Shown here: in pieces, positions 1 to 64,000 of the stretch
How the letters are laid out: the number at the start of each line of letters is the position of its first letter
Position numbering within the stretch: the first letter of the stretch is position 1
Source: Sandaracinus amylolyticus
GTDB lineage: Bacteria; Myxococcota_A; Polyangia; Polyangiales; Sandaracinaceae
Length of the DNA: 64,000 nucleotides
Reading direction: 5' to 3'
NCBI RefSeq assembly: GCF_000737325.1
Contig: NZ_CP011125.1
Coordinates: forward strand, 744,001 to 808,000
Translations under genes and position numbers: made by a program
Notes under the pieces: generated by a model
Told to the model about the DNA's origin: nothing
Databases searched by the model: none
The model's input: the letters and a program-made list of their open reading frames with translations, nothing else

Positions 1-554
1 ACGTTCGCGGCGTCCATCGCGCGGAAGAACTGCTCGCGCGCCTTCGGATCGACGTAGCCCGCGGTCACCGCGACCGTCGCGAGGCCGAGCTCGCGCGCCG
101 CATGCGCGCTGTCGATCGCGTACTCCGCCCACGTGACGGGATCGTTGTACGTGAACGCGACGCTGCGGCAGCCGAGCTCGCGCGCGAGCGTCGCGATCTG
201 CTCGGGCGTCGCGTGCTCGTGCGCGCGTGCCATCTCGCGCGTCTTCGAGATGTCCCAGTTCTGACAGAACTTGCATCCGAGGTTGCAGCCGATCGTGCCG
301 AACGAGAGCACCGAGGTGCCGGGATGGAAGTGCGAGAGCGGCTTCTTCTCGATGGGATCGACGCAGAGCCCGGAGCCCTGCCCGTAGCTCGTGAGCACGA
401 TCGCGCCGTCGCGCTCCTGGCGCACGAAGCAGAAGCCGCGCTGTCCCGCGTGCAGCGTGCAGCGCCGCGGACAGCGATCGCAGCGCACGCGCCCGTCCTC
501 GAGCTTCTCCCACCATCCGCCCGCCACGACTCCGGGCTCGATCCGCGCGCGCAT
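1..554 (-). CDS. amrS: Radical SAM protein, AmrS (AmmeMemoRadiSam) type, 5' part
   Basis: The reading frame starts with ATG at 554 and runs off the left edge, so only about 185 N-terminal residues are visible. Near residue 100 it has CNLGCKFCQNW, a CX3CX2C 4Fe-4S/SAM cluster motif followed by QNW as in the AmrS branch of radical SAM enzymes. An N-terminal Cys-rich segment (CDRCPRRC near residue 25) precedes it, as is usual for that branch. The family's substrate is not well established; it is named for association with AMMECR1 and Memo proteins. Those partners would lie outside the window. The gene is divergent from the MerR gene with a palindrome between them. Family assignment is firm, biological role is not. 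Confidence 0.85.
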   Translation of the reverse strand, partial: MRARIEPGVVAGGWWEKLEDGRVRCDRCPRRCTLHAGQRGFCFVRQERDGAIVLTSYGQGSGLCVDPIEKKPLSHFHPGTSVLSFGTIGCNLGCKFCQNWDISKTREMARAHEHATPEQIATLARELGCRSVAFTYNDPVTWAEYAIDSAHAARELGLATVAVTAGYVDPKAREQFFRAMDAAN

Positions 555-604
555 CGGACTCGGCGATCTGGGGCTCGTGGCCTCGAGCGCCAGCCCCGCG
601 CTTG

Positions 605-624
605 ACTTCGAGCGCGCTCGAAGT
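605..624. promoter_or_regulatory. Perfect 20-bp palindrome, probable MerR operator in a promoter
   Basis: ACTTCGAGCGCGCTCGAAGT is a perfect palindrome. It begins inside a TTGACT -35 box (602-607). A -10 about 19 bp further on would fall at about 627-632, the long spacer typical of MerR-activated promoters. Operators of this form are known for MerR regulators linked to aldo-keto reductases. It most likely drives the merR-AKR pair and could also affect the divergent radical SAM gene. No good -10 hexamer is visible, so the promoter part is inferred. Confidence 0.7.
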
Positions 625-639
625 TGCATGCATCGGATG

Positions 640-1041
640 ATGGACGACGAGCTCGCGCTCACGATCCGCGACGCCGCAGCGCGCACCGGTCTGTCGCCTC
701 ACACGCTGCGCTACTACGAGCGCATCGGGCTGCTCGGGCGCGTGCCGCGCGCATCGAGCGGACACCGACGCTGCGGCGCGCGCGAGCTCCGGATGATCGA
801 GTTCCTCCGGAAGCTGCAGGCCACCGGGATGCCCATCCGCGACATGCTCCGCTACGCCGCGCTGGTGCGGCGCGGCGACGAGACGCGCGCCGCGCGACGC
901 GCGCTGCTCGAGCAGCACGAAGCGCGCGTGCAGGCGCGGCTCGACGAGCTCGAGGGTCACCTCGCGATCATCCGCAAGAAGATCGCGATGTACGGCGAGG
1001 CGCCTGCCATCACGAAGAAGAAGGGAACGAAGACGCGATGA
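640..1041 (+). CDS. MerR family transcriptional regulator
   Basis: A 133-residue protein with an N-terminal winged HTH ([20 protein letters not shown], residues about 7-26), then ERIGLL and the family's dimerisation helix near residues 75-115. No effector-binding domain or metal-site cysteines follow, so it belongs to the short MerR class that usually controls a neighbouring oxidoreductase. In-frame ATGs exist at 628, 637 and 640. I chose 640 because the -35/palindrome geometry puts the transcription start near 639, which would give a leaderless or almost leaderless mRNA. The last codons overlap the aldo-keto reductase start (ATGA), so the two genes form one unit. The inducer cannot be read from sequence. 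Confidence 0.85.
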
Positions 1042-2039
1042 CGACGACGATGAAGACGCGCACGCTCGGGCGCTCCGGTCTCTCGGTGTCCGCCCTGGGC
1101 CTCGGCTGCATGGGGATGAGCGACTTCTACGCAGGACGCGACGACGCGGAGTCGCGCGCGACGCTCGAGCACGCGCTCGCGCGCGGCGTGACGTTCTTCG
1201 ACACGGCCGACATGTACGGGACCGGCGAGAACGAGAAGCTGCTCGGGCCGTTCGTGCAGAAGCACCGGGACCGTGTGGTGCTCGCGACGAAGTTCGGCAT
1301 CGTGCGCGAGCCGAACGATGCGAGCGTGCGTGGGATCGACGGCTCGCCCGCGTACGTGAAGAAGGCGTGCGACGCGAGCCTGAAGCGGCTCGGGATCGAG
1401 ACGATCGATCTCTACTACCTGCATCGGAAGGACCCGCGGGTGCCGATCGAGGAGACGGTCGGTGCGATGGCGGAGCTGGTGCGCGCGGGGAAGGTGCGGC
1501 ACCTCGGGCTGTCGGAGGTCGGGCCGAAGACGCTGCGCGCTGCGTGCGCGGTGCATCCGATCGCGGCGCTGCAGAGCGAGTACTCGCTCTGGACGCGCGA
1601 GCCGGAGGACGGAACGCTCGCGGCGTGTCGCGAGCTGGGCGTGGGGTTCGTCGCGTACTCGCCGCTCGGTCGTGGGTTCCTCACCGGGCAGATCAAGCGG
1701 TTCGAGGATCTCGCGGCGGACGACTACCGGCGTCACTCGCCGCGGTTCCAGGGCGAGGCGTTCGCGAAGAACCTCGAGCTCGTCGCGCACGTGCAGGCGC
1801 TCGCGGCAAAGAAGGGGTGCACGGCGGCGCAGCTCGCGCTGGCGTGGGTGCTCGCGCAGGGCGAGGACGTCGTGCCGATCCCGGGGACGAAGCGGCGGAA
1901 GTACCTCGACGAGAACCTCGGCGCGCTGGACGTGACGCTGACGCGCGAGGAGCTCGCGGAGATCGAGCGCATCGCGCCGAAGGGGGTGGCGGCCGGGGAG
2001 CGGTATCCGGCGGCGGCGATGGCGATGTTGCCGGACTGA
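1038..2039 (+). CDS. Aldo/keto reductase
   Basis: 333 residues, the normal size for this TIM-barrel NADPH-dependent carbonyl reductase family. Visible motifs: [12 protein letters not shown] near the N terminus, [14 protein letters not shown] with the catalytic Asp and Tyr (about residues 53-66), the ATKFG strand with the catalytic Lys, the catalytic His in YYLHR, and [14 protein letters not shown] for NADP binding (about 280-293). The pattern resembles the YajO/IolS-like aldo-keto reductases often placed behind a MerR gene. The ATG overlaps the stop codon of merR, so translation is probably coupled, and the enzyme likely detoxifies an aldehyde or quinone sensed by that regulator. The substrate is inferred only in general terms. 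Confidence 0.92.
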
Positions 2040-2089
2040 GACGGGTGGAGCTGGGTCGCGGGGAATCGTGAGTGGTTTCGGGCGGGGAG

Positions 2090-2390
2090 CTCAACCACGG
2101 TCGGTTTTCGACCGTGGTTGGGCGTCCGTGAAGTGGGTCGAGAACCTCAACCACGGTCGAGTTTCGACCGCGGTTAGGGGTCCGTGTAGTGGGTCGAGAA
2201 CCTCAACCACGGTCGGTTTTCGACCGTGGTTGGGCGTCCGTGAAGTGGGCTAGAAAGCTCAACCACGGTCGGGTTCCGACTTCGATTGGTGGCCCGTGAA
2301 GACGGTCGAGAACCTCAACCACGGTCGGTTCTCGACCTCGGTCGGGAGCCCCGTACACGACCAAAACCTCAACCACGGTCGGCCCGCTGT
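2090..2390 (+). repeat. Tandem repeat array A: six 56-bp units, each with the CTCAACCACGGTCGG core
   Basis: Cores start at 2090, 2146, 2202, 2258, 2314 and 2368, so the spacing is 56, 56, 56, 56 and 54 bp. Five cores are exact and 2146 has one mismatch. In units 1 and 3 the core continues into its own inverted copy: CAACCACGGTCG at 2092-2103 and CGACCGTGGTTG at 2109-2120 enclose GTTTT, a perfect 12-bp hairpin. The opposite arm is progressively degraded in the other units. Inter-core sequence is also repeated (GGGCGTCCGTGAAGTGGG). The array fills the gap between two plus-strand genes; no convincing gene lies in 2040-2496. Confidence 0.95.
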
Positions 2391-2496
2391 CCTCCCCACC
2401 GGACACTCCGGGCCGCTCCCGTCCAGCCCACCGAACACCTCGTTCTCGCTCCGTCGCAGATCCGCGTTGGCGCAGGATCTGCTGCCGCGCCCCGTC

Positions 2497-2901
2497 ATGC
2501 TGCTGCCGGCGACCGAGTTCTTCGTGTGTGATCCCACGGGCTCCCCGGAGTACGGCTCGCTGCCGACCCTCGATCCAGAAGCCCAGCGCCGCCTCGCCAA
2601 CGCGTACGCCGCAGGCGTCGACGCCATCTGGCTCGACGGTCGACGCGCGATGCTCCGCAACCTCTCGGGCCCGAGCCGCCGCTTCCTCGTCGTGCTCGTC
2701 CACGCGCGCGGCGGCAGCCTCAGCCAACGCCAGCGCGAGGTCGCCGAGTGCGCCGCCGCCGGCGCGACCGTCGAAGAGATCGCGCGTCACCTCGGCATCT
2801 CGCAGAACACCGTTCGGCACCACCTCAAGGCCGTGTACCGCGCGCTCGAAGTCGGCAGCCGCCTCGAGCTCTCGCGCGCGCTCGGTCACCTCGCGGCCTG
2901 A
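2497..2901 (+). CDS. Small LuxR-type helix-turn-helix protein
   Basis: 134 residues from the ATG at 2497; frames extending further upstream would read through the repeat array and are unlikely. The C-terminal half is a clear GerE/LuxR DNA-binding domain: LSQRQREVAECAAAGATVEE, then IARHLGISQNTVRHHLKAVY with the recognition helix. The N-terminal 65 residues match no signature I recognise and might be a minimal sensor fold. There is no receiver or autoinducer domain. No clear Shine-Dalgarno precedes the ATG; an in-frame TTG at 2467 is an alternative. It lies 54 bp before the enhancer-binding-protein gene and may belong to the same regulatory unit. Confidence 0.75.
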   Translation: MLLPATEFFVCDPTGSPEYGSLPTLDPEAQRRLANAYAAGVDAIWLDGRRAMLRNLSGPSRRFLVVLVHARGGSLSQRQREVAECAAAGATVEEIARHLGISQNTVRHHLKAVYRALEVGSRLELSRALGHLAA

Positions 2902-2955
2902 GATTTCACGTTCAGTTCGCGTCCTGCCCTGGATACACTGCCTCGCTGGAGGCAG

Positions 2956-4449
2956 ATGGGCGCTCGATCCGACGACGAGACCGTCCGACGCGAACGCGAC
3001 GTCTTCCTGCGCGTCCTCGAGCTCGGCGGCGAGCGCGATCCACGCCTCTTCCTCGACCAAGCGCTCGAGCTCTTCCTCGAGCTGACCGGCGCACAGCTCG
3101 GCTACCTCGCGCTCTCGTCGAGCGCGATCGACGCGCCCGAGTTCGAGACGTCGCGCGGGATCGACACCCAGGCGACCAGCGACGTCCGCCGCTCGGTCTC
3201 ACAGGGCATCATCGCCGCCGCGCTCTCGCAGGGCGAGACCATCCAGACGCTCTCCGCGATCGCCGATGGGCGCTTCAGCGATCGCCCGAGCGTGAAGCGC
3301 AGTCAGATCGGCGCGGTCCTCTGCGCGCCGATCGGCTCGCTCGGCGTCGTCTACGTCCAAGAGACGCGCGGCGGTCGCCCCTTCCCGCCCGATGTCGAGC
3401 AATACGCCGCGCTCGTCGCGCGCTTGCTCGCGCCCGCCGCGCGCAGCGTGCTCGCGGAGCGCGCCGCGGTCGTCACCAGCGATCCCACGCGCCCCTATCG
3501 CGAGCGCCTCCGCCTCGACGACATCGTCGGCCGAAGCGCTGCGCTCGCGAACGTGTTCCGCCACGTCGGGCTGGTCGCACCGCTCGACATCGATCTCCTG
3601 ATCACGGGCCCTTCGGGCACCGGAAAGTCGCAGCTCGCGCGCGCGATCATCGCGAACAGCCGCCGCGCCGCGGGCCCGTTCATCGAGGTCAACTGCGCGG
3701 CCGTGCCCGAAGCGCTCTTCGAGAGCGAGCTCTTCGGCGCACGACGAGGCGCGCACTCCACCGCGTTCCACGACACCGAAGGTCGCGTCGCCGCCGCCGA
3801 AGGAGGCACGCTCTTCCTCGACGAGATCGCGGAGCTCTCGCTCGCGAGCCAAGCGAAGCTCCTCACGCTCCTCCAAGCGCGCACGTACCAGCCGCTCGGC
3901 GCGCCCGCGCCGCGTCGCGCCGACATCCGCGTGATCGCCGCGACGAACTCCGATCTCGCGCACGCCGTCGAAGAGCGTCGGTTCCGCGAGGACCTCTTCT
4001 ATCGACTCTCCGTCATGCCGGTCGACGTCCCTGCGCTCTCCGCACGCAGCGACGACATCGCGCCGCTCGCGAGCCATTTCTGCGAGCGCGCCGCGGAGCG
4101 ACACGGCCTCGGGCGCATCGCCATGACGCGCGACGCGCTCAGCGCGTGCGAGGCCCACGACTGGCCCGGCAACGTGCGGCAGCTCGCGCACGCGATCGAG
4201 GCCGGCGTCATCCGCGCCGCGGGCAGTGGGCGCCAGTCGGTGCACGCGTCGGACGTGTTCCCCTCGTCGCGCGACTCCGCCGTCGCCGAGACACTCGGTG
4301 AAGCGACTCGCGCATTCCAGGCGCGCTACATCCGCGACGTGCTCACGAGCGTCGATTGGAACGTGTCCGAGGCCGCGCGCCGTCTCGACATCGCGCGCTC
4401 GCACCTCTACACGCTGATCCGGACTCACGACATCCGCCGGGAGCGATGA
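2956..4449 (+). CDS. GAF-AAA+-Fis regulator resembling a sigma-54 activator but without GAFTGA
   Basis: 497 residues starting at ATG 2956 behind GGAGG. Order: GAF-like domain (about 20-165), AAA+ domain (about 190-410) with Walker A GPSGTGKS, Walker B GGTLFLDEI and arginine-finger region FREDLFYRLSV, then a Fis-type HTH (NVSEAARRLDIARSHLYTLI). The loop that contacts sigma-54, normally GAFTGA, reads GAHSTA here after ELFGARR. EBP relatives lacking GAFTGA (TyrR, HupR) regulate sigma-70 promoters, so sigma-54 dependence is doubtful. The stop codon overlaps the ATG of the kinase-ATPase gene, and the two proteins are probably co-translated and may act in one signalling pathway. Architecture is certain; promoter type is inferred. 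Confidence 0.88.
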   Translation: MGARSDDETVRRERDVFLRVLELGGERDPRLFLDQALELFLELTGAQLGYLALSSSAIDAPEFETSRGIDTQATSDVRRSVSQGIIAAALSQGETIQTLSAIADGRFSDRPSVKRSQIGAVLCAPIGSLGVVYVQETRGGRPFPPDVEQYAALVARLLAPAARSVLAERAAVVTSDPTRPYRERLRLDDIVGRSAALANVFRHVGLVAPLDIDLLITGPSGTGKSQLARAIIANSRRAAGPFIEVNCAAVPEALFESELFGARRGAHSTAFHDTEGRVAAAEGGTLFLDEIAELSLASQAKLLTLLQARTYQPLGAPAPRRADIRVIAATNSDLAHAVEERRFREDLFYRLSVMPVDVPALSARSDDIAPLASHFCERAAERHGLGRIAMTRDALSACEAHDWPGNVRQLAHAIEAGVIRAAGSGRQSVHASDVFPSSRDSAVAETLGEATRAFQARYIRDVLTSVDWNVSEAARRLDIARSHLYTLIRTHDIRRER

Positions 4450-7400
4450 TGTCGATCGACGATCTCGCGGCCTCGCTGCCGCCACGATTCCGATCTCCGA
4501 CGCTCGTCGGCGCGGGCACCCACGGCGCGGTGTTCCATGCGATCGACGATCAGCACGCGCTGCCGGTCGCCATCAAGTGCCTCGCTGCGCCGGACCCCGA
4601 AGATCTACCGGCGTTCAAGCGCGAATTCCGCGCGCTCGTGCACGTCAGCGATCCGCACCTCGTGCAGCTCTACGAACTCCACGGCGAGGGCGCGCAGGTC
4701 TTCTTCACGATGGAGTACGTCGAAGGAGGCACGCTCGCCGAGCGCAGTGCGCAGGACCGACGCGCGGTGTTCCGCCAGATCGCGAATGGCCTCCGAACTC
4801 TGCACGACGCCGGACTGACACACTGCGATCTCAAACCCTCGAACGTGCTGATCGCGCGCGACGGACGCGCGATGTTGACCGACTACGGCTGTGTCTCGCA
4901 CTACGGTGCGCCCGAGAGCGGCGCAGCGGGACTGGGCTCTCCGCACTACATGGCGCCGGAGCAGTGGTTCGAGTCGAGCACCGCGCCTGCGGTCGACTGG
5001 TACGCGCTGGGCGTGATGCTCTTCGAGGCGCTCACCGGGGCGCTCCCGTTCGACGGCGACATGGGCAGCGTGCTGCTCGCGAAGCGCCGCGCGTCGCCGG
5101 ACGCGCTGCGCGCGCGTCTGCGCGACACCGACGACGACGCGCTCGCGTCGCTCTGCGTCGCGCTCCTCTCGAGCGATCCCGATGCGCGCCCCGGCGCCGA
5201 TGCAGTGCTCGCCGCGCTCGATGCCGCACCGTCGCGCGCCCGTGCGTCGAGCGCACCGATCGCGAACGCACCGATCGGCCGCGAAGGCCCGCTCGCCGCG
5301 CTGCGCGCGTGGCTGGAGACGCCGGCACCGGGAGTCGCCGCGCTGATCGGCCCGGGCGGCATCGGCAAGAGCTCGGTGCTGAGCGCGTTCGTGCGCGAGC
5401 TCGGCGCGCACGCGCGCGTGCTGCGCGGTCGGTGTTATCCCGCGGATCGATCCCCGCTCCGCGGCCTCGACGAGATCGCGTCGGCGCTCGGCGAAGGGCT
5501 GCGCGACCGTGACGTGCCCGCGCTCGACGCGCAGGAAGCGACCGCGCTCGCGCGCGCGTTCCCGTCGCTCGCGGAGCCCCACGGCATCGAGGCCTCGGGC
5601 GCGATCACGATGACCGAGGACGCTTCGCGACGCGCGCTCGCGAGCGCGCTGACGCGCTGGATCGTCGCGCTCGCTGGCGATCGCCCCGCGCTCCTCGTCG
5701 TCGACGATCTGCAGTGGGCCGACGAGACGAGCGTCGAGGTGCTCGAGCTCCTGTCGCGGGGCACCACGCCGATCGCGGTGCTGATCGCGTCGCGCAGCGC
5801 CGACCTCGCCGGGCTCGCGCCGCGCCTGTCGCTGGAGCTCGGTCCGCTCGATCGGTCCGAGAGCGCCCGCCTCGTGGCGCAGCTCGCGCCCGAGCTCGGC
5901 GATCGCGCCGAGCGCATCGCGACCCTCGCCGGGGGCAATCCCTTCCTCGTCGAAGCGCTCGCGTCCTACGCGCTGCGCGGCGGCGCGCTCGAGGCGCACG
6001 CCGATCCGCTGCACGACGTCATCGCCGAGTGGGATCCCGACGCATTCGCGAAGCGCCTCGTCACGGTGCTCGCGCTCGCCGACGCACCGCTGCGCTCGAG
6101 CGTGGCCGTCGCGGCGAGCGGCGGTCGTGATCGCGACTATCTGCCCGCGCTCACGCGCCTGCGCGCGCGACGACTGCTCACGTCGCGCCTCGTGCGCGGC
6201 GACGATCTGGTCGAGCTCTATCACCGCCGCTGGGCCGAGGCGGTGCAGGCATCGCTCGACGACGAGGATCGTCGCGCGACCCACCGCGCGCTCGCAGACG
6301 CGATCGCGACGCACACGCCGGGAGACATCGGCCGCGCCGCGGATCACTCGCGATCGGCGGGCGATCTCGCGCTCGCGCTGTCGCGCGATCTGGCGGCCGC
6401 GGACCTCGCGCACGAGCGCGGCTTGCCGCACCTCGAAGCGATGCGGCTGCAGCTCGCGCACGACTCGGCCGTCGCCGACGAGCAGGTGCGGGCGCACGTG
6501 CGCATGCGGCTCGGCGACGCGCTCGCGCAGGTCGGTCGCGGCGCCGAGGCGGCGAAGTGGTATCGCCTCGCCGCGGAGCACGCGCGCTCGCTCGAAGAGA
6601 GCGTGCTCGCGGAGCGCCTCGCGGCCGAGCAGCTCCTCTTCAGCGGCCATCACGAAGAAGGAATCGCGGTGCTGCGGCGCGTGCTCGAGCGCATCGAGCT
6701 CGATCTCCCGACCTCACCGCCCGCTGCGATCGCGCGCGTGCAGTCGTGGTACTCGCATGCCGCGAACCACTACATCGTCGCGCCGGACGAGAGCGCGCCG
6801 ATCACCGCGAGCGGCGACGATCTCGCGCGCATCGACGCGCTCCACGCCGCCACGCTCGGGCTCTCGATGTCGGACCCGCTCGCGACCGGCGTCGCACAGA
6901 CCTTCCACGTCGATCTCGCGCGCGCCGCCGGCGAGCCGTTCCGGCTCCTGCGCGCGGTGACGATCCACCTCGTGCAGACCGCGGGGACGATGGTCGATCT
7001 CGCGCGCACCGCGACCCTGACGGCGACCGCGCGCACGCTGACCGAGCGCGTGGGCACCGCCGAGGCGCGCGCGGTCTTCGCCGTCGCCGAGGCCGGCGCG
7101 GCGTGGATGGAGGCGCGGCTAGACGACGCGCTCGCCGCGTCGGAGCGCGCTCGCAGCGAGCTCGCGTCGATCCGTGGCCTCCAGTGGCAAGCGGACACCG
7201 CGGTGATCGTGCAGCTCGAGGCGCTCTGCGCGCGCGGCGACATCGCGGAGGCGAGCGCGCTCCTCGACGCGGCGATGCGTGATGCCGAGTCGCGCGATGA
7301 TCGATATCTGCGCGCGCACCTCGGCGTGCGGATCGCGCCGTGGGTGCGGCTGTGGCGTGGTGCGCCCGACGAGGCGCGCGCCGAGGCGGACGCGGGAATC

Positions 7401-7769
7401 GCGGCCTTCCGCGTCACGGGTTTCCAGCTCCTGCACCTGATGCACGCGGTGCATCTCGCGCGCTGCGATGTCTACGAGGGCGGCGCGAACGCGGCGCTCG
7501 CGCGGCTCGACGACGCGTGGGCGACGATGGGCCGCTACGGCATGCACGGCATCCAGCACTACGTCGGTGTGCTCGCCGACGTCGCGGTGGTCGCCGCGGA
7601 GCACGTCGCGCCGGATCGAGTCGAGGAGTGGCGCGCGCGGTGTGGGCTCGTCGGCGACGCGTCGTGGTCGCGCAGGGTGACCGACGTCCCGCGCCCGCGA
7701 GCGTTGGAGTCGCTCGCCGAGCGCGGGTGGGCGGACCCCGAGCGTGCCATTCGACTCTGGCGCTCCTGA
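4446..7769 (+). CDS. Ser/Thr protein kinase fused to AAA ATPase and helical repeats (PknK-like)
   Basis: 1107 residues. The N-terminal kinase domain (about 18-280) has the ATP lysine in VAIKCL, catalytic loop HCDLKPSN and DYG in place of DFG; the Arg of the usual HRD is Cys, so it is a non-RD kinase. After GREGPLAALRAWL comes an NTPase with Walker A GPGGIGKS (about 300-307) and Walker B LLVVDDLQWAD (about 418). The rest, to about residue 1100, is Ala/Leu-rich helical repeat of TPR type. This kinase-ATPase-repeat order is common in myxobacteria and resembles PknK. It overlaps the upstream EBP gene by four bases (ATGA). The kinase may control that regulator; this is inference from coupling. Confidence 0.88.
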   Translation: MMSIDDLAASLPPRFRSPTLVGAGTHGAVFHAIDDQHALPVAIKCLAAPDPEDLPAFKREFRALVHVSDPHLVQLYELHGEGAQVFFTMEYVEGGTLAERSAQDRRAVFRQIANGLRTLHDAGLTHCDLKPSNVLIARDGRAMLTDYGCVSHYGAPESGAAGLGSPHYMAPEQWFESSTAPAVDWYALGVMLFEALTGALPFDGDMGSVLLAKRRASPDALRARLRDTDDDALASLCVALLSSDPDARPGADAVLAALDAAPSRARASSAPIANAPIGREGPLAALRAWLETPAPGVAALIGPGGIGKSSVLSAFVRELGAHARVLRGRCYPADRSPLRGLDEIASALGEGLRDRDVPALDAQEATALARAFPSLAEPHGIEASGAITMTEDASRRALASALTRWIVALAGDRPALLVVDDLQWADETSVEVLELLSRGTTPIAVLIASRSADLAGLAPRLSLELGPLDRSESARLVAQLAPELGDRAERIATLAGGNPFLVEALASYALRGGALEAHADPLHDVIAEWDPDAFAKRLVTVLALADAPLRSSVAVAASGGRDRDYLPALTRLRARRLLTSRLVRGDDLVELYHRRWAEAVQASLDDEDRRATHRALADAIATHTPGDIGRAADHSRSAGDLALALSRDLAAADLAHERGLPHLEAMRLQLAHDSAVADEQVRAHVRMRLGDALAQVGRGAEAAKWYRLAAEHARSLEESVLAERLAAEQLLFSGHHEEGIAVLRRVLERIELDLPTSPPAAIARVQSWYSHAANHYIVAPDESAPITASGDDLARIDALHAATLGLSMSDPLATGVAQTFHVDLARAAGEPFRLLRAVTIHLVQTAGTMVDLARTATLTATARTLTERVGTAEARAVFAVAEAGAAWMEARLDDALAASERARSELASIRGLQWQADTAVIVQLEALCARGDIAEASALLDAAMRDAESRDDRYLRAHLGVRIAPWVRLWRGAPDEARAEADAGIAAFRVTGFQLLHLMHAVHLARCDVYEGGANAALARLDDAWATMGRYGMHGIQHYVGVLADVAVVAAEHVAPDRVEEWRARCGLVGDASWSRRVTDVPRPRALESLAERGWADPERAIRLWRS

Positions 7770-7778
7770 GAGCGCCAG
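7757..7778. terminator. Hairpin across the stop codon between convergent genes
   Basis: CTGGCGCTC (7757-7765) and GAGCGCCAG (7770-7778) form a perfect 9-bp stem with a 4-nt CTGA loop. The kinase stop codon TGA lies in the loop region and the carotenoid oxygenase stop follows six bases later on the other strand. It has no U tract, so it is a candidate bidirectional terminator or mRNA 3'-end stabiliser, not a classical intrinsic terminator. Confidence 0.6.
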
Positions 7779-7783
7779 TCGCG

Positions 7784-9853
7784 TCATCGATAGAGGTGCG
7801 GGAACACCTCGTCGCGCAGGAACGCGTAGACCTCGCGATCCTGGCGCACGTGGCGGAAGTCGTCTTCGTTGTCGAACTGCACCACCGGGAGTTCGCGGAT
7901 CTCCGGCATCCAACACGTGTGCAGCGTGTACGGCCAGGGCAGCATCTCGTGGCCCTTCCGCCGGAGCTTGCAGAGCGGCTTTCGCAGGCTCATCGCGTCG
8001 AAGATCCAGATCTCCTTGCTCGTGTCGGTGAACACGTTGCAGATCAGGAAATCGCGACCCTCGGTGCCGGGCACGAATTGCGGAGAGATGATCACCGCGC
8101 CCGGAGGCATCTTGCAGAAGTCGACGACTCGATTCCGCACGGTGTCGAATCGGCAGACCGTCGCCGCGGTGCCGCCGCTCTTCGCGAGCTCGAGCATCTT
8201 CTTCGGCGTGACGATCGGGCTCGGACGCTTCGAGTAGAGATCGAAGACGAGCTGCGAGAGCAGGCTCGGGATGAACCCGTGCGCGTAGAAGAACACGCAC
8301 GCATCGATCTCTCTCTGCGGCCTCGGTCCGTTGGGCTCGCCCGTGCCGCGCGTGACCGGCTTGCCGTCGCGCCACATCGGGAAGTCGGGCGCAGTGATCA
8401 GGCCGATGCCGAACGTGTGATCGAAGTTGTGCTCCGCAGTCTTGCGCCGGACGATCCCCGTCTTCGGATCGAGCTGCAGGCACGCGAAGTCGTTGAGATC
8501 CATCGGCGCCGAGAGGCCACCGATCGCCTCGCGCGGGATCTTCCGCGTCGGGTCGACCTGCTGCAGATCGCTGTCGGTCACGAACTCCGCCGCATCGCTC
8601 GAGCGCTGATCCGCGACGTGCATGACGATGCGACCGTCGTGGAGCTCGTAGTTCGTGAAGAAGTGGACGATCTCGCCGTCGAGCGAGCCCGAGACGACGC
8701 GCACCTCGTCCACGCCCGCGCGCAGATCCGCGCGCTTCACGATGTACACGGGAGTCGGCCGCGGCTGCGGCTTCGAGAGCCAGCCGCGGAGCGCACGCTC
8801 GAGGTCCGCGTCACCGCCCGCGAGCCGCGACCAGAGCTGATCGACTTCGAACTTGAACCCCGTGTCGACCACGAGGATGTAGTCCTTCGTGAGGCCCACT
8901 TGATGCGACGAGTGGAGGATCTCGATCGGATTGCCGTCCTCGTCGACGAGCTTCCATTTGTCGACCTTCCCGGCGTCGTCCACGCGCATCACGTACGTCG
9001 CGCGCTTCGGCCGATCGGCGACGATCATGCTGTGGAGCAGATCGATCGCGCGCCTCACGAGCTCGACGCGGCGCCCGAGATCGACCGGACCGAACCGGCC
9101 CAGCCCTTCCATCTCGAGCCCGTCGAGCAGCGCGAGCATCTCGAGCGGATTGCCCACCGGCAGATCGAAGGGCCCGAAGCTCGGAAGCCACTGCAGCAGT
9201 CGCCGCAGCAGCGTCTCCGCGTCTCGGACGAAGTTGACGGTGAAGAGCTCGCGCGTGATCGGGTCGTACGCGGGATGCGCGCTCGAATTCGTGAACGGGA
9301 ACGGATGATCGACCATCAACGTGCCCTTCCAATCGGCGTTGGTGCCGATCGGGCGCACGGTGCGGAGCGTCACCGGATCGATCTCGAAAGGGCGCCCCGC
9401 GTCGTACGTCGCGAGGAGCCGATGGGGATCACCGGCGTTCTTCGGCGGAATCGCGAGCAACGCAGTGTTCGCGAAATTGCGCCCGCCGAGATAGCTGATC
9501 GAGATGCGCGCGATTCCGTAATTCGCGAATCGCCAATCCTTGCGCGATTCGTCGTTCGCTAGGATCCGATCCGCGATGTGGCAGGGAGTCTCGATGGGAC
9601 GCGACGAGAGCGTCACGTCACCGCCCTTCGCGCCGGGGAAACTGACGCGGAACACGAATCCGTCGCCGTTGAGGAATGGAGTGTTGTCCGAGCGCTGACT
9701 CGGGCTCTCGTGCTCCATGTCGCCCACGGCGGCATTCGCGAACACGTGGCCTTCGAGATCGCTCGGCAGCTGGCCTTCGAACACCTCGAGCGCTTCGTTC
9801 GCGACGGGCACGCGGCTCGAGATCAACGCCGTCTTCGGGAACCAGTACGTCAT
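7784..9853 (-). CDS. Carotenoid oxygenase (RPE65/CCD family)
   Basis: 689 residues from an ATG preceded by AGGAG. Family landmarks appear in order: NGDGFVFRVSF near residue 60, then four iron-ligand histidine regions, SAHPAYDP (about 190), ILHSSHQVGL (about 315), HFFTNYE (about 385) and LHTCWMPE near the C terminus. These enzymes use non-heme iron held by four histidines to cleave carotenoids or apocarotenoids (some members cleave stilbenes). At 689 residues it is longer than typical bacterial members (about 480-500), with insertions in the middle. It stands alone, convergent with the kinase gene. Substrate and cleavage site cannot be read from sequence. No signal peptide is evident. Confidence 0.85.
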   Translation of the reverse strand: MTYWFPKTALISSRVPVANEALEVFEGQLPSDLEGHVFANAAVGDMEHESPSQRSDNTPFLNGDGFVFRVSFPGAKGGDVTLSSRPIETPCHIADRILANDESRKDWRFANYGIARISISYLGGRNFANTALLAIPPKNAGDPHRLLATYDAGRPFEIDPVTLRTVRPIGTNADWKGTLMVDHPFPFTNSSAHPAYDPITRELFTVNFVRDAETLLRRLLQWLPSFGPFDLPVGNPLEMLALLDGLEMEGLGRFGPVDLGRRVELVRRAIDLLHSMIVADRPKRATYVMRVDDAGKVDKWKLVDEDGNPIEILHSSHQVGLTKDYILVVDTGFKFEVDQLWSRLAGGDADLERALRGWLSKPQPRPTPVYIVKRADLRAGVDEVRVVSGSLDGEIVHFFTNYELHDGRIVMHVADQRSSDAAEFVTDSDLQQVDPTRKIPREAIGGLSAPMDLNDFACLQLDPKTGIVRRKTAEHNFDHTFGIGLITAPDFPMWRDGKPVTRGTGEPNGPRPQREIDACVFFYAHGFIPSLLSQLVFDLYSKRPSPIVTPKKMLELAKSGGTAATVCRFDTVRNRVVDFCKMPPGAVIISPQFVPGTEGRDFLICNVFTDTSKEIWIFDAMSLRKPLCKLRRKGHEMLPWPYTLHTCWMPEIRELPVVQFDNEDDFRHVRQDREVYAFLRDEVFPHLYR

Positions 9854-10107
9854 GGCAGGCTCCTCTCGAATACGGCATCACTATCCGATTCTTCTCCCTG
9901 TGAATAGAATCACCCTTCTGGGTGAGGAGCTCGTCGCGTACCTCCGCGCACCTCTCACTCGCGCTCACGACGGAATTGGCTCGGCCGTCCAGCGCTCGAG
10001 CGCGCGGCTGAGCGCTCCGAGTCGAGCCCGATGCCGCGGTGATCGTTGGTACTCTCCCGCGCCGATGAACGACGCCGACGGCATCGCGCGCGGGGCCCAC
10101 CGCTGAG

Positions 10108-11277
10108 ATGCGCGCGCGATCACTCGTCATCGTGATCGCGCTCCTGCTCGTCGCGACGATCGCGAGCGCGCAGGAGACGGGCGGCAGCTTCGGCGGCGGC
10201 GACTGGGGCGATCACGGCTCGCACGGCGGCGGCTCGTACGGTGGCGGCTCGTACGAAGGCGGCTCGTACGAACGCGGACGCGCGCCCAGCGGCGGTGGGC
10301 CAGGGACGCTCGAGTGGATGGAGCGCGAGCGCGAGCGTCGCGAGCGCGAAGAGCGCGAGCGTCGTGAGCGCGAGCGAGAGACGTTCGAGCCGCGCTCGGA
10401 CGACGTGCCGCGATCGAGCGGAGGTCGTCGCACCAGCATCTCGTCGCGCAGCTGCTTCTTGTGCTTCGCGCCGTTGCTCGTCGGCGGGCTGATCCTCTGG
10501 GTGCTCGTGCAGTCGCGTCGCCACACCCGCGCGCTGCGCGACGACGAGACGACGTTCGCGGGATCGGGGCCGATCCCGCGCGCGCAATCGCCGCTCTGGA
10601 ACGGCGTCGATCTCACGCAGCTGCGCCTCGTGATCGACTGGCGCGCGCGACGCTTCGTGCAGAGCGAGCTCGCGCGGATGGCGACGAGCGGTCGCACCGC
10701 GACGAAGGAGGGCCGCGCCGAGCTGCTCCACGCGACGGTGAGGCTCCTGCGCAGCGCGGAGCTCGCGTGGCTCTACGCGGGCGAGATGAGCTTCCGACCG
10801 ATGTCGCCGCCTCAAGCACAGGGCGTGTTCATGCGCCTCGCGCAGAGCGCGCGCGCGAAGTTCACGACGGAGGTGGTGCGCGCGGAGGGCGCGACGGTGC
10901 GCACCGCCGAGCCCGGCGCGCTCCGCGCGAAGGAGCACGAAGGGCAGGGCGTCGTGCTGATCACGCTGATCGTCGCCGCGCGCCGCGAGATCCACGATGT
11001 CCGGCCGCACGACGCGGCCGACGTCGAGCGGCTGCTCGAGTCGCTCGAGCGCATCGGCGCGAGCGAGCTCGTCGCGTTCGAGGTGGTGTGGACCCCGGCG
11101 GCCGAGGACGATCGCATGAGCACCGCGGAGCTCGAGTCGATCCATCCCGACGTCGTGCGCATCGGCGGGATCGGCGGGCGCGTCTTCTGCGGGCACTGCG
11201 GCGGACCGTACGCGATCGAGATCGCGCGCTGTCCTCACTGCGGCGCGCCCAACGACGCGATGGTCAAGTCGACTTGA
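10108..11277 (+). CDS. DUF1517-type membrane protein with Gly-rich linker and C-terminal zinc ribbon
   Basis: 389 residues. A signal peptide (residues 1-21, ending ASAQE) is followed by a Gly/Ser/Tyr-rich stretch (about 25-60), a highly charged Arg/Glu run (about 70-95), one transmembrane helix (about 115-135) and a cytosol-facing domain with DUF1517 character (TVRLLRSAELAWLYAGEMSF). The C terminus carries CGHCGG and CPHCGAP, two CX2C knuckles of a zinc ribbon. DUF1517 proteins have no settled function. The final residues MVKST are encoded in a perfect palindrome shared with the convergent neighbour. A 13-codon frame (10065-10106) just upstream could be a leader peptide, but nothing else supports it. 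Confidence 0.8.
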   Translation: MRARSLVIVIALLLVATIASAQETGGSFGGGDWGDHGSHGGGSYGGGSYEGGSYERGRAPSGGGPGTLEWMERERERREREERERRERERETFEPRSDDVPRSSGGRRTSISSRSCFLCFAPLLVGGLILWVLVQSRRHTRALRDDETTFAGSGPIPRAQSPLWNGVDLTQLRLVIDWRARRFVQSELARMATSGRTATKEGRAELLHATVRLLRSAELAWLYAGEMSFRPMSPPQAQGVFMRLAQSARAKFTTEVVRAEGATVRTAEPGALRAKEHEGQGVVLITLIVAARREIHDVRPHDAADVERLLESLERIGASELVAFEVVWTPAAEDDRMSTAELESIHPDVVRIGGIGGRVFCGHCGGPYAIEIARCPHCGAPNDAMVKST

Positions 11278-11280
11278 CCA
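11261..11280. terminator. Perfect 20-bp palindrome at the junction of two convergent genes
   Basis: TGGTCAAGTCGACTTGACCA reads identically on both strands. It spans the stop codon of the DUF1517 gene (11275-11277) and ends next to the stop of the DUF3105 gene (11281-11283). As RNA it gives an 8-bp stem with a TCGA loop in either direction. Position suggests a bidirectional terminator or 3'-end element; a protein-binding site is also possible. Confidence 0.55.
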
Positions 11281-11901
11281 TCACCCGCACCAGCCGCTCG
11301 CCGACCGATCGACGCCGGACGCGCAGAGGTCCTCGGGCGCCTGGGCGTAGTGCGCGTCGACGAACGCCTCGAGCGACTCTCGATCGAGGCACGTCGCGAG
11401 GTACACGTGCTCCCACGCGACCGCAGCGAGCGCGACGTCGAGCGTGGGATCGGGGACGATCACGAAGCGCGACGGCGTGTCGCCGGCGCGGCAGAGCGGA
11501 TCGACGCGCGAGTCCGCGATCTCCTGCAGCGTCGCGACGAGGGCGTCGCACTCGTCGGGCTCGCAGCGATACGCGAGCACGATCGCGCCGTGCTCCATCG
11601 AGTGCACGAGGAAGCCCCACGGAACCGGCGCGTCGTAGGTGCCGAAGTCGGCCCACTGCGAGTAGTGGCGACCCGATGCCGGCGGATGGAACGGGTAGTC
11701 GATCTCCGTGCACGCGGTCTCGTGCGCGGCCGACGTCGCGGGCTCGCGCGCGGTCGTGACGCTGCACTCGGTGAAGGGCGCGAGCGGCGGCGCGCCGGGG
11801 TGGATCGTCTCCTCGTCGACGCGCACGGGCGTGCCCTCTTCGGGCGCGCACGCGAGGGCCAGGAGAGCAGCGAGCGAGGTGAGGACGGCGAGGCGCGACA
11901 C
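11281..11901 (-). CDS. DUF3105 domain lipoprotein
   Basis: 206 residues from GTG 11901. The N terminus is a short lipoprotein signal (LAALLALACAPEE, Cys at about residue 18). The core matches DUF3105: PPASGRHYSQWADFGTYDAP followed by VHSMEHGAIVLAYRC (about 100-135). The conserved histidines in GRHY and MEHG look like a ligand set, but no activity is established for the family. Five cysteines after the lipobox suggest disulfides outside the cell membrane. A longer N-terminal frame exists but reads low-complexity sequence, and the lipobox supports the GTG start. Confidence 0.8.
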   Translation of the reverse strand: MSRLAVLTSLAALLALACAPEEGTPVRVDEETIHPGAPPLAPFTECSVTTAREPATSAAHETACTEIDYPFHPPASGRHYSQWADFGTYDAPVPWGFLVHSMEHGAIVLAYRCEPDECDALVATLQEIADSRVDPLCRAGDTPSRFVIVPDPTLDVALAAVAWEHVYLATCLDRESLEAFVDAHYAQAPEDLCASGVDRSASGWCG

Positions 11902-11933
11902 GCCGCGAGGCTGACACGTCGCACGCCGGCGTG

Positions 11934-12881
11934 TCAGCGGCGGATCGTGAGGACGACTTTGCCGCGCGCGTGGCGGGTCTCGAGGTGCGCGTGCCCGTCG
12001 GCGATCGACTCGAGCGGGAGCACGCGATCGATCACCGGGCGCAGCGCGTCGGCGCGCGCCATCGACGCGATCGTGTCGAGGTCGCGGGCGCGCGAGCGCA
12101 CGATGACGAGCCGCGCCTTCGGCGATGCGAGCGCGGTGCGCGCGACGTCGAGGAAGAGCGTGCGCGAGGGCACCGTCGAGACGTACGTGCCGCGCGGGGT
12201 GAGGCCACGGCGCGCCCACGCGAAGCTGCGGTTCCCGTAGACGTCGACGATCGCGTCGTAGCGCGTGCCCTGCGTGAAGGGCTCGCCGGGATCGTCGTAG
12301 GTGAGCGTCACGTCGGCGCCGAGCGACGCGCAGCGCTCGAGGTTGTGCGCGCCCGAGGTGGTGGTCACGTGCGCGCCGAGCGCCTTCGCGATCTGGATCG
12401 CGTGCACGCCGACGCCGCCCGATGCGCCGTGGAGGAGCACGCGATCACCGCGGCGGATCTGCGCGACGTCACGCAGCGCTTGCAGCGCGGTGGACGCGGC
12501 GAGCGGGAGCGCTGCGGCCTCGACGAACGAGAGGCCCTCGGGAGCGGGCGCGCACTGGTCGGCGCGGAGGGTCACGAGCTCGGCGCAGGTGCGCCCGCGG
12601 AAGCCGTCGAGCATGCCGAAGACGCGCTCACCGACGCTGCGGTCGTGAACGCGAGGCCCGACGGCTTCGATCACACCCGCGACGTCGAAGCCCGAGCCCA
12701 TCGGGAAGTGAGCCCCGCTCAGCACGCGATAGCGACCCTTTCGGATCAGCACGTCCTTGGGGTTCAGCGCGGCGGCCTCGACGCGCACGAGGACCTCACG
12801 GGCGCGCGGTCGCGGCGGCGGGAGGTCTTGGATCGAGAGCACGTCGGGGGGCCCGAAGCGATGGTGGACGGCGGCGCGCAT
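11934..12881 (-). CDS. NADP-dependent quinone oxidoreductase, zinc-free MDR family
   Basis: 315 residues from ATG 12881 (MRAAVHHRFGPP). It has the GroES-like N-terminal fold (VRVEAAALNPKDVLIRKG), the family motif VLLHGASGGVGVHAIQIAKA (about residues 145-164) for NADP binding, and no zinc-ligand cysteine cluster, which places it with quinone reductase/enoyl reductase-like medium-chain dehydrogenases. It is divergent from a LysR gene 43 bp away, the usual arrangement in which the regulator controls the enzyme. It probably reduces quinones or alpha,beta-unsaturated carbonyls; the exact substrate is unknown. Confidence 0.88.
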   Translation of the reverse strand: MRAAVHHRFGPPDVLSIQDLPPPRPRAREVLVRVEAAALNPKDVLIRKGRYRVLSGAHFPMGSGFDVAGVIEAVGPRVHDRSVGERVFGMLDGFRGRTCAELVTLRADQCAPAPEGLSFVEAAALPLAASTALQALRDVAQIRRGDRVLLHGASGGVGVHAIQIAKALGAHVTTTSGAHNLERCASLGADVTLTYDDPGEPFTQGTRYDAIVDVYGNRSFAWARRGLTPRGTYVSTVPSRTLFLDVARTALASPKARLVIVRSRARDLDTIASMARADALRPVIDRVLPLESIADGHAHLETRHARGKVVLTIRR

Positions 12882-12924
12882 CGAGCGAGAGCGTGCCCGA
12901 CCCGGCATGTCGCGGGAGGCATGG

Positions 12925-13833
12925 ATGCTATGCATGCAGGGCATGGAGACGCTGCGGGACGCGGAGGTGTTGATCGCGATCGTCGACGCGGGGAGCATCT
13001 CGGCGGCGGCGCGGAGGCGGGGCATCACGCAGCCGGCGCTGAGCCGCGCGGTGGCGCGTGTGGAGGGGCGGCTCGGGGTGACGCTGCTCGATCGCAGCTC
13101 GCGCACGCTGCGCCTGACCGAGGCGGGCGCGCGGTTCGTCGAGGGCGCGCGGCAGTTGCTGCGCGACGCGCGCGCGCTCGAGGCGACGACGTCGGCGCTC
13201 GGAGGGAGGCTCGGCGGTACGCTGCGGGTGAGCGTGCCGCCGGCGCTGGGACGACGGCGCTTGGTGGCGCCGATCCTCGCGTGGAGCCGCGCGCATCGGA
13301 GCGTGAGGCTCGAGCTGATCCTCGAGCCGCGCTTGGTGGATCTCGCGGCGGAGCGCGTGGACGTGGCGGTGCGGCTCGGGTCGCTGCCGGACTCGAGCCT
13401 CGTGGCGCGGCGGCTCGGGAGCTACGAGCACGTGCTCGTGGCCGCGCCTTCGTATCTCGCGGCGCGGGGGACGCCGCGCGCGCCGGACGAGCTCGATCAG
13501 CACGCGCTGCTCGCGATGAGCACGGTGGGCCCGAACACGACGTGGCCGTTCGCGCGAGGGCGGCAGCGGCGCGCGATCGTGGTGCGTCCGACGTTCACGA
13601 CGAACGACGGAGAGGCGCTCGTCGCGGCGGCGGTCGCGGGGCTGGGGGTGACGGTGGTGTCGGACTTCTTGGTCGACGACGCGCTTGCGTGTGGGGCGCT
13701 GGTGAGCGTGTTGCCCGAGTGGTCGTTGCCGAGCGCGCCGATCACGGCGCTGACGACGCGCGCAGCGTCGACGCAGCCGCACGTGCGGTCGCTGCTCGCG
13801 CATCTGACGCGGCGGCGCGTGCGTGGGGGGTGA
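12925..13833 (+). CDS. LysR family transcriptional regulator
   Basis: 302 residues. N-terminal winged HTH: VLIAIVDAGSISAAARRRGI, then TQPALSRAVARVEGRLGVTL, and the linker helix. The remainder (about 95-300) is the periplasmic-binding-protein-like effector domain (LRVSVPPALGRRRL and following). The start at 12925 is favoured by GGGAGG five bases upstream; ATG 12943 (METLRD) is a good alternative closer to the usual LysR length. It is divergent from the quinone oxidoreductase and likely controls both genes from the short shared region. The effector is unknown. Confidence 0.9.
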   Translation: MLCMQGMETLRDAEVLIAIVDAGSISAAARRRGITQPALSRAVARVEGRLGVTLLDRSSRTLRLTEAGARFVEGARQLLRDARALEATTSALGGRLGGTLRVSVPPALGRRRLVAPILAWSRAHRSVRLELILEPRLVDLAAERVDVAVRLGSLPDSSLVARRLGSYEHVLVAAPSYLAARGTPRAPDELDQHALLAMSTVGPNTTWPFARGRQRRAIVVRPTFTTNDGEALVAAAVAGLGVTVVSDFLVDDALACGALVSVLPEWSLPSAPITALTTRAASTQPHVRSLLAHLTRRRVRGG

Positions 13834-13906
13834 GGTCGCGGCTGCGGGGTGCGAGGGGTGTGCCGGAGGGTCGGGGGGCGCGGGGGGCGAAAAATGCGGG
13901 GAAAAC

Positions 13907-14074
13907 CTCAACCACGGTCGGTTCGAGGGTGGCGGGCGCCTGGCGGCCGCCTGGCGGGCGTCAGGCGCGGTGTCGCTCGGGGCTCAACCACGGTCGGCTC
14001 GAGGCGCGACCCCGCCACACGGCGAGATTCGCGAATTCCGGCCGAAGACGCGCGAAAAACTCAACCACGGTCGG
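13907..14074 (+). repeat. Core-repeat cluster B: three exact CTCAACCACGGTCGG copies
   Basis: Cores at 13907-13921, 13983-13997 and 14060-14074, spaced 76 and 77 bp. Two of the three follow an A-rich stretch (AAAAC). Between the first two lies a palindrome-rich segment (13936-13968) with GCGCCTG and CAGGCGC arms and the motif CCTGGCGGCCGCC that recurs upstream of the transposase gene. The cluster occupies the 258-bp gap between the convergent LysR gene and a membrane-protein gene. Confidence 0.93.
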
Positions 14075-14091
14075 TCCGAGGACCCCGCGTC

Positions 14092-14739
14092 TCAGGTCCA
14101 GTCGAACACCAGCGTCGCGCCGTACGCCACCGCCGTCGTCACCGCGAACCCGGCGTGCACGGTCCGCATCACGCGCGAGAAGTCCTGCTGCGAGCCCTCG
14201 TCGATCCCGAGCACTCCGGGGTACGCGGAGATCAGCCCCGCGAGCGGGAGCAGCAGCATGCCCGCCACGTGCACCGCGGTGAGCGCGTCGTAGAGCCACT
14301 GCGGCGCGTCGTCCTGCTCGGGCATCATCGCGCCGGTGACGATCGCCGCCGTGTAGAGCGTCGTCGTCGTCACACCTGCGATCCCGTGCAGCGTGCTGAG
14401 GTGCTCGCAGCCGTACTCGAACCCGAAGACCGGATCGCCCTGGGCGTCGTTGCACTGGCCGTCGCTGAAGACCGTCTCCTGGTTGTACGCGGTGATCACG
14501 CCCAGCGCCGCGGTGAGCGCGAACGACGCCGCGGTGCCGATCTGCAGCGCGAGATGCACGTCGCGCAGCGTCGGATCGACCGCCGGCTCGACCGGCATGC
14601 TCGCCTCGAGCGTCGCCTGCTCGATCGCGACGTCGCGCGGTGTCGCCACGCCTCGCTCGGCTTCGGGGGTGTCCTGAGCGCGCGCGGCGCACGGCGCCAC
14701 GAGGACGAGCGCGAGCCCGATCGAGCAGAGTGCACGCAT
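14092..14739 (-). CDS. Uncharacterised membrane protein with signal peptide
   Basis: 215 residues from ATG 14739. A cleavable signal (ALVLVAPCAARAQDT) is followed by an acidic linker and four hydrophobic helices (about 70-90, 110-130, 145-165, 185-205). Helices carry regularly placed histidines (LHGIAGV, VHVAGML, VHAGFAV), reminiscent of heme-b-binding helices, but I cannot assign a family. Between helices 1 and 2 lies a loop with two cysteines (about residues 97 and 110). It is convergent with the LysR gene across repeat cluster B and lies downstream of ppdK. Function unknown. Confidence 0.7.
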   Translation of the reverse strand: MRALCSIGLALVLVAPCAARAQDTPEAERGVATPRDVAIEQATLEASMPVEPAVDPTLRDVHLALQIGTAASFALTAALGVITAYNQETVFSDGQCNDAQGDPVFGFEYGCEHLSTLHGIAGVTTTTLYTAAIVTGAMMPEQDDAPQWLYDALTAVHVAGMLLLPLAGLISAYPGVLGIDEGSQQDFSRVMRTVHAGFAVTTAVAYGATLVFDWT

Positions 14740-14855
14740 GAACGACAGCGTGGTCGCGCCGCGCGATGCACCCAGTCGCGCGACGGAGACGTGCCTTCCG
14801 CGCCACGAGCCCGCGGCGCGATCGTTCGTTCGAGCGCGCCACGAGCTCGGATCGA

Positions 14856-17522
14856 TCAGGCCTCGCCGACCTTGCCCTTCACGCCCTTCTTCTTCAGCGC
14901 CGACTGCGCCGCCGCGAGGCGCGCGACCGGCACGCGGAAGGGCGAGCAGCTCACGTAGTCGAGCCCGACGTCGGCGCAGAACGCGATCGAGCGCGGGTCA
15001 CCGCCGTGCTCGCCGCAGATGCCGATCTTCATGCCCGGCCGCTGCTTGCGCCCGTTCTCCGTCGCGAGCTTCACGAGCTGCCCCACGCCCTCGACGTCGA
15101 GCGTCTGGAACGGATCGTCCTGCAGCACGCCCTGCGCGAGGTACTTCGGCAGGAAGCTCGCGATGTCGTCGCGCGAGAAGCCGAGCGTCATCTGCGTGAG
15201 ATCGTTCGTGCCGAAGCTGAAGAACTCGGCGTCCTCCGCGATCTCAGCGGCGCGCAGCGCCGCGCGCGGCACCTCGATCATCGTGCCGACCTTGAACTCG
15301 ACGCGCATGCCCTGCTCGCGGAAGACGTCCTCCGCGACGCGCAGCACGATCGCCTTCTGGTTCGCGAGCTCGGTCTTGTGCCCGACGAGCGGCACCATGA
15401 TCTCCGGGAGGACCTTCTTGCCCTCCTTGGTCACCGAGCACGCGGCCTCGAGGATCGCGCGCGCCTGCATCTCGGTGATCTCGGGGTGCGTGATGCCGAG
15501 ACGACATCCGCGGTGACCGAGCATCGGGTTCGCCTCGCCGAGCGACGCGACGCGCGAGCGCAGCCGCTCGACGTTGACGCCCATCACCCTCGCGAGCTCG
15601 TCCTGCTGCACGCGCTCGTGCGGCAGGAACTCGTGGAGCGGCGGATCGAGCAGACGGATCGTGACCGGCAGGCCCTCCATCACGCGGAAGATCCCGACGA
15701 AGTCCTCGCGCTGATGCGGCAGCAGCTTCGCGAGCGCCTTCTTCCGCGCGTCGACGGTGTCCGCGAGGATCATCTCGCGCATCGCCTGGATGCGGCTCTC
15801 CTCGAAGAACATGTGCTCGGTGCGCACGAGCCCGATGCCCTCCGCGCCGAAGTCGCGCGCGACCTTCGCGTCCTTCGGCGTGTCGGCGTTCGTGCGGACC
15901 TTGAGCGTGCGGACCTCGTCGACCCACGCCATGAACGTCGCGAGCTCACCGCTCACCAGCGCGTCGGCGAGCGCGGCCTTGCCCTCGATCACCTCGCCGG
16001 TCGTGCCGTTGAGGCTGATCCAGTCGCCTTCCTTCACGACGCGATCGCCGCTCTTCAGCGTCTTCGCGCGATAGTCGATCTGCAGCTCGCCGACGCCCGC
16101 GACGCACGGCTTGCCCCAGCCGCGCGCGACGACCGCCGCGTGGCTCGTCATGCCGCCGCGCGTCGTGAGCACGCCTTCCGCGGCGTGCATGCCGGCGACG
16201 TCCTCGGGGCTCGTCTCGATGCGCGCGAGGATCACCTTCTCGCCGCGAGACTTCCATTCCTCCGCGACGTCCGCGTCGAAGACGATGCGACCGACCGCCG
16301 CGCCGGGCGATGCGTTGAGGCCCTTCGCGAGCACCTTGCCCGCCTTGCGGTAGCCGTTCTCGTCCGCGAAGTGCGGGTGCAGCAGCTGGTCGACGTGCGT
16401 CGGCTCGACGAGGTTCGCGATCGCCTCTTCCTTCGTGACGAGGCCCTCGGCGACGAGATCGACGGCGACCTTCACCGCGGCCGCGCCGGTGCGCTTTCCG
16501 TGGCGCGTCTGGAGCAGGAAGAGCTTGCTCTCCTGCACCGTGAACTCGATGTCCTGGACGTTCTTGAAGTGGCGCTCGAGGCGCTGCGCCATCTCGACGA
16601 GCTGTCCGTGGATCTCCGGCATCTTGTCGCGCAGCGTCGAGATCGGGAGCGGCGTGCGCGTGCCCGCGACGACGTCCTCGCCCTGCGCGTCGATGAGGTA
16701 CTCGCCGTAGAGCTCCTTCGCGCCGGTCGCGGGGTTGCGCGTGAAGCACACGCCCGTGCCGCTGGTCTGGCCCATGTTGCCGAAGACCATCGCCTGCACG
16801 TTGACCGCGGTCCCGAGCAGACCGCGGATCTGCTGCACCTCGCGGTACTTCACCGCGCGCTCGCTCATCCACGAGCGGAACACCGCGAGGATCGCGCGCT
16901 CGAGCTGCACCCGCGGCTCGCTCGGGAAGTCCTGACCGAGCTGATCGCGATAGACCTTCTTGAAGCGGTTCACGAGCTCGTGGAGATCGTCCGCGGTGAG
17001 CTCCTGATCGGTCTTCGCGCCGCGCTCGTGCTTGAGCGCGTCCATCGCGTCCTCGAACGCGCTGCGCTTCGCGTCCATGACGACGTCGGCGAACATCTGG
17101 ATGAAGCGCCGGTACGCGTCCCACGCGAAGCGCGGGTTGTTGGTGCGCTTGGCGAGGCCCTCGGCGACGGCGTCGTTCATGCCGAGGTTGAGCACCGTGT
17201 CCATCATGCCCGGCATCGAGACCGCGGCGCCCGAGCGCACAGAGACGAGCAGCGGGCGCGTCGAGTCGCCGAACTTGAGCTCCATCTTCGCCTCGACCTC
17301 GGCGAGCGCGGCGTCGATCTCCGGCCACAGCTGCTTCGGGAGCTCGCCGTGGTGCTCGCTCACGTCCTTGCACACCGCGGTGCTGATCGTGAACCCGGGC
17401 GGGACTGGAAGCCCCGCGGCCGCCATCTCCGCGAGGTTCGCGCCCTTGCCGCCGAGGAGGTCCTTCATCTGCGCGCGGCCATCGGTCGCGCTCACACCGA
17501 AGCGATAGACGAGACGGGTCAT
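14856..17522 (-). CDS. ppdK: Pyruvate, phosphate dikinase
   Basis: 888 residues, the standard length. It interconverts pyruvate + ATP + Pi with phosphoenolpyruvate + AMP + PPi. Visible: N-terminal nucleotide-binding domain (LLGGKGANLAEMAAAGLPVP, SVRSGAAVSMPGMMDTVLN), central phosphohistidine domain with the catalytic His in GGMTSHAAVVARGWGKPCV (about residue 460), and C-terminal PEP/pyruvate barrel (GTNDLTQMTLGFSRDD, CGEHGGDP, YVSCSPFRVPVARLAAAQ). All key motifs are intact. ATG at 17522 is divergent from the YheU-like gene. It would link glycolysis and gluconeogenesis in the cytoplasm. Confidence 0.98.
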   Translation of the reverse strand: MTRLVYRFGVSATDGRAQMKDLLGGKGANLAEMAAAGLPVPPGFTISTAVCKDVSEHHGELPKQLWPEIDAALAEVEAKMELKFGDSTRPLLVSVRSGAAVSMPGMMDTVLNLGMNDAVAEGLAKRTNNPRFAWDAYRRFIQMFADVVMDAKRSAFEDAMDALKHERGAKTDQELTADDLHELVNRFKKVYRDQLGQDFPSEPRVQLERAILAVFRSWMSERAVKYREVQQIRGLLGTAVNVQAMVFGNMGQTSGTGVCFTRNPATGAKELYGEYLIDAQGEDVVAGTRTPLPISTLRDKMPEIHGQLVEMAQRLERHFKNVQDIEFTVQESKLFLLQTRHGKRTGAAAVKVAVDLVAEGLVTKEEAIANLVEPTHVDQLLHPHFADENGYRKAGKVLAKGLNASPGAAVGRIVFDADVAEEWKSRGEKVILARIETSPEDVAGMHAAEGVLTTRGGMTSHAAVVARGWGKPCVAGVGELQIDYRAKTLKSGDRVVKEGDWISLNGTTGEVIEGKAALADALVSGELATFMAWVDEVRTLKVRTNADTPKDAKVARDFGAEGIGLVRTEHMFFEESRIQAMREMILADTVDARKKALAKLLPHQREDFVGIFRVMEGLPVTIRLLDPPLHEFLPHERVQQDELARVMGVNVERLRSRVASLGEANPMLGHRGCRLGITHPEITEMQARAILEAACSVTKEGKKVLPEIMVPLVGHKTELANQKAIVLRVAEDVFREQGMRVEFKVGTMIEVPRAALRAAEIAEDAEFFSFGTNDLTQMTLGFSRDDIASFLPKYLAQGVLQDDPFQTLDVEGVGQLVKLATENGRKQRPGMKIGICGEHGGDPRSIAFCADVGLDYVSCSPFRVPVARLAAAQSALKKKGVKGKVGEA

Positions 17523-17611
17523 GACGGGGCGATAGATTAGTCGCGGTTGAGAAAAACCCCAGTCGATCGTTCCACTTGCCGCGGCCGCAGTCGCGATTCA
17601 GCAACTCCGCC

Positions 17612-17914
17612 GTGAGCGACGACGGCGATACGAGGGTGGAGCGCGACGAGGACCTGTCGGGCGGCGGTGACGACGACCTGCCCCCGGAGGTCGAGGTGCC
17701 CTGGGAGCGTCTGAGCCCGGCGGCGCTCCGCGGGGTGATCGAGGAATTCGTCACGCGCGAGGGCACCGAGTACGGCGAGCGCGACGTGGACCTCGAGACG
17801 AAGGTCGCGCAGGTGAAGCAGCAGCTCGAGCGCGGCGAGGTGGTGGTGCTCTTCGACGCGAAGGCGCAGAGCGTGAACCTGGTGCGCGCGCGAGATCTGC
17901 GCGGACGGAGATAG
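17612..17914 (+). CDS. YheU (UPF0270) family protein
   Basis: 100 residues from GTG 17612. The C-terminal 70 residues match the YheU family: VPWERLSPAALRGVIEEFVT, REGTEYGERDVDLETKVAQV, ending VVVLFDAKAQSVNLV. Family members are about 70-75 residues; here a 30-residue acidic Asp/Gly-rich leader is added. A TTG at 17576 would lengthen it further. The family has no established function. It begins divergently from ppdK and sits 10 bp before a lipoprotein-like gene. Confidence 0.8.
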   Translation: MSDDGDTRVERDEDLSGGGDDDLPPEVEVPWERLSPAALRGVIEEFVTREGTEYGERDVDLETKVAQVKQQLERGEVVVLFDAKAQSVNLVRARDLRGRR

Positions 17915-17924
17915 AATCGGTCGC

Positions 17925-18716
17925 ATGCGAATGATGCGATTGGCCGTGCTCCCAGCGCTCGCGGCGAGCCTCGGTTGCGCCGCGGAGGCGGCGTCCCACG
18001 AGCCGCTCGTCTGCGACGATGCACGCGCGGGCGAGGTGGCGTTCGGATATCAGATCGCAGGTGCCGTGTTCGTCCCGCGCGGCGCGCAGCGCTACGGCCA
18101 GCGGTACTTGATCGTCGACGGCAGCTGCCGGTTCTTCGTCGCGTCGTTCACGTCGGGGAACCTCGGTGAGGTGCGCACGGGCGTGCTCACCGCCGAGGAG
18201 CTCGACGCGATCAACGACGAGCTGATGACCGGACCGTGGACGAGCGTCGACGGCGAAGAGGCGAGCGATCAGGTCGGCGCTGACGCGCCGACCGAGTCGA
18301 TCTGGCGCGACGAGCTCGGCACGAGCTGCTTCGCGTCGTGCAACCGTCCTTCCGATGCGCTCGCGCCGATGCTCTCGAGCGCGCGCGAGTGGCTCGATCG
18401 ACTCGTCGATCGAGCCGTGCCGATGGACGGGCCGGTCATCGCCGAGGTGTCGCGCGCGACGGATCAGAGCGGCGACGTCGAGCCCTGGACGGGCACGACG
18501 TCGTGGATGGACGCGCTCGGCGAAGCGGACCGCGGCGAGGTGCGGGTCGACGATCCCGACGATGCCACGCGGTTGCGCGCGCTGCGTGCCGCTGCGCCTC
18601 CTGGTGCGTACCACGCGCAATTCCGGGTGCGCGAGGGCGACGTGGTGCTGGACGTGACCGTCGTCGACGTCATGCCGCACGTGGACGCGGAAGGGCGGCT
18701 CGGACCGCCCTTCTGA
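17925..18716 (+). CDS. Uncharacterised exported protein, possible lipoprotein
   Basis: 263 residues from ATG 17925. The N terminus (MRMMRLAVLPALAASLGCAAE) is a signal sequence with Cys 18 in a weak lipobox (SLGC), so it could be lipidated or simply exported. The mature part is acidic and Asp-rich with two close cysteines (TSCFASCNRP). I recognise no domain. It follows the YheU-like gene by 10 bp and may share its transcript. Confidence 0.65.
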   Translation: MRMMRLAVLPALAASLGCAAEAASHEPLVCDDARAGEVAFGYQIAGAVFVPRGAQRYGQRYLIVDGSCRFFVASFTSGNLGEVRTGVLTAEELDAINDELMTGPWTSVDGEEASDQVGADAPTESIWRDELGTSCFASCNRPSDALAPMLSSAREWLDRLVDRAVPMDGPVIAEVSRATDQSGDVEPWTGTTSWMDALGEADRGEVRVDDPDDATRLRALRAAAPPGAYHAQFRVREGDVVLDVTVVDVMPHVDAEGRLGPPF

Positions 18717-18779
18717 GTCGGCGCTCGGACGCGACGGAGCTGGATCCGCTCTGCTGCGCGGACTACCGTCGCGCGCGAG

Positions 18780-19238
18780 ATGAGCCAGCGCGCGAAGAAG
18801 AAGGACGCGGAGCGCGAGGTCGCGCCTGCGACGATGACGACGAGCCCACCTGCGCGACGCACCGCGATGGGCGTGATCGATCTCGTTCTCGGCGTCTTGT
18901 TCGTGCTCGGCGTGTGGGCGTTCCTGCCGGTGCGGTGGTGGCCGGTGGACGTCGGCGCGACGGCGATCGGCGCGGGGTTCGTGGTGAGCGGTGTGCTGCT
19001 CTTGCGCGGGCACGCGCTCGCGGAGCGCGTCGCGAAGATCGTCGCGGGCGTGACGCTCGCGATCGGCATCGTCGTGATCGCGGCGCTCGCCTACACGATC
19101 GGGAGCTTGTACGGGCTCTACGGGCCGGTGGGGCAGGGCGGCGCGGTGCTGCTCCTCGTCGCGTTGGTGCTGCTGGTGCCGTACCTCGTCGTCTTCCCGG
19201 CGGCGCAGGTCTACTTCCTCCTTCCGCGCGCGCGATGA
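18780..19238 (+). CDS. Small four-helix membrane protein
   Basis: 152 residues. After a charged N-terminal tail (residues 1-28) there are four hydrophobic helices (about 31-50, 55-75, 85-108, 115-140). No conserved motif is recognisable. The stop overlaps the ATG of the next gene (ATGA), so it is probably translated together with the toroid-domain protein and may help place that protein at the membrane; this is inference only. Confidence 0.7.
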   Translation: MSQRAKKKDAEREVAPATMTTSPPARRTAMGVIDLVLGVLFVLGVWAFLPVRWWPVDVGATAIGAGFVVSGVLLLRGHALAERVAKIVAGVTLAIGIVVIAALAYTIGSLYGLYGPVGQGGAVLLLVALVLLVPYLVVFPAAQVYFLLPRAR

Positions 19239-21049
19239 CGCAGCGACGTTTCGTGCAGGGCGTGCTCGCGGCGCTGGTCGTCGCGCTGCTCGCGGGGGTG
19301 ATCGGTGCGCTGCGCACGCGCATCGACGAGCGCTCGCGGCCGGACGACGACGCAGCGCGGTGGGCGCTCGCGTCGCTCGATGCGCGAAGGCTCGGCGCGC
19401 CGATCGGAGAGGCGCCGGCGAGCGCGGGCGCGTGGCGCGGGGACGTGATCGTGACCGCGTGGCATCGCGCGGTGCCGGTGACGCGGCACGTCGAGGAGAA
19501 CGTGTCGCTCGAGCGCGCGATCACGCGCGCGGGGGAGCTCTTCGCGACGGATGATCGCGTGACGCGCCTCGATGGATGGACGAGCGCGGACGACGATCGC
19601 GTGCGCTTCACGATCGAGTGCGTGCTCGGCGAGGGGCCGATCCTCCCGGCGATCCCCGCGGTGCGCGAGCTCGGGCTGGTGCCGCTGCGCGAAGGGCTGG
19701 TCGCTCGGCTGGGCGAGCGCGTTGCGTACCTCACGCCGGAGCAGCTGCGCGCGCAGCGTTCGTACGACCTCGGTGTGCGCACGCCGCTCGCGGAGCTCTC
19801 GTTCGGCGCGCCGATGCACGCGCTGATCGAGCAGCTCGCGGCCGAGCTCGAGAGCGATGGCGACGAGGTGCAGGCGCGCGGTGAGGTGCGTCGCTTCCGA
19901 TCGCACACGATCGCGGAGTCGACGTATCCGGATCCTCGCTCGTCGCGTGAGCTGGTCGACGAGGAGACGTTGCGTCGTGCGTCGGTCGAGGGCGCGCAGT
20001 TCCTGCTGCGACACCAGCGCTACGACGGCGCGTGGACGTACGTCTACGACGCGACGACGGACCGGCCCCGGCGCGAGGCGTACAACCTTCCGCGGCACGC
20101 CGGGACTGCGTACTTCGTGGCGCAGGTGGACCGACTGCACGGCATGCCGGAGGCGCGTGAGGGCGCGCTGCGCGCGCTGTCGTGGATCGAGCGGTACGCG
20201 ATGCGGCGCTGCGGAGGCAATCCGTGCATCGAGTCGCACGGGCGCGTGGAGGTGGGCTCGGCGGCGCTCACGGTGATCGCCGCATCGGAGATCCACGCGA
20301 AGGAGCCGCACCCGGTCACGCAGCGGCTGCTCGAGGGGCTGACCGCGTTCTTGCGCGCGCAGCAGCGCGACGACGGCGAGCTGATGCACGAGTACGACCT
20401 CGAGGCGCAGCGCCCGATCGACGTGCAGCACATGTACTACAGCGGCGAGGCGGCGTTCGCGCTGCTGCGCGCGCACGAGGTGCTCGGCGACGAGCGCGAT
20501 CTCGAGGCTGCGCGGCGCTTGATGGCGCACCTGACGGGCGCGGGGTGGAGCTTCCTCGGGAGCCGCTACTACTACGGCGAAGAGCACTGGACGTGCATCG
20601 CGGCGGGTGAGGCGCGCGGGCGCGCGGACAGCGACGAGGCGATCGACTTCTGTCGGCGTTGGCTCGAGTGGAACGAGCACCTGCAGTATCGCGAGGGCGA
20701 GACGCCGTGGAACGTCGAGGGCGGGTATGGCGTCGGACCGCTCTTGTTGCCGCGGCTGACGCCGGTGGGGTCGCGGACCGAGGCGTTCATCAACACGTAC
20801 TTGCTGCTGCGTCACCACGGGCGGGACACGTCGCGCGCGAGGGCGGTGGTGGAGCGCGGGCTGGGGCAGCTGCTGCGGTGGCGGTGGGCGCCGGGGCCGA
20901 CGCATCTGTTCGCGCGGCCGGAGCGGGCGCTGGGCGGGATGCCGGGGTCGCAGGTGGACCTGACGTCGCGCAACGACTTCGTGCAGCACGCGGGGAGCGC
21001 TTGGATTCGGTGGGCGGAGGTGCTGCGGGAGGAGCGGGAGCGGGAGTGA
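19235..21049 (+). CDS. Membrane-anchored protein with (alpha/alpha) toroid domain
   Basis: 604 residues from ATG 19235. One N-terminal transmembrane helix (residues 7-27) anchors a roughly 170-residue domain that I cannot place. From about residue 245 to the end there is an alpha-helical barrel of the six-hairpin/terpenoid-cyclase-like type: FLLRHQRYDGAWTYVY, TAYFVAQVDRLHGM, FLRAQQRDDGELMHEYD, YYSGEAAFALLRAHEVLG, FINTYLLLRHHGRD. The repeated GEA/DG patterns resemble glycoside-processing or squalene-cyclase-like barrels, but no catalytic residues can be confirmed. It is coupled to the small membrane protein before it. Repeat array C follows the stop codon. Confidence 0.65.
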   Translation: MTQRRFVQGVLAALVVALLAGVIGALRTRIDERSRPDDDAARWALASLDARRLGAPIGEAPASAGAWRGDVIVTAWHRAVPVTRHVEENVSLERAITRAGELFATDDRVTRLDGWTSADDDRVRFTIECVLGEGPILPAIPAVRELGLVPLREGLVARLGERVAYLTPEQLRAQRSYDLGVRTPLAELSFGAPMHALIEQLAAELESDGDEVQARGEVRRFRSHTIAESTYPDPRSSRELVDEETLRRASVEGAQFLLRHQRYDGAWTYVYDATTDRPRREAYNLPRHAGTAYFVAQVDRLHGMPEAREGALRALSWIERYAMRRCGGNPCIESHGRVEVGSAALTVIAASEIHAKEPHPVTQRLLEGLTAFLRAQQRDDGELMHEYDLEAQRPIDVQHMYYSGEAAFALLRAHEVLGDERDLEAARRLMAHLTGAGWSFLGSRYYYGEEHWTCIAAGEARGRADSDEAIDFCRRWLEWNEHLQYREGETPWNVEGGYGVGPLLLPRLTPVGSRTEAFINTYLLLRHHGRDTSRARAVVERGLGQLLRWRWAPGPTHLFARPERALGGMPGSQVDLTSRNDFVQHAGSAWIRWAEVLREERERE

Positions 21050-21109
21050 TTGGACCGGGGGAGGGCTCCAGCACGGGCGGTTCTGGGCCGCGGAATTGTT
21101 GGGGAAAAC

Positions 21110-21488
21110 CTCAACCACGGTTGTTTGTCGAGCACCGCGGGTGCTGCCCAGTGCTCCCGAATAGCGACGTCTCGTCGCGGAGCCGGCGACCTCCAGACCT
21201 CAACCACGGTCGGCGCCGAGCGCGCCTGGACGCGGTCCTCCGTGTCCCCGCTCGCAGACGCTCGAACCTCAACCACGGTCGGTTCCCGGGGCCCCCGAAC
21301 CGGGTCCTCCTAGTCGCCGGTCGCAGACGCTCGAACCTCAACCACGGTCGGTTCCCGGCGTCCCCGAACCGGGTCGTCCTCGTCCCCGGTCGCAGACGCC
21401 TGAACCTCAACCACGGTCGGTTCCCGGCGCCCCCGAACCGGGTCGTCCTCGTCCCCGCTCGCAGACGCTGAAACTCAACCCCGGTCGG
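21110..21488 (+). repeat. Tandem repeat array C: six core units, 69-bp period
   Basis: Cores start at 21110, 21199, 21268, 21337, 21406 and 21474. The last intervals are 69, 69, 69 and 68 bp. Four cores are exact, 21474 has one mismatch and 21110 has two. Each central unit contains CGGTTC, a GC-rich loop and GAACCG (an inverted repeat overlapping the core end), then GGTCGCAGACGCTCGAAC. Spacer sequence is unrelated to array A although the core is identical. It fills the 489-bp gap between convergent genes; no gene is evident there. Confidence 0.95.
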
Positions 21489-21538
21489 TCCCAGCGCCCC
21501 CGAACGGCGCCATCCCCCGAGTCCCCGGCAGGCCCACC

Positions 21539-22003
21539 TCACACGTCGATCCGTCGCAACAGCGCGTCGTAGGTCACCTCGCAGCGCCGCGTCGCACCAC
21601 CCACGTTCGCCTCGTAGCTCCGCACGCCCTGCCCGGTGAACCGATCCCGATCCCGCCGCACCGTGAACCGCGACACCGGCCGATTCGGCCCCGACGATCC
21701 CGTCAGGAACGCCTCCCCGCTGATCGCGTCATCGCTGCCCACCGTAATCGTCCACGTCGACCAGTACGGCGAGTCCGGCGTCCGCATGCGCATCGAACGA
21801 CTTCCCGGCACGCCATCGATCGGCGCGACGAACGACGTCACGTACCCCGTCCGCTCGTCGTCCCCACAGCTCGCCGTCCGCGTGCGCGTCTGAAACACGT
21901 AGAGCCCCGGCCCGAGCACCGTCTGCTCACCACCGCCCTGCGCATCCGCCCGCGCCCACCCGAGCACGATCCCGAGCGCCACCGCGATCACGATCCTCCT
22001 CAC
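21539..22003 (-). CDS. Uncharacterised exported protein
   Basis: 154 residues from GTG 22003, which has GGAGGTGG four bases upstream; longer upstream frames in this direction overlap the metallophosphoesterase gene and are rejected. A signal peptide (ALGIVLGWARADAQGG) precedes a beta-rich mature domain with one cysteine pair (TASCGDDERT and RRCEVTYD). No family is recognised. It is divergent from the metallophosphoesterase gene 78 bp away. Confidence 0.7.
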   Translation of the reverse strand: MRRIVIAVALGIVLGWARADAQGGGEQTVLGPGLYVFQTRTRTASCGDDERTGYVTSFVAPIDGVPGSRSMRMRTPDSPYWSTWTITVGSDDAISGEAFLTGSSGPNRPVSRFTVRRDRDRFTGQGVRSYEANVGGATRRCEVTYDALLRRIDV

Positions 22004-22081
22004 GCCCACCTCCAAGAATTCACTGACTCCCGCGTCACGATACTGTCGCACCGCCGTCACCTCGACGTACCATCGCGCGCG

Positions 22082-23791
22082 ATGCGCCGACTCGCTCTCT
22101 TCGCTTCGCTCCTCCTCGCGCTGACCGCCTGCGGCGGCGACGACGACTCCGCGCCGCTCGACGCGAGCATCCCCGAAGACGCGTTCGACCCACACATGGG
22201 CCTGCGCCTCCCGCGCTGCGAGGACACCGACCCCGCGCCCGAGACGCCGCTCCCCCACGTCGCGAGCACGCTCGTCAGCACGCTCGTCCCGCACGTCGAT
22301 CGCCAAGCGCGCTCCGGTCCGCGCAACCCCGCGCAAGAGGTCGGCGAGACGATGTACCGCGACCTCGACTACCACCTCGTCGACGTCGGCCCCGGCCAGC
22401 CGCACCTCACGCGCACCGATCTCGGCGCCAACACCACTGCGACCACCGAGCGCCGCTCGCTCGCATGGTTCGCGCACCTCTCCGACTTCCAGCTCGTCGA
22501 CGACGAGTCCCCGACGCGCCTCGCGCGCATCGACAACGCCTCGATCCCCGGCGGCCTCCGCGCGCAAGAGGCCTATCTCCCGCGCGCCGTCTCGGCGATG
22601 AGCCGCACCCTCGCGCGCGTCGAGCGCGAAGAGCGCCCCTACGACTTCGCCATCGTCACCGGCGACTGCGCCGACAGCGCGCAGCAGAACGAGATCCAGT
22701 GGGTCATCGATCTGATGAACGGCACGCCCGGCCTCCACACCGACTCGGGCGACGACGACGATCCCGTCCCCGGCGAGGCCAACGACCCGAAGGACCCCTT
22801 CGACCCCACGCCGTTCCCCGCGCCCTGGCTCTTCGTGCCCGGCAACCACGACGTCGAGGTCGTCGGCGTCTCCGCGCCCAACGATCGCCTGCGCGAGACC
22901 GCGCTCGGCGTCGACGCGCCGAGCGGCACGCGCGACTACCGCCAGTGGTACGCGCCGGTCACGTCCGGTCCGATCCCCGCCGATCCCGATCGCGCGATCG
23001 TCGATCGCGACGACATCGTCGAGATGCTGCGCGCCGCGACCTCGAGCGGCCCGCACGGCCCCGCGGGCCACGGCTATCCCGCGACGGGCGAGGTCGACAC
23101 GTCGCTCGGCGCGAACTGGACGTACGACGCGATCCCCGGCCTGCTGCGCATCCTCTCGATCGACACCAGCGATCTCACCGGCGGCTCGAAGGGCATGATC
23201 CGCCGCCCGACCGTCGATGGCTGGCTCATCCCCGAGCTCGATCGCGCCGTCGCGGACGGCGTGCTCGTGATGCTCGCGTCGCATCACTCGACCACGTCGA
23301 TCGATCGCGTCGTCGGCGAGGTCGGCGGCGACGAGGTCGAGGACGCGCTCACGCCCGAGGAGATCGAAGCGCTCGTCGCGTCGCGCGCCGAGGTCATCGC
23401 GTGGCTCGTCGGGCACACCCACGACAACCGCGTGCGCGCCGTGCCCGGTCCCGACGCCGCGCACCCCGGCTACTGGGAGATCATGACGAGCGCGATCGCC
23501 GACTATCCGTCGCAGGCGCGCATGATCGAGCTCGTCGACAACGCGGACGGCACGCTCTCGATCTTCGCGACGATCGTCGACTACGACACCGACGACTGCA
23601 TGGAGCGTCGCTTCCGCGCGCTCACGCAGATGGAGTGGGTCGCCGCGTGGGTCGACGACGTCAGCCGCGACGCGGAGGACGGCAACGTGCAGCTCGTCCG
23701 CGCAGTCCCCGCGAGCGCGCAGGCCGCGGTCACCGCCGCGCGCGCCACGGCGCCCTCGCGCATCGAGAGCCTCACGACGCTCGCCGAGTAG
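22082..23791 (+). CDS. Metallophosphoesterase lipoprotein
   Basis: 569 residues. Lipoprotein signal LLLALTACGGDD (Cys about 17). Calcineurin-like phosphoesterase motifs in order: AHLSDFQ (DXQ in place of the usual DXH), VTGDCADS (GD), VPGNHD (GNHD), ASHHS and GHTHDN (GH[TS]H). The Gln in the first motif is seen in some exported members and may alter the metal site. A long Asp-rich insertion follows the GD motif (about 220-245). It is probably a surface phosphodiesterase or phosphatase acting outside the inner membrane; substrate unknown. Confidence 0.87.
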   Translation: MRRLALFASLLLALTACGGDDDSAPLDASIPEDAFDPHMGLRLPRCEDTDPAPETPLPHVASTLVSTLVPHVDRQARSGPRNPAQEVGETMYRDLDYHLVDVGPGQPHLTRTDLGANTTATTERRSLAWFAHLSDFQLVDDESPTRLARIDNASIPGGLRAQEAYLPRAVSAMSRTLARVEREERPYDFAIVTGDCADSAQQNEIQWVIDLMNGTPGLHTDSGDDDDPVPGEANDPKDPFDPTPFPAPWLFVPGNHDVEVVGVSAPNDRLRETALGVDAPSGTRDYRQWYAPVTSGPIPADPDRAIVDRDDIVEMLRAATSSGPHGPAGHGYPATGEVDTSLGANWTYDAIPGLLRILSIDTSDLTGGSKGMIRRPTVDGWLIPELDRAVADGVLVMLASHHSTTSIDRVVGEVGGDEVEDALTPEEIEALVASRAEVIAWLVGHTHDNRVRAVPGPDAAHPGYWEIMTSAIADYPSQARMIELVDNADGTLSIFATIVDYDTDDCMERRFRALTQMEWVAAWVDDVSRDAEDGNVQLVRAVPASAQAAVTAARATAPSRIESLTTLAE

Positions 23792-23846
23792 TGGCCCCGC
23801 GGTGGCGTCGAGCTCATAATCAGCCACGAGGCGGCCGAGATATTCT

Positions 23847-23882
23847 GGCACTGAGTGTCAGAATATCTTGACACTCAGTGCC
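23847..23882. promoter_or_regulatory. Mirrored double operator upstream of the TetR gene, with TTGACA
   Basis: GGCACTGAGTGTCA (23847-23860) and its exact reverse complement TGACACTCAGTGCC (23869-23882) flank GAATATCT. Each arm is itself nearly palindromic around CACTNAGTG, the symmetry expected for a TetR dimer site. TTGACA (23868-23873) overlaps the second arm and is a plausible -35; a weak -10 (TCAGAT) follows at 23890. Repressor binding here would block the promoter of the TetR-lyase-creatininase operon, indicating autoregulation. GATATTCTG/CAGAATATC forms a further 9-bp inverted repeat across the first arm. Confidence 0.8.
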
Positions 23883-23902
23883 ACTTTCGTCAGATCCTCG
23901 GC

Positions 23903-24520
23903 GTGACCGAGGACCCGCCCGTCGACGAGCCCCAGCGCGAGAAGAACCGCTCCGAGCGTCGCGCGGCGCTCGTCTCCGCCGCGTACGCGCTGTTCGCCGA
24001 GCGTGGCTACGCCGCGACCACGATGGACGACGTCGCGCAGGCCGCGGGGCTCTCGCGGCGCACCGCGTTCCGCTACTTCGCGACCAAGGAAGCGCTGGTC
24101 TTCCCCGAGCGCGACGATCGCCTCGTGCTGCTCGCCGACGCGCTCGTCGCGCGCGAGCACGAGACGCCGTTCGAGACCGTGCGTCGCGCCTGCCTCGCGC
24201 TCGCGCGCCGCTACCAGGACGAGCGCGATCGCATGCTCGCGCAGCACCGCCTCGTGCAGTCCGAGCCCGCGCTGATCGGGCGCGAGCTCCAGCTCGATCG
24301 TGCGTTCGAGGAGCAGCTCGAGCAGGCGTTCGCGCGCGGCGAGCGCGACACCTCGCGCGGCAAGCGTCGCGCCCGAGTGCGTGCATCCGCGGTGATCGGC
24401 GCGGTGCGCGCGAGCCTTCGCGAGTGGCTCGAGGGCGGTGCGAGCACGGACCTCGTGCGGCTCGGTCGCGAGACGTTCGCCGAGCTCGAGCAGGGCTTCG
24501 GAGGAGGGGGAGAGCAGTGA
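23903..24520 (+). CDS. TetR family transcriptional regulator
   Basis: 205 residues from GTG 23903; an ATG-initiated frame at 23855 would place the start inside the operator and is rejected. The N-terminal HTH is clear: AALVSAAYALFAERGYAATT, DDVAQAAGLSRRTAFRYFAT and KEALVF. The C-terminal helical ligand domain is typical but its ligand is unknown. The stop overlaps the GTG of the lyase gene (GTGA), so regulator and enzymes are translationally linked. The mirrored operators just upstream strongly suggest it represses its own operon until a ligand, perhaps a lipid-derived compound, releases it. Confidence 0.92.
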   Translation: MTEDPPVDEPQREKNRSERRAALVSAAYALFAERGYAATTMDDVAQAAGLSRRTAFRYFATKEALVFPERDDRLVLLADALVAREHETPFETVRRACLALARRYQDERDRMLAQHRLVQSEPALIGRELQLDRAFEEQLEQAFARGERDTSRGKRRARVRASAVIGAVRASLREWLEGGASTDLVRLGRETFAELEQGFGGGGEQ

Positions 24521-25953
24521 AGATTCCGTCGACCGGCCGCAGCAGCGGCGAGATCATCGAGGCGCTCGAGAACTACCGCGAGCGCGACGTGCCATGGCGC
24601 GAGGGGCGCGCGTTCGGCTACGTGTTCGACGCGAAGCACGACGCGCTCGATCTCGGCAAGCGCGCGTACCTGATGTTCCTCTCGGAGAACGGCCTCGACC
24701 CCACGTCGTTCCCGAGCCTCCTGCGCCTCGAGAACGAGGTCGTGCGCATGTGCGCGACCCACGTGCACGGCGACGAGCGCGTCGTCGGCAACTTCACGAG
24801 CGGCGGCACCGAGTCGATCATGCTCGCGGTCAAAGCGGCGCGTGATCGCGCGCGCGTGCTGCGCCCCGAGCTCACGCGACCGCAGATGCTCGTGCCCGTC
24901 ACCGCGCACGCTGCGTTCCACAAGGCCGCGCACTACCTCGACGTCGAGATCGTCGCGTTCCAGGTCGATCCCACGACGTTCCGCGCCGACGTCTCCGCCG
25001 CGCGCGCCGCGATCACCGATCGCACGATCATGCTCGTCGGCTCCGCTCCGTCGTACGCGCACGGCGTGATCGATCCGATCGAGGCGCTCGCCGCGCTCGC
25101 GGTCGAGCACGACCTCTGGATGCACGTCGACGGATGCATGGGCGGGCTCCTGCTGCCGTACCTCGAGCGGCTCGGTGACACCGTCCCGCGCTTCGACTTC
25201 CGGGTGCCGGGTGTGTCGAGCCTCTCGATGGACCTGCACAAGTACGGCTACTGCCCGAAGGGCGCGAGCGTCGTGCTCTATCGCGATCGCTCGCTGCGCA
25301 AGCACCAGCTCTACGCGTGCAGCGAGTGGACGGGCTACACGATCGTCAACGCGACGATCCAGAGCAGCAAGAGCGGCGGCCCGCTCGCCGGCGCGTGGGC
25401 GACGATGATGCGCATGGGCGACGACGGCTATCTGCGCATCGCGAAGGAGATGCGCGACGCGACGCGCCGCTACGCCGAGGGCATCGACGCGATCCCCGGG
25501 CTGCGCGTGATGGCCGAGCCCGACATGACGCTGATCGCGTTCACGAGCGACGAGGTGCCGATCTTCGTGATCGCCGACCTCATGAAGAAGCGCGGCTGGT
25601 ACGTGCAGCCGCAGCTCGGGTTCGCGGGGCATCGCGAGAACCTGCACCTCTCGATCACCCACGCGAACGTGCCGCACGTCGACGCGTTCCTCGTCGATCT
25701 GCGTGCGTGTGTCGACGAAGCGCGCGCGCTGCCGAACGGCGACGGCGCGATGGTCGCGGGCATCGCACAGGCCGCGGCCTCGATCGATCCCGCGACGCTC
25801 GACGAGGCGACGTTCGCGCAGCTGCTCGCGGCCGCTGGCACCTCGGTCGGAGTCCCCGAGGAGAGCGCGTCGATCAACACCATCCTCCAGGCGCTCCCGC
25901 GCCCGCTCACCAAGGCGATCCTCATCCACTACGTGAACCAGCTCTTCGCATGA
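24517..25953 (+). CDS. PLP-dependent lyase, sphingosine-1-phosphate-lyase-like
   Basis: 478 residues from GTG 24517 behind GGAGGAGG. A group II PLP decarboxylase-fold enzyme: NFTSGGTESIMLAVKAARDR, TAHAAFHKAAHYL (PLP-stacking His), HVDGCMGGLLLP (Asp to pyridine nitrogen) and SMDLHKYGYCPKG with the Schiff-base Lys (about residue 243). The HKYGYCPKG signature matches sphingosine-1-phosphate lyases more than glutamate or tyrosine decarboxylases. Those enzymes split long-chain base phosphates into phosphoethanolamine and a fatty aldehyde. It is sandwiched between TetR and a creatininase-like gene with overlaps on both sides. Activity on sphingoid bases is inferred; another carbon-carbon lyase or decarboxylase activity is possible. 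Confidence 0.85.
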   Translation: MKIPSTGRSSGEIIEALENYRERDVPWREGRAFGYVFDAKHDALDLGKRAYLMFLSENGLDPTSFPSLLRLENEVVRMCATHVHGDERVVGNFTSGGTESIMLAVKAARDRARVLRPELTRPQMLVPVTAHAAFHKAAHYLDVEIVAFQVDPTTFRADVSAARAAITDRTIMLVGSAPSYAHGVIDPIEALAALAVEHDLWMHVDGCMGGLLLPYLERLGDTVPRFDFRVPGVSSLSMDLHKYGYCPKGASVVLYRDRSLRKHQLYACSEWTGYTIVNATIQSSKSGGPLAGAWATMMRMGDDGYLRIAKEMRDATRRYAEGIDAIPGLRVMAEPDMTLIAFTSDEVPIFVIADLMKKRGWYVQPQLGFAGHRENLHLSITHANVPHVDAFLVDLRACVDEARALPNGDGAMVAGIAQAAASIDPATLDEATFAQLLAAAGTSVGVPEESASINTILQALPRPLTKAILIHYVNQLFA

Positions 25954-26918
25954 CGACGCCGCTGATCCGCGAGTGGGCCGACCTGCGCGGCCCCGACATC
26001 GCCGCGCTCGATCGCGCGCGCACCGTCGTGATCCTGTCGTGCTCGCCGCTCGAGGTGCACGGTCCGCATCTTCCCGTGCAAGCCGATCTGCGCGAGGCCG
26101 AGGGGCTCGTCGCGCGCACCGCCGAGCTGCTCCACGCGAAGCACCCCGAGATGACGTTCGTGCGCCTGCCCTGGGTGTGGATGGCGGCGGACGTGTTGCC
26201 GCACGTCGGCTCGATCAAGTTCCGCCCCGAGACCGTCGCGCAGGTGCTCGCGGAGATCGGCGAGAGCCTCGGGCGACAGGGCTTCCGCCACGTCTGGGTC
26301 GGCAGCTTCCACGGCGGTCCGCGCCACATCCTCGCGCTCGAGAAGGGCGCTCACGACGCGCACCGTCGCACCGGCGTCGGGATGGTTTCCGTCTTTTCGT
26401 TGCTGGTCAAACGATTGACGGGAGGCAGCTCGGATCTCGCGACGCTGCTCGGTGGCATCGGCGGCATCACGCGCGAGGAGCTGAAGGGCGACTCGCACGG
26501 CGGGCTCGTGGAGACGTCGCTCCTGCTGCACCTCGTCGGACAGCACGTCGACCCCGCGTATCGCTCGCTGCCGCCGCGCTCGATCGAGCTCGACCTCGTC
26601 GAGCGCGGTCTGCCTCCGATGCAGAAGGGCGAGAAGGCGACGTTCGTCGAGCTGCTGCGCAGCCTGCCGCTCAAGCAGCAGTACTACGAGCGCGAGACGT
26701 ACGCGGGCGCGCCCGCGAGGGCGAGCGCGGAGCTCGGCGCGCAGTACCTCGACGTGCTCGCGACCGAAGCGGCAGCCGCGCTCTCCGAGCTCTGGACCGG
26801 ACGCATCGGCCCGGCGGACTGCCACTCTCCGCTCTGGCCGCTCCGTCACCTGCTGATGAACGACACGTTCGGCCGCGTGTTCGATCGCGTCGTGCGCACG
26901 CGCGAGTCACCGGTCTGA
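25950..26918 (+). CDS. Creatininase family amidohydrolase
   Basis: 322 residues from ATG 25950, overlapping the lyase stop (ATGA). Metal-site motifs of the creatininase family are present: PLEVHGPHLPVQAD (Glu and His ligands, about 34-47), SFHGGPRH (about 117-124) and DSHGGLVETS (about 185-194). Family members hydrolyse cyclic or linear amides (creatinine, formamides) with a binuclear zinc or manganese centre. It is the third gene of the TetR operon, so it probably acts on a product or substrate related to the lyase; no specific compound can be named. An 11-bp hairpin spans its stop codon. Confidence 0.85.
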   Translation: MTTPLIREWADLRGPDIAALDRARTVVILSCSPLEVHGPHLPVQADLREAEGLVARTAELLHAKHPEMTFVRLPWVWMAADVLPHVGSIKFRPETVAQVLAEIGESLGRQGFRHVWVGSFHGGPRHILALEKGAHDAHRRTGVGMVSVFSLLVKRLTGGSSDLATLLGGIGGITREELKGDSHGGLVETSLLLHLVGQHVDPAYRSLPPRSIELDLVERGLPPMQKGEKATFVELLRSLPLKQQYYERETYAGAPARASAELGAQYLDVLATEAAAALSELWTGRIGPADCHSPLWPLRHLLMNDTFGRVFDRVVRTRESPV

Positions 26919-26926
26919 CTCGCGCG
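26899..26926. terminator. Strong hairpin across the creatininase stop codon
   Basis: The arms 26899-26909 (CGCGCGAGTCA) and 26916-26926 (TGACTCGCGCG) are perfect complements with a CCGGTC loop. The stop TGA is the first triplet of the second arm. The convergent PYP gene ends seven bases later, so the structure can serve both transcripts. No U tract follows. Confidence 0.6.
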
Positions 26927-26932
26927 CGCGCT

Positions 26933-27346
26933 TCACACGCCGCCCGCGACGGAACGACCGGCACCGTCGTTCCATCGCACGAGGATCCAGTACGTCTTTC
27001 CGAGCAACGCGCGCTTCATGTGCACGCGGACCTGCCGCGGTCTCATCTTGTAGTCGAACACGTAGTCGAAGACCGCGCTGGGGCCGCCCTTCACGAGCTC
27101 GAGGAAGCGCCCGTAGAACTCGGGGCGACGCGTGCACGGCGCGACCTCGTCGAAGAAGAGCCGCCCGATCACGCTCTCGACGGCACGCCCACTGAGCTTC
27201 GACTCGGTCGCGTTGTACTGCAGGATGCGCCCGTTCGCGTCGAGCTCGATCGCGCCGAACGGCAGCTCGTCGAGCTGCGACGGCGGGAGCTTCGCGAGCA
27301 CGTTCGCGACGTCGTCCTGGTCGAAGCTCAGTCTCGTGAACTCCAT
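26933..27346 (-). CDS. pyp: Photoactive yellow protein (PYP), blue-light sensor
   Basis: 137 residues from ATG 27346 behind GGAGG. It aligns over nearly its whole length with Halorhodospira PYP: FGAIELDANGRILQYNATES, VAPCTRRPEFYGRF, VFDYKMRPRQVRVHMKRAL. Cys71 (Cys69 in the reference) would bind the p-coumaroyl chromophore. Tyr44, Glu48 and Arg54 match Tyr42, Glu46 and Arg52; Thr50 is replaced by Ser52; Met101 matches Met100. A 12-residue tail is extra. It is a stand-alone PAS domain with no fused output. It lies 39 bp after the fasciclin gene in the same direction. Chromophore-making genes are not in the window. Confidence 0.95.
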   Translation of the reverse strand: MEFTRLSFDQDDVANVLAKLPPSQLDELPFGAIELDANGRILQYNATESKLSGRAVESVIGRLFFDEVAPCTRRPEFYGRFLELVKGGPSAVFDYVFDYKMRPRQVRVHMKRALLGKTYWILVRWNDGAGRSVAGGV

Positions 27347-27385
27347 CGTCGTCCCTCCGCTCGACGAGCGCTCGGGCTCGTTCCT

Positions 27386-28759
27386 TCAGGGCAGCATCAC
27401 GGTGTCGATCACGTGGACCACGCCGTTGGTCACGACGATGTCGGCGATCACGATCTCCGCGCCGTCGACCGTCGCAGGAGGACCCGGCACGAACGGGATG
27501 TCCGCGCCGTTCAGCGTCTCCAGGCCGGTCGCGGTGGTGGGCAGCTCCGTCGAGAGCACGGGCGAGTCGAAGCTGTCCGTGCTCAGCACGTGATAGAGGA
27601 GCACGTCGCGCAGGGTGTCGGCGTCAGGCGTGGGGCTCAGCGCGGCGAACGCATCGTTCGTCGGCGCGAACACCGTGTACGGCGCGTCGGCCGCCAGCGC
27701 GTCGGCGACGCTGGTGCCGCCCGGCAGATCGGCCGCTGCCTCGACCGCGCCGAGCAATCCCGTGAGCCCCGCCGCGCTCGCGGCTTGCACGACGTTCATC
27801 GGCGTGATCACCGCGTCGACGACGTGGACGACGCCGTTCGTCGCACGCAGGTCCGCGATGACCACCTCGGCCGCGCCGTTGATCACGACACCGTCGCCGT
27901 CGTCGAAGAGCAGCGTGAGCGGGTCACCGTACGAGCTCTCGGCGAGCGACGACGCGCGCGCGGGGATCGCGCTCGACGCGACGCTCCCCGACACGACGTG
28001 ATGGAGCAACACCGTGGTGAGCGCGCCGCCGGAGGGCAGCGCGCCGAGCGCGCTGAACGCCGCGTTCGTGGGCGCGAACACCGTGAACGGACCGGCCGCC
28101 TCGAGATCGTCGACGAGCTCCTGCGACGCGAGCGCGCCCGCGAGCGTGGTGAGGCCCGCGTATCGCGCGACGTCCGCGACGGTCGGCGGGACCAGCACGC
28201 GATCGATCACGTGGATGACTCCGTTGCTCGCAGCGATGTCCGCGGTCGTCACGTTCGCTCCGCCGTCGACGCCGTTGCCGCCGTTGATCGTGACCGTCGC
28301 GCCGGTGCCGACGAACACCGGCAACGTCGACACCGTCGTCGCGGGACCGTCCTCCAGCTCGCTCGACGTCACCGTGCCGCTCAGCGCGTGATAGGTGAGG
28401 ATGCCCGCGAGCGTCTCGGGGCCGAGCGCCTCGACCGCCGCGATCGCTGCCGCCTCGTCCGCGACGTCGAGGAGCGCGACGAACGCTGCGTCGGTCGGCG
28501 CGAACACGGTGAACTCCGCAGTGCCCGAGAGCGTATCGACGAGCCCGGCGCGCGACGCCGCGGCGACGAGCACGTCGAAGTCGTCGCTCGCTGCTGCGAT
28601 GTCCGCGATCGTGTCGCCGCTGCCCGCGTCGGTGCCCGCGTCGGCTCGGCCCGCGTCGGAGTCTCCGCCGCCGTCGTCGTCACCGCACGCCCAGAGCCCT
28701 CCGAGCACGAGGGCCAGCAGCGCGGCCCTCGGCGCTCGCTTCGAAAGCAGAAGCGTCAT
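27386..28759 (-). CDS. Lipoprotein with three fasciclin (FAS1) domains
   Basis: 457 residues from ATG 28759 behind GGAGG. Lipoprotein signal LALVLGGLWACGDD, then an Asp/Gly/Ala linker. Three FAS1 repeats follow, each with the H1 motif (EFTVFAPTDAAF, PFTVFAPTNAAF, PYTVFAPTNDAF) and the H2 motif ending NGVIHVIDRVL, NGVVHVVDAVI and NGVVHVIDTVM. Such proteins mediate adhesion at the cell surface. It is the upstream gene of a short pair with PYP. A 9-3-9 dyad lies 78 bp upstream of its start. Confidence 0.93.
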   Translation of the reverse strand: MTLLLSKRAPRAALLALVLGGLWACGDDDGGGDSDAGRADAGTDAGSGDTIADIAAASDDFDVLVAAASRAGLVDTLSGTAEFTVFAPTDAAFVALLDVADEAAAIAAVEALGPETLAGILTYHALSGTVTSSELEDGPATTVSTLPVFVGTGATVTINGGNGVDGGANVTTADIAASNGVIHVIDRVLVPPTVADVARYAGLTTLAGALASQELVDDLEAAGPFTVFAPTNAAFSALGALPSGGALTTVLLHHVVSGSVASSAIPARASSLAESSYGDPLTLLFDDGDGVVINGAAEVVIADLRATNGVVHVVDAVITPMNVVQAASAAGLTGLLGAVEAAADLPGGTSVADALAADAPYTVFAPTNDAFAALSPTPDADTLRDVLLYHVLSTDSFDSPVLSTELPTTATGLETLNGADIPFVPGPPATVDGAEIVIADIVVTNGVVHVIDTVMLP

Positions 28760-28836
28760 GTTCGTTTCCTCCCGCCGGGCGTCGTCCGCCCCGCGTGCAC
28801 GGGGCATTGGATCGACGCCGATGCGGGTCAAGACTG

Positions 28837-28857
28837 TGTCCAGATAAAATCTGGACA
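28837..28857. promoter_or_regulatory. 9-3-9 inverted repeat upstream of the fasciclin-PYP pair
   Basis: TGTCCAGAT (28837-28845), AAA, ATCTGGACA (28849-28857) is a perfect AT-leaning dyad in otherwise GC-rich DNA. It lies 78 bp upstream of the fasciclin gene and 115 bp past the acylase stop on the same strand. It could be an operator for fasciclin-PYP or the terminator of the acylase gene; on the minus strand the loop reads TTT but no U run follows the second arm. I favour an operator. Confidence 0.5.
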
Positions 28858-28972
28858 GTCGGCGATCGATACGGAAACTGACGTGGCACCGCCGTACGCG
28901 TACAGCCGCTCGAGCGGCTGCGCGCGTCATCGGTCTGGCGCCGTCGACGCCGCCGTGCTTTTTGCGCGGGCG

Positions 28973-31525
28973 CTACTGCGGCGAGAGCGTCATGCGCTCG
29001 TGCTCGCCGGCCTCGATGTCGCTGCGCCGGAACCGCAGCGGCCGGTACACGTTCTCGATCCAGTCCGTGTGCAGGTCGCTCCAGTGCGCGCTCTCGGGGT
29101 CACCGCTGACACCGCGCGGCACGTTCACGAACGCCTCCGGCGTGCCGTCGTCACCGAAGGTCGCGACGAGCCGGTAGATCGATCCGCTGCTCGCCTCGAG
29201 GCGCTCGCGCGGCGCGTCGCCGTCGCCGAAGAAGTCGGTGACCGACACGTTCACCGTGCCCTCGGCGCCGTCGGTCGCGACCCAGCCACCATCGAGCCGC
29301 TCGCCGTAGAGCGACGGGAAGCGCGTGCCGTGCACGTCGCCCCAGGTGTACGAGCCTCCGGGGAACCGCTCGGCGAGCCACGCCGCGGTCTCGTCGAGCG
29401 CGCGCACCACCGACACGCTTCGCGCCTCGCCGGCGAAGAAGCTCTCGCTGTCGGGCGCGCGCCCGCGCAGCACGTTCGACAGCCACTTGAAGATGAACGC
29501 GCTCGACTCGCTCATCACCGCGTCGAACACGATCGTCATGTCGTCGGCGAGCACGCGCTGCGCGAGGAAGTACGAGAACGCGTTGAGCACCACCGCTTCG
29601 CTCGAGGTGCGCTCCATGCGGCGATCCCACGCGGCGAGCGACACGACGAGCGCGTCGAGGTCGTCGCGACCGCGCCACTCCGCGAGCGCGTCGTCGGTCT
29701 CGACCGTCGCCCAGACCTCTTCGAGCACCGGCACGAGATCGTCCGCGATGATCGAGTGCGTGTCGTCCTGCAGGACCTGCATGTCCTCGACCGTCACGTC
29801 GCCGCGCGCGATCAGCCGCTCGAGCTCCTGCTCGATGCGCGCCGCGCGCAGGCCGGGATCGTAGAGCACGCCGAAGTACCAGGGATCGGTGTCGACGCGA
29901 CCGTCCGCGACGAACCCGAAGGGATCGTTGTTCGCGGAGGTGATCCAGCCGCGCGCGCCGCCGGTGCTGCTCGGCATTCGCGCGCGATCGAGCCAACGAT
30001 CGCGCCAGAACGTCGACGCGTCGTCGCCGTCGGAGAGCGCCCACGGGCGTCGCGCGCCGATCACACCGCGGTCGGGCACGAGCGGCTGCGAGTGGTACCG
30101 GATGCCGTTCGCGTCGGCGAAGACGAAGTTGAAGTAGCCGAGCTCCACACCCTCGACCGCCGCGGCGAACTCGTCGGTGTCGCGCGCGGTGCCGAACCCG
30201 AAGAATCCTTCGAATTCGTGGGTCACTCGCAGGCCCGTCCAGTTGACGAGGAGACGACGCCCCGGGCGCCCGAGCGGCAGCGGCGAGAGGCCGCTCGGCA
30301 GCAGCACGCCGTGGCCCGGCACGTCCTCCACGACGTACTCGACCGTGTTCGCGCCCGCGACCGCGATGGTCTCGGTGCGCGTGACGATCGCGACCTCCTC
30401 GTCGCCGATCATCACGCCGCCGCCCGGGCCGATCGCGACGTCCCACACGTCCATGTTGTCCGGGTACGTCGTCGTCGCGGTCCACGCGACGTGTCGGTTG
30501 TGACCGAGCTGCACCCCGGGTGAGCCCACGAAGTTGAAGCCCACCACGTCGAGCGCGCCGCCGGCGTCCGCGCTGTTCATGTGGTGCAGCCAGAAGAGCG
30601 AGGGCGACTGCAGCGGCTGGTGCGGGTCGCCCGCGATCAGCGGCCGTCCGTTCGCGGTGTGGCGACCGTCGAGCGCCCAGTTGTTGCTCCCGCCGCTGCG
30701 GAAGTCGGCCATCGTCGACTGGAAGCGCGCGATGCGCTCGAGCGCGTCGGGCGGCAGCGCGCGCGGCGTGCGCGGCGCGCTCGGACGCACGATCGCGCGC
30801 GCGGTCGCAGGGCGCTCGTCGGGCGGCATCACGTACGCATCGCGGATCGGCAGGAGCAGACCGAGCCGCCCGTCGAGCTCCGGCAGGTACTCGTCGAGGA
30901 TCGCGCTGAGGATGCTCGACTCGAGCTGGTTCGCGTTCCCGAAGAGCACGAGCTTGCCGAACGCGAACGCATCGACGGGCGTCCACTCCTCGGGCTCGTA
31001 GCCGAGCTCTTCGAACTCGGGCGGCAGCTGCGATCGATCCGCGAGCACCTCGCGGATGCGCGCGTTCACGCCCTCGGTCCACGCCTGCACCAGCGCCCAG
31101 CGCTCCGGGTCGTCGCGGAAGAGCGCGGCCTCGTTGGTGCGCGCCCAGCGCGGCAGATCGAAGAGCCGCGAGAGCTCGTCCTCGTCGACGTACGACTCAC
31201 CGAGCACCTCGGCGCGACGACCGAGCGCGCGCCGGCGGTTGAGGTCCATCTGCAGCAGGCGATCGAACGCCTGCATGTAGCCCGACGCGTAGAACGCATC
31301 GCGATCGCTCTGCGCGTAGACGTGCGCGACGCCCATGTCGTCGCGCAGGATCGCGACCTCGTCGTCGAGCCCCGCGAACGTCGGCCGCTCGTCGGGCGTG
31401 CATCCGGGGAGCAGCGGATCGGCGTCGCACTGCGCTTCGGTGGGCGGCGCGACGCGCGTGTCGTCACCGCAGCCGCCGAGCAGCGCGAGCGCCAGAGCGA
31501 ACCGAGCGATCGAATGGCGTTCCAC
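28973..31525 (-). CDS. Penicillin acylase family (Ntn-hydrolase) lipoprotein
   Basis: 850 residues from GTG 31525, chosen because GGAGG precedes it by five bases; a GTG at 31543 is possible. Lipoprotein signal LALALLGGCGDD. The alpha chain contains ILRDDMGVAHVYAQSDRDAF. The autocatalytic cleavage site is visible as GGSNNWALDGRHTANGRPLI (Ser nucleophile near residue 270), followed by AGDPHQPLQSPSLFW and HNRHVAWTATTTYPDNMDV, all typical of the family. Processing would give alpha and beta chains. Relatives cleave amide bonds of beta-lactams or acyl-homoserine lactones; the substrate is unknown. An exported, membrane-tethered location is inferred from the lipobox. Confidence 0.9.
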   Translation of the reverse strand: MERHSIARFALALALLGGCGDDTRVAPPTEAQCDADPLLPGCTPDERPTFAGLDDEVAILRDDMGVAHVYAQSDRDAFYASGYMQAFDRLLQMDLNRRRALGRRAEVLGESYVDEDELSRLFDLPRWARTNEAALFRDDPERWALVQAWTEGVNARIREVLADRSQLPPEFEELGYEPEEWTPVDAFAFGKLVLFGNANQLESSILSAILDEYLPELDGRLGLLLPIRDAYVMPPDERPATARAIVRPSAPRTPRALPPDALERIARFQSTMADFRSGGSNNWALDGRHTANGRPLIAGDPHQPLQSPSLFWLHHMNSADAGGALDVVGFNFVGSPGVQLGHNRHVAWTATTTYPDNMDVWDVAIGPGGGVMIGDEEVAIVTRTETIAVAGANTVEYVVEDVPGHGVLLPSGLSPLPLGRPGRRLLVNWTGLRVTHEFEGFFGFGTARDTDEFAAAVEGVELGYFNFVFADANGIRYHSQPLVPDRGVIGARRPWALSDGDDASTFWRDRWLDRARMPSSTGGARGWITSANNDPFGFVADGRVDTDPWYFGVLYDPGLRAARIEQELERLIARGDVTVEDMQVLQDDTHSIIADDLVPVLEEVWATVETDDALAEWRGRDDLDALVVSLAAWDRRMERTSSEAVVLNAFSYFLAQRVLADDMTIVFDAVMSESSAFIFKWLSNVLRGRAPDSESFFAGEARSVSVVRALDETAAWLAERFPGGSYTWGDVHGTRFPSLYGERLDGGWVATDGAEGTVNVSVTDFFGDGDAPRERLEASSGSIYRLVATFGDDGTPEAFVNVPRGVSGDPESAHWSDLHTDWIENVYRPLRFRRSDIEAGEHERMTLSPQ

Positions 31526-31624
31526 CAGGACCTCCACGGGCACGCAAGTGACCGACGGTCAGCGTACGAGATCGCCTGGTGGTCGAAGTGGCCAATCGGA
31601 GCTGCCGCACGAAGCGCTCGTGGA

Positions 31625-32005
31625 TCAGCGGAACGGGCCGGATCCCTCGGGCGGCTTGGGCGGGCCTTCGGCGACGCGCACCGAGGGATGGTCGAGCGGG
31701 ATCTCCTCGATGCGCGCCACGTACCACTCCGCGAGCCCGCACTGCCGGCACACGTAGACGACGAACTGACCGAGCGCCTTCTGCTCGAGGAAGCCCGGTT
31801 GGATCAGCGGCGCGAGCGCCTCGATCGCGCCCTGCGAGCGGTCCGCGATGCGCTCGATGCGCAGCACCGAGCGGTGATCACAGACGGGACAGCGCCGGTG
31901 GATGCGCAGTGACGTGCGTCCGGGCGCGCCCTGCTCCGCGAGCGCGTCGAGACGCGCCCGCAGCGACTCGATCTCCCGCTCCAGCTCCGCGATGCGATCG
32001 TGCAT
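31625..32005 (-). CDS. Small coiled-coil zinc-ribbon protein
   Basis: 126 residues. Residues 1-25 form a short heptad-rich helix (IAELEREIESLRARLDALAE). Then CPVCDHR (about 39) and VCRQCGLA (about 86) give two CX2C knuckles, likely one zinc site. The C terminus is Pro-rich. No known family is recognised. It sits between the penicillin acylase and Cys-rich lipoprotein genes on the same strand, 9 bp downstream of the latter. Confidence 0.65.
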   Translation of the reverse strand: MHDRIAELEREIESLRARLDALAEQGAPGRTSLRIHRRCPVCDHRSVLRIERIADRSQGAIEALAPLIQPGFLEQKALGQFVVYVCRQCGLAEWYVARIEEIPLDHPSVRVAEGPPKPPEGSGPFR

Positions 32006-32014
32006 CGCACGAGT

Positions 32015-33541
32015 CTAGAGCACCGCGCAGATCTCTCCGCCGCAGCGCGCCGCGCTCGCCACCGGATCGCAGACGAGCGCGTCGCCGCAGTCCTCGTCGA
32101 AGAGACACGTCTCGCCCTCGTCGGGTCGATCCGCGCACACGAAGCCGCCGCTCGCGCTCGGCACGCACACGCCCGCGCACTCGTTGCCGGCGCGGCACGT
32201 CGAGCCGCTCGGCAGGTCCGCGACGCACGTGTTCTCGGGGCCGCAGTGGAACGCGTCGGCGCAGCTGCGATCGCTCATGCACTCGCCGCCGCCGACGCGC
32301 GGCACGATGCAGAAGCTGCCCTCGCGCGTGAAGTCGCACGCGAGGCCGGTCGCGCAGACGTTGCCGAACGCGCACGGCTCGCCCTCGCCGGGCGCGGCGG
32401 CGCACTCGTTGTCGACGCACGCGAGATCACCTGCGCACACGAACGGCGTGTCGCCGTCGCGGTACGCGCAGGGCTGGCCCGCAGTCGGGAGCGGACGGCA
32501 CGTTCCACCGCCGTCCATGTCGCAGCCGAGGCCGAGCGCGCAGACGTTGCCGGGCGCGCAGGGCTGACCCTCGGTCGGACGCGCGACGCAGGTGCGGCTC
32601 TCGTCCGAGCAGAACAGCGCGGGCGCGCAGTCACGCGACTCGGTGCACGTCGCGCCGGCGACGCCACGCGGCGCGCAGGCGCGCGGCGCGCGACAGGTCT
32701 GCAGGTTGCCGCACGCGTCTTCGGGAGAGCACGTCTCGTGATCGCGCGCGATGCAGGTGCCGCCCTCGCTGCAGAGGAGCGCCTCGCCGCACTCGCTCGT
32801 CGCGTCGCACGCCGACGCAGCGGCGCCGAGCATGAGGCACATGCCCTCGACGCAGCGCAGGCCGAGCGCGCACTGACCGTTCTCCTCGCACGGCTGACCG
32901 CTGGTCGGCGGGGTCACGCACTCGCCGCCGCGGCACACGAGACCGACGGCGCACTGGAACGGCTGCTCGGGCGAGCACGTCGCGCCGGCGCCGCCGCGCG
33001 CACGGCACGTTCCTCCGGCACAGAGCCCAGCGCCCTCGGCGCAGAGCGGGCTCGTGCACGCGGCGTCGATCGCGGCGGGCCCGTACACGAACGGCGTGCA
33101 GTGCGCGATCACGATGCCCGTCGCGGGCGGGAGCTGACAGCCCGTGGTGCTCGATCCGATCAGCGCGACGCACTCCGCGGCGGCGTCCGCGTCGACGCGC
33201 GCATCGCCCGTCGCGAGCGGCGCCCACGACGTCGCGCACTGCGCGGCGAAGCGAGCGGTGCATCCCTCGACGTCGACCTCGCCGCCGGGCAGCGCCGCGC
33301 CGCAGCCGCACTCGCTCGCAGCGGCGCGCGTGCACACGAGGTCGGCGAGCGGCTCGCAGAAGTCGCGCATCAGATCGCCGTCCGTGCCCGCGTCGTCGCC
33401 GACGTTCGCGTCGGTGCCCGCATCGCTCGAGCCCGCGTCCATGGCGCCGGCGTCCGGCGTGCCGGTTCCGTCGTCGTCGTCACCGCACGCGACGAGCGAG
33501 AGGGCGAGCATCGAGATCACGAAGAGCGAGCGCACGTTCAT
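32015..33541 (-). CDS. Cys-rich repeat lipoprotein
   Basis: 508 residues from ATG 33541. Lipobox LALSLVACGDDDD, then a linker of Asp/Ala/Gly triplets (about 25-55). The rest is built from repeats of about 30-40 residues with patterns like GQPCEENGQCALGLRCVEGM and ATCTESRDCAPALFCSDES, each holding four to six cysteines. The spacing resembles small disulfide-knot (Dickkopf/EGF-like) repeats common in myxobacterial surface proteins. Likely a disulfide-rich outer-surface protein of unknown role. Confidence 0.8.
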   Translation of the reverse strand: MNVRSLFVISMLALSLVACGDDDDGTGTPDAGAMDAGSSDAGTDANVGDDAGTDGDLMRDFCEPLADLVCTRAAASECGCGAALPGGEVDVEGCTARFAAQCATSWAPLATGDARVDADAAAECVALIGSSTTGCQLPPATGIVIAHCTPFVYGPAAIDAACTSPLCAEGAGLCAGGTCRARGGAGATCSPEQPFQCAVGLVCRGGECVTPPTSGQPCEENGQCALGLRCVEGMCLMLGAAASACDATSECGEALLCSEGGTCIARDHETCSPEDACGNLQTCRAPRACAPRGVAGATCTESRDCAPALFCSDESRTCVARPTEGQPCAPGNVCALGLGCDMDGGGTCRPLPTAGQPCAYRDGDTPFVCAGDLACVDNECAAAPGEGEPCAFGNVCATGLACDFTREGSFCIVPRVGGGECMSDRSCADAFHCGPENTCVADLPSGSTCRAGNECAGVCVPSASGGFVCADRPDEGETCLFDEDCGDALVCDPVASAARCGGEICAVL

Positions 33542-33587
33542 GCGCGAGATGTGCGTCGGAGCAGCGCGGGCGCGCAAGCGGCGTCCA

Positions 33588-34706
33588 TCACACGATGCGC
33601 GCGACCTCGCCGGCGATCGCGAGCGAGGCGGTGAGCCCCGGTGACTCGATGCCGATCAGATCGACCCAGCCGGCGAGCCCGCGCGAGGACTCCTCCGCGA
33701 TGACGAAGTCGCGCACCTCGCCGTCGCGCGCGATCAGCTTCGGGCGGATGCCGGCGCGATCGGGCGTCACGTCGTCGCGCGCGAGGCCGCGCACGAAGCG
33801 CGAGGCCGCGGCGTGGAAGCGAGGCGCGAGCTCGTCGCGCACCGTGTGATCGGCGATTCGCGCGGACAGCGGCTCGACGTCCGGGCCGAGCCGCAGCGTG
33901 CCGTCGAGCTCGAGCGTCAGGTGCACGCCGAGGCCGACGAGGCTCGCAGGAGGCATCGGGTACACGAGCGAGCGCACGCGCAGCGCGCCGCGCCGGAGCG
34001 CGCAGTAGCTTCCCTTCACCCAGCGCTGCCGGTAGCGCGCGTCGTCCACGTCGATGCCGACGCGCGCCGCGATCGTGTCCGCTTCGAGGCCCGCGGCGTT
34101 CACCACGACGGTCGCGCGCACGTCGGTCTCGCGATGGGAGTCGTCGCGCACGCGGAGCACGTATCCGTCGGCGACGCGATCGGCGTGCACGACCTCGTGT
34201 CGGAACGCGACGTCGAGCGCGCGGTGCCCGCGCGCGACCGCGAGGAGCGACGCCATCACGCCGTGCGCGTCGACGATGCCGCTCGAGGGCGACCACAGCG
34301 CCGCGTTCGCGATCACGTCGGGCTCGCGGCGACGCATCTCGTCGCCATCGAGGATCACCACGTCGTCGACGCCGTTCTCGAGCGCGCGATCGCGCAGCGC
34401 GTGGAGCGACGCGAGCTCGTCGTCGTCCACCGCGACGACGAGCTTGCCGATGGCGCGCAGCGCGATGCCGTGCTGCGTGCACCACGCGACGAGCGCGTGT
34501 CGTCCCGCGACACAGAGCCGCGCCTTGAGCGATCCGCGGGGGTAGTAGAGGCCCGCGTGGACGACCTGGGAATTGCGCGAGCTGGTCTCGCGACCGAACG
34601 TCGGATGGCGCTCGATCACCAGCACGCGACGCCCATCACGCGCGAGGCGCTCCGCGCACGCGAGCCCGACGACGCCGGCACCGATCACGATCGCATCGAA
34701 GCGCAC
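33588..34706 (-). CDS. FAD-dependent oxidoreductase, L-2-hydroxyglutarate oxidase-like
   Basis: 372 residues from GTG 34706 with GGGAG upstream. DAO-fold FAD enzyme: DAIVIGAGVVGLACAERLAR (Rossmann dinucleotide site, residues about 4-23), ERHPTFGRETSSRNSQVVHA and GLYYPRGSLKARLC, the last two close to LhgO/L2HGDH proteins. The C-terminal part has RPKLIARDGEVRDFVI. The probable reaction is oxidation of a 2-hydroxy acid such as L-2-hydroxyglutarate with FAD reduction. It is divergent from the thioesterase gene with 74 bp between starts. Confidence 0.88.
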   Translation of the reverse strand: MRFDAIVIGAGVVGLACAERLARDGRRVLVIERHPTFGRETSSRNSQVVHAGLYYPRGSLKARLCVAGRHALVAWCTQHGIALRAIGKLVVAVDDDELASLHALRDRALENGVDDVVILDGDEMRRREPDVIANAALWSPSSGIVDAHGVMASLLAVARGHRALDVAFRHEVVHADRVADGYVLRVRDDSHRETDVRATVVVNAAGLEADTIAARVGIDVDDARYRQRWVKGSYCALRRGALRVRSLVYPMPPASLVGLGVHLTLELDGTLRLGPDVEPLSARIADHTVRDELAPRFHAAASRFVRGLARDDVTPDRAGIRPKLIARDGEVRDFVIAEESSRGLAGWVDLIGIESPGLTASLAIAGEVARIV

Positions 34707-34780
34707 TCGGAGCTCCCGCTGGGAGACGCGCGACGCGTGATCGTCGTGCGCTCGTCGCACGCGGAGCATACTCGGCCGCG

Positions 34781-35176
34781 ATGGACGATCTGCTCGCGAG
34801 CTCGCGCTTCGCGTCGTGGCTGGGCCTGCGCATCGTGTCGCGCAGCGACGGTGCGTGCCGTATCGAGCTGCCGATCCGCGACGAGCACGCGAACACGCGC
34901 GGCATCGCGCACGGCGGGGTGATCGCGTCGCTGATCGACACCGCGGCGGGCGCCGCCATCGCGCTGCAGCCGTCGATCGACGGCCAGGGCGTCGTGACGG
35001 TGTCGCTCGCGACGAGCTACCTCGCGCCCGCGCAGGTCGGGGACGTGCTCGTCGCCGAGGCGCGCCGGCGCAGCGGCGGCAAGCGCGTCGTCGTGTGCGA
35101 GGTCGAGGTCACGAGCACGAAGGGCGACGCGATCGCGACCGCGCTGGTGACCCTCGCGGCGGCGAAGCCGGTCTGA
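34781..35176 (+). CDS. PaaI family hotdog thioesterase
   Basis: 131 residues, a single hotdog fold. The signature RGIAHGGVIASLIDTAAGAA (about 40-59) contains the HGG motif and catalytic acidic residue of PaaI-type acyl-CoA thioesterases, followed by SYLAPAQVGDVLVAEARRR. It would hydrolyse an acyl- or aryl-CoA in the cytoplasm. Starts divergently from the flavoenzyme gene; a functional link is possible but unproven. Confidence 0.9.
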   Translation: MDDLLASSRFASWLGLRIVSRSDGACRIELPIRDEHANTRGIAHGGVIASLIDTAAGAAIALQPSIDGQGVVTVSLATSYLAPAQVGDVLVAEARRRSGGKRVVVCEVEVTSTKGDAIATALVTLAAAKPV

Positions 35177-35265
35177 GCGCTCGCGGCGAGACCGACACCG
35201 GCGAGAGGCACGCACGGCGCTCTCGGTGGCGCGAGAGCGGCGCCGGCTCTGCGAGAAGCGCCCGA

Positions 35266-35313
35266 GGTCACGCGTCCCCACGGCGGCAATTCTCGGGGAA
35301 TTGCCACGTGACC
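35266..35313 (+). other. Nested inverted repeats, possible structured leader
   Basis: Outer arms GGTCACG (35266-35272) and CGTGACC (35307-35313) enclose inner arms GGCAATTC (35285-35292) and GAATTGCC (35298-35305) with a TCGGG loop. Both stems are perfect. The element lies 53 bp before the small membrane-protein gene, in a 190-bp gap. It could be a regulatory 5' leader, a small RNA or a protein-binding dyad. No known riboswitch class is recognised. Confidence 0.45.
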
Positions 35314-35366
35314 GAAGCAGGTCGACGGCGATCGCGAGACGCATGGTCGTTGCAGAGGAGCACGCC

Positions 35367-35762
35367 ATGCCGAACTCACGACTCCAGCTCTCCACCGCTG
35401 CTCGTCCTCAGTTCGATCGCCGGAACGATCGCGGCCTGCTCGCGGTGCTCGCGCTCACGCCCGGTCTCCTGCTCACGCTCGCGATCGCGACGTTCGTCGT
35501 CGCGGGCGCGTCGAGCGAGGCCGGCCTGGTGCTGCTCGCGAGCCACGTGATCACGCAGTTCATCGTGCTGCTCATCTATGGCGCGCTGTTGGTCGAGGAC
35601 GAAGGGCTCGATCCGCTGGGTCGCGCGCTCTTCGCGATCACGTTCCTGTTCGGCGCGCCGGTCGCGCTGCCCGTGTACTACCTGCTGCGAGTGCTGATCC
35701 CGGCCGGGCCCGAGGCGCGCGGCTGGGCGCTCGCGATCTCGCCGAAGGTCGTGCCCGCCTGA
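35367..35762 (+). CDS. Small integral membrane protein
   Basis: 131 residues from ATG 35367, which has AGGAG seven bases upstream; longer frames lack a start with a ribosome site. Three hydrophobic helices (about 24-46, 53-74, 86-110) with a short acidic loop (LLVEDEGLDPLGR) between the second and third. No family is recognised. It follows a structured intergenic region and is convergent with a phosphotransferase gene. Confidence 0.7.
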   Translation: MPNSRLQLSTAARPQFDRRNDRGLLAVLALTPGLLLTLAIATFVVAGASSEAGLVLLASHVITQFIVLLIYGALLVEDEGLDPLGRALFAITFLFGAPVALPVYYLLRVLIPAGPEARGWALAISPKVVPA

Positions 35763-35787
35763 TGCGACGGCGCCAACCGAGCGCCCA

Positions 35788-35807
35788 GTCGAGGTGAGCC
35801 TCGACTC
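35788..35807. terminator. Hairpin between convergent genes
   Basis: AGTCGAGG (35788-35795), TGAG, CCTCGACT (35800-35807): perfect 8-bp stem and tetraloop, 25 bp after the membrane-protein stop and 129 bp before the stop of the convergent phosphotransferase gene. No U tract. A candidate bidirectional terminator. Confidence 0.5.
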
Positions 35808-35936
35808 GGGCACTTGGCTCGCCGTTCTTTCCGGAGGGCGTGCGGCGCGGTCCCGCGTCGGGCAAAGCCGCCGAGCCTCCCTCCCGTCGAAACCCGAAGA
35901 CCACAGCGTCGAGGATCGACGCAAGTGATCGTCGGG

Positions 35937-36899
35937 TCAGAGCGCCTCGATGCGCGCGCGCATGCGCGGCAGCAGCGAGGGATCGCGCTCCGCGAACACC
36001 GCGAGCCACGGGATCACCTGGAGGTTGCGCACCAGGCCGAGCTCGCGCGCGAGCTCGGCGTCGTAGGGCGCGTCGTACGCCGCGGTGATCGCGTCGATCG
36101 TCTCGCGCTCCTCGCCGAACAGCTCGGCCTTCGAGCGAAGGCACGCGAGATCCCACTCGACCGGGCCGACGAACGCGTCCTCCCAGTCGGTCCAGACCGG
36201 ACCGCGCGACGTCGCGAGCACGTTCCCGACGTGCGCGTCGCCGTGCACCGGCTGGAACGACGCGGTGCGCGCGCGCGCCGACTCGACGATGCGCTCGGCG
36301 CGCTCCCACGCCGACGCGACGCGATGAGCTTCGGATGCGCTCCACGCACCGCTCGTGCGAGCGCGCTCGAGCACCGCGCGCGCTTCGGCCCAGCCGCCCC
36401 ACTCGGGCAGCGCCGGTGCGTCGCTGCTCGCGAGAAGACGATGCGCCCCGGCGAGCCGTGCTCCCGCGCGACGCGGATCGACGGCGCGCGCATCGATCGT
36501 CTCGAGATCCCACACGCTGATCACGAGTCCCGCACGATCGAACGGGCCAGGATCGATCGTCGTGCTCGGGCGCGTGACGAACGCGCCGCGCCCATCGAGG
36601 AAGCGCGAGATCTCGACCTCGCGCCGCAGCCACTGCATGCCGACGCGCACCATCGAAGTCGCCATCGCGACGCGCGCGACGAGCGGGTGCGGCGCGAGGT
36701 GCAGCACGAGGTTGCTGCGATCGGCGATCACGTTGGGCTCGACCTGGGCGAGGCCGAGCTCGCGCACGAGCGCGCGGGTCTCGCGCATCACGACGTCGAT
36801 CGAGGGCGCAGCGGGAGCGGTCACGCACGCGAGCATGCCGAGCATGCGGGTGCGGCGCACGTGCGGCAGTTGCGGCGCGGCGCGCTCGGGCTCGATCAT
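35937..36899 (-). CDS. Aminoglycoside-phosphotransferase-like (APH) kinase-fold protein
   Basis: 320 residues from ATG 36899. The APH catalytic motif is VHGDAHVGNVLA (about residue 215: HGD then N), followed by the metal-binding aspartate in TDWEDAFVGPVEWDL. The N-terminal lobe carries a candidate ATP-binding stretch (RSNLVLHL). Members phosphorylate small molecules such as antibiotics, choline or sugars; specificity cannot be read here. A start further in (MRETRAL, about residue 38) is also possible. The region just upstream holds a broken S9 peptidase gene in the opposite direction. Confidence 0.78.
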   Translation of the reverse strand: MIEPERAAPQLPHVRRTRMLGMLACVTAPAAPSIDVVMRETRALVRELGLAQVEPNVIADRSNLVLHLAPHPLVARVAMATSMVRVGMQWLRREVEISRFLDGRGAFVTRPSTTIDPGPFDRAGLVISVWDLETIDARAVDPRRAGARLAGAHRLLASSDAPALPEWGGWAEARAVLERARTSGAWSASEAHRVASAWERAERIVESARARTASFQPVHGDAHVGNVLATSRGPVWTDWEDAFVGPVEWDLACLRSKAELFGEERETIDAITAAYDAPYDAELARELGLVRNLQVIPWLAVFAERDPSLLPRMRARIEAL

Positions 36900-36968
36900 G
36901 CGTGGCCCGAGGCGCGTCGATCTCACGCCGCGCGCGGATCGCGAGCACCGTGAGGTCGACTGGGATCT

Positions 36969-37587
36969 CTCGAGCGACGGTCGCACCCGCTGGTCGCGGC
37001 GTCGGCGGGGTATGCGGTCGCGCTACCGAACCCGCGCCGATCGACGGGACACGGGCACGCGTTCGTCGCCGGGGTGTGGGGCGATTGGGGCGGGAGGTGC
37101 TTCGACGATCTCGTGCGGGTGACCGATGCGCTCGTCGCGCGCGACGACGTGGACGCGTCGCGCATCGCGGCGATGGGCGGCTCGTTCGGCGGCTCCATGA
37201 CCTCGTGGATCGCGGGGCGCACCGATCGCTTCCGCGCGCTGGTGACGCATGCGGGGCTCTTCGATCTGCGCGCGTTCTACGGCGCCTGCGATCACCCGGC
37301 GACGTTCGGCGCGATGATGGGCGCGACCCCTGGCCGGGGCGACGTCGATGGTCACTCGCCGCACGCCGGGGTCGGTCGGTGGCGAACACCGACGCTCGTC
37401 GTGCACGGCGAGACGGACTATCGCGCGCCGATCGGGGAGCGCTCGCGCTCTTCGAGTCGCTCCAGGCACACGGCGTCGCGAGCGAGCTGCTGGTCTTCCC
37501 GACGGGGGCCACTGGATCCAGAAGCCGCGCAACGTGCGCCAGTGGTACTCGGTGATCCTCGAGCTCCTCGGGCGGTGGATGCGCTGA
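36969..37587 (+). pseudogene. Remnant of an S9 family peptidase (prolyl oligopeptidase catalytic domain)
   Basis: In one frame residues HPLVAASAGYAVALPNPR, GGSFGGSMTSW (nucleophile motif GXSXG) and VVHGETDYRAP (catalytic Asp) are readable from 36984 to about 37440. The homology then continues one frame over (LALFESLQAHGVASELL, 37442-37497) and again in the third frame (DGGHWIQKPRNVRQWY with the catalytic His, ending at TGA 37585-37587). Each shift looks like one lost base, near 37440 and 37500. The N-terminal beta-propeller of S9 enzymes is absent, so the gene is truncated as well. Sequencing error could explain the shifts but not the truncation. Confidence 0.8.
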
Positions 37588-37602
37588 TATGCTCGCCGCC
37601 TC

Positions 37603-38583
37603 GTGGCCGCGTCGGGGAAGCGAGACGACGAGTGGATGGGGCAGGCGCCGTCGCGCGACACGATGGTCGACGCGGTGCCCACCGGCGCGCTCGAAGCGCC
37701 ACCGAGCGGGGAGCGCATCGGCGCGATCGTGGCGGGGCGCTATCGCGTGGAGCGGTTGCTCGGATCGGGCGCGCACGCGGCGGTGTTCGGCGGTGTCGAT
37801 CAGCACACCGGCGACGCGGTGGCGGTGAAGGTGCTGCACGATCGCCTCGCGCACGATCGCGATCACGTCGCGCGCCTGCTGCACGAGGCCGAGATCATGC
37901 GCGAGATCGCGCACCCCGGCGTGGTGCGCGTGATGGGCGCGGGGCAGGACGAGGGCGGGCGCTGGTACATCGCGATCGAGCTCCTCGAGGGCGAAGATCT
38001 CGCGACCGCGATCGAGCGCGGGCCGCTCGATGCCGCGCTGGTGGTCGAGATCGGGCACCAGCTGCTAGCGACGCTCGCCGCGGCGCACGCGCGCGGGATC
38101 ATCCATCGCGACGTCAAGCCGGAGAACGTGTTCCTCGCGCGTGACGAGCTCGGCTCGCTGCGGGTGAAGCTGCTCGACTTCGGCGTCGCGAAGAGCATCG
38201 AAGCGCGTGCGTCGTCACCGGTGCATCGCACGCACGACGGCGTGAAGATCGGAACGCCGCACTACATGAGCCCGGAGCAGTGGGCGGGGATGCCGCTCGA
38301 CGCGCGCTCCGACGTGTGGGCCGCGGCGGCGGTGTTGTTCACCGCGACCGTGGGCGTGCCTCCGTTCGACGCAGAGGATCTCGGAACGCTGATGACGCGC
38401 GTGACCGAGACCGATGCGCCGTCGCTCGCCGCGCTGCGACCCGAGATCGGTCCGGCGTTCGTGGACACGATCGACCGCGCGCTCGCGACCGATCCGGCGG
38501 ATCGCTGGGTCGATGCGCGCGCGATGGCGGCGGCGCTGCACGTCGGCGGCGCGCGCGTGGACGCGCTCGATTGGGACGAGTGA
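37603..38583 (+). CDS. Ser/Thr protein kinase
   Basis: 326 residues from GTG 37603; ATG 37636 is a likely alternative. Nearly the whole protein is one kinase domain: Gly loop LLGSGAHAAVF, ATP lysine in VAVKVL, catalytic loop HRDVKPEN, DFG, GTPHYMSPEQW in the activation segment. It is an RD kinase with all catalytic residues, ending shortly after the domain with no membrane anchor or sensor part. It lies 15 bp after the S9 remnant and before core-repeat cluster D. Substrates unknown. Confidence 0.92.
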   Translation: MAASGKRDDEWMGQAPSRDTMVDAVPTGALEAPPSGERIGAIVAGRYRVERLLGSGAHAAVFGGVDQHTGDAVAVKVLHDRLAHDRDHVARLLHEAEIMREIAHPGVVRVMGAGQDEGGRWYIAIELLEGEDLATAIERGPLDAALVVEIGHQLLATLAAAHARGIIHRDVKPENVFLARDELGSLRVKLLDFGVAKSIEARASSPVHRTHDGVKIGTPHYMSPEQWAGMPLDARSDVWAAAAVLFTATVGVPPFDAEDLGTLMTRVTETDAPSLAALRPEIGPAFVDTIDRALATDPADRWVDARAMAAALHVGGARVDALDWDE

Positions 38584-38663
38584 GCGTCGGCGGCGGGAGG
38601 GGTGGTGCTGCCGGATGGGGAGGGGCTTGGTGGGCAGCTGTCCCGAAGCGCGGGCATGCCGAA

Positions 38664-38801
38664 CCGACCGTGGTTGAGGTTTTCCTCAATGTTTTCGCGG
38701 TACGGACCGAGCTGATGGACAGTGCGGGACCGACCGTGGTTGAGGTTTTCGTCAGTCGTGGCGCGGCACCGCCGCGAAGCCACAGACCGACCGTGGTTGA
38801 C
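38664..38801 (-). repeat. Core-repeat cluster D: three copies, minus orientation
   Basis: CCGACCGTGGTTGAG at 38664-38678 and 38730-38744 (exact), and 38787-38801 with one mismatch at the last base. Intervals are 66 and 57 bp. Read on the minus strand, the first two follow AAAAC, the same A-rich lead-in seen in clusters B and C. The cluster lies in the 275-bp gap between convergent kinase and Cys-rich lipoprotein genes. Confidence 0.9.
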
Positions 38802-38858
38802 GCCTTCTCAACGTCTGGCGGAACGTTGCAACCCCAGCGCTCGCGCGCCTAGACCGCG

Positions 38859-39986
38859 TCAGCACGGCCAGCGGAACGACATGCGGCCCGAGCCCACTGC
38901 GCTGCAGTCGATCGTCGACGCCGCCGGGAGCGTGAGACGCTCCCACAAGCAGTAGCCGGTCGCGGCGTTCGGCGCGTACCGCGCCCCCGACGGACAGCTG
39001 TAGGGCACCGCGAGCATCCAGTAGAAGCCGAGGACGCCTTCCTCGGCGTAGCGGCAGTACTCGCGAACGCCGAACGGAGGCGTGAACGACACCGAGCACG
39101 TGTGGTCGCGCCCGTCGTTCGAGTACGTCCAGCCCGTCGGGCACACGCTCGGCATCGGCCGGCACGCGGAGCAGCCGTCGTCGGGCGCGCCGTCGCAGTC
39201 GTCGTCGATCGCGTTGCTGCAGACCTCGGTCGCGCCGGGGTGCACCCCGCTGCGCGCGTCATCGCAGTCGGTGCCGTCGATGCACGACTCCCCGAGCACA
39301 CGCTGCGCGGTGAAGCCGTCGCCGTCCGCGTCGACCGCGGTGCGCACGCACATGGCGAGGACCTCGTCGCAGCGATCGTCGGTGCATCGCGAGGTGTCGC
39401 TGCAGTCGCGCGCGGTGCCGCCGGTGCAGCCGCGTGCGGGATCGCAGCGGCCACCGCTGCGGCAGAATCCGTCGTCGCAGATCGTGTCGTCCGCGGTGTG
39501 CGTGCAGCCGTCGCCACCGCGCGACGGGTCGCAGAGATCGAGCGTGCAGTCGATGCCGTCGTCACACGCGCCGTGGTCGGCCTCGAAGCGACACGCGCCG
39601 GTCGCCGGATCGCACTCGTCGTCGGTGCACGCCACTCCGTCGTCGCACACGAGGGGCGCGCCGAAGACACAGCCGCTCTCGTTCGTCGAGCGCGGCGGAT
39701 CACACGTCCTGATGCCGACGCACGCGTCGCCCGGACCGCCGCACGCGCCGTCGTCGCGCTGGTGCACGCACGCGCCGTCGAGACAGCGATCCACCGTGCA
39801 CACGATGCCGTCGTCGCAGTCGAGGTCGCACTGCACGCCGGGCGCGTCTGGTGGCGCTCCTGCGTCGATGCCCGACTGCTCACCCAGCCTGGTTTCGTCG
39901 GGGTCGACGAGGATGCTGCACGCGGTCGTAGGGATCAGCGTGAGCGCGACGAGGACGGATGCGATGCGGTCGACGAATGGACGCAT
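38859..39986 (-). CDS. Cys-rich lipoprotein with Asp-rich metal-binding motif
   Basis: 375 residues from ATG 39986. A probable lipoprotein signal (LTLIPTTACSIL) precedes Cys-rich repeats of the form DGIVCTVDRCLDGACVHQ, GVACTDDECDPATGACRF and DGIDCTLDLCDPS. Further on is VDADGDGFTAQ and, shortly after, GTDCDDARSGVHPGATEVCS (about 240-275), an Asp-rich calcium-binding-like motif found in many myxobacterial surface proteins. The C-terminal 90 residues form a separate Cys-containing domain. Likely an extracellular protein; function unknown. Confidence 0.82.
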   Translation of the reverse strand: MRPFVDRIASVLVALTLIPTTACSILVDPDETRLGEQSGIDAGAPPDAPGVQCDLDCDDGIVCTVDRCLDGACVHQRDDGACGGPGDACVGIRTCDPPRSTNESGCVFGAPLVCDDGVACTDDECDPATGACRFEADHGACDDGIDCTLDLCDPSRGGDGCTHTADDTICDDGFCRSGGRCDPARGCTGGTARDCSDTSRCTDDRCDEVLAMCVRTAVDADGDGFTAQRVLGESCIDGTDCDDARSGVHPGATEVCSNAIDDDCDGAPDDGCSACRPMPSVCPTGWTYSNDGRDHTCSVSFTPPFGVREYCRYAEEGVLGFYWMLAVPYSCPSGARYAPNAATGYCLWERLTLPAASTIDCSAVGSGRMSFRWPC

Positions 39987-40079
39987 GCGGCTCTCCTCAC
40001 CGGGGTTGTCCGTCGAGCATACGCGGCCCTCGTGCACCGAGCACGGCACGACCCGTGCGAGTCGTGGTACGAGCGGCGC

Positions 40080-41138
40080 ATGAGCCGCAGCGCCGTCGTG
40101 ATCGGGGGCAGTGGATTCGTGGGGCGTCGCCTCGTCGAGATGCTCGCGGGTGAGCCGGGCGTCGACAGACCGCAGTCGTGGCCACGATTCGACTCGGTGC
40201 ACGTCGTCGACGTCGCGCCGTGGCGGAGCGACGTCGCGCTCGCGACGAAGGTGACGTCGTCGATCGCCGATGTTCGATCGCGCGATGCGCTGCGCGAGGT
40301 GCTGCGTGGCGCGCACACGGTGTTCCACCTCGCGTCGCTGGTCGACGTCGGGCTGAAGAAGAACCCGACGATCGACGCGGTGAACGTCGACGGCGCGCGC
40401 AACGTCGTCGAGGTGTGCCGCGAGCTCGGTGTGCCCTTCGTCGTGTACACGAGCACCGAGGACGTCGTGCTCCGCGACACGCCGATCGCGCACGGCGACG
40501 AGTCGCTGCCTTATCCCGAGGTGCCGCTTCACGATTACGTGCGCACGAAGATCGAGGGCGAGCGCATCGTGCTCGCGGCGGATCGTCGTGATGGTCTACG
40601 CACGTGCGCGGTGCGACCGGTGCACGTGTACGGACCGAACGATCCCCACGCGATCGTCACGACGCTGCGCGCGTTCGCGTCGGGCTCGGTGCCGGTGCTG
40701 CTCGGTGACGGGCGCGCGCGCTTCGACGTGGTGTACGTCGACAACGTGGTGCACGCGCACCTGCTCGCGGCGGCGAAGCTGCACGATCCCGCGACGAGAG
40801 ACGTGGTCGGTGGGCGCGCGTACTTCGTCGGCGAGGGGAACGCGCCGAACTACTTCGAGTTCCTCCGACCGTACGCGGAGGTGAAGGGGATCCGCATGCC
40901 GCGGCGATGGCTCGGTCGACGTCGCACCGCGCTCGCGGCGCGCGTGCTCGAGGGTGTGCATCGCCTGACCGGTGCGGACGTGCCGTTCCATCGCTTCCAC
41001 GTGCACGTGATCTGCGAGGACTTCTTCTTCTCGTGCGCGCGCGCGGAGCGCGAGCTGGGCTATCGGCCGCACGTCGCGCCGAGCGAAGGGCTGCGGCGGA
41101 CCATCGAGTGGGTGCGCGACGTGCGCCTCGAGGCGTGA
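40080..41138 (+). CDS. NAD-dependent epimerase / 3-beta-hydroxysteroid dehydrogenase-like protein
   Basis: 352 residues from ATG 40080. Extended SDR fold: VVIGGSGFVGRRLVE (NAD-binding GXXGXXG), VFHLASLVDVG, the Ser/Thr strand YTSTEDVV, active-site YVRTKIEGE (YXXXK, about residues 157-165) and RPVHVYGPND. The arrangement is that of the 3-beta-HSD/NSDHL branch, so it may oxidise a sterol or a sugar nucleotide. Myxobacteria can make sterols, but no sterol gene is adjacent. Its stop codon abuts the convergent neighbour as TGATCA. Confidence 0.88.
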   Translation: MSRSAVVIGGSGFVGRRLVEMLAGEPGVDRPQSWPRFDSVHVVDVAPWRSDVALATKVTSSIADVRSRDALREVLRGAHTVFHLASLVDVGLKKNPTIDAVNVDGARNVVEVCRELGVPFVVYTSTEDVVLRDTPIAHGDESLPYPEVPLHDYVRTKIEGERIVLAADRRDGLRTCAVRPVHVYGPNDPHAIVTTLRAFASGSVPVLLGDGRARFDVVYVDNVVHAHLLAAAKLHDPATRDVVGGRAYFVGEGNAPNYFEFLRPYAEVKGIRMPRRWLGRRRTALAARVLEGVHRLTGADVPFHRFHVHVICEDFFFSCARAERELGYRPHVAPSEGLRRTIEWVRDVRLEA

Positions 41139-41615
41139 TCAGCGGACCAACGCGGCGCGCACGATCTCGATCGCGTCGACGAGCTCCGCGCGCGTCGGCG
41201 CGCCGCCGCAGCGTGCAGTGAGCCACGCGCTCGCTTCGCGCGTGTCGTGGCAGTACTTGCGCACCAGCACGTCGTGGTGGCGGCGATGCGCGGTGGAGGC
41301 GACGTCGAGCACGGCCATCGCCCAGTCACCACCGCCTTCGATGACGAACGCGGAGCCGGCGAGCTCGGGCGCCGCGGCGACGATGCGATCGACCGCGATC
41401 TCGATGCTCTCCGGCGCCGGGATCGGCGCGCCGTGCTCGACGACGCTGATGATCCCGATCGGGCCGCCGCGCGCGGCATGGGCGACGACGATCTCGGCCG
41501 AGCGCTCGAGACGCTCACGCGTCGCGACGCCGGTCCAGACCATGATCACGACGCGGCCACAGGCTCCGAACGCGACGCTCTCGTCGGCCTCGATCAGCTC
41601 GGCAATCGTCCGCAC
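41139..41615 (-). CDS. Uncharacterised protein
   Basis: 158 residues from GTG 41615. A mixed alpha/beta sequence with a repeated pattern of hydrophobic strands (RVVIMVWTG, IGIISVVEHGAP, SAFVIEGGGDWAMAVLDVAS) and amphipathic helices, somewhat like STAS-type domains, but I cannot place it in a family. No signal peptide or membrane helix. The stop abuts the stop of the epimerase gene with no spacer. Confidence 0.6.
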   Translation of the reverse strand: MRTIAELIEADESVAFGACGRVVIMVWTGVATRERLERSAEIVVAHAARGGPIGIISVVEHGAPIPAPESIEIAVDRIVAAAPELAGSAFVIEGGGDWAMAVLDVASTAHRRHHDVLVRKYCHDTREASAWLTARCGGAPTRAELVDAIEIVRAALVR

Positions 41616-41668
41616 GGACCGCGATGTAGGCGCGGCGACGCGCCGCGCAGCAGGGTACCCTCCGCGCG

Positions 41669-42757
41669 ATGTCGAATCCGCTGCTCCTCTCGCCCGTGGT
41701 GCTCCGTCCCGGCGTCGTCGCGCCGAACCGCGTGTGGCTCGCGCCGCTGACGAACATGCAGAGTCATCCCGACGGGACGCTCTCGGACGACGAGCTCGCG
41801 TTCCTCGCGCGTCGTGCCGACGGTGGGTTCGGGCTGATCGAGACGTGCGCAGCGCACGTGTCGCAGGACGGCAAGGCGTGGCCGGGCGAGCTCGGTGTGC
41901 ACGACGATGCGATGGTGCCGGGGCTGCGGCGGCTCGCGGCGCGCATCAAGCAGGCGGGCGCGCTCGCCAGCGTGCAGCTGTTCCACGGAGGGCTGCGCGC
42001 GACTCCGTCGGTGAGCGGTGTGCCGACGTGGAGCGCGAGCGCGCACGAGGAGCCCGGCACGATCACGCCGCGCGCCGGGACCGAGGAGGACATCGCGCGG
42101 GTGATCGCGCACTTCGCGAGCGCTGCGCGTCGATGTGCGGAGGCGGGCTTCGACGCGATCGAGCTCCACGGCGCGCACGGATACCTGCTCTCGCAGTTCC
42201 TGAGCAGTGTCTACAACCGGCGCGCGGATCGGTGGGGCGGGCCGCTCGAGAACCGAGCGCGGCTGATCCGCGAGGTGCTGCGTGCGGTGCGCGCGGCGGC
42301 GCCGTCGTTGGTGCTCGCGGTGCGCTTGTCGCCGGAGGACTTCGGGCAGGCGAAGGGGATCGATCTCGACGAGACGATCGAGGTCGCGCGTTGGCTCGCG
42401 GCGGACGGGATGGAGGTGCTGCACCTGTCGTTGTGGCGGTCGGCGCTGACCACGAAGAAGCGACCGGAGTCGCACGCGACGACGCTCTTCCGCGAGGCGC
42501 TCGGAGCGCGCGTGAAGATCGTCGTCGCGGGGCAGATCTGGACGCGCGAGGAGGGCGAGGCGCAGCTCGCGAACGGCGCGGACGCGATCGCGCTGGGGCG
42601 ATCGGCGATCGCCAACCCGGAGTGGCCGCGCATCGTGCACGGGCTCGAGCAGGGCGAGCTGAGGACGCCGCCGGTCACCGAGGACGAGTTGCGCGCGCGC
42701 GCGCTGAGCGAGGGCTTCGTGCGCTACATGCGCAACTGGAAGGGGTTCGTCGCGTGA
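41669..42757 (+). CDS. NADH:flavin oxidoreductase, Old Yellow Enzyme family
   Basis: 362 residues. FMN-binding TIM barrel with PNRVWLAPLTN at the N terminus, and HGAHGYLLSQFLSSVYNRRA followed by DRWGGPLENR (about 170-200), which holds the paired active-site histidines and substrate pocket. The C-terminal phosphate-binding region reads GADAIALGRSAIANPEW. It reduces activated alkenes (enones, nitro compounds) using NAD(P)H. It lacks the Fe-S domain of 2,4-dienoyl-CoA reductases. Stop abuts the convergent neighbour (TGATCA). Confidence 0.92.
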   Translation: MSNPLLLSPVVLRPGVVAPNRVWLAPLTNMQSHPDGTLSDDELAFLARRADGGFGLIETCAAHVSQDGKAWPGELGVHDDAMVPGLRRLAARIKQAGALASVQLFHGGLRATPSVSGVPTWSASAHEEPGTITPRAGTEEDIARVIAHFASAARRCAEAGFDAIELHGAHGYLLSQFLSSVYNRRADRWGGPLENRARLIREVLRAVRAAAPSLVLAVRLSPEDFGQAKGIDLDETIEVARWLAADGMEVLHLSLWRSALTTKKRPESHATTLFREALGARVKIVVAGQIWTREEGEAQLANGADAIALGRSAIANPEWPRIVHGLEQGELRTPPVTEDELRARALSEGFVRYMRNWKGFVA

Positions 42758-43138
42758 TCAGGCCGCGCGGTCGAGGCCGCGATCGGTCTCGCTGAGCGCG
42801 CGATCGAGGAGCGCGAGAGCGAGCGCGATCGGGAGGCGCTCGGCGTCGGGATCCTCGGTCCAGCGCGCGTGGGCGATCCGGACGTGCTCGGCCGCGAGAC
42901 GCACGACGTGGTGCGCCGGAAGGAGCGCGGTGATGATCGCGAGGTCCTGGACGCGATCGTCGAGCTCGTGCCATGCGCGCTCGAGCTCGCCGCGGCCCGA
43001 GCGCGCGCAGCGATCGAACGCGTCGTACGCGGTGCGCACGGCGGTGCCCATCCTGCGAGCGCGCGCCTCGATGCGTGCGCGGTCGATCGTGTTGTGACTG
43101 TCGATGCCCCACCCGGTCATGTCTCGGGCGATGTGCAT
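42758..43138 (-). CDS. Uncharacterised small helical protein
   Basis: 126 residues from ATG 43138. Nearly all-alpha, rich in Ala, Arg and Glu, with no signal peptide or cysteine pattern and no family recognised. A longer frame reaches into the repeat cluster and is rejected. The stop codon touches that of the convergent flavin oxidoreductase gene. Codon usage supports it being real; no other evidence. Confidence 0.5.
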   Translation of the reverse strand: MHIARDMTGWGIDSHNTIDRARIEARARRMGTAVRTAYDAFDRCARSGRGELERAWHELDDRVQDLAIITALLPAHHVVRLAAEHVRIAHARWTEDPDAERLPIALALALLDRALSETDRGLDRAA

Positions 43139-43267
43139 GCGACGTGCCCTGGATGGTTGGCGCCGAGAACGCTGGATGCCGGGAGAGCACGTCCACGCGC
43201 GGATGGCGCGCGAGCGCCTCGCGTGTGCGACGCCGCGCGCGGCGGTGCCGCTGCGGGCGCGGTGGGG

Positions 43268-43473
43268 CCGTCCGTGGTTGAGTTTTGGGGGGGGCGGGTG
43301 GGGCGGGTTTCGGGCTGAAGCGGGCTTGCGCCGGCGCACTTTGCGGCCGACCGTGGTTGAACCGGCGTGGGCCGTTGGGGCCGCGTGTGGCTGAGAATTT
43401 CCGGTGTGCCTGAGCGGGCGGTTTCGGCAGTGCAGCGGTCCCGCCGGACGTCTCAGGACCGACCGTGCTCGAG
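43268..43473 (-). repeat. Core-repeat cluster E: degenerate copies, minus orientation
   Basis: CCGTCCGTGGTTGAG (43268-43282, one mismatch) and CCGACCGTGGTTGAA (43347-43361, one mismatch) are clear; CCGACCGTGCTCGAG (43459-43473) has two mismatches. Cores are about 79 and 112 bp apart. On the minus strand the first follows CAAAA. This is the only cluster between divergently transcribed genes and the only multi-copy one with no exact core, so it looks the most decayed. The 448-bp gap (43139-43586) holds nothing else I can identify. Confidence 0.75.
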
Positions 43474-43586
43474 CCCCGGCCTCCGCGGCAGCGCTGGTCG
43501 TCCGAGGTTCAGCCGACCACGGGCCCCATGTCCTCGGAACCGACTCTCGTGCACGCTGTCAGAGGCCGAACCGGCTGGGAGGTGCG

Positions 43587-44891
43587 ATGCATCGACGCTT
43601 CCTCGCGCTCGCGGTGGTGGTGTTGTCGCTCGCGCCCAGCGCCGCGCGCGCGCAGCTCCAACTCGTTCCGGAGCCGCCGCCGGAGGCAGCGTGGCCGCGC
43701 TTCGAGTGCGAAGACGGTACGTGTCCGCGAGCGGTCGGCGCGTTGCTCTCGTTCGCCGCGAACGGGCAGGTCGGGTTCTGCACTGCCGCATTGATCGCAC
43801 CGGACCGCATCGTAATCGCGGCGCACTGCGCTCCCGATGGCACGCCGGGACCGACGGCGTCGCTGCACTACTTCCTGCCGGACGAGCACGCGGTGACGCT
43901 CGCGTGGAGCGCCGTGACTGCGGTCGTCCACCGGGAAGACCGCAACGTGGGTGCCGACCACGCCGTGCTCCTGCTGCACCGTGAGATCGACGCGCCGCAT
44001 CTCGCGCTCGCGCGCGTTCCGCCCGCGCCGGAGGGGCGCTTCGACGTCGTGCGCGCGTCGCCGCATTCGGACGGAACCGTGTTCGTGCGTCGCGAGCAAT
44101 GTCTAGTGATGCCGCAGGCGCTCAGCGCGGACCGCATCGTGCCGTCCGCGATCGCGCGCATCGCTGGCTGCACGATCGTGCCGGGGAATTCGGGCTCGCC
44201 AATGCTCGATGATTCCGGACGGGTGGTTGCGGTCGTGAGCACTGGGTTGGCGCCGCCTGGTGTCGCGGTGTTGCTCGCACCGTGGTTGACCGGACCTGCG
44301 CCGTTCGTGGGCACCCTGTCCTCGCTCGCGTGCTTGCCGACCGACGTTGGGCCGGGCGCAGCTCCGGGAGCTTGCGTCGCGTGGAGCCGAACCCCGGACG
44401 GCGGGCTCGTCTCCTCCGCCGAGGCGCGCGACGCCGCGATCGACGTCCAGCGCGAGGCGCTCGCGGAGCGACTCCTCGAGTGGGAGCGCGCGGACGTCGC
44501 ATCGCGGGACCTCGTCGGCTGGGATCTGGACAGCCGAGTACGTGGCGATCGGACGTGGGCGCTTCCCGTTCCTGGGTGCCTCGATGTGGCGGAGCTCGAG
44601 CGCACCGGTCGAATCGACTCGCGCGGTCGGTTCCGTCTGAGCGTTCAGGTGCCGGCGTGGCAGGCGTCCGCGTTCGTGTTCGGGTTCGACCTGCGGATGG
44701 TTCCGATCACCGAGCGCGTCGGGTCGGTGTGGATGGATGTCACTGGCAGGTTCGACGAGGTTCGCGACATCGCGACGATCCGGGTGCGTGTGCGCGGAGC
44801 CCGCGTCTTCCGTCCCCGACGGGATGCGCACGTGCCGGCGTGCCGGGACGCGGAGGAGCCGCCGAGCGCGGTGCCGTCGAACGGCGTGTGA
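43587..44891 (+). CDS. Secreted trypsin-like serine protease
   Basis: 434 residues from ATG 43587 behind GGGAGG. Signal peptide ending APSAARAQ. Trypsin-fold catalytic triad: His in VIAAHCAPDG (about residue 73), Asp in NVGADHAVLLL (about 114), Ser in VPGNSGSPMLDDSG (about 197). A C-terminal region of about 190 residues with two cysteines (PGCLDVAEL and VPACRDAEE) has a beta-rich look and may be a binding domain. Substrate specificity cannot be assigned with confidence. Confidence 0.88.
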   Translation: MHRRFLALAVVVLSLAPSAARAQLQLVPEPPPEAAWPRFECEDGTCPRAVGALLSFAANGQVGFCTAALIAPDRIVIAAHCAPDGTPGPTASLHYFLPDEHAVTLAWSAVTAVVHREDRNVGADHAVLLLHREIDAPHLALARVPPAPEGRFDVVRASPHSDGTVFVRREQCLVMPQALSADRIVPSAIARIAGCTIVPGNSGSPMLDDSGRVVAVVSTGLAPPGVAVLLAPWLTGPAPFVGTLSSLACLPTDVGPGAAPGACVAWSRTPDGGLVSSAEARDAAIDVQREALAERLLEWERADVASRDLVGWDLDSRVRGDRTWALPVPGCLDVAELERTGRIDSRGRFRLSVQVPAWQASAFVFGFDLRMVPITERVGSVWMDVTGRFDEVRDIATIRVRVRGARVFRPRRDAHVPACRDAEEPPSAVPSNGV

Positions 44892-44945
44892 TCGCTTCGG
44901 GATCCGTCGCAAATCGACGACCCACGTTGAGTTGCGCGAGCAACA

Positions 44946-44961
44946 CCTGGCGGCCGCCAGG
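44946..44961. repeat. 16-bp perfect palindrome upstream of the transposase gene
   Basis: CCTGGCGGCCGCCAGG is a perfect palindrome, followed by GCGGCCGCC at 44961-44969. A near copy, CCTGGCGGCCGCCTGG, occurs at 13939-13954 inside core-repeat cluster B. It lies 90 bp before the RAYT-like start. Palindromes in this position could be recognised by the transposase; it may also be a chance GC-rich palindrome. Confidence 0.45.
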
Positions 44962-45050
44962 CGGCCGCCACCAGCTCCGCCATCGATCACGATGGAGCGC
45001 AGCATTTCTCTTCTCCAGCGCCCGGCTCAGTCGTTGCTCAGCGCGGCGGC

Positions 45051-45974
45051 ATGACACAGCCACGCATCGTCCTCCCAGGCGCCACCGTCTTGATCACGCG
45101 CCGCACCCTTCGTCGTCATCATCTCTTTCGCCCCGACGAGCAGATGCGGAGCCTGTTCGTTTACGCGCTCGCAGTGTCCGCGCGCAAACACGGGATCGTC
45201 GTCCACGTCGCGACGCTGATGAGCACGCACGAGCACCTCGTCGTCACCGACGTCGCCGGCGTTCTCCCGGATTTCCTGCGCGATCTGCATCGCTGGGTCG
45301 CGCTCGGGACGAAGGTCCTTCGCCGATGGGAGGGCCCGGTTTGGGATCACGAGCCCTCGTCGATCGTCGTGCTCCGTACGCGTGACGCGGTCGTGCAGAA
45401 GAGCGCCTATGCCATTGCGAATCCGGTGCTCGCCGGACTCGTGCGAGAAGCCCGAGAGTGGCCGGGAGTACAGACGCGACCTCGCGACATCGGACGCGGT
45501 GTGCTGAAGGCGCGTCGTCCGGCGATGTTCTTCGACCCAGAGAACGAGCAATGGCCGGAGTCGGTCGAGCTCGAGCTCAGCCCTTTCCCGAGCATCGCGG
45601 GCGGCTGGAGCGCCGAGGAGATGCGCCGAGCGATCGAGGAAGAGGTCGCGCGCCAAGAGCGCGAAGCGAGGGCCGAAGTCAGATCGCGAGGCGCCGCGTT
45701 CCTCGGTGCGCGTCGCTGTCAGTCGGTCGTGCCGCACAAGCGCGCTCGGAGCCACGAGCCAGTCCGGAAACGGAATCCGACCTTTGCCGTCGGTCGAGGC
45801 AGAGCGGCGGAGCTCCGCGAGGCGGTGCTCGAGCTTCGGGAGTTCCGGCGCGCGTATCACGACGCGATGTCGCGATGGCGTGCTGGCGATCGCGCCGTCA
45901 CGTTCCCGGCGGGGACGTGGTCGATGTCACGGACGCACGGTGTCGTGGTCGGTGCGGTGTCGCGCGCCGCTTGA
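45051..45974 (+). CDS. REP-associated-type (Y1_Tnp/RAYT-like) transposase
   Basis: 307 residues. The N-terminal domain matches Y1/IS200-like transposases found as single genes in Myxococcota: PRIVLPGATVLITRRTLRRH, LMSTHEHLVVTD (HXH metal motif, about residues 57-68), FLRDLHRWVALGTKV, and YAIANPVLAGLVREAREWPG with a candidate catalytic Tyr (about 123). The C-terminal part is charged and partly helical. No second transposase gene and no terminal repeats are seen, so this is a domesticated or single-copy element of RAYT type. A core-repeat copy lies 22 bp after its stop. Confidence 0.82.
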   Translation: MTQPRIVLPGATVLITRRTLRRHHLFRPDEQMRSLFVYALAVSARKHGIVVHVATLMSTHEHLVVTDVAGVLPDFLRDLHRWVALGTKVLRRWEGPVWDHEPSSIVVLRTRDAVVQKSAYAIANPVLAGLVREAREWPGVQTRPRDIGRGVLKARRPAMFFDPENEQWPESVELELSPFPSIAGGWSAEEMRRAIEEEVARQEREARAEVRSRGAAFLGARRCQSVVPHKRARSHEPVRKRNPTFAVGRGRAAELREAVLELREFRRAYHDAMSRWRAGDRAVTFPAGTWSMSRTHGVVVGAVSRAA

Positions 45975-45996
45975 GCAACTCGCGGGCGCTCAGAAC

Positions 45997-46011
45997 CCAC
46001 CGTGGTTGAGC
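45997..46011 (-). repeat. Single core copy F, between transposase and kynA genes
   Basis: CCCACCGTGGTTGAG has one mismatch to the core (minus orientation). It occupies most of the 51-bp gap between the convergent RAYT-like and tryptophan dioxygenase genes, 22 bp after the first stop and 14 bp before the second. Confidence 0.7.
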
Positions 46012-46025
46012 TCCGCCGCCCCTTC

Positions 46026-47141
46026 TTACTGCCCCACGCCCAACGTATACGCGTCCGGCGTCTCCACCGGCGGCAGCGCCTGCGCTCGGATCAACAGCGT
46101 CCGCACTGCCCAGACGTCGTGGAAGATGCGATACCGCAGCGCGGTCTGGTCCAGATAGTCCACACCGGCCGAGCCGCCGGTGCCCGTCCTCCGTCCGATC
46201 ACGCGCTCGACCATCCGCGCGTGCCGCTGCCGGAAGATCACGAACGCCTGCTCGATCGCGACGATCGCGTCGATCACCTCGCGCGGCCACGCGAGGAGCG
46301 GTAGCTCGCGATAGCTCTCGATGAACATCAACGCGGCGCGCACTCGCGCTCTCCGCGCGCGCTCTTCCTCCGGCGCGTCGACCGCCTCGAGGAATGCGCG
46401 CGCTCCGCCCACCTCTTTTTCATAGCGCGCTCGCAGTCGCTCCGCGTCGTGCGGCGTCAGCGCGTCGTGCATCGCGAGCTCCTGTGCGCGCCTCACCTCG
46501 CCGGCGTGCGCCTCCAGGTACTGCTCGACGAAGCGTTTCACCGTCTCCGCGTCACCCGCGCGGTCCGGAGTGCTCCCCTGGATGGGCGTCCGGAACAGCC
46601 ACTCGTCGAGCGCTTCCCTCAACGTCGGTCGGTCCGCGAGCCGCGCAGAAACGCGGCGAGACGCAGCGGACTCCGACCCATCCGGCGCCCGCAGCGCCTG
46701 CATGTACCCATGCTCGTGCCCGAGCGCGATCCGATCCGAGTCCCGCAGCCCCATCAGGATCTCGATCTCGCGCAGCTGCGCCGACTGGAAGCCGCTCGCG
46801 GGCGAGAGCTTGTCGCGGAACGCGAGATAGTCTCGCGTCGTCATCGTCTCCATGAGCGCGAAGTGCTGCGCGATGTGGTGGAACAAGAGCGCCATCCGAC
46901 GCAGCCCGCGCACCGCGCTCGCCAGCGACTGCTCGGGCACGCGCTCCTGCGCGAACAGTCCTCGCACCGACACCAGCTCGCGCAGCGCGAGCTTCAACCA
47001 GAGCTCGTCGATCTGGTGCACGGTGATGAAGAGCACCTCGTCGTTCGACAGCCCGGCGTCGCTCTCCTCGAGCCCGCCCTGGAGCGAAGTGATCTCCTCG
47101 ACCTTGATGTAGTCCCAGTACGTCGTCGCCTTGCGCGCCAT
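46026..47141 (-). CDS. kynA: Tryptophan 2,3-dioxygenase
   Basis: 371 residues from ATG 47141. Opens the indole ring of L-tryptophan with O2 to N-formylkynurenine, the first step of kynurenine breakdown. Signatures: TVHQIDELWLKLALREL with the distal His (about 41), SGFQSAQLREIE, HEHGYMQALR, and FRQRHARMVERVIGRRTGTG with the proximal heme His, continuing GGSAGVDYL. All are intact. It is longer than many bacterial versions, mainly in the middle. No other kynurenine gene adjoins it. Confidence 0.96.
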   Translation of the reverse strand: MARKATTYWDYIKVEEITSLQGGLEESDAGLSNDEVLFITVHQIDELWLKLALRELVSVRGLFAQERVPEQSLASAVRGLRRMALLFHHIAQHFALMETMTTRDYLAFRDKLSPASGFQSAQLREIEILMGLRDSDRIALGHEHGYMQALRAPDGSESAASRRVSARLADRPTLREALDEWLFRTPIQGSTPDRAGDAETVKRFVEQYLEAHAGEVRRAQELAMHDALTPHDAERLRARYEKEVGGARAFLEAVDAPEEERARRARVRAALMFIESYRELPLLAWPREVIDAIVAIEQAFVIFRQRHARMVERVIGRRTGTGGSAGVDYLDQTALRYRIFHDVWAVRTLLIRAQALPPVETPDAYTLGVGQ

Positions 47142-47221
47142 GTCGACCGACACCTGCCACGCGCGCCCGCGCACCACCAAGCGCACCGTGAGGCAACGCC
47201 GCGCGGTGCTAGAGATCACAC

Positions 47222-47392
47222 GTGGCCGTTCGCGTTCCGTCTCAGGCGAGCACGAAGTGGTGGATCCTTCTCGCCGCGGTGCTCGCCGCGCTCCTCACGT
47301 ACTGGCAGCACCGCGACGCGATCGAGCGCGCGCCCTCGCGTCCGCCCGCACCGCAGAGCGACTTCGTCGAGGTCGAGATCGTCGCCGAATGA
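47222..47392 (+). CDS. Small single-helix membrane protein (56 residues)
   Basis: GTG at 47222 opens a frame ending TGA 47390-47392. It encodes a short basic N terminus, one transmembrane helix (residues about 15-27, WWILLAAVLAALLTYW) and an Arg/Pro-rich then acidic tail (DFVEVEIVAE). Codon choice fits neighbouring genes. No ribosome-binding site is evident. It is divergent from kynA (start 47141) and 88 bp before the next plus-strand gene. Plausible but unsupported beyond composition. Confidence 0.5.
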   Translation: MAVRVPSQASTKWWILLAAVLAALLTYWQHRDAIERAPSRPPAPQSDFVEVEIVAE

Positions 47393-47480
47393 CACGCGTC
47401 GCGTCGCGACACCGAGTCGCCCGCGCGCATCACGCGCCGCGGACCTTTCGCAATCTGCGAGGGGACGATGTCGGATATCG

Positions 47481-48959
47481 ATGCCGACGTCGTCTCTCAT
47501 CTCTCGTTCCGCGCTGATCGTTCTGCTCGCCTCCGTCGCGCTCGCTCCAGCGCGCACGAGCGCGCAGGCGACGGCGATCCGCTCCGTGCGCACCGTGCTG
47601 GCGCCCTGGGATCGCGAAGGCACCGAGACCCTCGACGCGATGCGCGAGCTCACGCGCACCGCGCGCAGCGCGCCGACGCCCGAAGCGCGGCTCGAAGCGC
47701 GCTACCTCCGCGCGTCGATCGCGATTGATCTGCTGATCGCGAGCCAGCTCGGCGCCGAGCGCGCGATCCCCGTCGCGCGCATCGCCGACACCTTGGGCGT
47801 CGCCGAGCCCGAGCTCGAGCCGCACCTCCGCAGCGAGCTCGGTGCGGTCGTGTCGAGCGTCGCCTATCGCGATCCCGCGCGCGAGGCGCTCTCCGCGCTC
47901 GACCTGCGCGCCGCGATGGCGCGCGGAGATCGCGAGATCGACTGGTCGCGCCACCAGGGATCGCGCCGCGACCTGTTGCTCGTCGCCACCGCGACCGAGG
48001 CGCTCGGCATCTCCGGCGACCCCGCGCAGCTGCCTGCGTTCGCGCCCGAGCCGTGCGCGACGGCGACGCCGAGCACGCCCTGCAGCGCGCCGTGGACGTC
48101 GCTCGCGCCCGCATCGCGCCGAGAGCTCGCGTCGATGCTCGAGGTCAGCCGCGCGCTGAAGCGCATCGGAGATCGTGCGCGCGCGGGCGACCCGCTCTCC
48201 CGCGCGCTGCAGGATCGCGTCGCGCTCGCGACCGCGCGCCTCGAGACCACGACGCTCCACGCGATCCCTCGGCTCGAGCGCGACCGCGATCTCCTCGGCG
48301 GCGAAGACGGCGAGCCGGTGCGCGCATCGGTGATCGTCCTCGTCCGCCGACGCGAGGTGCGCGTCGCGTCGATGCCTCCGCTGCGCGTGCGCGACGGCGA
48401 GATCGTGCTTCCCGCCGACGCCGGTCGTGTGCTTCCCGAGAGCGACTCGGTGCGCCTGCCGTGGCGTTTCGCGGGCCCGCCGGCCGCGATCACCGAGGTC
48501 GCGCGGGCGGTCGGCGCGCACAGGCCCGACCGCCGCACCGTCGCCGTCGCAGTCGCGCCGCGCGTGCGTGCCGACGTGCTCGCGCGTGTTCTCGTCTCGG
48601 TCGCGGAGATCGCGCGCGGGCCGATCGCGCTCGTCCGGCGCGGTGCCGACGGAACCCTGCGAGGGGCGCCGATCACGATCGTGATGCACGATCGCGACGT
48701 CTCGCGCCGCGATCTCGTCGTGAACGTCGACTCGGGCAGGTACGCGCTCGCACGTCGCCAGCGACGAATCACGCTGCGCCTGCCCGACGTCCGCCCCCAG
48801 AGCGGCATCGGCTTCGGTCATCTCGACTCGCTCATCCAGCGCCTTCCGCACCAGCGCGTGGTCGTCGGCGCACGCCCGGACGTACCCGCGCGCGATCTTC
48901 TCGACGTTGCCTTCCGCGCGATCGTGGCGCACGACACGCTCGCCGTGCGCGTGCGCTAA
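47481..48959 (+). CDS. Uncharacterised exported protein
   Basis: 492 residues from ATG 47481. Signal peptide (SALIVLLASVALAPARTSAQ). Residues 30-230 are helical (Ala/Arg/Leu) and include a short disulfide-size loop (PCATATPSTPCSAP). Residues 240-490 are more beta-like with repeated Val-rich strands (ASVIVLVRRREVRVAS, RTVAVAVAPRVRADVLARVL). I recognise no family. It is 88 bp after a small membrane protein and 72 bp before an MFS exporter. Confidence 0.7.
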   Translation: MPTSSLISRSALIVLLASVALAPARTSAQATAIRSVRTVLAPWDREGTETLDAMRELTRTARSAPTPEARLEARYLRASIAIDLLIASQLGAERAIPVARIADTLGVAEPELEPHLRSELGAVVSSVAYRDPAREALSALDLRAAMARGDREIDWSRHQGSRRDLLLVATATEALGISGDPAQLPAFAPEPCATATPSTPCSAPWTSLAPASRRELASMLEVSRALKRIGDRARAGDPLSRALQDRVALATARLETTTLHAIPRLERDRDLLGGEDGEPVRASVIVLVRRREVRVASMPPLRVRDGEIVLPADAGRVLPESDSVRLPWRFAGPPAAITEVARAVGAHRPDRRTVAVAVAPRVRADVLARVLVSVAEIARGPIALVRRGADGTLRGAPITIVMHDRDVSRRDLVVNVDSGRYALARRQRRITLRLPDVRPQSGIGFGHLDSLIQRLPHQRVVVGARPDVPARDLLDVAFRAIVAHDTLAVRVR

Positions 48960-49031
48960 CGCGCTGCCACTGCGAACGTCGGCGCTGTACCACGCTGTCC
49001 AGTCGAGCCGTTGCGCCGAAGGCTCGTCGCG

Positions 49032-50231
49032 ATGAGCGCTCCGACATCCGACACTCCCGAGCGCGGCGCGCTCGGTCTCGTGCTCCTGCTGGGCGGCCTG
49101 ACCGCGATCGGGCCGCTCTCGATCGACGCGTATCTCCCCGCGTTGCCCGAGATCGCGCGCGACCTGCACGCCTCCGCCGCCGCGACGCAGCTCACGCTGT
49201 CGACGTTCTTCCTCGGCCTCGCGAGCGCGCAGCTCGTCTGGGGCCCGCTCGCGGATCGCCTCGGACGTCGTCGTCCCCTCGCGATCGGCCTCGTGCTCTT
49301 CACGATCGGCGCGATCGCGTGCGCGCTCGCGCCGACGATCGAGCTGCTGGCCGCCGCGCGCTTCCTGCAAGCCGTCGGCGGCTCGTCGGGGATGGTCGTG
49401 ACGCGCGCGGTCGTGCGCGATCGCTGGGCGGGCCGCGATGCGGCGCGGATCATGTCGCTCCTCGTGCTCGTGATGGGCGCTGCGCCGGTGCTCGCGCCGT
49501 CGCTCGGGAGCGCGCTCCTCGCGGTCGCGGGCTGGCGCGCGATCTTCGTCGCGCTCGCGGTCTTCGGCGTGCTCGCGCTCATCGCGACGCAGATCGGTCT
49601 GCGCGACCTGCAGGCGCCGCGGCCGCCCGAGCCGATCGCGCACGCTGCGAAGCAGGTGCTGCGCGATCGTGTGTTCGTCACGGCTGCCCTCGGCGGTGGC
49701 TTCGCGCAGGCGGGCCTGTTCGCGTACATCGCGGGCTCGTCGTTCGTGTTCATCGAGCATCACGGCCTCGAGCCCGCGACGTATGCCTGGATCTTCGGCG
49801 CGAACGCCGCGGGCTACGTGCTCAGTGCGCAGCTCAACCGACGCGCGCTGATGCGCGCCGAGCCGGGCGCGATCGCGCGCGCCGCGATCGTCGTGACGCT
49901 CGCGATCGCGGTCGTGCTCCGACTGACCGCGATCGACGGCGGCGTGTTCGTCCACGCGTCGCTCATCTGGATCTACGTGGCGACGCTCGGCCTCACCAAC
50001 CCCAACGCGACCGCGGTCGCGCTCGAGCACCAGCACGCACGCGCCGGCCTGGCTTCGGCGCTGCTCGGGACGATGCAGCTCGCGATCGCCGCGCTCTCGT
50101 CGGCTGCGGTGGGCCTGCTCTCCGACGGAACGCCGCGCGCGATGACGACCGTGATGCTCGGGTGCGCGGCGGTCTCGCTGATCTTCTTGTTCCGTGCGCA
50201 TGCGCTCGCGCGCGTCACGCCGGTCGGGTGA
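49032..50231 (+). CDS. MFS exporter, Bcr/CflA family
   Basis: 399 residues with twelve predicted helices. Bcr/CflA signature: IDAYLPALPEIARDLHAS near the N terminus, WGPLADRLGRRRPLAIGL (motif A) and RFLQAVGGSSGMVVTRAVVR (motif C region), ahead of ARIMSLLVLVMGAAPVLAP. These proton antiporters export drugs and metabolites across the inner membrane. Its 3' end overlaps the convergent threonine-dehydratase-like gene by 17 bp. Confidence 0.92.
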   Translation: MSAPTSDTPERGALGLVLLLGGLTAIGPLSIDAYLPALPEIARDLHASAAATQLTLSTFFLGLASAQLVWGPLADRLGRRRPLAIGLVLFTIGAIACALAPTIELLAAARFLQAVGGSSGMVVTRAVVRDRWAGRDAARIMSLLVLVMGAAPVLAPSLGSALLAVAGWRAIFVALAVFGVLALIATQIGLRDLQAPRPPEPIAHAAKQVLRDRVFVTAALGGGFAQAGLFAYIAGSSFVFIEHHGLEPATYAWIFGANAAGYVLSAQLNRRALMRAEPGAIARAAIVVTLAIAVVLRLTAIDGGVFVHASLIWIYVATLGLTNPNATAVALEHQHARAGLASALLGTMQLAIAALSSAAVGLLSDGTPRAMTTVMLGCAAVSLIFLFRAHALARVTPVG

Positions 50232-51189
50232 TCCACGGCAGTCGATCGAGAGCGACGTTCCCGCCGCACAGCACCACGCCGACGCGCTGCGCGCCCTCGA
50301 CCTCGCGCATGGCGTCGCTCAGCGCGACCGCCACGCCGACGGCGGCGCTCGGCTCGATGACGAGCTTCATGCGCTCGAACACGAGCCGCATCGCGCGCAC
50401 GATCGCGTCTTCGTCGACCGTGATCACTCGATCGACGACGTCGCGCACCACCGGCCAGGTGAGCGATCCGAGCGAGGTCAGCAGCCCGTCCGCGATCGTC
50501 TTCGGGCCGGTCTGGGGCACGAGCGCGCCGCCCGCCTTGCTGCGCGCCGCGTCGTCGGCGCCGGCGGGCTCGGCGGCGATCACCTTCACGCGCGGCGCGA
50601 GCTCGCGCGCGGCGAGCGCGATGCCGCTGATCATCCCGCCTCCGCCGATCGGCACCACGATCGCGTCGAGGTCGGCGATCTCGTCCAGGAGCTCGAGCGC
50701 GATCGTGCCCTGGCCCGCGATCACGTCGGGATGATCGTAGGGCGGGATCAGCGTCGCGCCGGTCTCGGCGACGACGCGCGCCGCGGTCTCCTCGCGCGCG
50801 GCGAGCGTCGGCGCGCACGGGATGACGTTCGCGCCGTACCCGAGGACTGCTTCCTTCTTGATGGCGGGTGCGCTCGTCGGCATGACGACGTGCGCGGGGA
50901 TGCCGCGGAGCTTCGCTGCGAGCGCGAGCGCCTGCGCGTGGTTGCCGCTCGAGTGCGTCGCGACGCCGCGCGCCGCGGTCGCGTCGTCGAGCTTCATCAC
51001 CGCGTTGCACGCGCCGCGGAACTTGAACGCGCCGACGCGCTGGAACGTCTCGCACTTGAAGAAGAGCTCTCGCCCCGACCGCGCGTCCATCGTGCTCGAC
51101 GTCATCACCGGGGTGCGGATCGCCCACGGTCTGATGCGCTCTGCCGCTTCGCGCACCGCGGCGAGATCCGCTGCGTACCGCTCGCTCAT
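50215..51189 (-). CDS. PLP-dependent threonine ammonia-lyase / serine racemase-like enzyme
   Basis: 324 residues from ATG 51189. Fold type II PLP enzyme: CETFQRVGAFKFRGACNAVM with the PLP Lys (about residue 54), SSGNHAQALALAAKL (PLP phosphate/asparagine), and the glycine loop PIGGGGMISGIALAARE (about 185). There is no C-terminal ACT regulatory domain, so it is like catabolic threonine/serine dehydratases or serine racemases. It overlaps the RNB ribonuclease stop by four bases and is expected to be co-translated. Confidence 0.88.
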   Translation of the reverse strand: MSERYAADLAAVREAAERIRPWAIRTPVMTSSTMDARSGRELFFKCETFQRVGAFKFRGACNAVMKLDDATAARGVATHSSGNHAQALALAAKLRGIPAHVVMPTSAPAIKKEAVLGYGANVIPCAPTLAAREETAARVVAETGATLIPPYDHPDVIAGQGTIALELLDEIADLDAIVVPIGGGGMISGIALAARELAPRVKVIAAEPAGADDAARSKAGGALVPQTGPKTIADGLLTSLGSLTWPVVRDVVDRVITVDEDAIVRAMRLVFERMKLVIEPSAAVGVAVALSDAMREVEGAQRVGVVLCGGNVALDRLPWITRPA

Positions 51190-52958
51190 CGTTCTGCCTC
51201 CGCGCCGATCGCGAGCGCCTCGAGCACCCATCGATCGCGTCCTTCGTCGCGCTTCAGCACGCGGATCGTGATCGCGTCGCCGACGATCGCGCGCACGCGC
51301 TTGGTCTTCTGCTCTCGCAGCACGACGCCGTGCTCGTCGGGCTCGAGCCACACGCCGCCCCAGCCCTGCGCGAGATCGTAGAGATAGACCTTCACGTCGA
51401 TGCCGGGATCGTCGAGCTGCACGTGCAGCTTGCTGCCCGCCACGCCCATCACGGTGCCGCGCCAGGTGCGTCGGGAGGCGCGAGGCTCGGCCAGATCGGC
51501 CTCGAACAAGCGATCGATCACGCGGCGGTTCACGAGATCGGTGATCGCGCGCTGCACGTCCTTGCTTCGGTTCGCCGATTCGACGACGCGCTCGCGCAGC
51601 GCTTCGGCGTCCTCGTCGTCGATGGCGCGACCTTCCAGCATCTGGAGCGCTTCGGCGTGCAGGTAGACGCCGACGACCTCGCGCATCGGCGCGGAGAAGC
51701 GCGCGTAGGGCTCGAAGCCGACGCCGTGGTGGGTCGCGGGCTCGGTCGCGTAGCGCGAGCGGACGTTCGTGAGGATCGCCTGGCGCTGGATGGCGCGCGC
51801 GACGCGCGCATGCGGGCCGTGATCCGGGAGCGACGCGACGTACACCGCGAGGCTCGCGCGGCCTTCGTCCCACTTCCACTCGTCGGGGAGGCGATGCGCG
51901 TCGACGATGCGCACGATCGCCTCGCGGAGGCTCTCGACGCGCTCGGGATCGGGCGGCGGGTGGATGCGATAGATCGGCTGTACGAACGGCGCGTCGGTCT
52001 CGGCGAGGAGGCGCGCGCCTTCGGCGTTGCAGAGCAGCGAGATCTGCTCGTTCCAGAGCTCGACGTCGGCGCGCACGCCTTCGAGCACGACGAAGCGCTC
52101 TCCGGCGGCGCTCGAGAGCGCGACGTCCACGTCGCGACGGCGATAGCGCACGACGTCGCGCTCGGCGGCTTCGCGGAGGCGCGCTTCGCCGACCTCGGCC
52201 ATCGCGCGGAGCGACGGCTCCATCTCGGTGCCGGTGAGCTCGCTGCGAGCGGGATCGTCGAAGAGCTGCTGGACCGACTCGAAGCTCAGCTTCGCGCGGC
52301 TGCGGATGCGCGCGCGGACGAGCTCCGTGGCGAGCGAGCGACCCTGCGCGTCGAGGTGCATCTCGAAAACGAGGGCGCGGCGCGGGCCGTCGGGGTTGAG
52401 CGAGACGGTGCCCTCGGAGAGCGGGCGAGGGAGCATCGGGATCGAGAGCCCGGGCAGGTAGTAGCTGGCGCCGCGGCGGAGCGCTTCGGCGAAGAGGGCG
52501 CTGCCGCGCGGGACGTAGGAGCCGGCGTCGGCGATTGCGTAGCGGACGATCCAGCCGCCGTCGGGCCGGGGCGCGACGTGGATCGCTTGGTCGAGGTCCT
52601 TCGCGTGCGCGGAGTCGATCGTGACGAAGGCGAGGGCCTCGAGGTCGGCGAGCTCGGGCGCGTCGAGGCGCGGGTCGGCGACGGTGCGCTCGACCTCGGA
52701 CATGACGTCGTCGGGGAAGGCGATGTCGACGCCGAAGCGCGCGGCGATCGCGTGGAGCTCGGCGAGAGCGGTGCCGGGCGCGGCGAGCTCGCGGAGGACG
52801 TGGGCGGCGTCGGCGTCGCGGCGGGCGAGGACGATCGCGCCGGGGGTGGCGGGGGTGATGAGCGGGAGGGGCTCGTCCTCGATGAGGACGCGGAGGGAGT
52901 GGCCGTCGGGAGCGACGATCGCGGCGAAGCGGGTCCGGAGCTGGGGGCGAGGAAGCAC
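51186..52958 (-). CDS. RNB-domain exoribonuclease (RNase II/R family), short form
   Basis: 590 residues from GTG 52958. The RNB catalytic centre is FVTIDSAHAKDLDQAIHV (about residue 115), holding the four acidic metal ligands. Further family motifs: YAIADAGSYVPRGSALFAEA, SIPMLPRPLSEGTVSLNPDG and YARFSAPMREVVGVYLHAEAL. The C terminus holds an S1-like segment (SKLHVQLDDPGIDVKVYLYD). The N-terminal cold-shock domains of RNase II/R are not visible. It degrades RNA 3' to 5' in the cytoplasm. The stop overlaps the next gene's ATG. Confidence 0.9.
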   Translation of the reverse strand: MLPRPQLRTRFAAIVAPDGHSLRVLIEDEPLPLITPATPGAIVLARRDADAAHVLRELAAPGTALAELHAIAARFGVDIAFPDDVMSEVERTVADPRLDAPELADLEALAFVTIDSAHAKDLDQAIHVAPRPDGGWIVRYAIADAGSYVPRGSALFAEALRRGASYYLPGLSIPMLPRPLSEGTVSLNPDGPRRALVFEMHLDAQGRSLATELVRARIRSRAKLSFESVQQLFDDPARSELTGTEMEPSLRAMAEVGEARLREAAERDVVRYRRRDVDVALSSAAGERFVVLEGVRADVELWNEQISLLCNAEGARLLAETDAPFVQPIYRIHPPPDPERVESLREAIVRIVDAHRLPDEWKWDEGRASLAVYVASLPDHGPHARVARAIQRQAILTNVRSRYATEPATHHGVGFEPYARFSAPMREVVGVYLHAEALQMLEGRAIDDEDAEALRERVVESANRSKDVQRAITDLVNRRVIDRLFEADLAEPRASRRTWRGTVMGVAGSKLHVQLDDPGIDVKVYLYDLAQGWGGVWLEPDEHGVVLREQKTKRVRAIVGDAITIRVLKRDEGRDRWVLEALAIGAEAER

Positions 52959-52994
52959 GGGGGGAGGATACGCGGCTGTCGGGAGGGCGGTCAG

Positions 52995-53263
52995 CCGACC
53001 GGGGTTGGGTGGGATGTCCGTGGATGCGGATGGTTGCGAGGGTGGTCCGACCGACCGTGGTTGAGCTCGGTGCCCCTGGACGAGGACGGCCCTGTTCTTG
53101 GTGAGGGCGCGCTCCGGTCAGGTCGGACCACGTGTCTGTATCCGCAAACGAGGGCGAAACCCGACCGTGGTTGAGCTCTCGTACCCGCGGATCAGGACAA
53201 AACCCGACCGTGGTTGAGCTCCAGCACCCTCAAACAAGGACCCCAACCCCGACCGTGGTTGAG
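52995..53263 (-). repeat. Core-repeat cluster G: four exact copies plus one decayed, minus orientation
   Basis: Exact CCGACCGTGGTTGAG at 53051-53065, 53161-53175, 53204-53218 and 53249-53263; CCGACCGGGGTTGGG at 52995-53009 has two mismatches. Intervals between exact copies are 110, 43 and 45 bp. The last three are packed closely with CGGATCAGGACA-like spacers. Both flanking genes run on the minus strand, and the core also reads 5'-3' on the minus strand. No gene is evident in the 352-bp gap 52959-53310. Confidence 0.93.
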
Positions 53264-53310
53264 CCCCGCCGCCCCCAAACAGCAGCAGCCCGCCCCGACC
53301 GCGAACTCCC

Positions 53311-54393
53311 TCAAACCCGAGCCACCGCCACCGACTGCGCGCCCGTCCCGATCACGTGCTCGCCGCTCTCCAGCTCGTCGAGCTCCACTTCCCGGGCCCG
53401 CTCGTCCACCGCCGGCAGCGTCGTCCACGCCGGACGCTCCACCTCACGCCCCGGCATCACGTGCGACCGCACCGCGAGCTCCTCGATCGCATCGCGCTGC
53501 TCGGGCGACAGCCCCATCCAGTCCACCACCCGGTCCAGCTTCGACAGCTGCCGCGTCCGCTTGTCCGCCGCTCGCTCCCGCGCGAGCCGCGTCAGCGCCG
53601 CCTGCATCGTGCCCACCACACGCCGATGGCAGCGATCGACGTACTCCCGATCGTTCGCCGCGTCCGACCCCGAGCGCTCGAGCTTCATCGGCTCGAGCAC
53701 CTCCATGAACATCCGCGTCGGCACCGGCACGTACGGCGGCGGGAACCCGATCGTCAGCCCCCACGGCACCGACAGCACCACCGGGCACACCTTCACGCGC
53801 AGCAGCCGATCGATCCCGAGCCACCGCGCGATGCGCCCGCCGTCGTCGAGCACCATCAGCCCCGCGTGCGCGCCCGCCGTGACCACCGGGATCAGCGGCA
53901 CACCCTCTTCGATCGCGAGCCGCAGATACCCGCGTCGCTCGCCGAACACGATCTTGTCGCGGTCCTTGAACGGCCGGAGCGCCTCCACGTCGCCGCCCGG
54001 ATAGACCAGCACCTTGCGGCCCGCCTCGAACAGCTTGTGCGCGTTCTCCGGGCTCGCGCGCACACCGCCGAGCGGCACGAGGATCTGGTTCGCGATCGGC
54101 GGTCGCACCGCCATGTCGTGCGCCAGCGCGTACGGCAGGTCCTCGAGCCCGCCGTGCCGGTAGAGCGCCGCGCCGAGCACGTAGGTGTCCGGGAAGAGCA
54201 CCCCGCCGTTGTGGTTCGCGACGTACAGCCCGGGCCCCGAGGGCACCCGGTCCAGACCGCGGATCACCGGCGAGAAGAAGCGCTCGAGGACCGGCTCGAG
54301 GACCTTGAGCGTCCGCTCGATCGCCTTGCGATCGCGGTTGTCGATGGAGTCGACGTCGTACCGGCGCATGCCGAACCTTGTTGCCGCAAGCAT
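53311..54393 (-). CDS. Lysophospholipid acyltransferase-like protein
   Basis: 360 residues from ATG 54393, which has GAGG five bases upstream; ATG 54369 (MRRYDVD) also fits. The PlsC-type motif is NHNGGVLFPDTY (about residue 88: NHX4D) and the second motif YPGGDVEALRPF. It would transfer a fatty acyl chain to a lysophospholipid or other lipid at the inner membrane. The C-terminal 100 residues lack a recognisable domain. Cluster G lies immediately downstream. Confidence 0.85.
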   Translation of the reverse strand: MLAATRFGMRRYDVDSIDNRDRKAIERTLKVLEPVLERFFSPVIRGLDRVPSGPGLYVANHNGGVLFPDTYVLGAALYRHGGLEDLPYALAHDMAVRPPIANQILVPLGGVRASPENAHKLFEAGRKVLVYPGGDVEALRPFKDRDKIVFGERRGYLRLAIEEGVPLIPVVTAGAHAGLMVLDDGGRIARWLGIDRLLRVKVCPVVLSVPWGLTIGFPPPYVPVPTRMFMEVLEPMKLERSGSDAANDREYVDRCHRRVVGTMQAALTRLARERAADKRTRQLSKLDRVVDWMGLSPEQRDAIEELAVRSHVMPGREVERPAWTTLPAVDERAREVELDELESGEHVIGTGAQSVAVARV

Positions 54394-54442
54394 ATCGCCT
54401 CTGTGTGCCCACTTGGCAACGCACCGTTCAGTCACGGAACCA

Positions 54443-54955
54443 TCACGGCTCGACCGAGCGGCCCGCATCGGCGACGGGGACCTCGCTCGAGCGACGATGG
54501 GGCGTCACCCGCAGGATCGCCAGCCCTGCGAATGCCGCGCCGAGCGCGATTCCCCACGCGCGCGGGGCGAACGGAGCGAGCAGCACGTGGTGCAGCACCA
54601 GCGCGGCGACCGCGTAGACGAGCCGATGCAGCGGCTTCCACGCGCGGATTCGCAGGGCTCGCGTCGCGATCGGGAACGACGTGATCAGCAGCGGCAGCAG
54701 CAGCGCCAACGCGAGGGCGCCCGATCGCAGCCACGCGACGCCGGCGATCGCCGACGGCAGTCCGCGCCAGTCGAGGTACGTACGTGTCGCGATCGTGGCG
54801 TGCGCGCACGCGCCGATTGCGCTCGCGATCCCGAGCGCCCGCCGCGCGGAGCGCGCCCGCGGCAGGACCCGCGAGAGCGGCGTCATCGCCAGCGTCGCGA
54901 CGAGGAGCAGCGCGGCCGCCCAACCGCTCGTGCGCAGCACGTCGAGCTCGCTCAC
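54443..54955 (-). CDS. Membrane heme-b protein, ferric reductase-like transmembrane domain
   Basis: 170 residues from GTG 54955, overlapping the upstream cytochrome stop (GTGA). Five hydrophobic helices with histidine-containing helices (IGACAHATIATRTYLDW, PLHRLVYAVAALVLHHVLLA) resemble the ferric-reductase/MsrQ (YedZ) heme-b domain. In those proteins the heme pair carries electrons across the membrane to a partner. The coupled cytochrome c gene is an obvious candidate partner. Family assignment is by pattern only. Confidence 0.7.
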   Translation of the reverse strand: MSELDVLRTSGWAAALLLVATLAMTPLSRVLPRARSARRALGIASAIGACAHATIATRTYLDWRGLPSAIAGVAWLRSGALALALLLPLLITSFPIATRALRIRAWKPLHRLVYAVAALVLHHVLLAPFAPRAWGIALGAAFAGLAILRVTPHRRSSEVPVADAGRSVEP

Positions 54956-57144
54956 ATCGACTCCAGGAAGCGAACGAGGTCGGCGATCTCCACGGACGAG
55001 CGCCCTCGCGTGTGGCCGTGGCGATCCGCGCCGTTCTCGCGGATGAAGATCGCGCCGAGCGTGTGGGCGCGTCCGTCGAACAGCCATCGGCTGCGCCGCC
55101 CGGTGCCCCGCAGCGACGGCGCATCGAGCGAGAGGTCCGCGGGCGCCTCGGCGTCCGGGAACACGCTCGCGATCGGATGGCGACCGAGCCCGCTCGCGGC
55201 AGGCATCGCGTGGCAGTCGGGGCACCCCGCCCGCACGAAGACGTCGAGCCCGTGCCGTTGCGCTTCGAGATCACCGGGCGCGAGCGGCAGCGGCGGCGGG
55301 AGCGATGCGATCCACGCCTCGAGCGTCGCCGCGCGATCGCCCGCGGTCTCGCGGAACCCGCGGTAGAGCGTGTCCGCGACCTCGTGGAGGTCGCCGATCC
55401 GCGGATAGCTCCCGTCGCGCAGGTACGGTGCGGTGCCGCGCACGCCGCGCACGTCGAGCGTGGGCGCGAGGACTTGCCCGCCGATGTTGTGCGCGAGCCC
55501 GTCGCTCGCGCCGTGCAGATGACAGCTCTGACACGAGATCCCGGCGCGCGTGCCTTCGTAGAACGCGCGCTCGCCGAACCGACGACGCAGCGCGTCGGGA
55601 CCGTCGCGCAGCAGCGTCGCGTCGTCGGGCGCGAGCGCGATCGTCTCGCGCGGTCGGCCGCTCCGCGCATCGAGCAGCACGACGCGCCCGCCCGCGGCCG
55701 AGCTCGCTGCGATCGTCGCGCCTTCGAGCACGACCGCGGAGATCGGCGCGCCGACGCCCAGCGACGCGACGTCGATCGTGTGCGGCGCGAGCCCACGCGC
55801 GGGATCGAGCGTCGCGATCTCGTCGGAGCCCGCGAACGCGATCGTCCAACGTCCGTCCGGCGCGACGTCGATGCCGATCGGCGAGACCCCGCGATCGAGC
55901 CCCCCCGCGGCATCCTGGCGCGGGCTGCGATGCGCGGTCGGGAGCATGCGCCGCGTCTCGAACGTGCGCGCGTCGAGCTCCGCGATCTGATCCTGCACGT
56001 AGTGGTTGCCGAGGTGCGCGGGCGGCGTGAACTCCTCGGTCCAATCGGTCGTCGCGAGCACGATCGATCCGTCGACACCGCGCGTCATCGTGACCGCCGG
56101 CGCCGCGAGCGTCCGGGTGCGCACGACGCGACCGTTCACGATGCGGAACAGCGCAGCCGGAGCCCGCCGCGCGACGATCACCGCGTCCTCGACGATCACG
56201 ACCCAGTCCGCGAGCCCGCGCACCTCGGCGCGCGTCACCTCGTGCGACGCGGCGTCGATCATCGAGACGCGTCCGTCCTCGTGCGCGACCGCGATGCGCG
56301 ACGTGTCGTCGCTCACCGCGACGCGATGCCCCCACAATCCGATCTCGACGCGCTCGACGACGTCACTCGATGGATCGACGAGCGCGAGCGCGCTCGCATG
56401 CCGGAACACCACGACGACGCGCGCGCCGAGCCACGCGCAGTCGCTCGGCGCATCGTCGAGCACGCGACGCAGCACGAGGCCGCGCGCGTCGATCACCACG
56501 AGCTCGTCCGTCTCCTCGCTCGTCGTGCACGCCCGCGTCCTGTCGGCGTTCGCGCGAAGCCAGCGCGGATGGGCGAGCGGCGCGATCACCTCCATCGCCC
56601 GCTCGTGCACCGCACCGTCGACCTCGATGCGCGCCTGCACGTCGCCGGTCGCGCTCGGCGCACCGTGCGTGCGCGGGTCGTAGTCGACGCGGAACACGCC
56701 GTGCCCGAGCGACACCGCGTCGATCGCACGTGCGCCCGGCGCGATCGTGATCCGCACGCGCGACGCTCCGCCGGCGCGCACGAAGTAGCGCTGCGGGTGA
56801 TCGCTGCGCACGAGGTCCGGATGGATCGCGGGTGAGCGCTCGAGGCGCAGTCGATCCCCGACGCTCGCCTCGATCCCGATCAGCCCCTCGTGCTCCGCGA
56901 GCGCTCGCATCCGCGACGCGACGGCGACCGTCGGCGCGATCACGACGAGCGCGACGGTCACGACCATCCGTCTGCGATCGAGCGCCGGCAGCGCGATCCC
57001 GAGCGCGAGCGCGGCGTTCACGACGACCCACGCGACGACGTACGAGAGCGCGATCCCCGCGAAGCTCGCGACCTCCGCGACCGCCGCGATCACGAGCGCG
57101 AGGACGACGATCGCGAGCTGCGGAGGGAACGGGCCGGGGCGCAC
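54952..57144 (-). CDS. Membrane-anchored beta-propeller protein with two c-type hemes
   Basis: 730 residues from GTG 57144. Three N-terminal transmembrane helices (about 8-75), an Ig-like region, then a WD-like propeller (about 190-450: VVIVEDAVIVARRAPAALFR and related strands). The C-terminal part has two heme c sites, CQSCH (about 520) and CPDCH (about 640), with GVRGTAPYLRDGSYP between them, a motif of di-heme cytochrome c peroxidases. Likely an electron-transfer or peroxidase-type enzyme outside the inner membrane, in an operon with the heme-b protein. Divergent from a kinase gene 28 bp away. Confidence 0.82.
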   Translation of the reverse strand: MRPGPFPPQLAIVVLALVIAAVAEVASFAGIALSYVVAWVVVNAALALGIALPALDRRRMVVTVALVVIAPTVAVASRMRALAEHEGLIGIEASVGDRLRLERSPAIHPDLVRSDHPQRYFVRAGGASRVRITIAPGARAIDAVSLGHGVFRVDYDPRTHGAPSATGDVQARIEVDGAVHERAMEVIAPLAHPRWLRANADRTRACTTSEETDELVVIDARGLVLRRVLDDAPSDCAWLGARVVVVFRHASALALVDPSSDVVERVEIGLWGHRVAVSDDTSRIAVAHEDGRVSMIDAASHEVTRAEVRGLADWVVIVEDAVIVARRAPAALFRIVNGRVVRTRTLAAPAVTMTRGVDGSIVLATTDWTEEFTPPAHLGNHYVQDQIAELDARTFETRRMLPTAHRSPRQDAAGGLDRGVSPIGIDVAPDGRWTIAFAGSDEIATLDPARGLAPHTIDVASLGVGAPISAVVLEGATIAASSAAGGRVVLLDARSGRPRETIALAPDDATLLRDGPDALRRRFGERAFYEGTRAGISCQSCHLHGASDGLAHNIGGQVLAPTLDVRGVRGTAPYLRDGSYPRIGDLHEVADTLYRGFRETAGDRAATLEAWIASLPPPLPLAPGDLEAQRHGLDVFVRAGCPDCHAMPAASGLGRHPIASVFPDAEAPADLSLDAPSLRGTGRRSRWLFDGRAHTLGAIFIRENGADRHGHTRGRSSVEIADLVRFLESM

Positions 57145-57172
57145 GAGAGCGTCGAGCGTACTCGACGCGCGC

Positions 57173-60100
57173 GTGCTTGACCGCGCTCCGCGCGGCGACC
57201 GACGATGCGAGCGTCGTGACGCCCAGCGTTCCTTCTTCTCCGAGGCTCCCCGCTTGAGGCGCGAAGAAGCGCGCCCGGGCACGGTGCTGGACGATCGGTT
57301 CGTGCTCGAGCAGCTCGCGGGCGCGGGCGGCATGGGCGAGGTCCATCGCGCGCGTGATCGGCGCACCGGTGAGCGCGTCGCGCTGAAGCTGCTCTACTGG
57401 AGCGGCGAAGATCACGAGCGTCGGTTCCTCCGCGAAGGCCATCTCCTCTCGCGGCTCGAGCATCCCGGCATCGTCCGCTACGTCGCGCACGCCACCGCGC
57501 CGACTGCGTATCTCGCGATGGAGTGGCTCGAGGGTGAAGACCTCGGGCGTCGCCTCGCGCGCGCGCCGCTCACGCTGCGTGAGTCGCTCGAGCTCGGCCG
57601 TCGCGTCGCCGAGGCGCTCGATGCCGCGCACCAGAGGGGCGTCGTCCATCGCGACGTGAAGCCGAGCAACGTGTTCCTCGTCGGCGGCGAGGTCGCGCGC
57701 GTGAAGGTGCTCGACTTCGGCATCGCACGTCAGCTCCACGCGGCCACGCGCGCGGTCACGATGACCGGCCAGGTCGTCGGCACGATCGGCTACATGGCGC
57801 CGGAGCAAGCGGGCGAGGGGCGCGACATCGACGCGAGCGCCGACGTGTTCTCGCTCGGGTGCGTGCTCTTCGAGTGCCTCACCGGCCGCGCGCCGTTCGC
57901 GGGCGATCGTCTGATGGAGGTGCTCGCGAAGATCCTGCTCGCCGATCCGCCGCGCATCAGCGACGTGCGCGAGGACGTGCCGCTCGCGCTCGACACGCTC
58001 GTGCACCGCATGATGCAGAAGGAGCCTCGCGATCGCCCCGCGATGCTCGAGATCGCCGCGGCGCTCGACTCCATCGCGTCCGATCCGGAGCTCGGCGACG
58101 AGCTGCGCCCGAGGCTGGTGCGCGGCGCCGACGACGAAGGTCCTGCGGTGAGCGACGACGAGCAGCGGCTCATGTCGGTGGTGCTCGCGGACGAGGATCT
58201 GCGCGCGCGCGCGACGCGACCGACCGTGCTCGCCGATCCCGATCAGGGCGGCACGCGCGAGCTCGCGGCGGCGGCCGATACGCACGGCGGACGCCTCGAC
58301 ATCCTCGCGAACGGCTGCCCGATCGTCGTGCTCGCGGGCAACGGCGTCGCGATCGATCTCGCCGCGCGCGCCGCGCGATGTGCGCTCGCGATGCGACGGA
58401 TCCTGCCGCGCGCGCGCATCGCGATCGCGATGGGCCGCGGGGACGCGTCCGCCGCGGCGAAGCTCGGCGACGTGGTCACGCGCGCCGAGGCATTGCTCGA
58501 GCTCGCGCCCGGTGATGCGCGCGCGATCCGCGTCGATCAGACGACCGCGGGGCTGCTCGACACGCGCTTCGAGCTCGGCGGTGACGCCGACGGTCTCGAG
58601 CTCGTCGCGGAGCGCGTACGCGCCGAGCCTGCGCGCAATCTCCTCGGGAAGCCTGCGCCGTTCGAAGGCCGCGAGCGCGAGATGGCGATGCTCGACGCGG
58701 CGATCGACGAGTGCTTCGGCGAGCCCCTCGCGAGCGCGATCCTCGTCACCGCGCCGGCGGGCGCCGGGAAGTCGCGCCTCGCGCACGAGCTGCTGCGCGC
58801 GATCGCGTCGCGCGGCGAGAACGTCTCGGTGTGGATGGCGCGGGGCGAGCCCATCGCGGCGGGCTCGTCGTTCGGGATGCTGGGGCAGATCGTGCGGCAC
58901 GTCGCGGGGCTCGTGGACGGAGAGCGGCCCGAGGTGTGGCGGCACAAGCTCGTCGCGCGCGTCTCGCGTCACGTGCCGGCGAGCGAGTCGCAGCGCGTCG
59001 CGGAGTTCCTCGGAGAGATGGTCGGCGCGCGCTTCCCCGACGAAGGAAGGCCCGCGCTCCGTGCGGCGCGTGACGACGGTGCGCTCCTCGGCGAGCAGAT
59101 GCTTCGCGCGTGGGAGACGTTCGTCGCCGCGGAGTGCGCGGTGCAGCCCGTCGTCGTCGTGCTCGAGGATCTGCACTGGGGCGATCTGCCGACGGTGCGC
59201 TTCGTCGACGCGACGCTGCGCACGCTGCGCGACCGCCCGTTCCTCGCGCTCGCGCTCGCGCGGCCCGAGATCGCGACGATCTTCCCCGACCTCTGGAGCG
59301 AGCGGCGCATGCAGCACGTGCGTCTCTCCGATCTGACCCCGCGCGCGGCGCGCAAGCTGGTGCGCGAGGTGCTCGGCGATCGCGCCGACGACGCGACGAC
59401 GGCGGCGCTGATCGAGCGCGCGGGCGGCAACGCGTTCTATCTCGAGGAGCTGATCCGCGCGGTCGCCGAAGGGCGCGGCGACGAGCTGCCCGACACCGTG
59501 CTCGCGATGGCGCAGGCGCGCCTCGAGCGCCTCTCGCAAGGCGAGCGTCGCATCCTCCGCGCGGCGAGCGTGTTCGGTCAGGTGTTCTGGGTCGGCGGTG
59601 TCGCGGCGCTGCTCTCGGAGGAGCGACGCGAGGAGCTCGAGGCGACGCTCGACGATCTCGCGCAGCGCGAGCTCGTGACGCGGCATCCGGGATCGCGATT
59701 CCGCGACGAGCGCGAGCTCTCGTTCCGGCACGTGCTGGTGCGCGACGCGGCGTACGGGATGCTGACGCCGCGCGACGCGAAGCTCGCGCATCGGCTCGCG
59801 GGCGCGTGGCTCGAGGCTGCGGGCGAGCGCGATGCGATCGTGCTCGCGCAGCACCTCGAGCGCGGAGGCGAGCCGCAGGGCGCGGTCGTCTGGTACCTGT
59901 GGGCCGCGGAGCAGGCGCTCGAGGGCGACGATCTCGCGTCGGTGATCGCGCGCGCAGAGCGCGGCGTCGAGTGCGGCGCGAGCGGCGCGATGCTCGGTGA
60001 GCTGAGGCTCCTGCAGGCCGAAGCGCTGGGGTGGGGCGCGAAGAGCGAGGACCACTCGCGGCTCGCGGAAGAGGCGCTCTCGCTGTCCCCGCGAGGCAGC

Positions 60101-61141
60101 GGACCGCGCGCGCGTGCGGCAGCGGAGCTCGCGGTCGCGGGATGTCGTCTCGGCGATCACGCGAAGCTCGAGCTCGCCGCGAAGAGCTTGCTCGAGGAGC
60201 TCCCGCGCACGCGCGGGACGACGAGCGCGACGCACGCGCTCGCGGTCGCGCGCACCGTGATCGAGATGCTCGTCGCGGGCCGTGGTGATCTCGCCGAGCC
60301 GATGCTGCACGCGATGGACGGAGCCGACGCCGCGCACGAAGAGGATCGTGCGCTGGTGATCGCGGTGCGCTCGTGGCTCCACGCGGTGAGCGCGTTGTTC
60401 ACCGGAGATCCCGAGCCCTACGTGCGCGAGGGCGAGGGGATCGTGGCGGCGCTCGAGGAATGCGGTCAGCTGCGTTACGCGGTGATCGCGGGTGTCCATC
60501 TCGCGATCGCGCTCGCTGCGATCGGCTGGAGCGATCGCGCGGTGGAGCAGGCACGTCGCATGAGCGATCGGGCGCGCGCGATGGGGCTCCTCGCGTACGC
60601 CGAGCGCGCGCGTGCGCAGCTCGTGTTGCCGCTGGCGCGGCGAGGAGAGGTCGCCGAGGCGGAGTCGATCGCGCGGGCGTGCCTCGCACAGGCGAGGGTC
60701 TCGGGCGACCCGGTGACCGAGGCGCGGGCGCGCGCGAGCGGTGCGGCGATCCTGCTGATGCGCGGTGACGTCGAGGGTGCGGCGCGCGAGGCGGAGAGCG
60801 TGGTCGCGGGGGAGCGGTTCCCGCCGGGGATCCGCGCCGAGGCGTGCGTGACGCTGGCGCGTGCGCGGCTGGCGGGGGGGGATGCGGAGGGTGCGCTCGG
60901 GGTCGTCGAGCGAGGGCTGGCGCTCGCGGGGGCGGGGTCGGTCGCGGGCGACGTCGCGCTGCGGTTGGCGCGCGCGGACGCGCTCGGCGCGGCGGGTCGG
61001 CGCGACGAAGCGCAGCGGGTGATCGCGGAGGCAGCGGCGCGGGTGCGCTCGCGGGCGAGCGCGATGAGGGACGAGCGGGTGCGGGAGTCGTTCCTCGGGA
61101 TCGCGGAGCACGCGGAGGTGGTCGGGCGGCTGGCGCGGTGA
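57173..61141 (+). CDS. Ser/Thr kinase fused to degenerate nucleotide cyclase, AAA ATPase and TPR-like repeats
   Basis: 1322 residues from GTG 57173; TTG 57254 is a possible start with GAGG upstream. Kinase domain about 40-300: AGAGGMGEVH, VALKLL, HRDVKPSN, DFG. From about 330 to 480 is a stretch resembling a class III nucleotide cyclase (LDILANGCPIVVLAG, RARIAIAMGRGDAS), but the metal-binding Asp pair is not convincing. The ATPase follows (TAPAGAGKSRL Walker A, about 525; VVVVLEDLHWGD Walker B). Residues 850-1322 are helical repeats. This is the kinase-cyclase-ATPase order seen in TOMM-associated and PknK-like regulators. Divergent from the cytochrome gene. Confidence 0.85.
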   Translation: MLDRAPRGDRRCERRDAQRSFFSEAPRLRREEARPGTVLDDRFVLEQLAGAGGMGEVHRARDRRTGERVALKLLYWSGEDHERRFLREGHLLSRLEHPGIVRYVAHATAPTAYLAMEWLEGEDLGRRLARAPLTLRESLELGRRVAEALDAAHQRGVVHRDVKPSNVFLVGGEVARVKVLDFGIARQLHAATRAVTMTGQVVGTIGYMAPEQAGEGRDIDASADVFSLGCVLFECLTGRAPFAGDRLMEVLAKILLADPPRISDVREDVPLALDTLVHRMMQKEPRDRPAMLEIAAALDSIASDPELGDELRPRLVRGADDEGPAVSDDEQRLMSVVLADEDLRARATRPTVLADPDQGGTRELAAAADTHGGRLDILANGCPIVVLAGNGVAIDLAARAARCALAMRRILPRARIAIAMGRGDASAAAKLGDVVTRAEALLELAPGDARAIRVDQTTAGLLDTRFELGGDADGLELVAERVRAEPARNLLGKPAPFEGREREMAMLDAAIDECFGEPLASAILVTAPAGAGKSRLAHELLRAIASRGENVSVWMARGEPIAAGSSFGMLGQIVRHVAGLVDGERPEVWRHKLVARVSRHVPASESQRVAEFLGEMVGARFPDEGRPALRAARDDGALLGEQMLRAWETFVAAECAVQPVVVVLEDLHWGDLPTVRFVDATLRTLRDRPFLALALARPEIATIFPDLWSERRMQHVRLSDLTPRAARKLVREVLGDRADDATTAALIERAGGNAFYLEELIRAVAEGRGDELPDTVLAMAQARLERLSQGERRILRAASVFGQVFWVGGVAALLSEERREELEATLDDLAQRELVTRHPGSRFRDERELSFRHVLVRDAAYGMLTPRDAKLAHRLAGAWLEAAGERDAIVLAQHLERGGEPQGAVVWYLWAAEQALEGDDLASVIARAERGVECGASGAMLGELRLLQAEALGWGAKSEDHSRLAEEALSLSPRGSGPRARAAAELAVAGCRLGDHAKLELAAKSLLEELPRTRGTTSATHALAVARTVIEMLVAGRGDLAEPMLHAMDGADAAHEEDRALVIAVRSWLHAVSALFTGDPEPYVREGEGIVAALEECGQLRYAVIAGVHLAIALAAIGWSDRAVEQARRMSDRARAMGLLAYAERARAQLVLPLARRGEVAEAESIARACLAQARVSGDPVTEARARASGAAILLMRGDVEGAAREAESVVAGERFPPGIRAEACVTLARARLAGGDAEGALGVVERGLALAGAGSVAGDVALRLARADALGAAGRRDEAQRVIAEAAARVRSRASAMRDERVRESFLGIAEHAEVVGRLAR

Positions 61142-61184
61142 GGGGTGTCCTGGAGCGGGGGTGTCCTCGGTTTGGGCTAAGAAA

Positions 61185-61273
61185 CTCAACCACGGTCGGT
61201 TTTTGGGGCAGCGTGCCTGCACCAATCCCGTCCCGCGAAAACCCACCACGACGAAAGCTCAACCACGGACGGC
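61185..61273 (+). repeat. Core-repeat cluster H: two copies, plus orientation
   Basis: CTCAACCACGGTCGG at 61185-61199 (exact, after GAAA) and CTCAACCACGGACGG at 61259-61273 (one mismatch, after AAAG), 74 bp apart. Both lie in the 198-bp gap between the kinase and FIST genes, which are on the plus strand, and the core has the same orientation as the genes. Confidence 0.88.
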
Positions 61274-61339
61274 TCCTGGTACTCTCCTGCCGGAACTTCC
61301 CAAGCCGGACGGAACCGTCCGCGCCGCCAGGAGCGCCTC

Positions 61340-62509
61340 ATGGCCCGCATCGATCTCACCAGCGCCCGCACGTCCGAGCGAGACCCCGAGCGCGCCGCCG
61401 AGGCGCTCCTCACCTCGCTCGGCTCGGTCACCCCGAAGCTCGTCACGGTCTTCGCCTCGAGCGACCGCGACCACCGCGCCCTCAACGCGGCGCTCCGCGC
61501 GCGCCTGCCTCGCGGCACGCGCATCATCGGCGCGAGCACCGCCGGCGAGATCGATCGCGACGGCATCCACGACGGCACCGTCGTCCTCTCCGCGCTCACC
61601 GGCGACTTCGACGTCGCGCTCGGCCTCGGCGCCGACCTCTCCGCCGACGCGATCGGCGCCGGCGCGCGCGCGATGCAGCGCGCCTGCGACGAGCTCGGCG
61701 TGCGCCCCCAAGAGCTCGACCCCCGCCGCCACGTCGGCCTCGTCATCGACGACGGCTTCCGCTTCAAGAAGGAAGAGCTCCTCCTCGGCGTCCTCGATCG
61801 CAACCCCGCGCTCACGCTCGTCGGCGGCGGCGCCAACTGCGCCGAGTCCGATCCCGCGAAGCAGTCTGCGGTGCTCCACGTCGACGGCGAGGTCGTCACC
61901 GACGCCGCCGTGTTCGCGCTGTTCCGCACCAGCGCGCCGTGGGCCGCGCTGCGCTCGCACTGGTATCGCCCGACCGGCGAGACGCTCCGCATCACCAAGA
62001 TCGACGAGACCTGCACGCGCGCGCTCGAGATCGACGGCAAGCCCGCCGCGAAGCGCTACGCCGAGCTCCTCGGCGTGACCGTCGACGATCTCGAGTTCGG
62101 CAAGCCCGGCGGCTTCGCGCGGCGTCCCACCGCGCTCAAGGTCGGCCGCGAGCACTTCATCCGCGCCCCGTGGAAGCCGCTCGACGACGGCTCGATCCTC
62201 TTCGCGAACCTCATCGACGAGGGCGTCGAGCTCGAGCTCATGCAGCTCGACGATCTCGCCGCGTCCACGCAGCGCTTCTTCGAAGAAGAGCTCCCGCGTC
62301 GCGTCGGCGGCGATCCCACCGCCGCGCTCCTCTTCCACTGCACCGCGCGCGACTGGTACGCGAAGGGCAAGGGCGAGCACGCCGCGCTCTCGAAGGCGTT
62401 CACGAAGGCCCCGCCCTCCGCGGGCCTCAACGTGTTCTTCGAGATCTACTCGGGGTTCCAGATCAACACGACGCTCACCGCGCTCGCGTTCGGGAAGAAC
62501 GATGACTGA
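61340..62509 (+). CDS. FIST domain sensor protein
   Basis: 389 residues from ATG 61340 with AGGAG seven bases upstream. The FIST N domain covers about 30-230 (LVTVFASSDRDH, IIGASTAGEI, GLVIDDGF, LVGGGANCAESD) and the FIST C domain follows (IDETCTRALEIDGKPAAKRY to the end, with GFQINTTLTALAFG). FIST proteins are predicted small-ligand sensors that pair with histidine kinases or cyclases. Here the stop overlaps the start of a histidine kinase gene by eight bases, so it is almost certainly that kinase's input partner. No membrane segment; the ligand is unknown. Confidence 0.92.
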   Translation: MARIDLTSARTSERDPERAAEALLTSLGSVTPKLVTVFASSDRDHRALNAALRARLPRGTRIIGASTAGEIDRDGIHDGTVVLSALTGDFDVALGLGADLSADAIGAGARAMQRACDELGVRPQELDPRRHVGLVIDDGFRFKKEELLLGVLDRNPALTLVGGGANCAESDPAKQSAVLHVDGEVVTDAAVFALFRTSAPWAALRSHWYRPTGETLRITKIDETCTRALEIDGKPAAKRYAELLGVTVDDLEFGKPGGFARRPTALKVGREHFIRAPWKPLDDGSILFANLIDEGVELELMQLDDLAASTQRFFEEELPRRVGGDPTAALLFHCTARDWYAKGKGEHAALSKAFTKAPPSAGLNVFFEIYSGFQINTTLTALAFGKNDD

Positions 62510-64000
62510 GAGCGCACGCCGCGTGCTGATCGTCGCCACGCCCGACGTGGCGTCGCTCGTCACCTCCGAGCTCGCGCGCGCCGAGCTCCACGTCACCACC
62601 GACACGGTCTCCACCGCCGACGCGTTGATCGCCGCGCTCGCCGATCCGCCCGACGCGATCGTCGTCTCGCTCGCGACGCTCGACGCGCCCGCCGCGCGCC
62701 ACGCGTGGAGCTCGCGCGGCCTGTCGATCCCGATGATCGCGCTCGCTCCCGCGCACGACGATCGCGAGATGCGCGACGCGATGATCCGCGGCGGCGCGCT
62801 CGACTACGTGAGCCTCGATCAGCTCGCGCGCCTCGGGCCCGCGCTGCTCCGCGAGCTCTCGCGCGCCGCGGGCCGAGCGAAGGACTGGCCCGCGCCCGAG
62901 GCCACCTCGGCCTCGCTGGTCCAGGCGATCGTCGACAACATGCCGTTCGTCCTCTTCGTGAAGGACGCGGACGAGCTGCGCCTGCGCGTCGTCAACCAGC
63001 TCATGGTCGACTTCATGGGCATCCCGCGCGAGCAGCTGCTCGGGAAGCTCGACCACGAGTACCTCCCGCCCGAGCAGGCCGACGCGTTCGCCGCCGACGA
63101 TCGCGCGGTGCTCGCGAGCGATCAGGTGACGATCAAGGACGAGGTCGCGCGCGCCAACGGCGTCGACCTGTGGTGGCGCACCCGCAAGGTGCCGATCACC
63201 GATCGCGATGGTCGTCGCTACGTGATGGGCGTGACCGAGGAGGTGACCCAGCGTCGCCAGGCCGAGGAAGCGCTGCGCGAAGCGAACCGTCGCCTCGAAG
63301 CGAGCCTCGAGGAGCTCAAGAAGTCGCGCGCGGTCTCGGCCCGCACCCTCGCGAGCTATCAGCAGCGCGCGCTGCAGATGGAGATCATCCGCCAGCAGAA
63401 CGAAGATCTCGATCGCCTCGCGCAGGACCTCGCGAAAGCGAAGCGCATCGAGGAAGAGCGCGCCCGCGAGATCGAGTCCGCCGCGCGCCTCAAGAGCGAA
63501 TTCCTCGCGAATTTCTCGCACGAGATTCGCACCCCGCTGAACGGCATCCTCGGCTACTGCGATCTCCTGATGCGCGAAGAGGGCTCGCGCCTCACGCCGC
63601 ACGGACGACGCGACCTCAACGTCGTCAAAGCGAACGCGAAGGCGCTGCTCGGCCTGATCAACGACATCCTCGATCTCTCGAAGATCGAGTCCGGCCACGT
63701 CGACGTCGTGCGCGAGCAGGTCGAGCTGCGCCCGCTCGTCGACGAATGCATCGCGACGGTGCGCGAGTACGCGCAAGGCAAGCAGGTCGAGATCTACGCA
63801 ACCATCCCGCCCGAGCTCGACACGATCGACACCGACGGGCTCAAGCTCCGTCAGATCCTCCTCAACCTGCTCTCGAACGCGGCGAAGTTCACGGAGGCGG
63901 GCGAGGTCGTCGTCGACGTGAAGCGCGAGGCGGACACCCTCGTGCTCTCGGTGGAGGACACCGGCGCGGGCATCCCGCCCGATCAGCTGCCGTTCGTGTT
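62502..64000 (+). CDS. Hybrid-type sensor histidine kinase, 3' end outside window
   Basis: Starts at ATG 62502 within the FIST gene's end; about 499 residues are visible and the frame continues off the window. N-terminal receiver-like domain (about 1-120: RRVLIVATPDVASLVTSEL, ending GGALDYVSLDQL) in which the phosphoacceptor position reads VVSLATLD, so it looks like a pseudo-receiver. A PAS domain follows (about 135-245: SLVQAIVDNMPFVLFVKDAD), then a coiled coil (about 250-330), HisKA with FSHEIRTPLNGILGY (His near 340) and the ATPase N box LLNLLSNAAKF. A response-regulator domain may lie downstream. Cytoplasmic; input is probably from the FIST protein. Confidence 0.93.
   Translation, partial: MTESARRVLIVATPDVASLVTSELARAELHVTTDTVSTADALIAALADPPDAIVVSLATLDAPAARHAWSSRGLSIPMIALAPAHDDREMRDAMIRGGALDYVSLDQLARLGPALLRELSRAAGRAKDWPAPEATSASLVQAIVDNMPFVLFVKDADELRLRVVNQLMVDFMGIPREQLLGKLDHEYLPPEQADAFAADDRAVLASDQVTIKDEVARANGVDLWWRTRKVPITDRDGRRYVMGVTEEVTQRRQAEEALREANRRLEASLEELKKSRAVSARTLASYQQRALQMEIIRQQNEDLDRLAQDLAKAKRIEEERAREIESAARLKSEFLANFSHEIRTPLNGILGYCDLLMREEGSRLTPHGRRDLNVVKANAKALLGLINDILDLSKIESGHVDVVREQVELRPLVDECIATVREYAQGKQVEIYATIPPELDTIDTDGLKLRQILLNLLSNAAKFTEAGEVVVDVKREADTLVLSVEDTGAGIPPDQLPFV

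Follow-up and report, generated by a model that had tools for sequence, protein, structure and literature searches.

A gene of Sandaracinus amylolyticus encodes a true and very probably working photoactive yellow protein (PYP). The gene, pyp, occupies positions 26933 to 27346 on the minus strand of the window, the 64,000-nucleotide stretch of DNA analysed here, and runs from an ATG at 27346 to a stop at 26933, giving 137 amino acids. Taken as a whole, the explanation that we find rather probable is that this is a true PYP of gammaproteobacterial type, carried on a variable segment, whose chromophore is provided in trans by a pigment pathway.

Several comparisons identify the product as an ordinary member of the PYP family. 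It passes the cut-off of the NCBIfam profile TIGR02373 photo_yellow (153.5 bits against 143.05; E 2.7e-45), matches PYPs of the PDB over residues 6-124 in a phmmer search (E 5e-40), and is identical to H. halophila PYP at 62 of 124 positions (50%). The nearly full-length match that the first-pass annotation had reported is thereby borne out, as is its description of a free-standing photoreceptor, since the protein is a single domain with no fused output domain. No obvious export signal was found on it. The AlphaFold model (pLDDT 89) has the PYP fold with its N-terminal cap and superposes on the solved PYP 2qj7 at 1.3 Å over 122 residues with a Z score of 22.6, while other PAS proteins reached Z 13.6 and below. 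The family-defining residues Cys69, Tyr42 and Glu46 (PMC9664959) are present as Cys71, Tyr44 and Glu48, Cys71 being the chromophore cysteine. At the gene level, GGAGG stands just 5' of the ATG and codon usage is normal for the window; a scan for sigma-70 promoters around pyp found nothing.

The first-pass annotation implied that a PYP in a myxobacterium is a surprise, which does not hold. PYP in Myxococcota is already known and well documented: in published surveys no phylum has a larger share of genomes with a PYP, and PYP has been proposed to have originated there (PMC9664959), it accounts for 9.7% of PYP homologs (PMC12826048), and 39 of the 377 Myxococcota genomes that we sampled carry one at a threshold of E 1e-20 or better. 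For a Myxococcota copy, the window PYP resembles the laboratory model protein to an unusual degree. It alone passes the TIGR02373 cut-off among the 377 genomes, and it has the most complete H. halophila-type set of pocket residues among the Myxococcota sequences compared. Its nearest sequences (56, 53, 52, 52, and 49% identity) belong to the class of a Rubrivivax genome, which is Gammaproteobacteria in GTDB; H. halophila PYP, at 50%, is likewise among the nearest, and two Myxococcota PYPs are also 52% identical to it.

Phylogenetic analysis gave a similar placement. Other Myxococcota PYPs (clade A of PMC9664959) share the phylum and, like the window PYP, retain Cys69 and Glu46, but the window PYP groups instead with gammaproteobacteria. 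It stood beside a gammaproteobacterial clade in the first tree (support 98/57), and the grouping with gammaproteobacteria had a support of 99/88 when four long branches were removed. Uniting the sampled Myxococcota PYPs in a single group was rejected (p-AU 0.0004), and so was a grouping of the window PYP with the two 52%-identical Myxococcota sequences (p-AU 0.004). On these sequence comparisons, the window pyp is classed as a gammaproteobacterial-type gene. It has probably been exchanged between bacteria, in a direction that the thin sampling of Pseudomonadota (369 genomes, 7 matches) does not fix. Elsewhere in the Myxococcota sample, one genome has two different PYP genes or domains near each other (G003, L016 1474-2465), and two genomes have three PYP matches each.

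The window pyp differs from the pyp-pCL-TAL operon of H. halophila in having no linked ligase or tyrosine ammonia lyase (TAL). Neither enzyme is encoded beside pyp, where the neighbours are FAS1, penicillin acylase, and creatininase genes, or among the window genes scanned, in agreement with the first-pass annotation. In the sister clade, all five gammaproteobacterial pyp loci inspected have a ligase adjoining pyp, and in three of the five the stretch read also has a lyase. Across published pyp operons, which contain TAL in 5% and the ligase in 32% of cases, unlinked TAL and ligase genes are the rule (PMC12826048). The first-pass annotation had suggested that the enzymes lie elsewhere or that another source is used, and had proposed a genome search. 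This search returned a candidate lyase (P0004) and a candidate ligase (P0005) elsewhere on the chromosome, far outside the window. Both score below curated cut-offs, and the choice between the two options is still one that we infer.

Genome-wide, only two aromatic lyases were found. One is a HutH, which exceeds its cut-off and has the motifs NLVRSH and ED. The other is P0004 (9810878 to 9812437 of the contig, minus strand), with the MIO motif GSVGASGDLTP, the NQD motif of TAL/PAL (YNQDKVSMG), and NLVRYH, a TAL-like combination. At the position of His89 in Rhodobacter TAL, P0004 has Tyr, as does the TAL of S. clavuligerus (PMC8773403). All four P0004-type copies read from this family, P0004 included, have this Tyr, and those read from other families in the phylum have Phe instead. 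P0004 remains below the cut-off of every curated model that it matched (BagA_FevW, 416 of 1000 bits; FlxA, 310 of 700 bits). Judged by its motifs, P0004 is a putative non-HutH aromatic ammonia-lyase of tyrosine-lyase-like character. It is surrounded by genes for a glycosyltransferase, an acyltransferase, a thioesterase, LolA, an MMPL transporter, and DUF3261.

With a threshold of E 1e-15, P0005 (9659387 to 9660808 of the contig, minus strand) is the genome's only match to TIGR02372, the profile of the PYP-type 4-coumarate ligase. Its score of 126 bits is below the cut-off of 334.7, and TIGR02372 is still its best family match. Compared with a gammaproteobacterial ligase encoded beside pyp, it shows 31% identity over 308 amino acids. 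Its neighbours are two ketosynthase-type genes, an FAD-dependent oxidoreductase, and an acyl carrier protein (ACP). In six relatives, one contiguous cluster brings together the genes for lyase, ligase, ACP, glycosyltransferase, acyltransferase, and LolA, and in the stretches read, MMPL was present in five and ketosynthases in four. Because of this contiguity, we take P0004 and P0005 to be partners in one aryl-polyene-type pathway. We checked for ketosynthases, ACP, AMP ligase, acyltransferase/glycosyltransferase, thioesterase, LolA, MMPL transporter, and DUF3261, and found the aryl-polyene gene set spread over two loci; the pathway is known here from its genes. Relatives both within and outside the family have the cluster in one piece, whereas it is split in this genome (L045 10757-16809 and L005 1313-11144), with about 150 kb between the parts here and about 220 kb in a sister strain. 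The gene set around P0004, P0005, and their counterparts in relatives resembles the ape cluster of E. coli (PMC8253772) and the FlxA/FlxY flexirubin cluster of Chitinophaga, from which the clusters of this genus differ in being split in two parts, with no pyp inside. Flexirubin biosynthesis begins with TAL and 4-coumarate-CoA ligase (PMC3992019), ApeH-type enzymes have been described as acyl-ACP synthetases and not CoA ligases (PMC8253772), and S. amylolyticus has been described as pigment-forming (PMC5010890). UbiC, searched for as an alternative source of the aryl-polyene starter, was not found in the genome, so 4-hydroxybenzoate made by UbiC is not the pigment starter.

If the motif-based reading of P0004 is right, a p-coumaroyl thioester is available in the same cell. 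P0004 would make p-coumarate from tyrosine, P0005 would activate it, and the aryl-polyene-type pathway would deliver the p-coumaroyl thioester to apo-PYP in trans; the substrates of both enzymes are predicted. We give even chances to the proposal that PYP owes its chromophore to this supply in trans from the pigment pathway. A more specific version, which we advance tentatively, is that pyp moved without its chromophore genes and now borrows the p-coumaroyl thioester, possibly at the ACP stage, from an outer-membrane pigment pathway. Our literature search found no paper treating both PYP and aryl polyenes.

A general coupling of PYP with aryl-polyene lyases across the phylum was considered and rejected, as the two do not co-occur beyond chance. 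PYP (39 carriers) and a P0004-type lyase (69 carriers) share three of the 377 Myxococcota genomes (odds ratio 0.34, p 0.08), in a count that left out four 39%-identical matches that proved HutH-like. The supply link is therefore one that we infer for this genome. Of the other 38 Myxococcota with a PYP, at least 24 have either no lyase at all or only lyases of HutH type, and outside uptake or another route must therefore be common. A lyase lies near pyp in four Myxococcota genomes. Neighbouring pairs of aromatic ammonia-lyases were also observed in seven PYP-carrying genomes. There must be several chromophore routes in Myxococcota, probably including uptake.

Uptake may also apply to S. amylolyticus itself. 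The PYP would then be a working one loaded with p-coumarate obtained from prey or plant debris, the cell's own acyl-CoA ligase would suffice, and the aryl-polyene lyase would be irrelevant. This agrees with the number of carriers that have HutH-type lyases or none, with the suggestion of p-coumarate uptake for PYP (PMC12826048), and with the isolation of the type strain from soil with plant residues (PMC5010890). However, this genome, unlike most such carriers, has a TAL-like non-HutH lyase and a related ligase, and we regard uptake as a somewhat unlikely explanation here.

The pyp gene belongs to a 4.7-kb variable segment (26932 to 31620) that is absent at the same place in a sister strain. 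From its far end, the segment encodes a penicillin-acylase family protein (PF01804; 28973 to 31537), a FAS1 (fasciclin) protein with three repeats and an N-terminal lipoprotein-like signal (27386 to 28759), and PYP, all on the minus strand. Both flanks are conserved and lie outside the PYP system. The left one (23903 to 26918, plus strand) encodes a TetR regulator, a PLP-dependent decarboxylase, and a creatininase, and the right one (31625 to 32005, minus strand) a 126-amino-acid protein with no Pfam match. Between the sister strain and the window, identity is 93% on the left (up to 26931) and 87% on the right (from 31621), and in place of the PYP segment the sister strain has 4.0 kb of unrelated genes. 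This replacement segment (G353, L092 2824-6856) includes genes for a 633-amino-acid protein with an ATPase-like N-terminus and a 195-amino-acid protein. No PYP was found in the sister strain or in a third genome of the genus at E 1e-5. The two strains by themselves fit either gain or loss, and the tree favours a gain of the segment here by transfer. Foreign composition was rejected as a sign of transfer, as it gave no clear signal: total GC of pyp is 2.6 sd low, and its third-position GC and codon score are normal. Given this native codon usage, any transfer either happened some time ago or had a similar genome as its source.

The FAS1 stop codon and the pyp start are 39 bp apart, and the two genes are probably co-transcribed. 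One could imagine that PYP and the FAS1 protein together bring about light-controlled adhesion, with either source of chromophore; the short distance on one strand and the blue-light PYP effects on Idiomarina biofilm cited in PMC12826048 would agree with it. We consider it improbable, given that the FAS1 protein is predicted to reside in the envelope while PYP lacks an obvious export signal, that the other PYP loci examined yielded no FAS1 gene, and that the two genes may have come together by chance in one inserted segment. Further away in the window, two other loci were noted. One (7784 to 9853, minus strand) encodes a carotenoid-oxygenase/RPE65-like protein (PF03055), whose family has retinal-forming and lignostilbene-cleaving members. 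The other (61340 to 63998, plus strand) encodes a FIST sensor-domain protein and then, with an overlap of 8 bp, a PAS histidine kinase.

The window PYP was compared with H. halophila PYP at 37 positions, of which only 47, 49, 50, and 99 differ (Gly47Ser, Ile49Leu, Thr50Ser, and Gln99Lys); the first three are the only changes in an otherwise retained chromophore pocket. Cys71, Tyr44, Glu48, Arg54, Met101, and Ser52 of the window PYP align with Cys69, Tyr42, Glu46, Arg52, Met100, and Thr50, so that every residue named by the first-pass annotation, including the change of the pocket Thr to Ser, was correctly assigned. Both proteins are full-length and single-domain, and their pockets have Cys69, Tyr42, Glu46, Arg52, Phe96, Asp97, Tyr98, Met100, and Trp119 in common. 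Unlike the H. halophila protein, the window PYP has Ser at positions 47 and 50, Leu at 49, and a C-terminal tail some 12 residues long. With Ser47 and Leu49 it follows the consensus of the family (PMC12826048). The two PYPs with Ser50 whose absorbance has been measured absorb at 432-434 nm (PMC12826048), and because Ser replaces Thr50, the absorbance maximum of the window PYP should, as predicted from its sequence, be nearer 434 nm than 446 nm. That the protein is an apo or repurposed PYP, which keeps the fold but binds another ligand or none and senses no light, is highly improbable: the chromophore genes are unlinked to pyp and loss of chromophore binding has been proposed for homologs lacking Cys69 (PMC9664959), but here Cys69, Tyr42, Glu46, Arg52, Phe96, Tyr98, and Met100 are all retained.

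With a working PYP as the preferred reading, the thioester-activated p-coumaroyl group would attach to Cys71. Blue light would then isomerise the bound trans-p-coumarate in the predicted photocycle, Glu48 would donate a proton to the chromophore, and the protein would partly unfold into a signalling state that acts on some presumed partner.

Beyond a routine family assignment, the analysis brings out a gammaproteobacterial affinity, a presence/absence polymorphism, and a proposed source for the missing chromophore that can be tested. Surveys find TAL in about 5% of operons with pyp and leave the chromophore source of most PYPs open. This genome, a single contig of 10,327,335 bases with one PYP, one non-histidine lyase, and one related ligase, offers a compact test case, and the presence or absence of the PYP segment between sister strains provides a natural comparison of light responses. 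If supply by the pigment pathway is true, light sensing and pigment synthesis would draw on one metabolite.
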